Shown here one piece after another: positions 1-42,581 of a stretch of 42,581 nt of DNA. The notes beneath the pieces were generated by a model that worked only from the letters and a program-made list of their open reading frames with translations, was not told the origin of the DNA and made no database searches. A program made the translations under genes and the position numbers. Source of the DNA: Fidelibacterota bacterium (GTDB taxonomy: Bacteria; Fidelibacterota; UBA8477); the NCBI GenBank assembly GCA_021734065.1, contig JAIPJQ010000007.1:1-42581 (forward strand), read 5' to 3'. Positions within the stretch are counted from its first letter, which is position 1, and each line of letters begins with the position of its first letter.

Positions 1-2
1 AT

Positions 3-485
3 GACAATATTGGCTACTATCAGTATTTTTGGTCAGCATCTGGCCCATATTCTGGAGAAGCATATCTAAAATATGGTTTGGGTTTTTACTACGAAACTTA
101 TGAATTTGATACTGATGGAGGTGGTGCTGGACTAATCGGTGGCATCATCGATGGTGATACCATCGGAACTTTTACACAGGTTGACATTCAGCCGGAATCG
201 CCCAAAATCCCGGACTCATTCACATTACGGACATACCCAAATCCTTTTAACAGGACGGTCTCGCTGGAATTCGCCGCACCACAAGCGGGGAAAACCGGAG
301 TTGAGATTTTCGATTTACTGGGACGATTAATTTACACGGTCGAAGTGGATGCCCATGCCGGATTCAATCATTTCAGTTGGCGGGGAGTGAATCATGCCGG
401 ACAATCGGTAGCCAGTGGTGTTTATCTGGTCAGACTCAGTCAAAACCGCTTTGTCAAGACGGCGAAAATCAGTTTACTGCGTTGA
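3..485 (+). CDS. Secreted protein, 3' part, with T9SS type A sorting domain
   Basis: The reading frame is open from the first bases of the window, so this is the 3' end of a longer gene and no start is assigned. The last ~85 residues form a typical type IX secretion C-terminal sorting domain: a YPNPFN motif, then a beta-rich segment with IFDLLGR and SGVYLVRL strands, ending in a basic tail (KISLLR). In this family the domain directs export through the outer membrane by the Por/T9SS machinery and is usually cleaved. The part before it (Tyr/Gly-rich, then DGDTIGTFTQV) shows no fold I recognise, so the role of the mature protein is unknown. The sorting domain itself is clear and is the best phylum-level clue in the window. 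Confidence 0.85.
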   Translation, partial: DNIGYYQYFWSASGPYSGEAYLKYGLGFYYETYEFDTDGGGAGLIGGIIDGDTIGTFTQVDIQPESPKIPDSFTLRTYPNPFNRTVSLEFAAPQAGKTGVEIFDLLGRLIYTVEVDAHAGFNHFSWRGVNHAGQSVASGVYLVRLSQNRFVKTAKISLLR

Positions 486-679
486 GAATCACTTTTTACA
501 ATTCCCGCCAGGTTGCGTTTCAATTTTTCCGAGTTTACCAATTTCAATGATGCCGCAGGGATTTACCCATGGAGCACCATTAAACATCCCGGCGTAGTTT
601 TTGATATAAATTTGGATGACTAAACCGTCCGTTCGTGGGATGGATGGTGCTAAAACGCTACTCAAACAGGATTTTCCGG

Positions 680-2728
680 ATGCGATTAACAATTCTGACA
701 CTCGTTATTTTTTCAGCTACACTCTCAGCACAATGGTTCTCAAAACCAAAGCCGGTGGTTCTAAACCTCATGCCGATTCCCCAACACATTGAACTGAAAT
801 CAGGGGCATTTCGTGTGACCGATGATTTTTCGTTGGGTGTTACGGGCCGGACTCACAACCGGATTTACGGTGGTGCCGATCGCTTTCTGCAACGCTTGTC
901 CGGCCGAACCGGACTCTTTTTCACCCAGGGTTTTCTCAATGAGAAGACCACACCCACAGAGGGGAAACTGATTATCCGTGTGCAGCGCCCGGGTGAGGTG
1001 AAATTGGGTGAAGATGAGTCCTATGAACTCACCATTTCCCGCAAGGGCATTGTTCTGGAGGCTCATACCGACCTGGGGGCGCTCCATGGTTTGGAAACGC
1101 TGCTGCAACTCCTGAGCGTGGATGGGGAAGGGTATTATTTCCCGGCAATTCAGATTAACGATCATCCCCAATATCCCTGGCGCGGGCTGCTCATTGATGT
1201 GTGTCGGCATTGGCACCCCATGGACGTTATCAAGCGCAATCTGGATGGTATGGCGGCGGTGAAATTGAATGTGCTTCATTTTCACCTGTCGGAGGATCAG
1301 GGGTTTCGGGTGGAAAGTAAGATTTTTCCGGAACTGACGGAAAAGGGATCAGACGGCAATTATTTCACACAGACGCAGATCCGTGAGATTATCCAATATG
1401 CTGATGACCGGGGTATTCGCGTGGTCCCCGAATTTGATATGCCCGGGCACACCACGGCACTGCTAACAGCACGCCCCGACCTGGCCAGCGCGCCGGGACC
1501 GTATGATATCGAGCGCAAATTTGGTGTTTTTGACCCCACGATTGATCCCACCCAGGAAAGTACTTATGCATTCATGGAAAAATTCTGGGGTGAGATGGCC
1601 GCGCTTTTTCCCGACGAATACATGCACATTGGCGGTGATGAGAATAATGGGAAGCAGTGGGACGCCAATCCGCGCATTCAGGCATTCAAGGACAGCATGG
1701 ACTTGGCGGACAATCATGCCCTGCAGCGCTATTTCAATACCCGGGTGCTGGAAATCCTCACGAAAAACGGCAAGAAGATGATGGGGTGGGACGAGATTTT
1801 TCAGCCGGATTTGCCCAAAAATATTGTGATTCAGTCCTGGCGCGGACGCAAGGCGTTGATTGACGCGGCCAGACAGGGCTATCAGGGCATTCTGTCCAAT
1901 GGTTATTACATTGATTTGTGCTATCCAACCAGTGACCATTACCTGAATTTTCCCATCGCGCCGGATGCGGATTTAACACCCGATGAACGCGCCCGGATCC
2001 TGGGCGGTGAGGCCACCATGTGGGCCGAATTGGTGACACCGGAGACCATTGACAGCCGGATCTGGCCCCGTACTGCGGCGATTGCCGAACGATTCTGGTC
2101 AGCGCCTGAGGTAAATGATGTGGATGATATGTACCGGCGGTTGGAGCGGGTGAGTGTTCAACTGGAAGAGTTGGGTCTGACCCATGAAAAAAACTATCCC
2201 ATGATGCTGCGTCGTCTGACGAATCACCAGGACATCACAGCATTACAGACCCTGGTGGATGTGCTGGAACCGGTGAAAGGCTATACCCGGCATCGTTATG
2301 CAACATACACATCACATTCGCCGCTAACTCATGTGGTGGACGCCGCCCGCCCGGATGCTGTTGTGGCGCGGGAATTTCGTAATTTGGTGGATGCGTATTT
2401 AGAAAATCCGGTGGAAGGCGTTACCCAAACCGCCATTATCCAACGACTGATTCGTTGGGAATCCAATCATGCCCGGCTAAAAACGACCATTGCCGGTTCA
2501 CCCGTCCTGAAAGAAGTGGAATCATTATCAGCCGACCTGAGTCATGCCAGTACGGTTGGGCGGGACGCGCTGGCTTATCTTGCATTATGTGAGGCGCCGG
2601 ATTCGTCTTGGACGGAGGTAAGCCATCAAGTTTTGGAAGCTGCAAAGCAACCACACGCCGCAGTCGAAATTATAGTGGTTAGCGCAATTGAAAAACTGGT
2701 GAATGCGGCAGAAAGAGTTAAGTCTTGA
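680..2728 (+). CDS. Beta-N-acetylhexosaminidase (glycoside hydrolase family 20), secreted
   Basis: GH20 enzymes remove terminal beta-linked GlcNAc/GalNAc from chitin fragments and glycans by substrate-assisted catalysis. The protein has a signal peptide (MRLTILTLVIF...SAQ), an N-terminal alpha/beta domain, and a TIM barrel beginning near YPWRGLLIDVCRH. Barrel motifs include LHFHLSEDQGFRVES and HIGGDEN, where the Asp-Glu pair (residues 320-321 from this start) is the expected catalytic pair. About 200 residues follow the barrel, longer than minimal GH20 enzymes. I chose the ATG at 680 because AGGA lies about 9 bases upstream and it opens directly into the signal peptide. A GTG at 635 and an ATG at 644 are in frame and would give up to 697 residues. 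Probably periplasmic or surface-bound. The family call is secure; the exact substrate is not. Confidence 0.9.
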   Translation: MRLTILTLVIFSATLSAQWFSKPKPVVLNLMPIPQHIELKSGAFRVTDDFSLGVTGRTHNRIYGGADRFLQRLSGRTGLFFTQGFLNEKTTPTEGKLIIRVQRPGEVKLGEDESYELTISRKGIVLEAHTDLGALHGLETLLQLLSVDGEGYYFPAIQINDHPQYPWRGLLIDVCRHWHPMDVIKRNLDGMAAVKLNVLHFHLSEDQGFRVESKIFPELTEKGSDGNYFTQTQIREIIQYADDRGIRVVPEFDMPGHTTALLTARPDLASAPGPYDIERKFGVFDPTIDPTQESTYAFMEKFWGEMAALFPDEYMHIGGDENNGKQWDANPRIQAFKDSMDLADNHALQRYFNTRVLEILTKNGKKMMGWDEIFQPDLPKNIVIQSWRGRKALIDAARQGYQGILSNGYYIDLCYPTSDHYLNFPIAPDADLTPDERARILGGEATMWAELVTPETIDSRIWPRTAAIAERFWSAPEVNDVDDMYRRLERVSVQLEELGLTHEKNYPMMLRRLTNHQDITALQTLVDVLEPVKGYTRHRYATYTSHSPLTHVVDAARPDAVVAREFRNLVDAYLENPVEGVTQTAIIQRLIRWESNHARLKTTIAGSPVLKEVESLSADLSHASTVGRDALAYLALCEAPDSSWTEVSHQVLEAAKQPHAAVEIIVVSAIEKLVNAAERVKS

Positions 2729-2778
2729 AATTTTCCTGTGTGTATCGCTGAGCCTGTCGAAGTGCACACAGGAAAATT
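2729..2778 (+). terminator. Hairpin with 14-bp perfect stem between convergent genes
   Basis: The arms are 2729-2742 and 2765-2778 (AATTTTCCTGTGTG and its exact complement), with a 22-base loop containing CTGAGCCTGTCGAAG. It begins immediately after the hexosaminidase stop codon. The arm ends in AAAATT, so it can act as a terminator. The loop motif suggests it is also a copy of a dispersed hairpin element. Confidence 0.65.
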
Positions 2779-2804
2779 ATCGTTGATTAAAAAAAATAGA
2801 ATTA

Positions 2805-2842
2805 GCAGGTTGTCCTTCGACGAGATCAGGAAGACAACCTGC
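2805..2842 (-). terminator. Hairpin with 10-bp perfect stem, terminator for the ABC-F gene
   Basis: The arms are 2805-2814 and 2833-2842 (GCAGGTTGTC and complement). On the minus strand it lies just past the ABC-F stop codon and is followed within about ten bases by a run of eight T, which fits an intrinsic terminator. Its loop, CTTCGACGAGATCAGG, is an inverted and slightly diverged version of the loop motif in the neighbouring hairpin at 2729-2778. Confidence 0.6.
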
Positions 2843-2854
2843 AATATGTCAAAA

Positions 2855-4771
2855 TTACTCAGCCAATTTAGCCGTAAGCTCCTCCTGCTCAACCAGCAGG
2901 TTGATCAACTCATCTTCCAGGCGTAATTGTTCTTTGGAGGCCTCCTGAATGGCTTTGAAGTCACTCTGCGTGTCCGGATGATTCAAAATAGCTTGCTGGG
3001 CGACGATTTTCTGCTCTATCGCTTCAATCAATCCTGGTAACTTCTGCAACCGGTTCGTAAGCCGCCGTCGGTCTTTGTGGGAAAGTTCACCGATAACGGT
3101 CCTGGGTTTTGGCGAATCCGAATCGTGAGAAATGTCCTGTGAAGGTGTTGTATCTGTCTCACCGGAGGATTCCTGCTCCTGTGATTTTTTCCAGGTGTAA
3201 TAGTCATAATTTCCGGAAAACGCGCGAATGTCGCCATCCTTCACTTCCCAAATCGTATCCACCACCGCATCCAGCAGATGTCGGTCGTGGGAAATACAGA
3301 TCAGTGTGCCCTGATAATCTTTTAACGCCTGTTCCACCACGTCCCGGCTCTGGATGTCCAGGTGGTTGGTGGGTTCGTCCAGAAGTAACAGATGGGTGGG
3401 ACGCACCAATATCCGCGCCAATGCCAGCCGGGCTTTTTCACCACCGGATAGAACGCTCACCTTTTTCTCCACCGCGTCGCCGGAAAAGAGAAACGCGCCC
3501 AATAACCCGCGGATGGGGGAAATTTCCCAATCCGGTACTTCGTGTTGAATCGTTTCAAATACGGTTTTGCGCGCATCCAAAACTTCCAACTGATGCTGGC
3601 TGTAATAGGCCGGTGTCACATCCGGTCCGTAGATTAACTGGCCGCTGGTGAGTTTTTCCACACCGGCCGTCAGCTTGAGCAGGGTGGATTTTCCAGCGCC
3701 ATTGGGTCCCACCAACCCGATTTTCTGACCCCGTTCAATCTCCACCGTCAAATCGTCGTACACCTGCACATCCCGGTACGCCTTGCTGGCGTGTTTAAAT
3801 GAGGCAACCATACGCGGACCCCGGCCGGGTTGGGGCAGGCGAAGACGCAACGTGGCACGACCGGTTGCCGGCGGCGGGATTCTCTCCATCTTTTCCAGCA
3901 TTTTAATGCGGCTCTGGACCTGCTTGGCTTTGGTGTTTTTATACCGAAAGCGCTCGATGAAAACAGTGGTTTCCGCAATTTTCTTCTGCTGGCTCTCATA
4001 GGCCGCCTGTTGCTGTTCCAGGCGCAACGCCTTTTCCTGCATATAGGCGGAGTAATTCCCGGTGAACAGATGTCCCTGTCCCCGTTCCAGTTCCAGAATG
4101 TGGGTCACAGAACGGTCCAGAAATGCCCGGTCGTGGCTGATGATGACCAGCCCGCCGGCCCAGTCATTCAGAAACGCTTCCAGCCAGATGGTGGCGTCCA
4201 GATCCAGGTGATTGGTGGGCTCGTCCAGCAGCAGAATGTCGGGTGCTTTCAGGAGCAGTTTTGCCAGGGCTACCCGCATGCGCCAGCCACCACTGAAACT
4301 TTCCAGCGGGCGCTTGAATTGGTCCGGCAGGAATCCCAGACCTCCCAATATCTCTTTTGCGCGACTTTCCAATGACCAGCCATCCAGCCGATCGTATTCC
4401 TGCTGCAGCTGACCCAACTCCTTCAAATATTTTGCATGATGGGGATCGTGGGACAGATGGTTGGTGATGGCTTCGATCTGTTGTTCAATTTTTCCCACGG
4501 CCGGCAGGGCTTGCATCACCTCAGTGAGAATGGACTGATCTGTTCCGGGTACGATTTCCTGGGGCAGATAGCCAATCCGTGTGTTCCGACCCTTGATAAT
4601 CTGTCCGTCGTCCGGTGTTTCTTCTCCCATGATGAGACGCAACAGGGTGGTTTTTCCGGCGCCATTGGGACCCACCAGTCCAATTCGCATGGAGGATGTT
4701 ATGAGCATGGACAAATCGGCAAACAGGACTTTGTCCGGAAATTCTTTGGTGATATGGTCGAGTTGGATCAT
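2855..4771 (-). CDS. ABC-F family ATP-binding protein (Uup/YheS-like)
   Basis: ABC-F proteins are soluble twin ATPases that act on the ribosome (translation factors, some giving antibiotic resistance) rather than as transporters. Two complete nucleotide-binding domains are visible: Walker A GPNGAGKT at residues 34-41 with the signature FSGGWRMR and LLLDEPTNHLD, then a second GPNGAGKS, LSGGEKARLALAR and LLLDEPTNHLD. Between them lies a charged linker (KNTKAKQVQSRIKMLEK), the usual P-site tRNA interaction motif region. No transmembrane segment is present. The last ~110 residues are charged and coiled-coil-like, as in Uup or YheS. I start at the ATG giving MIQLDHITKEF, the conserved ABC-F beginning; a TTG 45 bases upstream is open but adds non-conserved residues. 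At 638 residues it is full length. The subfamily is undecided. Confidence 0.9.
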   Translation of the reverse strand: MIQLDHITKEFPDKVLFADLSMLITSSMRIGLVGPNGAGKTTLLRLIMGEETPDDGQIIKGRNTRIGYLPQEIVPGTDQSILTEVMQALPAVGKIEQQIEAITNHLSHDPHHAKYLKELGQLQQEYDRLDGWSLESRAKEILGGLGFLPDQFKRPLESFSGGWRMRVALAKLLLKAPDILLLDEPTNHLDLDATIWLEAFLNDWAGGLVIISHDRAFLDRSVTHILELERGQGHLFTGNYSAYMQEKALRLEQQQAAYESQQKKIAETTVFIERFRYKNTKAKQVQSRIKMLEKMERIPPPATGRATLRLRLPQPGRGPRMVASFKHASKAYRDVQVYDDLTVEIERGQKIGLVGPNGAGKSTLLKLTAGVEKLTSGQLIYGPDVTPAYYSQHQLEVLDARKTVFETIQHEVPDWEISPIRGLLGAFLFSGDAVEKKVSVLSGGEKARLALARILVRPTHLLLLDEPTNHLDIQSRDVVEQALKDYQGTLICISHDRHLLDAVVDTIWEVKDGDIRAFSGNYDYYTWKKSQEQESSGETDTTPSQDISHDSDSPKPRTVIGELSHKDRRRLTNRLQKLPGLIEAIEQKIVAQQAILNHPDTQSDFKAIQEASKEQLRLEDELINLLVEQEELTAKLAE

Positions 4772-4896
4772 CTGCTGGTATTGCTGCTTTCCGGCGCAAA
4801 AGCTAATCCCCACCAAGATTGGCGCAACAGGAAAGCGGATAGTACAACCGGGTAAATGAATTTTCGGAACATTATTCGGACGCTATATTTTGCCCT

Positions 4897-5523
4897 ATGA
4901 AAATGAAACAAATCTTCGCAAACAATCGGTGCTGGATTGCACAAAAGCTTCAGCTCGATTCTGATTATTTTGATAAGCTGTCACAGGGGCAGAATCCTGA
5001 TTTGCTGTACATCGGTTGTTCGGACAGCCGTGTCACGGCAGAGGAGCTTATGGGTGCCGAACCGGGAGAGGTATTTGTTCACCGCAACATCGCCAATCTG
5101 GTGCCCAACAACGATCTCAGTGCATTATCCGTGATTCAGTATGCCGTGGAGGTTCTGCAGGTAAAACATATTGTGGTGTGTGGACATTACGGCTGTGGTG
5201 GGGTGCAAGCCGCCATGCAGCATACCGATTTAGGACTGCTCAATCCGTGGCTCCGAAACATCCGTGATGTGTACCGGAAACATCATCATGAACTGGATGC
5301 TATTTCTGATGAAAACCAACGCTACAAGATATTGGTAGAGCGAAATGTGCGGGAGCAATGTATTCATGTGCTGAAAACCGCAACGGTCCAGAAAGCCTTC
5401 TCAGCCTACGGTTTAGCGGTACACGGTTGGGTGTTTGATCTCCACACCGGTCGGCTCATTGATTTGGAAATTCCCTACAAAACCATTTTGGATGAAATCC
5501 GGAAGATTTACCGGATTGGGTGA
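4897..5523 (+). CDS. can: Beta-class carbonic anhydrase
   Basis: Interconverts CO2 and bicarbonate in the cytoplasm. At 208 residues it has the normal length of the bacterial beta class. Zinc ligands are visible as Cys41 in the CSDSR motif, and His97 and Cys100 in GHYGCGG. Asp43 and Arg45 of the catalytic dyad are present, as is the conserved EVFVHRNIANLV stretch. It is divergent from the ABC-F gene (about 125 bases between starts) and convergent with the TamA-like gene. No signal peptide is visible. Bicarbonate supply for carboxylation is the usual role; nothing here ties it to the purine island. Confidence 0.93.
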   Translation: MKMKQIFANNRCWIAQKLQLDSDYFDKLSQGQNPDLLYIGCSDSRVTAEELMGAEPGEVFVHRNIANLVPNNDLSALSVIQYAVEVLQVKHIVVCGHYGCGGVQAAMQHTDLGLLNPWLRNIRDVYRKHHHELDAISDENQRYKILVERNVREQCIHVLKTATVQKAFSAYGLAVHGWVFDLHTGRLIDLEIPYKTILDEIRKIYRIG

Positions 5524-5555
5524 AAAAAATCTAGCGATGAATCCAAAACAAAAAT

Positions 5556-5580
5556 GATCAAACCCCGGAGGGGTGGCACA
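5556..5580. repeat. Short GC-rich hairpin ACCCC-GGA-GGGGT between convergent genes
   Basis: A five-base perfect stem (5562-5566 with 5570-5574) lies inside AACCCCGGAGGGGTGGCA. It fills the 64-base gap between the convergent carbonic anhydrase and TamA-like genes and is preceded by A-rich sequence. To my recollection this string recurs between genes in many FCB-group genomes, so it is probably a dispersed element that may also act as a bidirectional terminator. Confidence 0.45.
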
Positions 5581-5587
5581 AACCCGA

Positions 5588-7396
5588 TTAAAAACTATAC
5601 CCCATGGAGAACCAAATCTGGAACGCTTTTTCCTGCGCTGTCGCGATTGGGTTCCAGCCAAGATCAAGACGGGCTAATCCTAAAGGTGAATTTATTCTCA
5701 TCCCCACACCCGGTGAAAATCGAATATCGCTGATCTTAAAACTACCGGGTGATTGCCAGACATTACCCGCGTCCAGGAAAACCCCGCCATCCAGAAATTT
5801 GTAAATCGGAAAACGCCACTCAGCGATGTTCCATACAAATTTTAATCCTCCGCCAATTGGGTTCCCAAGGTTGTCCAGGGGACTGACCAAATGATAGCCA
5901 AATCCCCGCAGAGAATTGGGGCCACCGGCATACAGCCGTTCGTTCAACGAGATTGTGTACATTCCATTAAAGGCGTTTAACCAGGCAATCTCAACGGCCC
6001 AACCCAGAACAGATTTTTTCGTGATGGGAAAAAACCACCTGTATTTGATGTCCGAACGGAAGAAAGAGTTGGCACCTTGTAAAAAGCCACCAGCAATTTC
6101 GTTGTTCCACTCAAGCAGCGTTCCCCGATGTGGATCGAACAGATTATCTCTGGAATCCCGAACCCACTTGATTTGCAAACTGCGAATATCAGCGATGTTT
6201 ATCGTTGAGGATGTGTCAATTTGAATATTGCTCAGACGATTACGTTCATCACGGTAGGTGAATGTGAGGGAAATATAGTCTGTAAAATTACGGCCAATCG
6301 CAGCACGCAATCCCAGACGGGAAAGATCGTAGGTCGGTTCAACCAGATTTTCCCGGATCAGGATGAGGTCAGATCGCCAGGGCCGATGAAACGCCCAGGG
6401 TTCGCTAAAAGAAGCTTCGATTCCCTGTTGGATTCTGCTCAGTTGCCCCTTTATTCCAACTTTGCGGGCTGTGCCGTAGAGATTATTCTGGTGAAATTCC
6501 ATGCTGGTCCGCAGGTGTTCGAGAGAACCGTAGCCCAGTGATACATTGAATTCTCCAGCCTCGACTTCCTTAATCTCCACCAGAATGTCTTTTAAGGTGG
6601 AATCGCCGTCCGCAGCCGGTTGAGGATTGACAAAAACACTTTCTGCCAAACCGGTGAGATAAATTTTGCGCTGTGAATTCAGCAGCTTGGAGTAATTGGC
6701 AACTTCGCCGGTGTGAAACAGGAGTTCACGCCGAAAAACATTTTCACGGGTTTTTTCCAGTCCGACAAGGCTGATCTTGCCAATCCTGAACTGTTGCCGT
6801 TCATTGATATCAAAATTGAGAATTGCCAGATTGGTTTTCGGGTTGACTTCAGTGGTGGGAATAATCGTGGCATCCAGATAGCCTGCGTCGGCGTAGTGGC
6901 GCAGCAAAATGAGGGTCGCACTTTCAATGCGTCTGCTTAATAACGGATCACCTGTCTTCAGGTTGACCAGGTCCAACAAGACTGAATCGGGGAAAACGGC
7001 ATTTCCCAGCAGATTGATGGATTCCAGAAAAGTGCGGGGTCCTTCTTCAAGAGTGATTGAAAGATGCGCGGTAGATTTTACAGAGTCCACAGTCTCATCG
7101 TGATCGACAATCTCGGCATATAGATAGCCCTGTTGATAGTAGTAACGAATGATGGACTTCAGATCTTCCTGCACCAGATCAGGATGGAAAATCGTAGGCC
7201 GCAGAAAACGGGATGGCCGCAAAACCATTATCTGGTAAAGGGCATTGTCCGACATCTCCGTATTCCCGGTAATCGTCACGGATTTGACCTTGATCTTGGG
7301 TTCATCCTTTTTCCACCAGGATGCTTCCGCTGCCTGAAGTGTTTGGCCTGCAGTCAGGATAACAATGAAAATCAGCATGTATCGCCTGAAACTCAT
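5588..7396 (-). CDS. tamA: TamA/BamA-like outer membrane assembly protein (Omp85 family)
   Basis: Omp85 proteins insert beta-barrel proteins into the outer membrane. After a signal peptide (MSFRRYMLIFIVILTAG...) there are about three POTRA repeats: one beginning IKVKSVTITGNTEM, one around RTFLESINLLGNAVF, one around QFRIGKISLVGLEKTR. A C-terminal barrel of roughly 330 residues follows, with the conserved loop-6 motif LRGF and a final aromatic residue (GYSF). Three POTRAs and 602 residues resemble TamA more than the five-POTRA BamA. Its ATG overlaps the end of the upstream TamB-like gene by four bases, indicating translational coupling, and the partner supports the TamA reading. The family is firm; TamA rather than BamA is an inference from context and POTRA count. 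Confidence 0.85.
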   Translation of the reverse strand: MSFRRYMLIFIVILTAGQTLQAAEASWWKKDEPKIKVKSVTITGNTEMSDNALYQIMVLRPSRFLRPTIFHPDLVQEDLKSIIRYYYQQGYLYAEIVDHDETVDSVKSTAHLSITLEEGPRTFLESINLLGNAVFPDSVLLDLVNLKTGDPLLSRRIESATLILLRHYADAGYLDATIIPTTEVNPKTNLAILNFDINERQQFRIGKISLVGLEKTRENVFRRELLFHTGEVANYSKLLNSQRKIYLTGLAESVFVNPQPAADGDSTLKDILVEIKEVEAGEFNVSLGYGSLEHLRTSMEFHQNNLYGTARKVGIKGQLSRIQQGIEASFSEPWAFHRPWRSDLILIRENLVEPTYDLSRLGLRAAIGRNFTDYISLTFTYRDERNRLSNIQIDTSSTINIADIRSLQIKWVRDSRDNLFDPHRGTLLEWNNEIAGGFLQGANSFFRSDIKYRWFFPITKKSVLGWAVEIAWLNAFNGMYTISLNERLYAGGPNSLRGFGYHLVSPLDNLGNPIGGGLKFVWNIAEWRFPIYKFLDGGVFLDAGNVWQSPGSFKISDIRFSPGVGMRINSPLGLARLDLGWNPIATAQEKAFQIWFSMGYSF

Positions 7397-10300
7397 TTGA
7401 ATTTGATCCTGTATTTTAAATCGACACCCGCGCGGCCGTGTTGATCCGTCTGACTTTCCAATACAATCTGATCGGTGATGCTGTATTCAAGTTTAATACT
7501 TTGATCCGTAGCATGTCCCACGGTGGTACTGTAGGTAACCTTCATATTTTCTGATAGTCGTTTGGATGTTACCAGCTGAGGTCCCCACTCTGGGCCGAAA
7601 TTAAATAGATTGCCTTCAATACTCATCTCTTCCAATCCCAGGAATGTCCCCAATCGACGCGAAGTGTATCCGGAAATTCTTTGGCTGGAATAGTCGGCCA
7701 GACGATCCTGAATGACACGGGCGAGGGTGGTGTTCTGACTGTCTGTCGTGTTCCCCGCCATTTCTGTGCGGGTTGCGCCGATGGTAAGCAGTGCCAGGAT
7801 ATCGGTTTTGTCCAATGCCGGGCTGGAGGTCAGTGTAACAATCGGGGTTTCCAGGTCGCCAGTGATATTCAGGAAAATTTCATATGCTGTTTTGGAGCGA
7901 GTCTGAAATGGTTTGAGGTGGGCGACAGTCTGAAGATTGATCATGGGATTCAGGCGATGGGGATCGCTAAAATCCAGAATACCGGTGTTCACATCAAAGT
8001 GGCGATCCAGATAAAGAATGTAGCCTTCTTTGACGGCGATACGGCCGGTGATATTCGGTTGGGCCAGGCTCCCGATGAGGGAAATGTCCGGTTTGAAGCG
8101 GAGATAGGCCAGATTGTTATCAATCCAGACTTGTTCACTTTCGTGCAGGCGAATATTAAAACGGGTCTGTTGCAGCACCAGGGCCGGTTGGGCTTGCACG
8201 GTGCGAGTGGGTTGGGCGATAGCGAGGAGTTCATTGGGGGAGAAACGTTTAATATATTTGAAACGACCCAGGATGATATCGCCGGTAAGATTCTGGTAGC
8301 TGTCGCCCGTACGATATTGAATATCGGCTGATTCAACCGTTCCCTCAACCAGGCGGAATTTTTTAATCTGAATATGTCGAACGGAGAGTGAAGCGTCGAT
8401 TTGGTAGAGTTGGGAATTTGAGATGTCAATGGAAGCCGCCAAGGCAACCCGACCTTTTTTACCCTGATTGACATTCAGGCTGTCGATCTGCCAACGGTTT
8501 CCGGCAAAGTGAAGCTTGAGCAGACCGTGGGAGAGAGGGCCGTCGAAGTAATCCGGGCTGAGGTTTACATGTCTGGCCACCAGATCACCCCGGATATCAG
8601 GTTGGGCAAACGTTCCCGACACCTTCAAATCAGCAGAGGCTTTACCAGTCAAATCTGTGATTCCGGGCAGGAACGGCTGGAACACTGCCAGATTCATCTC
8701 GCTTGCCTTAACGGAAAGTGCCAGACTTTCCGTGGTGAGTCCGCCCGCCACCTGAAGGGCATCATAATTTGCCAGTTTTAGACCCAGATCAACCTTATAC
8801 CTGCGCCAGTTGGTTTGATGAATCTCGCCCGTCACTGAAAACAGCGTTTCACTAATCTCGCCTGCCAGTGTCTTTAAGGTTATGGTGGTGTCTTTGAAAT
8901 CAGTGACCAGGTTGATATTGGTAATGGCGGGTGTGGTTTCACCGAGCTTGAATTGTCCATTAGCCAATTTGATTTCACCGTTGATTTGTGGACTGGACAG
9001 GCTGCCATTCACCTTCAGTTGGGATGACAAAATTCCATTCAGGACTTGATCTGCTGCCAGAAATGGTGTCAGAATATTCAGATCCACACGGGTAATGGTC
9101 ACACTCCCCTCAAGTGATTTCTCGCGTATCTGGCCCGCTAAATCCACCTGACCGGCTTTTTCCAGATTGGCAAACACATGCGCGTCAAAATGGCGGGGTG
9201 TGGTATAATCGAGGGTCCCAAGGACATGCAGCGGATAATCGCCAACCATGCCGTCCATGCGTGTCAGTTCAATCTGTGTGGAATCGATCTTGAAATTACA
9301 CTGACTCAGCAGCAATGGCGGCAGATCCGGCATATTTAATTCGGCTTCAGCCAGCTCCGCAGTTCCCTTGAAAATCGGCTGCACCACCGTGCCGGTCACT
9401 GAAATCCGGGTTGTTACAATGCCATCAGCGGAAAATCCTTCCGGCAGGAAATCTTTGAACCAACTCAGTTCCAGTTTTGCCGTTTTTATTTCAGCTTGAA
9501 TTTGCTCTGTCTTTACAATCCCCCAATGGGAATCCAAGGGTATCGTTCCGGCCAGGTTTAGATGTTGACGATTTTTCTCTGCTGACAACGATTGGATGGT
9601 GAACCGTTGTGGTGTCAATATGAATTCAGTTTCTATGGCATCAAGTTGAAGTGATGTGAATTGCGGTGAAACCACTGCAATCCGGCCCCGGATGTCCAAT
9701 TCATCGAATGGATCAGCGATTGTCACCTCAGCATTGACCAGCCCTGAATAGTGCTGAATTGAACCGGAATAAGGTTTTGCGAGTTGGGTATTCAGGGAGT
9801 TGGCATTAACAGAGAGGGACCAGATCGAATCGACGAGCACTGCCTGAACTGAAAGTTGGCCACCCTCTTGCCAGCCTGACGAATCGCGGAATGATGGCTT
9901 CAGATTGAGACTCGATTGTAAAGTCTGCCAATTGAAATCACCGCTGAATTGTGCGTGTTCAGACTCACGGAATAGCTGTCCGGAATGGAGCGTAATTGTC
10001 TGGTCCCGAAATTTGAAGTCCAGCGCCATTGAATCGGCAGGGTAGACGTCATATTTGAGATGACTCAGCTGTAATTGAGCGTCACCGGTTAGATTTTCCA
10101 TATTTCCGGCAACTGTCACCTGATAATGCAGGTCAGCTTCCAGTGGAAGCGTAGCCGGGAAAAAGGGAACACTGGCTATTTGCGGAATATATCCTGATGC
10201 CTGTCCGTCGGTGATTCTCCAGTTAGTTCCTGTGGTTTTCACATTCAATCCCAGAGAGTCAACGACAATATTGTCGTAAAGGAGTTTACTGCCCCTGACA

Positions 10301-11820
10301 TTTGCAGTCATGACGGGTACGCCAAAAGTACCTGAGAGATCACCCTGCATGGCCAGCGCACCCACCAGTTGGGGATATCCCATCAATGCTGTGAGCGGCG
10401 CCAGATTGGGGAGCTGTGCTTCAAAACTGCCCTTAAGATTGTCAGCAGAATAGTTGTGGAATAATGCCTCAACCGTGTTGTTGCCCTGAGTCAGCACCGC
10501 GCTGGCTTTCTGGTCTGAAAAATCGATGAGCAGATCTGTGGCCGGAATCGCTTTTCCATAATATTCAGCGTCAGTGACAGCCAAATGACCATTGAAATCA
10601 AGATCAATCCAATCCAGAAGGGGGCCGGCAATTTCCAGGGAGCCATCCAGAGTGCCAGTATAATCGGCCGGGTTTGGATAGGCGTAGGCTAATAGGTTGG
10701 ACACATCAATGTGTTGGATCCGGACAGACGTTCTCTTAGTAACTAACGAATCCAGTGACAGGACGGAATTTCCCGCCACATTACCTCCCAGCAGACGCAG
10801 ATCCATTGTATCAATCCGGACAGAATCGCGTGTTACTAAGCCGCTCACATGGCCGTTGAGAGCAGGGCTGCCAACTGCTGTCAGCTCGCCCAGATCACTG
10901 GAAAAATGGAGAATTGGATTGGTAAGCAAACCGGAAGAGGTGAGGAGCGTTCGGGTGGCTCCCGTAACCAGGGGTGTTTCAAAACCGGTCATGCCGGCGA
11001 CAAAATCGAGTATCGGTTGCGGTTGTCCGGTAAATGCTATCCTGGCCCTCTGAGACCATATGGAATTCTGGGAAAAAACGGCGCCATTTCCTGTCAGCCC
11101 AAATGTGTTAGTCGTGAAGGCTACCCGGGAAATGCTGATGGAGTCCTGGATATAGAATCCTGAAATATCAAAGGACTCCGGTGGTAGATCAGATTCAGGT
11201 TGAAACAAACCGGTTTCGGCTTGAACCGAAAAATCGTATCCGGAAGATTCTGACTGAACGGAAACATTGAGATTTTGTAGACTGCTGTTCAGGGACAGAC
11301 CCGGGGCAACCACGTGTACCTGGCTATTGGTGAGGATGAATTCAGACAATTCAATTTCCCATTGGCCGGGTGCTGAGGTTGTGTCACTGGTTGTGTCTAC
11401 TAAATGTGGCAGGTAGGGTGTATTGCTGGAATCTAAGGTCACCCAGACCTGACAGTCATCAAGGCGAATCTCTTTCAGAGCAATTTTTTTAAAGATTAAC
11501 CGGCCCAGCGAATAACGAATCGTGAGTGATTTAAGGGTAAGCAGGGGTGACGCATTGCTATCAATCCTGGTGACGGTTATGTCCGAGAGTATCGCCCGCG
11601 TTAAAATATTTGTTTCAAAATGACCGATGGTCACCGGTTCCTGAACGATTTTTTCGATTTGAGCATGAATTATTTTGAGTAGCGTTTTCTCACCGGATGG
11701 CATGGAGAGCCAAACCAGTCCAATTCCCAAGACGATAACGAGCCCCAAAATGATGCCCATCAGCCATTTGAAAAACCGGGAAAGGAGACGTGTGCGGGCT
11801 GGTTTTGGTTTCGAATCCAT
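7393..11820 (-). CDS. tamB: TamB-like translocation/assembly module protein (DUF490/AsmA-like)
   Basis: TamB is an inner-membrane-anchored, periplasm-spanning protein that works with TamA in outer-membrane biogenesis and, in current models, phospholipid transport. The product has 1475 residues, somewhat longer than E. coli TamB. One N-terminal membrane anchor is visible (about residues 20-40, WLMGIILGLVIVLGIGLVWL). A very long region of repeating amphipathic beta-strands follows (for example phrases such as GxxxGxL, DSLxLxL). The C-terminal ~250 residues match the TamB domain pattern (ITGDLETPIVTLTSSP..., a GLEEMSIEGN segment, ending in KYRIKFK). It is followed by the TamA-like gene with a four-base ATGA overlap. 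No clear Shine-Dalgarno sequence precedes the ATG, but there is no better start. Confidence 0.88.
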   Translation of the reverse strand: MDSKPKPARTRLLSRFFKWLMGIILGLVIVLGIGLVWLSMPSGEKTLLKIIHAQIEKIVQEPVTIGHFETNILTRAILSDITVTRIDSNASPLLTLKSLTIRYSLGRLIFKKIALKEIRLDDCQVWVTLDSSNTPYLPHLVDTTSDTTSAPGQWEIELSEFILTNSQVHVVAPGLSLNSSLQNLNVSVQSESSGYDFSVQAETGLFQPESDLPPESFDISGFYIQDSISISRVAFTTNTFGLTGNGAVFSQNSIWSQRARIAFTGQPQPILDFVAGMTGFETPLVTGATRTLLTSSGLLTNPILHFSSDLGELTAVGSPALNGHVSGLVTRDSVRIDTMDLRLLGGNVAGNSVLSLDSLVTKRTSVRIQHIDVSNLLAYAYPNPADYTGTLDGSLEIAGPLLDWIDLDFNGHLAVTDAEYYGKAIPATDLLIDFSDQKASAVLTQGNNTVEALFHNYSADNLKGSFEAQLPNLAPLTALMGYPQLVGALAMQGDLSGTFGVPVMTANVRGSKLLYDNIVVDSLGLNVKTTGTNWRITDGQASGYIPQIASVPFFPATLPLEADLHYQVTVAGNMENLTGDAQLQLSHLKYDVYPADSMALDFKFRDQTITLHSGQLFRESEHAQFSGDFNWQTLQSSLNLKPSFRDSSGWQEGGQLSVQAVLVDSIWSLSVNANSLNTQLAKPYSGSIQHYSGLVNAEVTIADPFDELDIRGRIAVVSPQFTSLQLDAIETEFILTPQRFTIQSLSAEKNRQHLNLAGTIPLDSHWGIVKTEQIQAEIKTAKLELSWFKDFLPEGFSADGIVTTRISVTGTVVQPIFKGTAELAEAELNMPDLPPLLLSQCNFKIDSTQIELTRMDGMVGDYPLHVLGTLDYTTPRHFDAHVFANLEKAGQVDLAGQIREKSLEGSVTITRVDLNILTPFLAADQVLNGILSSQLKVNGSLSSPQINGEIKLANGQFKLGETTPAITNINLVTDFKDTTITLKTLAGEISETLFSVTGEIHQTNWRRYKVDLGLKLANYDALQVAGGLTTESLALSVKASEMNLAVFQPFLPGITDLTGKASADLKVSGTFAQPDIRGDLVARHVNLSPDYFDGPLSHGLLKLHFAGNRWQIDSLNVNQGKKGRVALAASIDISNSQLYQIDASLSVRHIQIKKFRLVEGTVESADIQYRTGDSYQNLTGDIILGRFKYIKRFSPNELLAIAQPTRTVQAQPALVLQQTRFNIRLHESEQVWIDNNLAYLRFKPDISLIGSLAQPNITGRIAVKEGYILYLDRHFDVNTGILDFSDPHRLNPMINLQTVAHLKPFQTRSKTAYEIFLNITGDLETPIVTLTSSPALDKTDILALLTIGATRTEMAGNTTDSQNTTLARVIQDRLADYSSQRISGYTSRRLGTFLGLEEMSIEGNLFNFGPEWGPQLVTSKRLSENMKVTYSTTVGHATDQSIKLEYSITDQIVLESQTDQHGRAGVDLKYRIKFK

Positions 11821-12044
11821 AAATGTTTGATAATAATTAAATTTATGAAATTATTACCGTAACAATATCAGGGATCCAGGTGGCTTTTGAAATACGAAAG
11901 ACAAGATTGAAAAGGCATATCGTTATCCCTGCCACACCGCTTTGATTTCCAAATAACCAGTTCAGCTTGCCCGGTCCTTTAGATCTTCAGGATTTATATA
12001 TCAGGAAGGGAGAAAGTCCCATAGCAGGAACCAAAACTCGTGGA
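11821..12044. promoter_or_regulatory. Non-coding gap upstream of tamB
   Basis: No convincing gene lies here on either strand. The stretch next to the tamB start is AT-rich (AAATTTATGAAATTATTACC) and is the only place for the tamB-tamA promoter, but I cannot assign -35/-10 boxes with confidence. Confidence 0.35.
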
Positions 12045-12076
12045 GGGAGGCTGACAGATTTATTTAGTCAGCTCCC
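12045..12076 (-). terminator. Hairpin overlapping the lipoprotein stop codon
   Basis: The arms GTCAGCTCCC (12067-12076) and GGGAGGCTGAC (12045-12055) form a ten-base-pair stem with one bulged base. On the minus strand it spans the end of the lipoprotein gene, so one arm encodes its last residues. A strong T-run does not follow, so terminator function is probable rather than certain. It would end the yqeC-to-lipoprotein transcript. Confidence 0.45.
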
Positions 12077-13236
12077 AGGTGTCTGATCCATTCTCCATCA
12101 TTGAAATACCATACATCCGAGCCTTTTTCGATAAAAGCATCCTCAATACCATCATGATCGATGGGAACCGATTCTATCTTGTGTTTTCGACTCCTTTTTA
12201 CATCAGCCGGATTGGCAATACTTATGTAGCGTGAATAACCTTTTTTCCCATTATCAATCGTTTGAACATACCCCAGATCTCTTCTTGCAGCCAGTATTAA
12301 GGGTGCCTGAGTGGTGTCGGTTTCAAACACGAGTATTTTGGATTCACCTTCATGTGATGCCAGGATCGCCCAATTATTTACTCCATTTTTTAAAATCGAG
12401 CCGGATATGACATTATGTGGTTGTTTTTCAATGAAAGTCTGGGGGATCGTGTACCCATTTCTAGTCAAGTAAGAACCAATAGCAGTTGGCAACTTAGGGA
12501 ATTCATTTGGAGAAAAATACACAATAGGTAATTTAATTATGATCGATGGATCAGGATGTTTCCACACGTTATAATAAGTGTAATCTTGGCGATTCATATC
12601 GTTCGCTATTGCTCCAATTAGGGGATCCTGTTCTTTCCTTGCTTGCTTCAAATAGTAATTGTACTTAGCCGCAGTTACAGCCTGACCATTTGAATCATTT
12701 TCTGCTACTGTGCACTCAAAGGCAGCACGATACCTATGCAGGAGAAACAGAAGCAGATAGGGGTTGATAATCGAATTAGGATGAATTTCAATATATGTTT
12801 CAGTGAAATCTGCTTCAGTGAGAGGACCATCGCTGAAACCTTCCCATTCAAAGAATAATTTTGCTTTCTGCGCATAACTGTAAGCCGAATCCGCGATGCC
12901 AGGCGTGTCGATCAGGCTATAGATGCCCAACTCAATTGAATATTTTTTATTATAACCACTTTCCGTTACCATCTTGTACTCACGGTTTTTATTCGTCATG
13001 TCGGGTAATTCGATTTGTGAATTGTGGTGGGTGCGCCGTTCCAGGAAATCGTGCATACGCTCCTGCATAATCGATGGCAAGTCTGAAACCACTATATCGT
13101 TTCTATAATTTTTACCATAGATCAATAGTTTATAGAGGCTTCCGTGAAAATCGTATTCCTGCCACGGTTCTGTTGTGCATGATGTCGTAACCAGGATGAG
13201 CACTAAAAATATGCCCGGAAATAGTCTGTGTTTCAT
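12064..13236 (-). CDS. Putative lipoprotein of unknown function
   Basis: I do not recognise the family. The N-terminus is a lipoprotein signal (MKHRLFPGIFLVLILVTTSC) with Cys20 as the acylation site, so the 390-residue product is probably membrane-anchored in the envelope. The rest is mixed alpha/beta with many Asn, Tyr and charged residues and no obvious repeat, metal motif or catalytic signature. The C-terminal part (GIEDAFIEKGSDVWYFNDGEW) resembles no motif I can name. The ATG is supported by AAAGGG eight bases upstream; the in-frame GTG nine bases before it lacks a ribosome-binding site. It starts 36 bases after the hydantoinase stop on the same strand, so it may be the last gene of the yqeC-mocA-yqeB-xdhC-hyuA transcript. 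Whether it has any purine-related role is unknown. Confidence 0.75.
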   Translation of the reverse strand: MKHRLFPGIFLVLILVTTSCTTEPWQEYDFHGSLYKLLIYGKNYRNDIVVSDLPSIMQERMHDFLERRTHHNSQIELPDMTNKNREYKMVTESGYNKKYSIELGIYSLIDTPGIADSAYSYAQKAKLFFEWEGFSDGPLTEADFTETYIEIHPNSIINPYLLLFLLHRYRAAFECTVAENDSNGQAVTAAKYNYYLKQARKEQDPLIGAIANDMNRQDYTYYNVWKHPDPSIIIKLPIVYFSPNEFPKLPTAIGSYLTRNGYTIPQTFIEKQPHNVISGSILKNGVNNWAILASHEGESKILVFETDTTQAPLILAARRDLGYVQTIDNGKKGYSRYISIANPADVKRSRKHKIESVPIDHDGIEDAFIEKGSDVWYFNDGEWIRHLGAD

Positions 13237-13272
13237 ACCAATCACCCTTTCAAGATCAATTTAATTTCCACC

Positions 13273-14541
13273 TCAACCTGCTGGCCAAACCGCCTCTAAT
13301 CCCAAATACCCGTTCCAGGCATCCCGTCCATCTAAATCACTTTGTGAAACGGTTCGTCTGTTATCCGGGTCGATAATAACCACGTCCGCATCGGAGCCTG
13401 CCTTGATGACACCTTTCTGTGGATAGAGTCCGAAAATACGCGCCGCGTGCGTGCTCATGAGTTGCACCAGACGCGGTAACGGCCACTCCTCTTGTAACCA
13501 TTTTGCCAGCATGATGGGAAAGGCAGTCTCAATTCCGCCCATGCCATTGGGAATTTGTTCGAATGGCAGACCTTCCGGCTTGTCTGATAACCGAAACGGG
13601 CAATGGTCCGTTCCTATGGTATCCACCTGACCATTGAGCAAGCCTTCCCACAGTGCTATCTGGTCAACGGCTTTGCGCAAGGGCGGGGAAATAACATACA
13701 TGCGACCGTCTGGCTGCTCATAGACAGTATCATTAAAAAACAGGTATTGGGGACAGGTTTCCACCAGCAGTCCCCCGGCCTTGGCTGTTTCCAACCCGGC
13801 TGCCGTATTTAGATGGACGATGTAAACAGGACACCCGGTCTGCTGGTGGATTTCCACCATTTTTTCAACAGCCACCCGTTCACTTTCCGGGGGACGGGAG
13901 AGCGCATGGTATTTTGGGTGAGTGAGACTTCGGCCGCTGAATTGTTTTGTGGCGGCCTTGATAATGTCATTATCCTCAGCATGGACCATGAGCAGACCGC
14001 CATGTTTTCCAATAATCCGGGCGATCTTTTTAATCTGACCGTAGGTGAGATACATCCCCGCTTCTTCATAGGTTGTGAAAACCTTAAAACTTTTAATACC
14101 CTGCCGGATCAGCGCGGGAATTTCCTTCAACAACGATCGTTCATAACGGGTGATATTGCAGTGCAAGCCAACGGTGATGTGACTTTTCTCGGCCTGTTTC
14201 AGCCGTTTTGCCACCGACTCGGTGAGCGTCTGCCCCGGCTCCAGAATCGTGAAGTCCAGAATTGTCGTGACACCAGCCTTCAGCGCCGCCCGGGTGCCTG
14301 ATTCAAAGTCATCTGCCGACCAGCCATTTTTGATGGGAATGCCCATGTGGGTGTGGGGATCAATGATCCCGGGGAAAATGTATTTACCCGAACAATCAAT
14401 GACATTGGTGTCGGCCGGTGGGGTGAGGGTGGGAGCGGCCTGAACGATTTTCCGATCACGGATCAGAACCTGGGTGCGCCGCTCACCATCGGCATTCACC
14501 ACAGTGCCATTTTTCAACAGCGTATATTGGGTAGAATTCAT
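13273..14541 (-). CDS. hyuA: Hydantoinase / dihydropyrimidinase-like cyclic amidohydrolase
   Basis: A cytoplasmic metal-dependent hydrolase of the dihydropyrimidinase/hydantoinase group, which opens cyclic ureides and imides. The E. coli counterpart in the same gene setting is hyuA/ygeZ. Metal-site residues are visible: His63 and His65 in DPHTHMG, the lysine carbamylated in this family (Lys153, SFKVFTTY), His187 in MVHAED, a later His in VHLNT, and the Asp of GTDHCPF. It is 422 residues long, whereas family members usually have about 460; the chain stops at LEAVWPAG, where homologues continue into a final RG-containing beta segment. No rescuing frame is visible after the stop. Its ATG overlaps the XdhC-like gene by four bases. 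Role in ring opening during purine breakdown is inferred from the cluster. Confidence 0.87.
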   Translation of the reverse strand: MNSTQYTLLKNGTVVNADGERRTQVLIRDRKIVQAAPTLTPPADTNVIDCSGKYIFPGIIDPHTHMGIPIKNGWSADDFESGTRAALKAGVTTILDFTILEPGQTLTESVAKRLKQAEKSHITVGLHCNITRYERSLLKEIPALIRQGIKSFKVFTTYEEAGMYLTYGQIKKIARIIGKHGGLLMVHAEDNDIIKAATKQFSGRSLTHPKYHALSRPPESERVAVEKMVEIHQQTGCPVYIVHLNTAAGLETAKAGGLLVETCPQYLFFNDTVYEQPDGRMYVISPPLRKAVDQIALWEGLLNGQVDTIGTDHCPFRLSDKPEGLPFEQIPNGMGGIETAFPIMLAKWLQEEWPLPRLVQLMSTHAARIFGLYPQKGVIKAGSDADVVIIDPDNRRTVSQSDLDGRDAWNGYLGLEAVWPAG

Positions 14542-15569
14542 TGTTCTGTCTGCATCAGCGCGATGGGGGAGCGTTTTCCCAGTCGCAGGTGATGAATCAC
14601 TTCCGAGAGGATACTCACCGCAATTTCCGGCACCGTCTCACTGCCAATGTCCAGCCCCAGCGGCGCGTGGACACGATTCAACTGATCAGGGAGAAAACCT
14701 TCGTCTGCAAGCGATTTCCGTAAAAGTGCCCACTTGCGCTTGCTGGCCATGAGTCCCAGATACGCAATTTCCAATGTCAATAGCCGCCTGATCAGCAGAT
14801 GATCGTAGCGATGACCTTTGGTCATAACCAGGACATAATCACCGGCGCCGGGGGAGAAATTCTCCATCAGGTTCCGGAACGAATCCACCTGCAGACCGGC
14901 CGCCGAAGGAAAACGTTCCTCCGACACCATCTCTGCCCGGTCATCGTACACCATTACATCCAAATCCAGGAAAGTAGCCAATGCAGCTACTCGTTCGCCC
15001 ACATGTCCGGCACCAAAAATGTGAATTACCGGCGGCGGTGTCATCACATGGCGATACCAGTAGCCATTGCCCGGAGAAACCGCGAGTTTGCCTTGCGAAT
15101 CGCATTCAAACATCGTCCGGATGCTATTATCCACCGGTTTTTCCCAGTCCCAGATCCGCTTCACAGTACCTGCGTTTGTGTTAAAATGAACCAGCACCTG
15201 ATGTGCTGTGGGTTGCACCTGCTCCCAATTGAGTTTCTGAAATTGCTGCTGCAGTTCACGTGTGAAGCTTTCCACCAGAATCGTAGCGGTGCCGCCACAT
15301 AATCCCGCTTCATCAGTCGGGTCTTCACCAGTCAGGTCAAAATGCAGCAGTTGCGGTTCGCCGGTTTCCATCACATTCCGGGCTTGTTTTGTCACCCGAT
15401 GTTCCAGATTACCACCACCAACCGTTCCCCGCGTCATCCTGTCTGCCAGCACCAGCATGTGGGGAAAGTCCTTCCGCGGGACCGACCCCTTGAAATCTAC
15501 CAGTGAACAGAGTACAGCGGTCTGGGAGAAGTCAAACGCCGTGAGTGTTCTATAAATATGTTTTTCCAT
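14538..15569 (-). CDS. xdhC: XdhC/CoxI family molybdenum-hydroxylase maturation factor
   Basis: XdhC-type proteins bind the molybdenum cofactor and help install the terminal sulfido (or selenido) ligand before insertion into xanthine-dehydrogenase-type enzymes. The N-terminal half has the family pattern CSLVDFKGSVPR and GTVGGGNLEH, with AGLCGGTATILVE. The C-terminal half is a Rossmann domain beginning VIHIFGAGHVGERVA and including VLVMTKGHRYD and YLGLMASKRK. At 343 residues it is full length. The symbol here means the maturation factor, not the iron-sulfur subunit that carries the same name in E. coli. It lies 53 bases after yqeB and overlaps the hydantoinase start, in a transcript otherwise made of cofactor-maturation genes. 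Confidence 0.9.
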   Translation of the reverse strand: MEKHIYRTLTAFDFSQTAVLCSLVDFKGSVPRKDFPHMLVLADRMTRGTVGGGNLEHRVTKQARNVMETGEPQLLHFDLTGEDPTDEAGLCGGTATILVESFTRELQQQFQKLNWEQVQPTAHQVLVHFNTNAGTVKRIWDWEKPVDNSIRTMFECDSQGKLAVSPGNGYWYRHVMTPPPVIHIFGAGHVGERVAALATFLDLDVMVYDDRAEMVSEERFPSAAGLQVDSFRNLMENFSPGAGDYVLVMTKGHRYDHLLIRRLLTLEIAYLGLMASKRKWALLRKSLADEGFLPDQLNRVHAPLGLDIGSETVPEIAVSILSEVIHHLRLGKRSPIALMQTEQ

Positions 15570-15622
15570 AATGTCCCCATGTTGTCACCATTTCCCCGCA
15601 GAATGGCGTATGCACGAACCAA

Positions 15623-16435
15623 TTACGAACGATTCTCGTTTTTGTCCTGCTCAAAAATCAATATTGCCTCCAACACGCCCCGGGCAATGTTACGCGCTTT
15701 TTCTGAAATGCGTTCATAGGCCACCTGAGTTCCCCGGGGATCCACATCGCCTATTTTAATACCAGCTTTGATGTTCACCAGCGGTGAAATTAGTCCCCGC
15801 ACCATCCCGCTGATAGGCGCTGTAATGATTTCGTCCGCATTCATGACACCCATCTGTTGACCCGCCTGTACCAGTTCGCCAAAGTCCACCTGCCATCTTA
15901 CCTGCCCGGCTACCGGTGAATAAATCACCCGCTTGCGACTTTCGCCGCCAATCTCACCCGGCACACCCGAATTCACTGCGGCACTGCCACTCCACAACAC
16001 CCGACCCAGATCGTGCCCCCGCTGCGTTTCGATAATGACATCACAATTCCGCTTTACCTCGAAACCGGGGCCCAGGCCAATCACCAGCGGAATATCCGGC
16101 GGGCGTGTCACACCCGAGTCTTTCAGCATCCTTGCATCAATCACTGTCTGGATTGAAAAGCCGAAATCCGGGAAGTCATTGGTGACCACCAGCGGGAGGT
16201 CCGGGGAATGCAGGATTTCTGTGACAGCCGGTAGATTGACCCGAACAGCGGTTATTTCCTCTACCAATGATTTACCGGTAAAAACCGCATCACTGAAGGT
16301 CACCGGCCGTCGAATTGCCAGCGGTTCGGATCTTTCTGCTAGAATCACCGGATAACCCACCCGCCGTAATGTCAGTGCCACTGCGCTGCCCAGTTCACCT
16401 GCGCCGCGAACCACGACTACACGTTCATTCATCAT
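15623..16435 (-). CDS. yqeB: YqeB, selenium-dependent molybdenum hydroxylase accessory protein
   Basis: YqeB belongs to the EF2563 family, found next to molybdenum hydroxylases that carry a labile, non-selenocysteine selenium at the active site. It is thought to act in selenium insertion or cofactor maturation; the biochemistry is not settled. The 270-residue protein begins with a dinucleotide-binding-like segment (VVVRGAGELGSAVALTLRRVG). It carries VIGLGPGFEVKRNCDVIIETQRGHDLGR and a C-terminal biotinyl/lipoyl-like portion (SPVAGQV...GELVQAGQQMG...ITAPISGMVRGLI). A strong GAGGAGG ribosome-binding site precedes the start, which offers two adjacent ATG codons (16435 or 16432). The start lies inside the last codons of mocA. 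Together with YqeC it is the best evidence that this island serves selenium-type enzymes. Confidence 0.9.
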   Translation of the reverse strand: MMNERVVVVRGAGELGSAVALTLRRVGYPVILAERSEPLAIRRPVTFSDAVFTGKSLVEEITAVRVNLPAVTEILHSPDLPLVVTNDFPDFGFSIQTVIDARMLKDSGVTRPPDIPLVIGLGPGFEVKRNCDVIIETQRGHDLGRVLWSGSAAVNSGVPGEIGGESRKRVIYSPVAGQVRWQVDFGELVQAGQQMGVMNADEIITAPISGMVRGLISPLVNIKAGIKIGDVDPRGTQVAYERISEKARNIARGVLEAILIFEQDKNENRS

Positions 16436-17021
16436 GCTTATCCTCCTCTAACCAGCGGTCCATATCCCGGATAATTTCCGGCGCATTCATGGGCAAATAA
16501 TGAACCCGCTGCGGATAGCGTTCAATAATTTCCCGTCCCCCTGTATCACCGGTTAAATGCATAAATTCATCCCGGAGTGCCGTGCTAAAAAAAGTGGGAT
16601 GTCCAATCTGTCCCTGGTAGGTGGGAATCAGCATCTCCGGCCGGTCTGTATCCAATTCCATAATCATGGCGGTAATGGTTTGCGGTCTGACAAAGGGCTT
16701 ATCACCCGGCAGAAACCCGAAATAATCCAGATCATCAGGCAGAGCGGAAATTCCGGTAATAATGGAGCCAGCCATCCCGGTTTTATAATCGGGGTTCTCA
16801 ACGATAAGGAATCGTGAATGGTCAAGCGCAGCCAGTGTCGTCATCATCTTTTTCGCCTCATGTCCCACAACGACGCAAAGCGGATAGGGAAGAGCGAGCA
16901 CGGTTAAAACGGTCTTTTGTATCGCGGGTCGGCCATTCACATTTAAAAGCAGTTTATTGGGTGGATGTCGTCGGGAGAGTCCGGCAGCGGGAATGACAAA
17001 ACCGATGCGTAGATCGCTCAT
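16425..17021 (-). CDS. mocA: MocA/YgfJ-like molybdenum cofactor nucleotidyltransferase
   Basis: A nucleotidyltransferase of the MobA-like family. MocA attaches CMP to molybdopterin to give the cytosine-dinucleotide cofactor used by xanthine-dehydrogenase-type enzymes. Visible signatures are the N-terminal nucleotide-binding loop VIPAAGLSRRHPPNKLLL and the metal-binding-like GFLPGDKPFV, followed by the acceptor-side IGHPTFFS. The product has 198 residues, the usual size. I start at the ATG whose four-base ATGA overlaps the yqeC stop, which gives MSDLRIGFVIPAAG; an upstream in-frame start would lie inside yqeC. Its own end overlaps the yqeB start. The E. coli order yqeB-yqeC-mocA is shuffled here to yqeC-mocA-yqeB. 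Confidence 0.88.
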   Translation of the reverse strand: MSDLRIGFVIPAAGLSRRHPPNKLLLNVNGRPAIQKTVLTVLALPYPLCVVVGHEAKKMMTTLAALDHSRFLIVENPDYKTGMAGSIITGISALPDDLDYFGFLPGDKPFVRPQTITAMIMELDTDRPEMLIPTYQGQIGHPTFFSTALRDEFMHLTGDTGGREIIERYPQRVHYLPMNAPEIIRDMDRWLEEDKHDE

Positions 17022-17752
17022 GACACGCTCTCCCAAAATCCCCGCCGGATACTGCCCCAAAATACCGGTGCGCTGGCTTGCGTTCCGATGGCTCTGGCCA
17101 GCAGTTGCGCATTTTCCCGGTGCTCGTCTCCCTTATTCACAAAATAAATCCGGGAGATTCCGTCCGGGACTTTTTCCAGATAACCGCAGGTGCTGGTCAC
17201 CACCCGGGCAATGAAATCCACTGACAGTGGTTCATCAGGGGAGATTTGCCATTTTTCCCTGAACAGTTCCGGCCGATGGACACGACCATCCGTAAGTGAA
17301 GTATCCACCACATCCGCACCCACCAGGATTACCACCTGGGTTGTGAATGGGGGGACAACCGGATCATGGGGTAGATGGACTTTCAACGGGAGGTTCCGGG
17401 CACCATCCGATTCAAACAGCGTCACATCTGCCTGGGGATAGATTTGTTCCAATTGGACCGCGGAAATGCCGGTAAGTTTGTTTTTCTCCCGGCCACCCAT
17501 GATGCACAAGGGTTTTTGAGACCGAAAAAATGGTGTCAAATCAAGATCGGGGATTTCATCAGCAAATAAAATCGGATGTTCCGGATGGACTGCGGAGCGG
17601 GTCAGGGCGGTCATGATCACCTTGGGGAAATTCTGTGAAAATTCTTCGCCCAGTCGATGGAGCAGACTGGTTTTTCCACCACCACCCATGATGGCGATGC
17701 GGACACCCGACTCGACTGGCGAACTCCCGAATATCATTTGGGCAAATTGCAT
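17018..17752 (-). CDS. yqeC: YqeC, selenium-dependent hydroxylase accessory ATPase
   Basis: YqeC proteins are P-loop proteins genetically tied to labile-selenium molybdenum hydroxylases; their exact step is unknown. A Walker A loop is visible near the N-terminus (IAIMGGGGKTS), with FESDGARNLPLKVH and PPFTTQVVILVGADVV, both characteristic of the family, and a C-terminal FVNKGDE that resembles a base-recognition motif. The ATG at 17752 gives 244 residues beginning MQFAQMIF, close to the usual size. The frame is open upstream to 17863, but that extension is not family-like. It is the first gene of the minus-strand arm and is divergent from the molybdopterin subunit gene at 17989. Confidence 0.87.
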   Translation of the reverse strand: MQFAQMIFGSSPVESGVRIAIMGGGGKTSLLHRLGEEFSQNFPKVIMTALTRSAVHPEHPILFADEIPDLDLTPFFRSQKPLCIMGGREKNKLTGISAVQLEQIYPQADVTLFESDGARNLPLKVHLPHDPVVPPFTTQVVILVGADVVDTSLTDGRVHRPELFREKWQISPDEPLSVDFIARVVTSTCGYLEKVPDGISRIYFVNKGDEHRENAQLLARAIGTQASAPVFWGSIRRGFWESVS

Positions 17753-17988
17753 ACATCTGCAGCGCTGCAAATTATTAACCACCTTGAAGATAGCAGCATT
17801 TTCAATCAGGTACAGAAGTTGCAGTATGCTTCCATGCCGATTGACCTTTTTCGCCAGCGGCACCCTGCAATTGAGGGAGAGAGTATGCGTAAGTTAATTA
17901 TTGTCAATGTCATACATCCGAATGGAAGGGCATTGCTGCCCAGGCTTCATTCCTATTTTATCCCGAATTCCGGTAAATAATTCTGAAA
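17753..17988. promoter_or_regulatory. Divergent promoter region of the two arms of the purine island
   Basis: This 236-base gap separates the starts of yqeC (minus) and the molybdopterin subunit gene (plus), and both operons must begin transcription here. A perfect 12-base palindrome, TGCAGCGCTGCA (17758-17769), sits six bases before the yqeC ATG, and GCAA/TTGC strings recur nearby. A TTGACA hexamer reads on the minus strand at 17902-17907 without a convincing -10 partner. An operator for a purine- or molybdate-responsive regulator would be expected here, but none can be named from sequence. Confidence 0.45.
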
Positions 17989-20277
17989 ATGTCTGAAAAA
18001 TTTCAACATATCGGTAAATCACTGCCTCGCGTAGACGCTCCGGGAAAAGTTTCGGGTGAGACCCGGTTTGTGACAGACATGCACTTGGATCGCATGGTTT
18101 ATGCTTACCCGGTGGTGTCACCCATCGCCTTCGGAACATTGAATAGCGCGGACATTTCCGCTGCCCGGGAAACGCCCGGTTTTTTAGGTGCCTGGTTTGC
18201 CCGGGACATTCCCGGCGAGAATCAGGTAGGTGTGATTTTGCCGGATCAGCCGTTATTTGCCGAGAATACCCTGCGTTTTGTGGGCGATGCTATTGGGATT
18301 GTGGCGGCGGAGACCGAGGCAGAAGCCATTTCCGCTGCGCGTTCAATAAAAATTGACGCAACCCTCCGGGAACCGCTGCTCTCCATCAATGCCAGCAAAA
18401 CGGCTGTAAAAAACAAGATTCATGAAAACAATATCGCTTGTGAGCACCGGTTGGAACGGGGTGATATTCATGCCGGATTCGCTGACGCGGATGAGGTGGT
18501 GGAGGCGGATTTTGTGACGCCCTACCAGGAGCATTTTTATCTGGAACCGCAAGGGTGTATTGTTGATCCACATGGTGATGAATTTACCGTGTACGGCTCC
18601 ATCCAGTGCGTTTTTTACGTACAAAAAGCCGTAGCAAAAGTCCTTGGCCTGCCCTTCAGTAGGGTGCGCGTGATCCAAACGCCCACGGGGGGCGCGTTTG
18701 GCGGCAAAGAGGACATCCCTTCGGAAGTGTGCGCCCGCGCTGCGGTGGCGGCATGGCATTTACAGCGCCCGGTTAAAATGATCTATCGCCGCCGGGATGA
18801 TGTGCAATGGACATCCAAGCGACATCCATTACAGATGCATTATAAAGTAGGCGTTTCCAAATCGGGCAAATTGTTGGCGGCCGAAATTACCCTGGAGGAA
18901 AATGCCGGTGCCTATGCCACTTTGTCCTCGGTGGTGTCCTATCGGGCCACCATGCAGGCTATGGGTCCCTACGCCATTCCCAATATCCAGGTCCACTCCA
19001 CCGCGTATTACACGAATCTGCCACCTACAGGGGCGTTTCGTGGATTTGGCTCACCCCAGGCAACATTCGGTCATGAGCGGATGATGGATATTCTGGCAGA
19101 CCGTTTGGGAATGGATCCGGTGGAATTTCGTCTGAAGAACATCCTGAAACCAGGTCAGGAAACGCAGACCGGACATGCACTGAAAGCCAGTGTGGGCGCT
19201 GAAGCCACATTGGAGACGGCGGCAAAGGCGGCTCAATGGTCTTCGAAATATGGGTCAGAGGATTCTCCTGACGGTCGTTACCGGTCAGCCATGGGCGTGT
19301 CGGTTTGTCATTATGGAAATTGTCTGGGCGCAGCCGGATGGTCCATGGATGGCGCCGGTGTGAAAATTCAGATTCATCGTGACGGCTCGATTTCCGTGGC
19401 TTTTGGACTCATTGATATGGGGCAGGGGGCTCTGACAGTGGTAACGCAGATGACCGCCGCGGCTTTGGGCGTGGATGAGAAGCGCATTGTAATCATGCCC
19501 ACCGATACCAGTCAGGTGCCCGATAGCGGACCATCCGTGGCCAGCCGTAATGTGGTAATGACTGGGAATGCCATTCGGGATGCCGCAGCGAAATTAAACC
19601 CCATTTTGGTGGAAGCAGCAGCGGAGGCGCTGGAGTGCGCGCCGGAGAATTTGGATATTCAGGACGATAAAGCCACCGATTCAAAAACCGATAATTCACT
19701 CACTTTCAATGATTTGTGCGAATACCTTTATGTGTCGAACCGCCCCATGGACACACTGGGTTGGTGGCATGTTCCGGCGCTGACCTACGACGCGAACACG
19801 GGGCGGGGTGAAGCCTATTTCACCTACAGTTACGCCACACACATCATAAAGGTGCGGGTGGATACGCTCACCGGACAGGTAGGCGTGGAAAAGGTCTGGG
19901 CTGCTCATGATGTGGGAAAAGTCATCAATCCGGCTGGTTTGGAAGGACAGGTGCAGGGTGGTGTGGTCCAAGGTGCCGGCTGGGCGATCTATGAAAATTT
20001 CGGACATGATAATGCCGGTCGAATTACCACACCCAATCTCTCAACCTATTTGCTGCCAACCGCTGCAGATAGTGTGGATGTTGAAGCGTTTTGGATTGAA
20101 GATCCGGAGCCATTGGGGCCGTGGGGCGCTAAGGGGATCGGAGAACCGGCCATTATTCCTACTGCGGCCGCTATTGCCAATGCCGTGAGTCGGGCGGTGG
20201 GGAAACCTTTGAATGAAATTCCCCTCACACCTGAACGGGTTTTCACGGCTCTGGAGGAAGCACCGATCCATGAATAA
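17989..20277 (+). CDS. Xanthine-dehydrogenase-family molybdopterin-binding subunit (first enzyme)
   Basis: Catalytic subunit of a molybdenum hydroxylase of the xanthine oxidase family, which hydroxylates purines or related N-heterocycles using water. The a/b-hammerhead domain is N-terminal (LPRVDAPGKVSGETRF). Cofactor-binding motifs are TGGAFGGKED (residues 233-242) and AFRGFGSPQA, whose Arg corresponds to the substrate-orienting arginine of xanthine dehydrogenase. The active-site glutamate is in GAKGIGEP (Glu719). At 762 residues it has normal length. There is no in-frame TGA, so selenium, if present, would be the labile type rather than selenocysteine. It heads the plus-strand arm, and its stop overlaps ssnA by eight bases. 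Its likely 2Fe-2S and FAD partners are 7 kb downstream (27528-28852). Substrate is not determined by sequence. Confidence 0.9.
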   Translation: MSEKFQHIGKSLPRVDAPGKVSGETRFVTDMHLDRMVYAYPVVSPIAFGTLNSADISAARETPGFLGAWFARDIPGENQVGVILPDQPLFAENTLRFVGDAIGIVAAETEAEAISAARSIKIDATLREPLLSINASKTAVKNKIHENNIACEHRLERGDIHAGFADADEVVEADFVTPYQEHFYLEPQGCIVDPHGDEFTVYGSIQCVFYVQKAVAKVLGLPFSRVRVIQTPTGGAFGGKEDIPSEVCARAAVAAWHLQRPVKMIYRRRDDVQWTSKRHPLQMHYKVGVSKSGKLLAAEITLEENAGAYATLSSVVSYRATMQAMGPYAIPNIQVHSTAYYTNLPPTGAFRGFGSPQATFGHERMMDILADRLGMDPVEFRLKNILKPGQETQTGHALKASVGAEATLETAAKAAQWSSKYGSEDSPDGRYRSAMGVSVCHYGNCLGAAGWSMDGAGVKIQIHRDGSISVAFGLIDMGQGALTVVTQMTAAALGVDEKRIVIMPTDTSQVPDSGPSVASRNVVMTGNAIRDAAAKLNPILVEAAAEALECAPENLDIQDDKATDSKTDNSLTFNDLCEYLYVSNRPMDTLGWWHVPALTYDANTGRGEAYFTYSYATHIIKVRVDTLTGQVGVEKVWAAHDVGKVINPAGLEGQVQGGVVQGAGWAIYENFGHDNAGRITTPNLSTYLLPTAADSVDVEAFWIEDPEPLGPWGAKGIGEPAIIPTAAAIANAVSRAVGKPLNEIPLTPERVFTALEEAPIHE

Positions 20278-21589
20278 AGTATTGACCCATCTGCGGATTC
20301 TACGGCCCTACAGTGAGCCGGATTATATGGAATCGGGCTGGATTCGCCTGATTGATGGGCGGATTGCCGCTTTCGGTGAAATGCCGGTGGTACTTGAACC
20401 GGAGGAGACCGAGATCAATCTGGCAGGGAAATTGGTCCTGCCGGGCATGATCAATGCCCACACACACCTCTATTCAGCGCTGGCCATGGGAATGTCGCCA
20501 CCGTCCCGTACGCCAACAAATTTCAATCAAATTCTGGAATCTGTCTGGTGGCGATTGGACCGGGCGCTGGATGAAGATTCGATTCGCGCATCCTTTCAGG
20601 CGGGATTATTGGCCTGTCTGCGGGCTGGTGTAACCACGGTTTTTGACCACCATTCCAGTCCGAATTGGATTAAGGGATCACTGAAACTCCTGGCGGACAT
20701 TGCCCGTGAAATGGGGATAAAGATCTCGCTGGCGTATGAAGTGACGGACCGGAATGGAGCGGATATTTTTCAGGATGCCCTGGAAGAAAATCTGGACGCC
20801 ATGGAGCGTTACCGGGACGATCCGGTGGTTCATCCCATGCTGGGATTGCACGCTTCCTTCACCTTGTCGGACGAATCCCTGGAAACGGTTCGGCGGGCTT
20901 TGGACGATTTTCCGGAGACCGGCATTCACATCCACCTGGCGGAAGACATTACCGATCATCATGATTCAGGTGAGCGCGGCTATCAGTCTGTGGTACAGCG
21001 ACTTAGCGAATATGACCTAATCCACTCAAACAGCCTGTACGCCCATGGCATTCACATCACGCCCGACGACGCGGATACGCTGTTTAACAGCAATGCGAAT
21101 CTGGTACACAATCCCACCTCCAATGCCAATAACCGGGTGGGGATTTTGAATGGCGTAACGCTGGAGTTGTTGGGCTATGGACTGGGGACTGACGGGATGC
21201 AGGCGAATTTACTGGATGAAGCACGAACCGGTGCACTCATACGCAGCAGCAAAATGACACAGGGTCAGCCCAATGTGGATTATCTGAAGCTGTTGTTTGA
21301 AAATAACCCCCGGATTGCCTCCAAACTGTTTGGGTATCATCTGAGCAGGATCGAACCGGGTGTGCCGGCAGATCTGGTCTTCTACGATTATCATGCCCGT
21401 ACAGAACTTTCTGAGATGAATTGGCCAGCCCATTTACTGTATGGTCTGGGACAACCGGATGACGTGATGACTGATGGTGCTTTTATGATCCGTAATGGTG
21501 ATCCGGTGGGTATTGATGAACATGAAATTTTGAAAAATGCCCGGATTACTTCCGGCCGGTTGTGGAAAACCATAGAGGCATTGAAGTAA
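20270..21589 (+). CDS. ssnA: SsnA-type aminohydrolase (amidohydrolase superfamily)
   Basis: SsnA proteins are cytoplasmic metal-dependent hydrolases that accompany YgfK, YgeW and YgeY, and are implicated genetically in anaerobic uric acid breakdown. The amidohydrolase motif NAHTHLYSAL places metal ligands at His64 and His66; IHIHLAED, YAHGIHI and LGTDGM supply the other expected ligands. The SsnA-specific stretch WWRLDRALDE is present, as is DHHSSP. From the ATG at 20270 the protein has 439 residues, matching E. coli SsnA (about 442). That start is supported by GGAGGAAG upstream and overlaps the preceding stop by eight bases; upstream in-frame codons fall inside the neighbour. It is followed by a repeat-rich gap rather than directly by ygeY. 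Confidence 0.88.
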   Translation: MNKVLTHLRILRPYSEPDYMESGWIRLIDGRIAAFGEMPVVLEPEETEINLAGKLVLPGMINAHTHLYSALAMGMSPPSRTPTNFNQILESVWWRLDRALDEDSIRASFQAGLLACLRAGVTTVFDHHSSPNWIKGSLKLLADIAREMGIKISLAYEVTDRNGADIFQDALEENLDAMERYRDDPVVHPMLGLHASFTLSDESLETVRRALDDFPETGIHIHLAEDITDHHDSGERGYQSVVQRLSEYDLIHSNSLYAHGIHITPDDADTLFNSNANLVHNPTSNANNRVGILNGVTLELLGYGLGTDGMQANLLDEARTGALIRSSKMTQGQPNVDYLKLLFENNPRIASKLFGYHLSRIEPGVPADLVFYDYHARTELSEMNWPAHLLYGLGQPDDVMTDGAFMIRNGDPVGIDEHEILKNARITSGRLWKTIEALK

Positions 21590-21921
21590 ATGGAGTGTGA
21601 TTTTTGCCACGGATAAACACAGAGTAACACAGATGAACACAGAGAAATATGTTTATAGCCGCGGATTAAGTGGATGGTGCGGGTAGAAAATGGAATCACA
21701 GAGACTACACAAAGGCGTACTGAGAAAATTAAATAACCACCCCGGTTGTTTCCCTGAGTAGCTCGTAGAGCGTATCGAAGGGCAACCGGGTTTGAATCAG
21801 TGGGAAGAAAACCACAAAATACATGAATGAACACGGATAAAATGGAACCGAAGACTGATAGTGACAGGTGAATTTGAAGGGCGACATACAACAAAAATGC
21901 AGAAAACACACAAGGTGAGAT
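21590..21921. repeat. Repeat-filled gap between ssnA and ygeY
   Basis: This 332-base stretch has no credible gene. At 21606-21646 there is a string built of ten-base units (GGATAAACAC, AGAGTAACAC, AGATGAACAC, AGAGAAATAT), with looser copies further on (around 21691-21715 and 21822-21840). A hairpin element lies at 21741-21790. The last bases carry AAGGTGAG, the ribosome-binding site of ygeY. Minus-strand frames here read as low-complexity Leu/Cys/Ser/Val strings that I regard as spurious. Confidence 0.7.
21741..21790. repeat. Hairpin element with CCCTGAG...CGAAGGG core
   Basis: The outer arms CCCGGTTG (21741-21748) and CAACCGGG (21783-21790) are perfectly complementary. Inside are CCCTGAG and TCGAAGGG flanking a small GCTC...GAGC stem. 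The core shares CTGAG and TCGAAG with the hairpin loop at 2743-2764, which suggests one dispersed family with different stems. Confidence 0.6.
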
Positions 21922-23175
21922 ATGGCTGAAGCAGCGATTGATTTTGAGAAGGTTCTAAAACTCGCGACCCAATATCGCGACGATATTTCACGCTTCTTAC
22001 GAGACATGATTGCCATTCCCAGCGAAAGTACCGGGGAAGCACAGGTTATTGCGCGGATCAAGCAGGAGATGGAGACAGTCGGATTCGACGAAACCCGCAT
22101 TGATGGCATGGGCAATCTCATCGGCCGGATCGGGCAGGGTAAACACCCTATTGCCATGGATGCCCATATTGACACGGTAGGAGTGGGTGATCCGGATTTG
22201 TGGGATTACGACCCATTCCAGGGATTTGAGGACGACCAGATCATTATTGGCCGTGGTGCATCGGATCAGGAGGGCGGGTTAGCCGCCATGGTTTATGCCG
22301 GTAAAATCATCAAGGAGCTGGGATTGGAAGATGACTATACCCTGCTCATAACGGCCACGGTCCAGGAAGAAGATTGTGATGGTCTGTGCTGGCAGTACCT
22401 GATTCAGGAGGAGCAGATCCGGCCGGAATTTGTGGTCATCACCGAACCCACATCCTGCAATATCTATCGGGGACACCGGGGCCGGATGGAGATAAAAGTT
22501 ACCACACAGGGATTAAGCGCCCATGGTTCGGCACCGGAGCGCGGGGATAATGCTATTTACAAAATGGCAGAGATTATCAAAGACCTGGAGCAACTCCATC
22601 CGATGTTGACGCACCACGATTTTCTGGGAAAAGGTTCCCTGACCGTGTCAGAAATCTTTTTTAGTTCACCCTCACGCTGTGCCGTTGCAGATGGCTGTTC
22701 TATTTCCATTGATCGACGACTCACCTTTGGCGAGACGGCCGATTCAGCGTTAAGTGAAATCCGGAGTCTGCCCAGTGTCCAAAAATTCGGGGCTAAAGTT
22801 GAATTGTACCACTATGCCAGACCATCCTACACGGGACTCACCTATCCATCCGAGTCCTATTTTCCTACCTGGCTCATCGAGGAATCACACCCCGCCACCC
22901 AGACCCTGGTGACGGCATATGAGAAATTGTTTCGCCGGAAGCCACTCATTGATAAGTGGACATTTTCCACAAACGGTGTGTCCATCATGGGTCGTTACGG
23001 CATTCCCTGCATTGGATTCGGACCGGGACACGAAGATCAAGCCCACGCGCCCAATGAAATGACATGGAAGGATGAACTGGTGCAGGCGGCAGCCATGTAC
23101 GCGGTTATCCCCGGGATTTATGTGAATGGATATGCCGGAAAGATGCCTTCAACGACGGCGAACCTGGCAGATTAG
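21922..23175 (+). CDS. ygeY: YgeY family selenium-metabolism-linked hydrolase (peptidase M20 fold)
   Basis: YgeY proteins are zinc-dependent amidohydrolases of the M20/ArgE/DapE superfamily that co-occur with labile-selenium hydroxylases. In the uric acid clusters they are thought to remove carbamoyl or acyl groups from an open-chain intermediate. Metal-site signatures are visible: His82 and Asp84 in MDAHIDTVG, Asp115 in ASDQEGG, Glu149-Glu150 in VQEEDCDG, the Glu of ITEPT, and a late His in [13 protein letters not shown]. The dimerisation-domain motif [15 protein letters not shown] is present. At 417 residues it is full length. The ATG is preceded by AAGGTGAG. Repeats flank the gene on both sides, so it may be transcribed separately from its neighbours. 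Confidence 0.9.
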
Positions 23176-23184
23176 AAGGGAAGA

Positions 23185-23382
23185 TTTAACCGCGAAGGCG
23201 CAAAGTTGAGAGACGGGAACCACAGAGATCACTGAGATGGCACAGAGAACACATAAAACAGAAAGAAATAAACGCGAAGGCGCAAAGCTGGGATCGAAGA
23301 AGCGCGGTGTTATTGAGAACTTGGAAAACACTGGCAGAATGATATCTCCCCTTGAGGGGAGATTAAGAGGGGTGTTAAATCC
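23185..23382 (+). repeat. Copy 1 of ~198-bp direct repeat
   Basis: It begins TTTAACCGCGAAGGCG, contains CCACAGAGATCACTGAGATGG and a GAACTTGGAAAACACTGGCAG core, and ends with CTCCCCTTGAGGGGAG (a short palindrome) and AAGAGGGGTGTTAAATCC. It aligns with copy 2 at about 90% identity by eye, at a period of 231 bases. Confidence 0.8.
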
Positions 23383-23415
23383 AGCGTTTGTGAACAGGAG
23401 AGTGGTGGGAAATCG

Positions 23416-23614
23416 TTTAACCGCGAAGGCGGAAAGTTGAGATAGAGGAACCACAGAGATCTCCGAGATGGCACTGAGAACACAGAAAACAGAAAGAAAT
23501 AAACGCAAAGGCGCAAAGTTGAACGCAAAGAAGTGCGGTGTTATTGAGAACTTGGAAAACACTGGCAGAATGAAATCTCCCCTTGAGGGGGAGATTAAGA
23601 GGGGTGTTGAATCC
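23416..23614 (+). repeat. Copy 2 of ~198-bp direct repeat
   Basis: It has the same landmarks as copy 1: TTTAACCGCGAAGGCG at the start, the GAACTTGGAAAACACTGGCAG core, and the CTCCCCTTGAGGGG palindrome near the end. It differs by roughly eighteen substitutions and one inserted G. The 33 bases between the copies are unrelated to the repeat. Confidence 0.8.
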
Positions 23615-23733
23615 GGTATGGCACATTAGCAAATGAAAAGAACGACCTTATGAAATTTAGAAGAAAAATCTTCGTGTTTCTCTGTGGGAATCTCTGTGTC
23701 CTCCGTGAAACTTCAAACCAAAGGATTAGATAA

Positions 23734-24717
23734 ATGCAGACAAATTTTCGGGGTAAACATTTCATTACACTACAGGATTGGAGCAGGGAAGAGATCGAGA
23801 CCTTGTTAGTGGTTTCCAATGATCTGAAACGCAAATTCGCCCTGAGGGAAAGCACGGAGTATCTGAAGAACGAAACCGTGTTTCTCATGTTTTTCGAGCA
23901 ATCCACCCGTACCCGGAATTCCATGGAAGCCGGCATTACGCAGCTTGGAGGGCATGGTCATTTTCTGGACACCAGCACCATGCAGGTTTCCCACGGAGAG
24001 GTGGCGAAAGATAACGCTGTCATTCTTTCCCGATATGGTCACGCCATTGCGTGTCGGAATTGTTTCTGGGAAGTGGGGAATAAGTACCTCAATGACATGG
24101 CCAGGTGGTCAACGGTTCCCATTATCAACATGCAGTGCGATTTGTATCATCCCTTACAGGCTATCGCGGATCTCATGACTATCAGTGAAAAGCGACCGCG
24201 TTTGGAAACGCTGAAAGTCTCCGTGATCTGGGCGTATGCCACCAGCCATAAAAAACCCATTTCGGTTCCGGTTTCCCAGGTGCTGCTTTTTCCCCGATTC
24301 GGAATGGATGTTACGCTGGCCTATCCGGAAGGATATGAGCTGCCAGAATGGGTGATTGAACAGGCGCGTAAAAACGCTGAAGAGAATGGCGGCTCACTCA
24401 CCATCACCCATGATCAGGACGCCGCTTACCGGGATGCAGATGTGGTGATCCCCAAAAATTGGGGGAACTGGGTGAGTAATCCGGGCAAGGATGTGGTGGA
24501 TGAATTGCTCACAAAAAACAAGACATGGAAGTGCACGGCTGACAGAATGACACTTGCCAAACCGGATGTGCTGTACATGCATGCGTTGCCGGCTGATCGG
24601 GGGAATGAGGTGGAAGACAGCGTTATCGACGGACCCCATTCCGTGGTGTATGATGAAGCCGAAAACCGGCTGCATACGTCCAAAGCTGTCATGGCTTTGA
24701 CCATGGGCGGGAGGTAA
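23734..24717 (+). CDS. ygeW: YgeW-like knotted carbamoyltransferase
   Basis: Carbamoyltransferases move a carbamoyl group between carbamoyl phosphate and an amine. YgeW-type enzymes form a distinct branch in purine/selenium clusters, probably running toward carbamoyl phosphate. The carbamoyl-phosphate loop STRTR is at residues 57-61 and the HPLQ motif at 139-142. A proline-rich segment (HKKPISVPVSQ) follows VIWAYA, then FGMDVTLAYPEGYELP, closely resembling the E. coli YgeW wording WAY...KPLSVP...FGMDVTLAHPEGYDL. Two departures stand out: the protein has 327 residues against about 396 in E. coli, and the substrate-binding HCLP motif reads HALP (283-286). N-acetylornithine-type transferase is the main alternative; context favours YgeW. 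It starts the run ygeW-PLP-PLP-2Fe2S-FAD-ygfK. Confidence 0.82.
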   Translation: MQTNFRGKHFITLQDWSREEIETLLVVSNDLKRKFALRESTEYLKNETVFLMFFEQSTRTRNSMEAGITQLGGHGHFLDTSTMQVSHGEVAKDNAVILSRYGHAIACRNCFWEVGNKYLNDMARWSTVPIINMQCDLYHPLQAIADLMTISEKRPRLETLKVSVIWAYATSHKKPISVPVSQVLLFPRFGMDVTLAYPEGYELPEWVIEQARKNAEENGGSLTITHDQDAAYRDADVVIPKNWGNWVSNPGKDVVDELLTKNKTWKCTADRMTLAKPDVLYMHALPADRGNEVEDSVIDGPHSVVYDEAENRLHTSKAVMALTMGGR

Positions 24718-24786
24718 AAGAAACTGCCATTGCCGGGTGCCTTAGACTGACACAAATGAAAAAATAAACCAAGAATTGAGACCTAA

Positions 24787-26253
24787 ATGACGAACCAACA
24801 GCAGATACTGGAAAACACCATCAAACGCTGCCGGGAACGACACATCATCATTCCCACCTACAAGCAGATGCGAAATCCTGATCTGATTCCGGAGAAAATT
24901 AAAGCCAAACTGGGTGATATTGGTCTTTGGGACTTGAATTCTTTGAATCTGTTCCGCATCACTTGGAAAAACGAGATGGTGGAATTTGGTGGTGGATTTG
25001 GCGGCGTGAATTTCATGGAATTACCTGGTGAGCTCACCGGCGTAGATGCCCGCATTATCGTCCTGATTGGCAAATATTTTCCCACTGGCTCCCATAAAGT
25101 AGGTGCAACCTTCGGCCCGCTGGTTTCCCGTTTGGTTACCGGTGCATTCGATCCCACCACCCAACGGGCGCTTTGGCCATCTACCGGGAATTATTGTCGG
25201 GGCGGCGCTTACGATGCCTATCTGCTGGGCTGCGGTTCCATTGCCGTGTTACCCGAGGAAATGTCCCAGGAGCGGTTCGACTGGCTCCATAAGGTAGGCT
25301 CGGAGGTCATTGCCACGCCGGGGGGTGAGAGTAATGTGAAGGAAATTTACGACAAGGTCAAAGAGTTGAAGACGCAACGGGGAGACGAAATCGTCATTCT
25401 CAACCAATTTGATGAGATGGGGAACGCCCTCTGGCATTATGCCGTTACCGGTCCGGCCATGGAAGAGGTTTTTCAGGCCGCCCGGTTACCGAACCAACGC
25501 TTCAGCGGCCTGTTTCTCACCCAGGGATCCGCAGGCACCCTGGGCAGTGGAGATTATCTGAAAACCCGTTTCCCCAACCTGAAAATTGCCGCCGGTGAAG
25601 CGGTGCAGTGTCCCACGCTGCTGCAAAATGGATTTGGTGCTCATCGGATTGAAGGTATTGGTGATAAGCATGTGCCCTGGGTACACAATGTGCGCAATAC
25701 GGACATGGTGGTGGATCTGGACGATGAGGTGGTGATGAGGCTGATGCGGCTCTTCAATGAGCCTGCAGGTCATGAGTACCTGCGTTCCAGGGGCATCTCG
25801 CAGGAGGTTGTGAATAACCTGGAGCTGTTGGGGATTTCCGGCATCGCCAATATGCTGGGCGCTGTTAAAATGGCAAAATACTACGAGTATACCAACAACG
25901 ATATCATCTTCACCGTAGCTACCGATAGCATGGAAATGTACACCAGTCGGGTAAATCAGGCGCGGGAACGGGATGGCGAATACACGGCTACCCAGGCTGC
26001 TGTGGATTTCGAAGGTCGTCTCATGAGTGCGGATAAGGACGATCTGCTGGAATTGACCTATTATGACCGGAAACGCATGCACAATCTCAAATATTTCACC
26101 TGGGTGGAGCAGCAGGGTAAGTCGCTCAAGGAGTTGAATGCCCAGTGGTACGATGAAAACTACTGGCCGGACCATTTTGGTCAGGTGGATGAATGGGATG
26201 AAAAAATTGAAGCGTTCAATCAACGCACAGGCGTGATCAAAGAATATGTTTGA
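24787..26253 (+). CDS. Fold-type-II PLP-dependent enzyme, beta-subunit-like, unknown substrate
   Basis: The tryptophan-synthase-beta superfamily fold (fold type II) is clear. The PLP Schiff-base lysine is Lys104 in TGSHKVGATFG, and a phosphate-cradle-like STGNYCRGGAYDAYLLGC follows. NQFDEMGN and LTQGSAGTLGSGDYLK fit the substrate and glycine-rich regions. Members of the fold carry out beta-elimination or beta-replacement on amino acids such as serine, cysteine or 2,3-diaminopropionate. At 488 residues it is longer than YgeX (about 398) and lacks YgeX wording, so I do not call it diaminopropionate ammonia-lyase by sequence. It overlaps the next PLP gene by eight bases and follows ygeW by 69. 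Its position suggests it acts on the amino acid left after carbamoyl removal; this is inference. Confidence 0.8.
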   Translation: MTNQQQILENTIKRCRERHIIIPTYKQMRNPDLIPEKIKAKLGDIGLWDLNSLNLFRITWKNEMVEFGGGFGGVNFMELPGELTGVDARIIVLIGKYFPTGSHKVGATFGPLVSRLVTGAFDPTTQRALWPSTGNYCRGGAYDAYLLGCGSIAVLPEEMSQERFDWLHKVGSEVIATPGGESNVKEIYDKVKELKTQRGDEIVILNQFDEMGNALWHYAVTGPAMEEVFQAARLPNQRFSGLFLTQGSAGTLGSGDYLKTRFPNLKIAAGEAVQCPTLLQNGFGAHRIEGIGDKHVPWVHNVRNTDMVVDLDDEVVMRLMRLFNEPAGHEYLRSRGISQEVVNNLELLGISGIANMLGAVKMAKYYEYTNNDIIFTVATDSMEMYTSRVNQARERDGEYTATQAAVDFEGRLMSADKDDLLELTYYDRKRMHNLKYFTWVEQQGKSLKELNAQWYDENYWPDHFGQVDEWDEKIEAFNQRTGVIKEYV

Positions 26254-27559
26254 GCTAATCTCGGAATTGAAAGCCTACCCGGACCATGTGGTCAGAGCCA
26301 CCTGCATTGCCTGTGGCGCAGATGCCGGTACATCGGTATTCGCTTATACCTGTCCTGAATGTGGCGCCAATCTGGATTTGGAATATGATTATGACGCCAT
26401 TCAGGCGGAATGGAAAATCGATGACCTCATGACAAATCCGGATCGGTCGCTGTGGCGCTACGCACCGTTATTGCCCGTTCATTCCCCGCCACGGAACCGT
26501 TCCCTGGAGGTGGGTGGTACGCCGCTGGTTTATGCTAACCGGCTCGCGGAGCATTTGGGGTTCCGGGAACTATGGATAAAGGACGATACCCGGAATCCTT
26601 CCGCATCCCTGAAAGATCGTGCCTCGGCGATTGGCGTGCAGCATGCCGGTGAATTGGGTCTCTCCACGATCGTTGCTGCCAGCACCGGAAATGCCGCAGC
26701 TTCACTGGCGGCGTTATCAGCCAACGCAGAAATGAATGCCATTATTTTCACGCCCGCCTCTGCTCCACCTGCCAAATTGACCCAGATCCTCCAATATGGC
26801 GCCACGCTGGTTGCCATTGACGGAAATTATGATATGGCGTTTGATCTGGCACGGGAAGCTGCCGACCACTTCGGGTGGTACAACCGCAATACCGGCATGA
26901 ATCCCGTCCTGGCGGAGGGTAAAAAGACCGTTGCGCTTGAAATTGCGCAGCAACTGAAGTGGGATGTACCCGACTTTGTGATTGTCCCGGTGGGTGATGG
27001 CTGCATTATCAGTGGTGTGTATAAAGGATTTTTCGATTTGTTGCAACTGGGCTGGATTGAGCGCATGCCCAGACTGGTGGCGGTTCAGGCCGAAGGTTCG
27101 CCGGTAATTGTGAATGCCTTCAGCGCTGGCAAATTGGTCATGGAACCCGTATCGGCAAAAAGCATTGCTGACAGCATCACCGTGAATATGCCCCGCGATG
27201 GACAAAAAGCCTTACGCGCTTTACGGGAATCAGCCGGATGCGGCGTGTTGGTGAGCGATGAAAGCATTTTACAGGCTCAGCACGAGTTGGCTTCTTTCAC
27301 CGGCATTTTTGCAGAACCCGCTGCTGCGGCTGCTTATGCGGGGCTGAAGGTCTGTCACGCTACCGGGGAAATTCCCCGGGATGCCCGGATCGTTATGCTC
27401 ATTACCGGCAATGGTCTCAAGGACATTCCGGCTGCGCAAAAACAGATTTCTTTCCCCCAGCCGGTGGAGCCGAAAATGGCGGCAGTGGAACGATATTTGG
27501 AGCAATTGGGAACACTGGGACAGGATCATGCTACACGCCGAAAAAACAGAATGGTTTGA
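26246..27559 (+). CDS. Threonine-synthase-like PLP enzyme with N-terminal zinc ribbon
   Basis: The N-terminus has a four-cysteine ribbon (Cys20, Cys23, Cys36, Cys39: CIACG and CPECG), as in archaeal-type threonine synthases. The PLP lysine is Lys123 in NPSASLKDRAS, followed by the phosphate-binding AASTGNAAASLAAL and the serine/glycine-rich VPVGDGCIISGVYKGF. The C-terminal EPAAAAAYAGL and LITGNGLKD match threonine synthases. At 437 residues it is full length. Ordinary threonine synthase remains possible, but there is no thrA, thrB or other threonine gene nearby. It overlaps the preceding PLP gene by eight bases and the 2Fe-2S gene by 32, which argues for a role in the island. I infer a lyase acting on a diamino- or serine-like intermediate. 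Confidence 0.82.
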   Translation: MFELISELKAYPDHVVRATCIACGADAGTSVFAYTCPECGANLDLEYDYDAIQAEWKIDDLMTNPDRSLWRYAPLLPVHSPPRNRSLEVGGTPLVYANRLAEHLGFRELWIKDDTRNPSASLKDRASAIGVQHAGELGLSTIVAASTGNAAASLAALSANAEMNAIIFTPASAPPAKLTQILQYGATLVAIDGNYDMAFDLAREAADHFGWYNRNTGMNPVLAEGKKTVALEIAQQLKWDVPDFVIVPVGDGCIISGVYKGFFDLLQLGWIERMPRLVAVQAEGSPVIVNAFSAGKLVMEPVSAKSIADSITVNMPRDGQKALRALRESAGCGVLVSDESILQAQHELASFTGIFAEPAAAAAYAGLKVCHATGEIPRDARIVMLITGNGLKDIPAAQKQISFPQPVEPKMAAVERYLEQLGTLGQDHATRRKNRMV

Positions 27560-28013
27560 GCTGGAAGTGACCGTCAATGGTCAAAAGATCAAGCAGGCCA
27601 TCCCCATGCACTTGCGGTTACTGGATTTTCTGCGGGAGACCTTACGACTCACCGGAGCGAAGGAGGTTTGCGGGGAGGGCGAATGCGGTGCTTGTACCAT
27701 TCTTCTGAATGGGAAAGCGGTAAATAGTTGTCTGATTTTTGCGGCAGAAAGTCACGGAGGCACCATTCTCACCATTGAAGGCTTGCAGACCGCCTCCGGC
27801 TTGAATGATGTTCAGCAGTCGTTTATTGATGACCACGCGGTTCAGTGTGGGTACTGCATCCCGGGCATGATTTTGTCGGTTGAAGAATTTTTAAAGCACT
27901 CGCCCCATCCGGATCGGGAAAAGATCCGGCATGCGCTGGCGGGAAATATCTGCCGCTGTACCGGCTATCAAAAAGTGGTAGACGCGGTGGAGAATACGGC
28001 GAAAAAGCGATGA
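27528..28013 (+). CDS. 2Fe-2S subunit of the first molybdenum hydroxylase
   Basis: The small electron-transfer subunit of xanthine-dehydrogenase-type enzymes carries two [2Fe-2S] clusters. The plant-type ferredoxin cluster is ligated by Cys48, Cys53, Cys56 and Cys68 (CGEGECGAC ... SC). The helical second cluster is ligated by Cys107, Cys110, Cys142 and Cys144 (QCGYCIPG ... ICRCTGYQ). From the ATG at 27528 it has 161 residues, the usual size; the frame is open upstream inside the PLP gene but that part is unrelated. It overlaps the FAD subunit start by four bases. Its Mo partner is most likely the orphan large subunit at 17989, since the second enzyme has its own small subunit at 34318. Confidence 0.9.
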   Translation: MLHAEKTEWFELEVTVNGQKIKQAIPMHLRLLDFLRETLRLTGAKEVCGEGECGACTILLNGKAVNSCLIFAAESHGGTILTIEGLQTASGLNDVQQSFIDDHAVQCGYCIPGMILSVEEFLKHSPHPDREKIRHALAGNICRCTGYQKVVDAVENTAKKR

Positions 28014-28852
28014 AAATCTATCAGCCATACGGACTGGGTGATTGTCTGGATTTGCTCAGTGAATTGCCGCAGGCGGAGACGGTGATTTTGGCCGGTGGTA
28101 CGGATTTAATGCCGCGTTACGAGCAGGGGAAAGTCTTGCCGGAACACTTGATCAATATCAAACATCTGGCTGATTTACAGGGGATTACTGAAACGGAAAA
28201 TGGCGCTGAGATCGGTGGCCTTACCACCATTGAGACGCTTCGCCGTTCGGGTCTGATTCACCGGGATTATCCGGCGCTCTGGCAAAGCACGGAGCAGTTT
28301 GCCGGCGTTCAGATCCGGAATCGGGCGACATTGGCGGGGAATATTGCCAACGCTTCACCCGCCGGAGATACGTTGTCACCGCTCTATCTTTATCACGCCA
28401 AACTGAAATTAATGAGTCGTCACGCCACCCGCACCATTCGTCTGGAAGATTTCATTGCCGGTCCCGGTGAGACAACGCAGGAACGGGGCGAACTTATCCA
28501 CTCCATAATCCTCCCACGGGTCACCGGATCATCCTGTTTCTACAAATTGGGGCTACGCGAAGCCATGGCCATCTCGGTGGTGAATTATGCCCTGCGATAT
28601 TCCCAGTCTGCCGGCGAATTGACCGATCTGGAGATCACAGCCGGTGCAGTGGCACCCACCATTGTTTTTCTGGACGCATTGACCACGGCAGTTCTGAGTG
28701 GTGAAACCAATTCCACCGTCTGGCGGGCGTTGATTGGGCAGGACATTGCACCCATTGACGATATTCGGGCCAGTGCAGATTATCGCCGGAAGGTTCTGGG
28801 ACGACTCATTACCCATCATCTTCAGAATCTGGGAGTCGTTTGCCATGAGTGA
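28010..28852 (+). CDS. FAD-binding subunit of the first molybdenum hydroxylase
   Basis: The medium subunit of the xanthine dehydrogenase family (CoxM/XdhB type) passes electrons from the iron-sulfur clusters to FAD and then to an acceptor. The FAD pyrophosphate loops are intact: VILAGGTDLMP near residues 27-37, and IRNRATLAGNIANASPAGDTLSPL around residue 102-126. A C-terminal CO_deh_flav-like portion follows (LGLREAMAISVVNYAL). At 280 residues it is a normal length. The ATG overlaps the small-subunit stop (ATGA), and its stop overlaps ygfK by eight bases, so electrons may go to YgfK or a shared acceptor. The acceptor is not deducible from sequence. Confidence 0.9.
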   Translation: MKIYQPYGLGDCLDLLSELPQAETVILAGGTDLMPRYEQGKVLPEHLINIKHLADLQGITETENGAEIGGLTTIETLRRSGLIHRDYPALWQSTEQFAGVQIRNRATLAGNIANASPAGDTLSPLYLYHAKLKLMSRHATRTIRLEDFIAGPGETTQERGELIHSIILPRVTGSSCFYKLGLREAMAISVVNYALRYSQSAGELTDLEITAGAVAPTIVFLDALTTAVLSGETNSTVWRALIGQDIAPIDDIRASADYRRKVLGRLITHHLQNLGVVCHE

Positions 28853-31800
28853 CAAACTGTACCCCTTACCAATCGAATCGCTGGCTCAATGGATGTTGCG
28901 TGAGTTGAAGCAGGATTCTCTCTTTGGCATTCCCCGCCAATTGTGGTTTGAACCGCATGCGCACCAGCCCTACCGGATGCAGCGCTACGATCAATTACTG
29001 GAGACGCCCATTGGGTTGGCGGCAGGCCCCCATACCCAACTATCCCAGAATATCATTGCGGGATGGCTGTGTGGCGCCCGGTATATGGAATTAAAGACGG
29101 TACAAACACTAGATAATATAGAGGTTGTGAAACCCTGTATTGACATGACCGATGAAGGGTATAACTGTGAATGGTCACAGGAATTAGAACTCACCCAATC
29201 CTTCAGTGAATACCTCAATGCCTGGATTCTACTCCATTGGCTGAGAAAGTATTTGGGCTGGGATGACCAGGGGGAACCCGGATTCATCTTCAACATGAGT
29301 GTGGGGTATGATCTGGCGGGTATCCGCAATCCCAATGTGCAGCAATTTCTGGATCGAATGAGTGATTCTGGTGAATGGCTGGCGCAGCGCGTGGAGCGTC
29401 TGACATCCATTCTGCCCGGCATTGAAGAAATCCAAATTCCAGCACCCATTTCCAACAATATCACGCTTTCCACCATGCACGGCTGTCCGCCGGACGAAAT
29501 TGAGCGGATTGGACAGTATCTGATCCGGGAACGGAAACTACACACCACCATTAAGCTGAATCCCACTCTGTTGGGACCGGAACGACTGCCGGCGGTTCTG
29601 AATGATGAATTGGGCTTTACCGATATCCGGGTGCCGGAAGAGGCGTTTGAACACGACCTGACTTATAATGCGGCGTTAGATTTGATTCGTTCGCTGCAGC
29701 ATGATGCTGACGAAGTGGGTGTGAAATTTGGTGTGAAACTCACCAATACCCTGGAAGTGGAGAATGTGAACCGCAATTTGCCAGGTGATGTGCCCATGGT
29801 CTATATGAGCGGCCGGGCGCTGCATCCCATCAGTGTTCTGGTGGCGGAGCGGCTGCAGACCGATTTCGAGGGTCAGTTGGACATCAGTTTTTCCGCCGGT
29901 GTGGATGCCTTTAATGTGGCGGAAATTCTGGAATGCAACATCCGCCCGGTCACCATGTGCTCCGATCTGCTGAAGCCCGGAGGCTACACCCGACTGAAAC
30001 AATACCTGGACAAACTGGACGAAAAAATACTAGCCGGCGGAACGGCTGATCTGAACGCATTCATTTTATCCCACTCCAGTGGTGAAACGGACATTAGCCG
30101 GGCGGGACTGGAAAATCTGCATGCCTACGCTGCGGTTGTTGTGACCAACGAGCGGTACCACCGTAATCCGTTCACCCCCGGCAGCATTAAGACCGATCGG
30201 GCGTTAACGACCTTTGATTGTATTGCCGCACCCTGTATCGACGCCTGCGCCGTGAATCAGGATATTCCATCCTACATGTTTCATACTGCCCGGGACGATT
30301 TTCATCAGGCATTGGAAGTGATTCTCAGGAATAACCCGTTTCCCCATGTGGCGGGTCTGGTGTGCGATCATTTATGTCAGACCAAATGCACGCGTATGAA
30401 TTATGACCGGCCGCTGCTTATCCGCGGCATTAAGCACTTCATTGCTCAAAATGGAAATGTCAAATCGGATCCGGAAGTGGCTGAATTCAATGGTAAGACC
30501 GTGGCGATTATTGGTGGCGGACCTGCCGGACTGTCAACTGCATATTTTCTCATACAGGATGGTTTTGAAGTGGAGGTTTTCGAATCCGGCAATGAAGTAG
30601 GCGGTATGGCGGCGCATGCCATTCCATCTTTCCGGTTGGACGAAGCCGGATTGCGGTCCGATGTGGAACGCATCAAACGCATGGGCGTGATCATTCACAC
30701 CAACGCCGCCATTACATTGGATCGGTTCAATGCCTTACGGAATAATTTTGACTATATCTTCATTGCAGTGGGTGCGCAAAAAGGAATTATCCCACACATT
30801 CCCGGCGGATTTGGTGCCGGTGTCTGGGATCAATTGACATTTCTGGAGTCTGTCCATACCGCTAATCGGCCGGATTTGGGACAGTCGGTGCTGGTGATAG
30901 GTGGTGGAAATTCAGCCATGGACGCCGCCAGGACAGCCAGGCGGTTGGTTGGGCAAAAGGGTAACGTGAGTATCGTGTATCGCCGTACCATGGCGGAGAT
31001 GCCGGCTGACCCGGATGAAATTGCCGAATTGGAGCCGGAAGGGATTGAATTACTGGAATTGCTGGCACCGCTGGAGGTTGTGCGTAAAAATGACGGCACC
31101 ATCGCCACGCTGCGCTGTCAGGCCATGCAGTTGGGTGGACTGGATGCTTCCGGCAGACCGCGACCGGAGCCGGTGCCGAACAAGATTGTGGACCTCAACG
31201 CCGATTCCATCATCTGGGCGGTGGGGCAGGAAGTGGTACTGGACTTTTTTCCGGAAGATGCGCTGGAAATCAATCCCCACACGATGGAAACCCAACTTCT
31301 GGATGTATTTGCCGGCGGTGATGCGGTGCGGGGACCGGCTACCCTGATCCAGGCGATCGGAGATGGCCGCAATGTGGCGCGGATGATTCGTAAAAAAGCC
31401 GGTTTCCCGGCACAAAAGATTCTGGAAGCGCCTGCGAAAAATCTGTCCGTTACAGATTTTCAAATCATGCAGGCGGTTCGCGACTATGGTCCTGCTGCCA
31501 ACATTCAGCGTGCGGATAACCAACTGGGCTTTGGCCTGGTGAGTAAACCTCTGGATGCGGATACGGCCCGGCGTGAAGCCAGCCGTTGTCTGTTCTGCGA
31601 TGAGTTTTGCAGTGTATGTGTGGGTGTTTGCCCCAATCGAGCCAATGTGACGTTTCAAACCCGTCCCCGCTCCATAAAAGCGATGGCAGGATATTTCGAT
31701 GACGGAGAATTTCAGCCCACCAGCAGCTCGCTGGTACAGATGGCCCAGTCCACTCAGGTGTTGAATCTGGTTGACTTCTGCAATGAATGTGGCAATTGTA

Positions 31801-32144
31801 CCACGTTTTGTCCCACCCTGGGTGAACCGTACCGGACCAAGCCTTCATTTTGGCTCTCAAAGACCGCGTTTGACCAGGAATCGTCCGGATATCATTTTTC
31901 CAGTGACATTCTCCATCACAAGCAGGATGGTACGCATGCAACATTGCAGAAAATGAGTGACCGTATGGTTTATGAGGACGAAAAGACGACCGCTATGTTT
32001 GAAACACATTCCTTCCAGTTCCTGGACGCCAGATCCAAGCACCCTGACATAACCCAGGTGGATTTCCAGCGGGCAGCCACCATGTTCTTGCTGTGGGAGA
32101 CAGTGCGAACCCATCCGGTCTTTGCGGAGAATGACAAAGGATAA
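28845..32144 (+). CDS. ygfK: YgfK-type FAD/NAD(P)H iron-sulfur oxidoreductase
   Basis: YgfK proteins (annotated as putative selenate reductase subunit) are linked to labile-selenium hydroxylases and are required for uric acid use in some gut anaerobes, probably as a reductase of a purine intermediate. The N-terminal ~450 residues resemble a dihydroorotate/dihydropyrimidine dehydrogenase barrel and match E. coli YgfK wording (AAGPHTQLSQNII, ELKTVQ, KPCIDMTDE). A GltD-like part follows: cysteines CIAAPCIDAC and CDHLCQTKC, an FAD loop VAIIGGGPAGLS (553-564) and an NAD(P)H loop VIGGGNSAMDAA (684-695). At the C-terminus are ferredoxin cysteines 915-929 (CLFCDEFCSVCVGVC) and 979-989 (CNECGNCTTFC). 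Length is 1099 residues. The ATG at 28845 begins MSDKLYPLPIESL, like E. coli, and overlaps the FAD-subunit stop. Confidence 0.92.
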   Translation: MSDKLYPLPIESLAQWMLRELKQDSLFGIPRQLWFEPHAHQPYRMQRYDQLLETPIGLAAGPHTQLSQNIIAGWLCGARYMELKTVQTLDNIEVVKPCIDMTDEGYNCEWSQELELTQSFSEYLNAWILLHWLRKYLGWDDQGEPGFIFNMSVGYDLAGIRNPNVQQFLDRMSDSGEWLAQRVERLTSILPGIEEIQIPAPISNNITLSTMHGCPPDEIERIGQYLIRERKLHTTIKLNPTLLGPERLPAVLNDELGFTDIRVPEEAFEHDLTYNAALDLIRSLQHDADEVGVKFGVKLTNTLEVENVNRNLPGDVPMVYMSGRALHPISVLVAERLQTDFEGQLDISFSAGVDAFNVAEILECNIRPVTMCSDLLKPGGYTRLKQYLDKLDEKILAGGTADLNAFILSHSSGETDISRAGLENLHAYAAVVVTNERYHRNPFTPGSIKTDRALTTFDCIAAPCIDACAVNQDIPSYMFHTARDDFHQALEVILRNNPFPHVAGLVCDHLCQTKCTRMNYDRPLLIRGIKHFIAQNGNVKSDPEVAEFNGKTVAIIGGGPAGLSTAYFLIQDGFEVEVFESGNEVGGMAAHAIPSFRLDEAGLRSDVERIKRMGVIIHTNAAITLDRFNALRNNFDYIFIAVGAQKGIIPHIPGGFGAGVWDQLTFLESVHTANRPDLGQSVLVIGGGNSAMDAARTARRLVGQKGNVSIVYRRTMAEMPADPDEIAELEPEGIELLELLAPLEVVRKNDGTIATLRCQAMQLGGLDASGRPRPEPVPNKIVDLNADSIIWAVGQEVVLDFFPEDALEINPHTMETQLLDVFAGGDAVRGPATLIQAIGDGRNVARMIRKKAGFPAQKILEAPAKNLSVTDFQIMQAVRDYGPAANIQRADNQLGFGLVSKPLDADTARREASRCLFCDEFCSVCVGVCPNRANVTFQTRPRSIKAMAGYFDDGEFQPTSSSLVQMAQSTQVLNLVDFCNECGNCTTFCPTLGEPYRTKPSFWLSKTAFDQESSGYHFSSDILHHKQDGTHATLQKMSDRMVYEDEKTTAMFETHSFQFLDARSKHPDITQVDFQRAATMFLLWETVRTHPVFAENDKG

Positions 32145-32151
32145 TTTCAAT

Positions 32152-33555
32152 ATGTCACCAAAACGCATTCTCATCAAAAATCCCAAACTTGTGGCCACCA
32201 TGGATGATCAGCGGCGTGAATTCAGTGGCGGGCACATTCTGATTGAAAATGGCGTCATTACTTCCCTGGGGCCGAATCCGCTGGATGTTCGAGCGGACGA
32301 AGTCATTGATGCTAGCGAAATGGTGGCGCTGCCGGGATTCATCAATACGCATCACCATCTTTATCAATCGCTAACCCGCAATATTCCCCGCATGCAGGAC
32401 CAGCCCCTGTTCAGCTGGCTGAAAAATCATTATCAGCTCTGGCGCGAATTGACGGAAGAGGGCGTGTTCGTAAGCGCTCAGGTGGGTTTACTGGAGTTAA
32501 TGAAATCGGGCACAACCACCAGTTCGGATCATCTATACCTCTTTCCGAAGCAGGCAGGTAAGCAATTGATTGACGCCGAGATCAACGCTGCCCGACAGCT
32601 GGGAATTCGCTTCCAGCCCACCCGGGGTTCCATGACGCTGGGCGAGTCAGCCGGTGGATTGCCGCCTGATGATGTGGTTCAGGACGAGTCCGTGATTCTG
32701 GCGGATATCAAAAGATTGCTGGCAAAATACCACGACACGGCACCCGGTGCCATGACACGATTGGCTTTGGCGCCTTGTTCACCATTCTCTGTCACCACGG
32801 AACAAATGGCGCATACAGCGGCATTTGCAGCGGAAAATGACCTGCGCATTCACACCCACCTGGCGGAGACACTGGATGAGGAAAAATTCTGTATCCAACA
32901 ATTCGGTATGCGTCCCGTGGATTACATGGAATCGGTGAATTGGGTGGGTGAAAATGCCTGGTACGCCCATGCGATCCATCTCAATAACGATGAAGTTGAG
33001 CGACTGGGCAGCGCCGGTACGGGCGTGAGCCATTGTCCTTCTTCCAACATGCGGTTGGGGTCAGGGATTGCCCGGATTCGTGAGCTTCTGGACGCCGGTG
33101 TGAGGGTGAGTCTGGGCGTGGATGGCACCGCTTCCAATGACTCGGGCAACATGCTCATGGAAATCCGGAATGCTCTGTATTTGTCGCGTATGCGTGATCA
33201 GGGATTTTGGCTCACTGCCCGGGATGTATTCTGGATGGCCACCCGGGGCGGCGCTGCTGTCCTGGGACGGGATGATATTGGCGAACTCAGCCCGGGGAAA
33301 CAGGCGGATATCGCCCTGTTCAGGATTGACGGACTGGAATACGCCGGTGCCCAATCGGACCCCTTGGCGGCGTTGGCATTCACGGTGCGCATGGGACCGG
33401 TGGATTATCTGCTGGTGAATGGTGAGGTTCGTATCCGGGATGGAAATTCCCGCATGGTTGAAGGGGAGTTGATTGCGTCCCACAATCGCCTCGCGGCGGA
33501 AATGCTTGCCCGGGCTGCACAGCACACGGGAATTGATTTTTTGCATAAGGAATAG
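32152..33555 (+). CDS. 8-oxoguanine deaminase-like / TrzN-like amidohydrolase
   Basis: A metal-dependent deaminase or hydrolase of the amidohydrolase superfamily. The wording NTHHHLYQSLTR (His67, His69), THLAET, WYAHAIHLNNDEVERLG, THCPSSNMRLGSG-like SHCPSSNMRLGSG, and LGVDGTASNDSGNM is characteristic of the 8-oxoguanine deaminase and hydroxyatrazine hydrolase group. 8-oxoguanine deaminase releases ammonia and forms uric acid, which fits this island well. From the ATG at 32152 there are 467 residues; AAAGGA lies ten bases upstream, and the start falls seven bases past the ygfK stop. Alternatives are guanine deaminase or a second SsnA-type enzyme; it is clearly different from the ssnA gene at 20270. 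Confidence 0.85.
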   Translation: MSPKRILIKNPKLVATMDDQRREFSGGHILIENGVITSLGPNPLDVRADEVIDASEMVALPGFINTHHHLYQSLTRNIPRMQDQPLFSWLKNHYQLWRELTEEGVFVSAQVGLLELMKSGTTTSSDHLYLFPKQAGKQLIDAEINAARQLGIRFQPTRGSMTLGESAGGLPPDDVVQDESVILADIKRLLAKYHDTAPGAMTRLALAPCSPFSVTTEQMAHTAAFAAENDLRIHTHLAETLDEEKFCIQQFGMRPVDYMESVNWVGENAWYAHAIHLNNDEVERLGSAGTGVSHCPSSNMRLGSGIARIRELLDAGVRVSLGVDGTASNDSGNMLMEIRNALYLSRMRDQGFWLTARDVFWMATRGGAAVLGRDDIGELSPGKQADIALFRIDGLEYAGAQSDPLAALAFTVRMGPVDYLLVNGEVRIRDGNSRMVEGELIASHNRLAAEMLARAAQHTGIDFLHKE

Positions 33556-33559
33556 TTTT

Positions 33560-34327
33560 ATGTGGTCTTCCATCGACACCATCCACAAACCCACCTCGCT
33601 GACGGAAGCCTGGGAATTGAGTCAGACGCCCGGAACCACAGTCATTTGTGGCGGAACCTATCTGGCTGCTGAACGCGATCCGGCAATTACGGGATTGATC
33701 CCGCTGAATGCACATTTGTCCCACCGCATAACCCGTGGCAAATCCACCCTTTCCATCGGGGCGGGAGTGGATGTGGACAATTTGGTGTCCTTTAACTGGC
33801 CATCACCTTTTCAACCGTTGGCGGAGGCTGCCAGGCAATCCTGCCCGTCTGCCAATATCCGTAATCAGCGCAGCATCGGCGGTGAATTGGGCGCTTCCCG
33901 CTTCAATTCAGAGTTGATTATTCTCCTGCATGCTTTGAATCCGCAATTGAAAATCGTTCAGGCTCAGGAATCTACTGAATATCTGGTGGAGTGGAATGGT
34001 GACGGGATTATCCGGGAAATGGCTCTGGAAATAGCGCCGGAAATCCGGATGGAATACCTGCGATTTGCACCCATTCCATCAGCAGCGCCGTTCCTCTGCG
34101 TGGCTGGTGTTACCGCCGGAGCCGGATGTCGAATTGTTGTGGGAGGCAATGTGAACAGTCTGAGGGTTCTTGAATTTGATACCAACACACTGGGCGTTGA
34201 GCAACAGGGGTTGGTTTTGGAACACGCGGAGGATACACTGCTGGCGGATCACTTTGGTGGTGTGGCTTATAAACGCAAGTTGTTGGTGACAGCCCTGCGC
34301 AGACTGGGGAAGGCATTATGCACATAA
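33560..34327 (+). CDS. ygfM: YgfM-like FAD-binding-type subunit (second molybdenum hydroxylase)
   Basis: It corresponds to the medium subunit of the second hydroxylase and matches the E. coli YgfM pattern: a CGGTYLAAERD loop near the N-terminus, then NIRNQRSIGGELGAS where YgfM has HVRNQSTIGGEIAAR, and a C-terminal GGVAYKRKLLVTAL like VAYKRYITGVL. The second FAD loop lacks the GNIANASPAGD wording of the first enzyme, so FAD binding may be altered or lost, as may also hold for YgfM. At 255 residues it equals YgfM (about 259). The ATG at 33560 has AAGGA upstream and lies four bases after the preceding stop. It overlaps the 2Fe-2S gene by ten bases. Confidence 0.85.
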   Translation: MWSSIDTIHKPTSLTEAWELSQTPGTTVICGGTYLAAERDPAITGLIPLNAHLSHRITRGKSTLSIGAGVDVDNLVSFNWPSPFQPLAEAARQSCPSANIRNQRSIGGELGASRFNSELIILLHALNPQLKIVQAQESTEYLVEWNGDGIIREMALEIAPEIRMEYLRFAPIPSAAPFLCVAGVTAGAGCRIVVGGNVNSLRVLEFDTNTLGVEQQGLVLEHAEDTLLADHFGGVAYKRKLLVTALRRLGKALCT

Positions 34328-34782
34328 AATTTTATTTGAATGGCAAGGTCGTGGAGGCGGATGTGCCGGCGGGGATGAATTTGCTGGAATATCTGCGCTC
34401 AGTGAGCGTGTTCAGCGTGAAGCGCGGCTGTGATCATGGCGAATGCGGTTCCTGCACAGTATTGATGGATGATAAAACCCGAAATGCCTGCCTGATCCTC
34501 ATGGGAACCCTGGATGGCGAGCGGATTGAAACGCTGGAAGGGCTAAACGCTGATCGTCGCATGGAATTGATGCAGGCGGCATTTTTGGATGAAGGGGCGA
34601 TTCAGTGCGGATATTGTACACCGGCCATGCTCCTGGCATTGGAAAGTCTGCTGCGCGCCAATAGCAAACCGGATGACGCGGCAATTAAAGCGGCATTTTC
34701 CGGCATCTACTGCCGCTGTACCGGATATGTGAAGCCGATGGTAGCCGCGAAAAAAGTGGTGATGGGGGAGGTGGACGGATGA
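34318..34782 (+). CDS. 2Fe-2S subunit of the second molybdenum hydroxylase
   Basis: A small iron-sulfur subunit with two [2Fe-2S] clusters. Ligands are Cys38, Cys43, Cys46 and Cys58 in the ferredoxin-like domain (CDHGECGSC ... AC), and Cys97, Cys100, Cys132 and Cys134 in the helical domain (QCGYCTPAM ... YCRCTGY). It is 154 residues long with nothing missing. In E. coli XdhD this domain is fused to the molybdenum domain; here it is a separate gene that overlaps the large subunit by four bases (ATGA) and the FAD-type gene by ten. Those overlaps imply coupled translation of a three-subunit enzyme. Confidence 0.92.
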   Translation: MHIKFYLNGKVVEADVPAGMNLLEYLRSVSVFSVKRGCDHGECGSCTVLMDDKTRNACLILMGTLDGERIETLEGLNADRRMELMQAAFLDEGAIQCGYCTPAMLLALESLLRANSKPDDAAIKAAFSGIYCRCTGYVKPMVAAKKVVMGEVDG

Positions 34783-37088
34783 ATTCGACCCCTGCAAAAG
34801 TACTGGAGCGGGTGGGAAAAATCACCCGCCGCGTGGATGGTACAGCGCTGGCCAAGGGAAAGCCGGTTTTCGCCGATGATATTCATCTGCCTGGCATGTT
34901 ACACCTGAAGATTTTGCGCAGCCCCCATGCCCATGCCCACATTCGGGAGATTCGAACGGAAAAAGCGCTGAAAACTCCCGGCGTGGTTTTAATTCTCACG
35001 CACAAAGATTTTCCGGTCCACTATTTCACCACCGCGGGCCAGGGATATCCGGAACCGTCGCCCCGTGATATTCGAATTCTGGATGATACGGTACGGTTTG
35101 TGGGAGACCGGGTGGCGGTTGTGGTGGCGGAAACCCTGGAGGCAGCGGAAGCGGCGTTAGCGGTCATTGAGGTGGATTATGATATCCTCCCGGCCAATTT
35201 TGATCCGGAAAAGGCACAGGCGGGGAATCCCGTTCTTCACCCTGAGACTGGAAAAATTGACATACACGATGCAGCACACAATGTGGCGTCCCATCTGGAG
35301 GCAACGCTGGGGGACATTCAAAAGGGATTTGAGGAAAGCAAATGGGTTTTTGAAGGGCGCTATTCTACCCCCTATGCCCAGCAGGCTCATATTGAACCTC
35401 ACATCACCCTGACCTGGCTGGATGAGAATGAACGCCTGGTGATTCGTACCTCCACTCAAGTGCCGTTTCATGTGCGACGTATTGTGGCGGAGGTTTTGAA
35501 TTATCCCATGCGCAATATTCGGGTGATCAAGCCCCGGGTGGGCGGAGCGTTTGGTGGTAAACAGGAAATTTTGAACGAAGATTTGTGTGCTGCTGTTACG
35601 CTGCGAACCGGACGACCGGCGCGATTGGAATTCACCCGTGCGGAGGAGCTGTACGCTGCCCGGTCACGCCATCCCCAGATTGTAAAATTCAAAATTGGTG
35701 TGAATGCAGATCATACGATTCATGCCATTGATATGGACATTTTAGAGAATTGTGGTGCTTATGGCCCCCACGCGTTGACGGTCATGTCGGTGACAGCACA
35801 AAAAGCGTTGACGCTCTACCGTTCGCCCCATGTCCATGTACGGGGGAAAGCAGTTTACACCAATCTGTCGGTGGCCGGTGCATACCGTGGGTATGGCGCA
35901 CCTCAGGGATTTTTCGCTCTGGAAAGTATCATGGATGAAATTGCCCACAACCTGGACATTGATCCCATTGCGTTTCGTCATAAAAATTATGTCACCGCCG
36001 GTGAAGATGTGCCCATCGCCAAGATCCTTGGTGAAGGCCGGGAGGGCTTCCCGGTGGTGATTGAATCTACCGGACTACACGACTGTCTTGAGGAGGGAAA
36101 GAAGCTTATTGAATGGGATGCCCTGCGGACAGCGGAAAAATCCGGCGTCCAACGGCGGGGTGTGGGTGTCGCCTGCGCAGCTCAGGGGTCGGGCATTGCA
36201 GGGATTGACATGGGCGCAGTCTTCATTAAAATGAATGAAGACGCCAGTTTTAATCTCCTCATGGGTGCCACCGATCTGGGTACCGGATCGGATACTGCTT
36301 TGGCGCAGATTGCGGCTGAAGTGCTGGAAGTTCCGGTGGAAAAGATCCTGGTGTACAGCTCCGACACGGATATGACGCCCTTTGACACGGGCGCGTACGC
36401 CTCAAGCACCACTTTCATCTCCGGCGGGGCAGTGAAAAAGGCTGCTGAAAAATTAAAAGCAAGAATTCTGAAGCAGGGACTCATCCTCCTGGACGAGAAG
36501 GATGGGACAATCGAAAAGGGTGTGGTAATTGGAAGCGGTGGCGACCGAATCTCTTACGAGGAAATTTGTACCCGAAGCTTTTACACAGAGAATCAAACCC
36601 AGCTCATGGCAACTGCCTCCCACATGAGCTATGACTCACCACCACCCTTTAACGCCACGTTTGCGGATGTGACGGTGGATGTGGAGACCGGGTTGGTGCG
36701 GGTGAACAAAATTGTCTCCGTTACCGATGCGGGCCAGGTAATCAATCCACACATGGCAGAAGGACAGGTGGAAGGCGCTATTCCCCAGTCATTGGGAATG
36801 GCTTTGACGGAGTTCATGATTTTTGATGAATCCGGACGCCCGGTGAACACCAATTTCCGGGATTATCACATCTACACCGCCATTGATATGCCGGACATTA
36901 TCACCCGGTTTATCCATACCCATGAGCCCAATGGTCCCTTTGGGGCGAAGGCGGTTGCGGAAATTCCCATCAACGGACCGGCAGTGGCAGTGACCAACGC
37001 CATATTTAATGCGTGTGGTGTACGCATTCGGGAGCTGCCCATAACTCCGGAAAAAATTCTTTCAAAATTTGACGAGGTGGAATCGTAA
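34779..37088 (+). CDS. XdhD-like molybdopterin-binding subunit (second molybdenum hydroxylase)
   Basis: Catalytic subunit of a second xanthine-oxidase-family enzyme, with 769 residues. The hammerhead domain begins ITRRVDGTALAKGKPVFADD. The cofactor motif is VGGAFGGKQEI (Gln262 where the first enzyme has Glu241), and the arginine-bearing loop is GAYRGYGAPQG. The active-site glutamate is Glu728 in GAKAVAEIPING, which resembles E. coli XdhD (GAKSISEI) rather than the usual GxGEP. The tail CGVRIRELPITPEKIL also matches XdhD. XdhD-type enzymes are regarded as selenium-dependent purine hydroxylases with substrates not fully defined. No in-frame TGA. It is the last gene of the plus-strand arm. I assign a purine or purine-derived substrate by context. 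Confidence 0.9.
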   Translation: MNSTPAKVLERVGKITRRVDGTALAKGKPVFADDIHLPGMLHLKILRSPHAHAHIREIRTEKALKTPGVVLILTHKDFPVHYFTTAGQGYPEPSPRDIRILDDTVRFVGDRVAVVVAETLEAAEAALAVIEVDYDILPANFDPEKAQAGNPVLHPETGKIDIHDAAHNVASHLEATLGDIQKGFEESKWVFEGRYSTPYAQQAHIEPHITLTWLDENERLVIRTSTQVPFHVRRIVAEVLNYPMRNIRVIKPRVGGAFGGKQEILNEDLCAAVTLRTGRPARLEFTRAEELYAARSRHPQIVKFKIGVNADHTIHAIDMDILENCGAYGPHALTVMSVTAQKALTLYRSPHVHVRGKAVYTNLSVAGAYRGYGAPQGFFALESIMDEIAHNLDIDPIAFRHKNYVTAGEDVPIAKILGEGREGFPVVIESTGLHDCLEEGKKLIEWDALRTAEKSGVQRRGVGVACAAQGSGIAGIDMGAVFIKMNEDASFNLLMGATDLGTGSDTALAQIAAEVLEVPVEKILVYSSDTDMTPFDTGAYASSTTFISGGAVKKAAEKLKARILKQGLILLDEKDGTIEKGVVIGSGGDRISYEEICTRSFYTENQTQLMATASHMSYDSPPPFNATFADVTVDVETGLVRVNKIVSVTDAGQVINPHMAEGQVEGAIPQSLGMALTEFMIFDESGRPVNTNFRDYHIYTAIDMPDIITRFIHTHEPNGPFGAKAVAEIPINGPAVAVTNAIFNACGVRIRELPITPEKILSKFDEVES

Positions 37089-37136
37089 CTGATAAAATTT
37101 TTTTAGAAGCAAATCTTCTATTCCGAAAAGTCAGTT
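37087..37136 (+). terminator. Possible terminator at the end of the plus-strand arm
   Basis: AACTGA at 37087-37092 can pair with TCAGTT at 37131-37136, enclosing a small TAGAAG...CTTCTA stem (37104-37120), and the sequence after it is T-rich (TATTTTATTAAT). The stems are short and the first arm overlaps the stop codon, so this is a tentative call. Confidence 0.35.
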
Positions 37137-37207
37137 TATTTTATTAATATTGCGGCCGACAAAGGAAAATCTACGCTGATCTCAGATTTCCCCATTCCGG
37201 GGATGAT

Positions 37208-38857
37208 ATGCTCGGAGACTTTTCGAATCGCATGACTCCTGAAAAAGTAAAATTATGTGTACTCCTGCTGGAAGACAATCCAGCTGATCAGAAACTCATC
37301 AAGCAATTTTTTAAACACGCACTGGTTGCAGATTTCACCTTAAAAATGGCGTCTGACCTGGCAGAGGCTGAAGCGGTGCTTGCCAAAAATTCCATCCATG
37401 TCATGCTCGTTGATCTGGAATTGCCAGACAGCCGTGGTCTCCACGCGGTAGAAAACCTTGTGGAGCATTGGCCGGCTATTCCTATCGTGGTGCTCACAGG
37501 TCATGATGATGAATTGCTGGGGATCAATGCGGTAAAAATAGGTGCCCAGGATTACCTCATCAAAGGGCAGGTAACCCGGGAAATCATGGTCCGGGCTGTA
37601 CGCTATGCCGTGGAGCGCAAGCGCTCGCAGGTCTTGTTGGAACAACAAACCACCCGACAAGCAGCGATTGTAGAATTGGGTCATCAAGCCCTGCGCGAAA
37701 AACCCATTGACGATCTACTTCGCCATGCGGCGGGGCTGGTCCACGAAACCCTGGATATTGCTGGGTGTTGTATTATCAGGTATTCGGTAAAATCCGACGA
37801 GGTGGAAATGGTGGCCGCAGAGGGCTTGTCAAATCCTGATTATGATCCGCGCGAAACGGCCTTCATCCGCTCCGTCCTGAATCAGGCAAAACCTGTGACT
37901 ATTGAGAATGTGAAACGGATGAAAACAGCGGATAGCATGCCCGGCTGGGTTAAGGCGAATAAGATTTCCGCGCTGCATTGTGTCACCATACCCCAGGATC
38001 AGACCCCCTATGGTGTATTGTTTGCCTTCCACACCGCTCCGCGTCCATTCACTCGGGATGAACAGGTTTTCCTGGCGGTGGTAGTGAATCTGCTTGCGGA
38101 GGCATTGCAGCGATTCCGCGCTCGTCAGGGGTTGGAGCGCGCTCTGGAGAAGGCTAAAAAATCAGAGCAGGTTAAAAATCTCTTTCTGGCCAATATGTCA
38201 CACGAAATTCGGACACCATTGAATTCCATCCTGGGATTTATCTCCCTGATTGAAAAAGCGGTAGCGGAAAAAATCAATAAGGAGGAGCGCTCCTTCTTTG
38301 GACTGGTGCGGGAATCCAGCGAGCGTCTCATGCGAACGGTGCATGAGGTGCTGGATATTGCCCAGATCGAAGCCGATTCACTGGACTTGGATCCGGTGGA
38401 AATTGACCTGGGTGATTTACTGGAAGCCCAATCCGGTGAGTGGCAAGAGCGTGCTTCCGCGAAAAACCTGTCATTCACCATCCAGTGCGAGCCATCCAAG
38501 CTCCTTGTCAAAGCAGACCGGTATTGCATTGAGGAGGCTCTGGGGCATCTGGTGGATAATGCCATCAAATTCACCGACGCGGGTGGTATTACCATCCGGG
38601 CAGAGGGGGCGCAGAAACACATCATTCTGTCCATTGAAGACACGGGTATTGGCATGTCGCCCCGCTTTCTGGAGAATGTTTTTCAGGCATTTACCCAGGA
38701 GAGCAGTGGTTACAGCAAGAAATTTCAGGGTGTGGGGCTGGGATTGGCACTCACCAAACGTTATCTGGAATTGAACGGTGTGGCAATTGACGTCAGCAGT
38801 ACAGTGGAGGCGGGATCCACGGTCACACTCACGTTTGCTCAAAATCTCCAGTCATAA
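37208..38857 (+). CDS. Receiver-GAF-histidine kinase signalling protein
   Basis: A cytoplasmic two-component protein with the receiver first. The REC domain (about residues 16-135) has acidic LLEDNP, phospho-acceptor Asp69 in MLVDLELPDSRG, and the Thr/Lys pair in VVLTGHDD and YLIKGQ. A GAF-like domain covers about 150-300. A HisKA segment follows with His332 in LANMSHEIRTPLNSILGF. The ATPase has VDNAIKFTD, IEDTGIGM and GVGLGLALTKR. No transmembrane segment or output domain is visible, so it probably receives phosphate or a signal from another kinase and relays it. The ATG at 37208 follows GGGGATGAT; a second in-frame ATG lies 24 bases on. Possible link to the neighbouring sensor kinase is unproven. 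Confidence 0.88.
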   Translation: MLGDFSNRMTPEKVKLCVLLLEDNPADQKLIKQFFKHALVADFTLKMASDLAEAEAVLAKNSIHVMLVDLELPDSRGLHAVENLVEHWPAIPIVVLTGHDDELLGINAVKIGAQDYLIKGQVTREIMVRAVRYAVERKRSQVLLEQQTTRQAAIVELGHQALREKPIDDLLRHAAGLVHETLDIAGCCIIRYSVKSDEVEMVAAEGLSNPDYDPRETAFIRSVLNQAKPVTIENVKRMKTADSMPGWVKANKISALHCVTIPQDQTPYGVLFAFHTAPRPFTRDEQVFLAVVVNLLAEALQRFRARQGLERALEKAKKSEQVKNLFLANMSHEIRTPLNSILGFISLIEKAVAEKINKEERSFFGLVRESSERLMRTVHEVLDIAQIEADSLDLDPVEIDLGDLLEAQSGEWQERASAKNLSFTIQCEPSKLLVKADRYCIEEALGHLVDNAIKFTDAGGITIRAEGAQKHIILSIEDTGIGMSPRFLENVFQAFTQESSGYSKKFQGVGLGLALTKRYLELNGVAIDVSSTVEAGSTVTLTFAQNLQS

Positions 38858-39038
38858 ATCCAGTCTTCCGGTTTTTCTCTTCCACAGTTGCTACGCTAAA
38901 CAATTTGAGTTGTAACCTCATTTGAATATCTTCTACATATATCGGTAAGATTATGACCAAAACCTGGGATGTAGATTTCATGAATCTGCATGAAAGCCAT
39001 TCCGGAAAATCAGGTAACAAGTGTAGGGGAGGTAATCC

Positions 39039-39788
39039 ATGGACAGGAAAAATATCCGTACTCACTTCTATTTAATACCGGTGGTGAGTCTGATCATCGT
39101 GATGCTCGCTTGCGAAGACGCCTCAATCACCGGTATTGATGATTCGCCCTACCCGGATTTGGAATATACCACTGCCGACAGTACCGAGGCATTTCAGATG
39201 GCCTGGTACTGGGACCGCCGGATGACACCCACCGATTCAACCCGAGATTATTTGCTGTATCACATGAAGCTGCTACGCCAAGCCTGGGAGGATACACTGC
39301 CATTCATCGCGGATCAGCGTTTTCTCTTGCCCTGGATGCCGGGAATTGCCCAAATCAGATTTGACAGTACCACCGCCCAGGAGGTGCGCAACGGTACTTA
39401 CACCGGGTTCTCTACGCTACCGGAATTTTATCAACCTGATTCTTTAAACATTTCTGATCAAACAGATTGGGCAACAGTCTATTTTGAAACCAATCTTCAG
39501 CCGGTGGTCATGTGTCAATATTTTGAAGAACTACCCGGCATATCCAGAGCGGTACCAAATCCACTGATTTTTTTTGGAGGAGACCTACCGCTCTTCTTTG
39601 GGTGGGTGGATACGGCTTTTGCCGTGCTGTTTAACGAAAATCCAATGTTCATTCCAACAGCCCACTATTTTAAAGAGGTGGCCGGTGCTCCAGTCTATTT
39701 TGGAAATGAATGGGATGAGAGTGATTCCCTGATTCAGGCAGAGATGAGTGCGATACGGGATACATTCCTGGAAAAGCTGGAACCATAA
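39039..39788 (+). CDS. Putative lipoprotein of unknown function
   Basis: The N-terminus is a lipoprotein signal with lipobox LAC (Cys25 in IVMLACEDAS), so the 249-residue product is probably anchored in the envelope. The mature part is rich in Asp, Tyr, Trp and Phe with many DST and PDSL phrases, typical of FCB-type secreted proteins, but I recognise no domain. A strong GGGGAGG ribosome-binding site precedes the ATG. It stands alone between the REC-kinase and the convergent sensor kinase. No functional clue beyond the location. Confidence 0.75.
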   Translation: MDRKNIRTHFYLIPVVSLIIVMLACEDASITGIDDSPYPDLEYTTADSTEAFQMAWYWDRRMTPTDSTRDYLLYHMKLLRQAWEDTLPFIADQRFLLPWMPGIAQIRFDSTTAQEVRNGTYTGFSTLPEFYQPDSLNISDQTDWATVYFETNLQPVVMCQYFEELPGISRAVPNPLIFFGGDLPLFFGWVDTAFAVLFNENPMFIPTAHYFKEVAGAPVYFGNEWDESDSLIQAEMSAIRDTFLEKLEP

Positions 39789-39878
39789 TTTTCGCGCTAT
39801 AATTGTTTCTTCAAAACCGGTTTGGAATGGTTTGGGCAAAAAACCCACTGTATCTGGAAAGTTTGGTGTAAAAGTGAG

Positions 39879-41504
39879 CTATACAGGTAACCGGAGATAA
39901 AACACATTCCCGGTGGGTTCATTGGGAAACACGCCCACTTCGCCACCATGCGCTTCCGCAATGCGCTTCACAATGGCCAGCCCCAAACCGCTACCGTGAC
40001 CGGCAGTGGTGTCCATTTGGAATGTCCGTTCAAACACGCGGGACCGGGCGGATTCAGGTAATGTTTCTCCGAAATCTTTTACCCGAATGGTGAGAAACGA
40101 ATCTGATTTTTCCGCATCAATGACAACACGCTTACCATCACTGGCATATTTGATGGCATTGCTTAGATAATTTCGGAATACAGCGGCAATGATGGGATTT
40201 GCCGATACGGTGTAGGCTTCAGGTAAATCTATCTCCGCGCTCATACCGTTTGCTTCCAAATCGTGGTTGAATTCCTCCACGATATGTCTCAACAGTGTAC
40301 GCAGGTCAATTGGCTCTTTTTCGATGCTTTCACCCAGCGCCAAATCGGCCAGTGCGGTGGCATTCTCAATGACATTCAACAAGTTTTCACTGCTTTGGCG
40401 AATGACCGGCAGCATATCCTCGGTTAGTCCCTGCCGTTCGATCAATTCGGTCATCCCTTTGATGACACCAGCGGGATTTTTCAAATCATGGCTGATGATG
40501 TCAATGAGCAGTGCTTTCAGATCATTGGATTGGGTGAGTTGATGGGCGATTCGCTTGCGGTCCCGGATCTCCTGTTGCAGCTCCCGGGTCCGGGCTTTTA
40601 CGCTGCGCTGCAGACTGCGGGTCCAAATCACCACACCAAATCCGATGATGGTGAGGCTGATGACCAGAATCCAGACAATGCGTTTCACCACGCGCCATGC
40701 CAGAACATTTTCTTCATACGGCGCAATCCATTCCTTGCGCAAATCAGCCAGGACACCATTGTTCTGAATGGTCTCCAAAGCCGCATTCACCTGAGTCAGT
40801 AAGCGGGAATCCCCGGCTGGTACAGCAAAACAGAGATTTCGCGAGAGCAGATTGCCACCCACAGTAACCACATCATCCAAATCGTTTATTTTCAGATAAT
40901 AGCTGGCCTGCAGGGTGGGCAGGACGGCGCAATCAAAGGTTTTGTTATGCAAAAGGGCAATGGCTTCCTCGATCCCGTTGACTTTTTCCACATCACGAAT
41001 GGCGTACACATCGTCAATGAGTTTGGAAGATACGCCTCCGCCCACAATCACAACATTCTTCTCTATCGGATCATGCAATTCCCGGATAGGGCTACCGCTG
41101 GGCACAAAGAGTGAGTAGTTGATGGTGAGATAAGGGCGGGAGAAATTCAGTGTCTCTTTTTGCGACACGCGGAAGTACATCCCGGTGAGGACATGGAAAT
41201 CTCCCGAATGGGTTACTGCCACCAGTGAGTCCCAGCTGACGCCCTTCAGTTGGTAAGTAAAACCAGCCTCCCGTGCAACGGCATTCCACACGTCAATATC
41301 GAACCCGGCCGAGGTGCCGGCTTCATTTACAAACTCAAGTGGTGGATAATTTTGGTGGTGATAGACATTCAGTGTATCTTCAGCGATTGCGATTCCACTC
41401 AGTGCCAGTAGCGCAATCGTTCTACCAATCAAGCTGGAAATAAACCGGAAAGTCCATGTTTTATCAAATGTCATTTTATCAGCATCCCCGCAAAATTTTT
41501 CCAT
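39879..41504 (-). CDS. Sensor histidine kinase with periplasmic solute-binding domain
   Basis: A BvgS/EvgS-like membrane sensor. After an N-terminal signal/anchor (about residues 22-41, FISSLIGRTIALLALSGIAIAE) comes a family-3 solute-binding domain (NYPPLEFVNEAGTSAGFDIDVW, DFHVLTGMYF, FDCAVLPTLQA, FAVPAGDSRLL). A transmembrane segment follows near residue 280-300 (IVWILVISLTIIGFGVVIW), then a short coiled coil. The kinase core has the phospho-acceptor in IDIISHDLKNPAG, FRNYLSNAIKYA, VKDFGE and GHGSGLGLAIVKRIAEAHGG. The domain usually binds amino acids or similar small ligands. No response regulator is adjacent except the receiver at the N-terminus of the kinase at 37208. The start may be 41504 (GGGGAA just upstream) or an ATG 30 bases later. 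Confidence 0.88.
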   Translation of the reverse strand: MEKFCGDADKMTFDKTWTFRFISSLIGRTIALLALSGIAIAEDTLNVYHHQNYPPLEFVNEAGTSAGFDIDVWNAVAREAGFTYQLKGVSWDSLVAVTHSGDFHVLTGMYFRVSQKETLNFSRPYLTINYSLFVPSGSPIRELHDPIEKNVVIVGGGVSSKLIDDVYAIRDVEKVNGIEEAIALLHNKTFDCAVLPTLQASYYLKINDLDDVVTVGGNLLSRNLCFAVPAGDSRLLTQVNAALETIQNNGVLADLRKEWIAPYEENVLAWRVVKRIVWILVISLTIIGFGVVIWTRSLQRSVKARTRELQQEIRDRKRIAHQLTQSNDLKALLIDIISHDLKNPAGVIKGMTELIERQGLTEDMLPVIRQSSENLLNVIENATALADLALGESIEKEPIDLRTLLRHIVEEFNHDLEANGMSAEIDLPEAYTVSANPIIAAVFRNYLSNAIKYASDGKRVVIDAEKSDSFLTIRVKDFGETLPESARSRVFERTFQMDTTAGHGSGLGLAIVKRIAEAHGGEVGVFPNEPTGNVFYLRLPV

Positions 41505-41690
41505 TTCCCCATGTATGGAAAAATCGTCACATTATATCAGACTACCCTTTAAATCACGAAGCTTTTTTTGCTTACGGTATGGAAAAATTCTCCGTGAATT
41601 TCTAACAATACAAAACCCTGATGTGCCGGTGTACGAAAAATTGCTATTGCCTGTGAGTGGTTCTTCCTATTTTGTTGCATTGGAGGAAGA
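41505..41690. promoter_or_regulatory. Divergent intergenic region with a 12-base direct repeat
   Basis: The gap separates the starts of the sensor kinase (minus) and the GNAT gene (plus). GTATGGAAAAAT occurs twice in the same orientation, at 41513-41524 and 41577-41588, 64 bases apart, which would fit a regulator binding near both starts. It could be chance in AT-rich DNA. Confidence 0.3.
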
Positions 41691-42149
41691 ATGACGATGA
41701 AACATGCGGTGATAACGTATCAGGATACGGTTGATGCGATTACTTCTGATCAATTGCAGGGATTTTTCGTGGGATGGCCTGCACCCCCTTCGTCAGAGAC
41801 CCACCTGCGGCTACTGAAGCACAGTGCTTATGTGATTTTGGCGCGGGAACAGGATACCGGCGACGTGATTGGATTTATCACCGCGATCTCCGATGGCATC
41901 CTGGCTGCGTATATTCCGCTTTTGGAAGTATTACCGGACTATCAGGGACAGGGAATCGGCCGGGAACTGGTTATGCGGATGCTGGAAAAGTTAAAACCAT
42001 ACTACATGGTGGATCTGTTCTGTGATGCAGACCTCCAGCCATTTTATGAAAAACTTGGTTTGCAGCGCGCCACCGGGATGGTGCTGCGGCAGTATGAAAA
42101 TCAGGCCGGTGAACCCAGTGCCCGGAACAAATCGGGAGGCAGACATTAA
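41691..42149 (+). CDS. GNAT family N-acetyltransferase
   Basis: Transfers an acyl group from acyl-CoA to an amine; the substrate is not known. The acetyl-CoA binding motif A is visible as LEVLPDYQGQGIGRELVMRMLE, followed by the D-L-F-C strand and the motif B region FYEKLGL. At 152 residues it is typical for a single-domain member. A GGAGGAAG ribosome-binding site precedes two in-frame ATG codons, 41691 and 41697; the second has the better spacing (about ten bases). The C-terminal SARNKSGGRH tail is probably disordered. It is divergent from the sensor kinase gene. Confidence 0.88.
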   Translation: MTMKHAVITYQDTVDAITSDQLQGFFVGWPAPPSSETHLRLLKHSAYVILAREQDTGDVIGFITAISDGILAAYIPLLEVLPDYQGQGIGRELVMRMLEKLKPYYMVDLFCDADLQPFYEKLGLQRATGMVLRQYENQAGEPSARNKSGGRH

Positions 42150-42226
42150 ATCAACACGGTATTGAAAAATGACTGATCCAACCATCTCTTCCTATCCAAC
42201 GTGCAGGATATAAATGCGAGGGTAGT

Positions 42227-42581
42227 ATGCGTTTCGTAAATGCAATCCTATCGCCGCTGATTCTCTTTCTCATCGCCATAGTGAGCTGCGAGGATCTGGG
42301 TTATTCCAGCTTTAAAATTCATATTGATAGTCTGGCTCATCCGGCCACGGTAATGGTATCGCAGGAAGTTGATATTGAATACTATGGGTTTGTTGGACCC
42401 GACGGCTGTCATGACTTCAAAACCATTCAGATGGAGCCGCTGTCTGATTCATTGATTCAGTTCACCGTTTGGGGTGAGCGATCTGATTATGAGACTATTT
42501 GTCCTGCTGTTGAGGTGTACCTGGAGGGCGAAACTTACACCATGACGTTAGATGCACCGGGCTGGCATCATATCCGGGTGA
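42227..42581 (+). CDS. Putative lipoprotein, 5' part cut by the window edge
   Basis: An open frame runs from an ATG preceded by GAGGG to the end of the window, giving 118 codons without a stop. The product starts with a lipoprotein signal (MRFVNAILSPLILFLIAIVS) followed by Cys21 as the acylation site. The visible mature part (GYSSFKIHIDSL, VDIEYYGFVGPDGCHDF, TICPAVEVYLEG) is beta-rich, with two further cysteines that could pair. I do not recognise a family. The same Cys-Glu-Asp start after the lipobox occurs in the lipoprotein at 39039, which may reflect a sorting preference rather than homology. Confidence 0.7.
   Translation, partial: MRFVNAILSPLILFLIAIVSCEDLGYSSFKIHIDSLAHPATVMVSQEVDIEYYGFVGPDGCHDFKTIQMEPLSDSLIQFTVWGERSDYETICPAVEVYLEGETYTMTLDAPGWHHIRV

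Follow-up and report, generated by a model that had tools for sequence, protein, structure and literature searches.

The two adjacent hairpins at positions 2729–2842 of the window (the whole stretch of DNA analysed, 42,581 bases, contig C95 of its own genome of 2.5 Mb and 82% completeness) probably form the ends of a short REPIN-like mobile element that carries no gene; its gene-bearing versions hold a GIY-YIG gene, and the encoded nuclease would spread its cores or dimers. Palindromes of this kind cluster at GIY-YIG genes, which suggests, on sequence comparison, that this nuclease rather than the usual REP transposase spreads them.

Data sets and hairpin counts

Genomes are denoted G000 (own genome) and G001, G002 etc. 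(relatives), contigs Cnn and loci Lnnn. Hairpins were counted under a model of four Watson–Crick pairs, a 2-nt mismatch, one Watson–Crick pair and a tip of 3–40 nt, which gives 72 non-redundant mismatch combinations. Distances were taken from the GIY-YIG domain match rather than from the ORF, and P values ignore phylogeny. The first set comprised 69 GIY-YIG domains at 61 loci of the own genome and its relatives, with small ORFs taken roughly in list order together with those of G000 and G001. The second, largely separate, held the best 80 of 565 relatives retrieved with an 18-protein alignment, mostly Bacteroidota, and one of its loci (L294) duplicates a relative's locus. Stem statistics rest on 163 exact TGAGCNNGTCGAA copies among the matches listed, leaving aside those within 40 nt of a locus end or beside an N.

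Anatomy and folding of the window hairpins

The pair is situated between a GH20 gene on the forward strand and an ABC-F-type gene on the reverse strand (Table 1), with hairpin 1 beginning at the very base after the GH20 stop codon, hairpin 2 standing 12 bases from the stop codon of the ABC-F-type gene, and a T-rich run following hairpin 2. As originally predicted, perfect stems of 14 and 10 bp enclose a common loop in inverted orientation, CTGAGCCTGTCGAAG in hairpin 1 and CTGATCTCGTCGAAG in hairpin 2 being identical at 12 of 15 positions, and together the hairpins form an inverted, tail-to-tail doublet. The interior of hairpin 1 between its outer arms reads TAT-CGC-TGAGCCTGTCGAA-GTG, and the outer stem of hairpin 2 spans 8–10 bp, an equivalent pairing being 8 bp, a TCT bulge and 3 bp. 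Folded as RNA, positions 2720–2850 reach −47 kcal/mol, against −24.7 (SD 3.3) in 200 shuffles (z −6.7, 0 of 200 as good). In Rfam, the stretch 2500–3100 had four chance-level matches and none at gathering level.

Table 1 Features of the window that bear on the hairpin family
Feature	Position	Strand	Details
Glycoside hydrolase family 20 (GH20) gene	635..2728	+	upstream flank of hairpin 1
Hairpin 1 ('A' end)	2729..2778	+	outer arms 2729-2742 / 2765-2778, 14 bp perfect
Hairpin 1, tag-like GTAT	2742-2745	+	GTCT in G001 orthologue
Hairpin 1, inner 3-bp stem	CGC 2746-2748 / GTG 2762-2764	+	one G-T wobble
Hairpin 1, core TGAGCCTGTCGAA	2749..2761	+	TGAG 2749-2752, CGAA 2758-2761, apical loop CCTGT
Spacer between both hairpins, 26 bp	2779..2804	.	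place of the GIY-YIG gene in gene-bearing copies (cf. L221)
Hairpin 2 ('B' end)	2805..2842	-	arms 2833-2842 / 2805-2814, 10 bp perfect
Hairpin 2, tag GTCT	2835-2832	-	inner stem TCC/GGA
Hairpin 2, core TGATCTCGTCGAA	2816..2828	-	degenerate, TGAT for TGAG
Two-domain ABC-F-type ATPase gene	2855..4816	-	flank beyond hairpin 2
Third family member	21741..21790	+	CCCGGTTG-TTT-CCC-TGAG-17 nt-CGAA-GGG-CAACCGGG

The loop appears best read as a continued stem, in which TGAG and CGAA would form a T–A pair, a tandem G·A mismatch and a G–C pair and leave an expandable tip, here of 5 or 6 nt. We favour this reading because the tip expands with TGAG and CGAA retained (to 26 nt in G001) and because the hairpin counts given below are specific to this mismatch; DNA and RNA folding programs did not predict tandem G·A pairs. 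A K-turn reading was dropped, as the 3-nt bulge sits 4 bp from the G·A pairs. The third family member, absent from the original prediction, has a long tip and a CCCGGTTG/CAACCGGG stem like those of the own-genome copies on C75 and C92, the three having the stem sequence CCGGTTG in common. A two-mismatch scan for the loop within the window was not significant (4 matches against 2.6 expected, with 27 of 100 shuffles reaching 4).

Copies across genomes

The genome-wide copies that the original prediction anticipated do exist: exact TGAGCNNGTCGAAG occurs seven times in the own genome and its reversed pattern 0 times, and CTGAGCNNGTCGAAG has 446 matches over 60 genomes (own included; present in 33 of the 60), against 4 for the reversed pattern. 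Because own-genome counts at two mismatches barely exceed the control (81 + 102 versus 71 + 87), only near-exact copies are informative.

Complementary flanks are the rule close to the core and less common farther out. The three pairs adjoining the core are standard in 140 of the 163 copies (shuffled partners give 49.8, maximum 63), and 13 different Watson–Crick triplet stems stand next to it, but outer helices of at least 6 bp are present in only 42 of 163 (control 4.8%; 15 of 31 in the own genus and 27 of 132 elsewhere), so that long outer arms are absent from some copies, and some stems are shared. Among 16 of the 31 own-genus copies, picked for a GTCT-like tag, outer-stem pairs 2 to 8 are Watson–Crick in 12–14 copies versus 4.6–7.3 after shuffling, pair 1 being uninformative.

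A partner lies within 150 bp of 86 of the 163 copies, compared with 56 of 603 random places, and is in the same orientation in 34 cases, head-to-head in 22 and tail-to-tail, the REPIN-type inverted doublet to which the window pair belongs, in 30. Since the other 77 copies are unpartnered and orientations are mixed, the dimer is one arrangement among several. The family core also occurs in a tandem form at L018 (G000:C66 7348–7407), where GGTGAGCCTGTCGAAC is repeated three times at 23-bp spacing.

Stems and cores at orthologous sites

Both window stems carry compensatory changes when G000 is compared with G001, and the G001 orthologue of hairpin 2 holds a long core (TGAG, 26 nt, CGAA) inside the orthologous stem. 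This 34-nt core recurs exactly in eight contexts with differing stems among the G001 loci examined, once in G002 and 0 times among the G000 loci examined. Stems are likewise retained around different cores at C10/C196 and at C92/C82/C85. The core is thus the constant and apparently replaceable part of the hairpin, as had been proposed, with stems differing between copies while, at orthologous sites, the core is swapped and the stem stays. The companion proposal, that stems arise by local duplication and inversion, fared poorly: stems at orthologous sites are passed on with compensatory changes, some copies share one stem sequence, and an empty site with a single arm was not found among the orthologues compared (the G002 pair site, G002:C59, and C10 and C79, both of which are too diverged or rearranged for this comparison).

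GIY-YIG loci themselves show presence/absence between close species. At the C2/C12 locus (L221 1760–2380 versus L225, G001:C12), three orthologous hairpins have their cores inverted within conserved stems, so the geometry there is not fixed. In G002 (G002:C59), 70 bp replaces 503 bp, and a single core is framed by arms that mismatch, the left one being that of the first hairpin in G001 and the right one that of the last hairpin in G000. This hybrid site is best read as a putative deletion by recombination between cores, a pre-insertion state being the less likely reading.

Association with small GIY-YIG nuclease genes

In the first set, 132 hairpins with the GA/GA mismatch lie within 400 bp of a GIY-YIG domain (50.7 kb, 40 of 61 loci; the other 21 loci have none this near), whereas the other 71 combinations average 16.8 (SD 5.8, maximum 34), alternative pairings of one hairpin being included in test and control counts alike; farther than 400 bp away there are 104 in 158 kb. 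The second set gave 315 near GA/GA hairpins in 77 of 80 loci, against a mean of 27.6 (SD 13.7, maximum 93) for the other combinations, and 304 against 26.7 ± 13.4 once its three Neomarinimicrobiota loci were removed. Its positive loci include Ignavibacteria, Nitrospinaceae, Cloacimonadota, Kapaibacterium, Planktothrix and Methylococcaceae, and the three loci with no near GA/GA hairpin are L331 (Omnitrophica), L347 and L364. Fifteen GH20 loci used as a control were unexceptional (6 GA/GA hairpins versus 3.9, SD 2.4). GTC stands at −8 to −6 in 51 of the 132 and 164 of the 315 hairpins. Before the loop was recast as a tandem G·A mismatch the association looked weak, with two exact TGAGC motifs, and four at up to one mismatch, at the top 20 GIY-YIG loci.

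Of the 30 genomes searched, 29 have PF01541 (GIY-YIG) matches, with housekeeping proteins counted in, and the maximum is 15 per genome. Their number, which takes in UvrC-type proteins, correlates with motif copy number (rho 0.69 over the 30 genomes, 0.54 within G000–G022). G004 has 21 motif copies and a single weak GIY-YIG match, and G010 has two copies and 0 GIY-YIG matches. The flanked proteins match PF01541 and the UPF0213/small GIY-YIG structures PDB 1zg2 (E 1.6e-20) and 1ywl (E 3.1e-15), which are annotated as hypothetical, and Y7, Y17-T18-G19, R27, H31 and E64 are invariant across 18 aligned GIY-YIG sequences. A search of the open-licence literature found neither a link between UPF0213 and palindromic repeats nor any report joining GIY-YIG with REP-type palindromes, and the core oligonucleotides had no match in open-licence paper text; subscription papers and preprints lie outside that scope, so a prior description is possible.

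The hairpins are also arranged with respect to the gene. The 132 near hairpins of the first set divide into 52 upstream in sense, 43 downstream in antisense, 22 downstream in sense and 15 upstream in antisense, and across the 80 loci of the second sense orientation holds for the nearest upstream hairpin in 55 of 70 cases and antisense for its downstream counterpart in 46 of 69, so that the nearest hairpins tend to point toward the GIY-YIG gene from either side. Both sides are occupied at 62 loci, 32 of which have the sense/antisense arrangement. Cores at the two ends are identical in 15 of these 62 loci, against 2.4% between loci (mean similarity 0.81 versus 0.58), and the 3-nt stems agree at 1.97 of 3 positions within loci versus 1.15 between, with 23 of 62 identical. 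Among the 32 sense/antisense pairs, 13 combine a like core (similarity at least 0.8) with a different stem in opposite orientation, and four combine a like core with the same stem. Core similarity also follows protein identity (Mantel r 0.25, 0 of 2000 permutations as high; 0.19 for pairs less than 70% identical).

In the own genome, the GIY-YIG gene on C2 has GTCTTGC-TGAGCCCCGTCGAA-GCAC in sense 37 bp upstream and GTCTCCC-TGAGCCCCGTCGAA-GGGC inverted 82 bp downstream, with two additional hairpins farther out. Ends of this kind also flank the 26-bp spacer of the window pair, and because the C2 gene carries window-type hairpins on both sides, the pair looks like a gene-less derivative.

At L074, L079, L081, L083 and L090, small GIY-YIG genes adjoin tRNA-like sequence followed by copies of that sequence, which suggests that tRNA-targeting GIY-YIG elements may exist as well.

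CGTC-tagged palindromes at GIY-YIG genes

The CGTC-tagged REPs defined by Di Nocera et al. 2013 (PMC3733652) have a CGTC or TGTC tag, an 8–9 bp stem whose first two positions are AT, a loop of 4–5 nt and mostly a CCA tail; no associated transposase is reported there, and a search of that paper's text does not return 'GIY'. We examined 26 GIY-YIG loci from PLSDB, chosen by us as 16 of 41 and 10 of 42 matched records, and at 15 of them a perfect palindrome of at least 7 bp with GTC immediately 5' lies within 300 bp of the GIY-YIG gene; the remaining 11 loci have no such palindrome. About 11 of the 15 are independent, because four Sphingobium loci lie beside the same fnrL gene and two Shinella loci are orthologous. 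GTC ranks first of the 64 possible tags, followed by TGG (13 loci), which we take to be the CCA tail of these elements, and GGG (7). Within 300 bp the tagged instances number 14 upstream in sense, 13 downstream in antisense, six downstream in sense and two upstream in antisense, and a further 21 lie beyond 300 bp. A Neisseria locus, from a record labelled plasmid yet 2.17 Mb long, has six copies in mixed orientation. GA/GA hairpins do not stand alone at these 26 loci: the count near the gene is 25 versus 9.1 ± 5.6, and another combination reaches 28.

In Azospirillum lipoferum 4B, a GIY-YIG gene with a dimer on each side occupies the 617 bp between sufB and sufC, a gap of 91 bp in A. ramasamyi, 87 bp in A. 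oryzae and 129 bp in strain B510, where the block is absent and its exact junction indeterminable.

The CGTC REPs and the window family both have a short palindrome, inverted dimers and many copies, and the GIY-YIG link is seen for both, in the window type at the C2 locus. A GTC tag 5' of the stem is common to them only in part, as hairpin 2 reads TGTC and then T, and hairpin 1 has GTAT, with GTCT in its G001 orthologue. The window copies differ in having GTCT or GTAT, a 3-bp inner and an 8–14 bp outer stem with a bulge, a 13-nt core, no CCA tail, locus-specific outer stems and the tandem G·A mismatch.

Alternative explanations

Co-location fits both a mobilising nuclease and a nuclease gene homing into pre-existing dimers. 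Under the second account, existing REP-like dimers spread by other means and the GIY-YIG gene, as a homing endonuclease gene, enters their spacer, which predicts the same convergent geometry; homing GIY-YIG enzymes are established (PMC1564403), and the genes beside duplicated tRNA sequence are placed as target-specific homing genes might be. We nevertheless hold it unlikely, given that it names no agent for dimer spread in a genome where Y1_Tnp was not found, that copy number tracks PF01541 counts, that end cores match more within than between loci, and that the A. lipoferum gene has a complete dimer on either side, the entire block being absent in relatives. A less active origin, in which an old repeat family persists as hairpins through template-switch repair and meets GIY-YIG genes at shared safe insertion sites, would suit the degenerate window copies (TGAT, GTAT). 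Replication slippage can invert cores inside hairpins, as in plastid genomes, which also counts for such debris. The specificity for GA/GA, the biased geometry and the matching of cores at the two ends would be unexpected from shared safe sites, and we judge this origin improbable.

The original prediction had allowed that the hairpins double as terminators. Read from gene 3' ends, each window hairpin follows a stop codon (by 0 and 12 nt) in sense, the T-rich run is in place, stems are preserved through compensatory change, and convergent gaps hold 25 copies versus 20.5 expected from intergenic length (divergent gaps 12 versus 20.2). Across the family, however, same-strand gaps have 41 copies in sense and 41 antisense, convergent gaps 13 in sense and 12 antisense relative to the nearer gene, and 30 of the 163 copies fall inside predicted ORFs (simple ORF calls). 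Orientation being balanced, termination is rejected as the general function, and protein-binding or intrinsic terminators with a conserved RNA loop, which would leave the GIY-YIG link unexplained, are a very improbable account of the family.

The RAYT-type transposase that the original prediction named did not materialise either. As described in PMC3116915 and PMC8266576, GTAG-tagged REPs and REPINs with their RAYT (TnpA_REP) resemble the window family in having tagged palindromes, inverted doublets, a stem mismatch and compensatory changes, and, like the GIY-YIG family, a gene beside its own repeats; in E. coli REPs the mismatch is an AA-GC bulge needed for activity. A Y1_Tnp gene is indeed found in 24 of the 30 genomes searched. 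In the own genome, however, two candidates were scored and 0 matched PF01797 (Y1_Tnp), a count that 82% completeness keeps from being final, and in relatives the 10 best Y1_Tnp loci, with flanks of up to 1.5 kb on each side, lack the motif at up to one mismatch. The tandem-G·A count at those loci (6 versus 3.1, SD 2.5) shows no clear excess, and motif copy number correlates weakly with Y1_Tnp (rho 0.28, 30 genomes). Nor do the window hairpins have the GTAG tetranucleotide at the palindrome foot: the family differs from RAYT REPs in its GTC(T/A) tag, in a mismatch that is a tandem G·A and in a partner that is a GIY-YIG rather than an HUH protein. The own-genome absence, the motif-free Y1_Tnp loci and the weak correlation lead us to reject RAYT as the spreading enzyme, and ordinary REP or REPIN elements moved by a RAYT (Y1 HUH) transposase are the most improbable of the readings considered.

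Proposed mechanism and significance

The reading we prefer is that of a mobile element with two hairpin ends, mobilised, as we infer, by the GIY-YIG nuclease. Its gene-bearing versions would have one small GIY-YIG gene (about 80–140 aa) between the hairpins, and a typical end would be a palindrome with a GTC(A/T) tag, a stem of 3 bp or longer, a tandem G·A (YGAR/YGAR) and a small expandable tip, to which a locus-specific outer stem would often be added in the own genus. The protein would act in cis and in trans, recognising the hairpin when it is extruded or single-stranded and cutting it near the tag or core, after which repair from another copy would either spread and replace cores, in a homing-like conversion, or insert whole dimers. 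Where hairpins come to lie in convergent gaps, an incidental effect on transcript 3' ends may follow.

It is an even question whether these elements make up a second, independent class of bacterial REPs that depend on a small GIY-YIG nuclease as their enzyme instead of an HUH protein (RAYT). Such a class would include the orphan CGTC REPs, perhaps with Neisseria dRS3-like repeats, and the tandem-G·A class of Bacteroidota, Neomarinimicrobiota and other phyla, and its moving unit would range down to a core that homes into palindromes and leaves locus-specific stems behind. The CGTC REPs, for which the defining 2013 paper names no enzyme (PMC3733652), would thereby gain a specific, testable partner. 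Many short repeats in Bacteroidota, alphaproteobacteria and candidate phyla would find an explanation in the same partner, and the numerous genes annotated 'GIY-YIG nuclease family protein' would gain a substrate. It would also be unusual for a nuclease to recognise folded DNA by a tandem G·A mismatch within a hairpin.

Other insertions at family sites

At the G002 orthologue of the window pair (L092, G002:C118), a 1.2-kb module stands instead of the hairpins and consists of a 104-aa ORF with no Pfam match and a nucleotidyltransferase (PF12281); as a guess, it resembles a toxin–antitoxin-type cassette. Some IS110 elements target REPs, and the family hairpins may likewise serve IS110 elements as targets. 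At L130 225–1504 (G002:C85), a family hairpin is interrupted directly after GTCT by a transposase gene of the IS110 family, which exceeds the cut-offs of PF02371 and PF01548 but scores 128.8 bits with NCBIfam NF033542, where the cut-off is 140; the hairpin at L285 (G000:C92) is uninterrupted.
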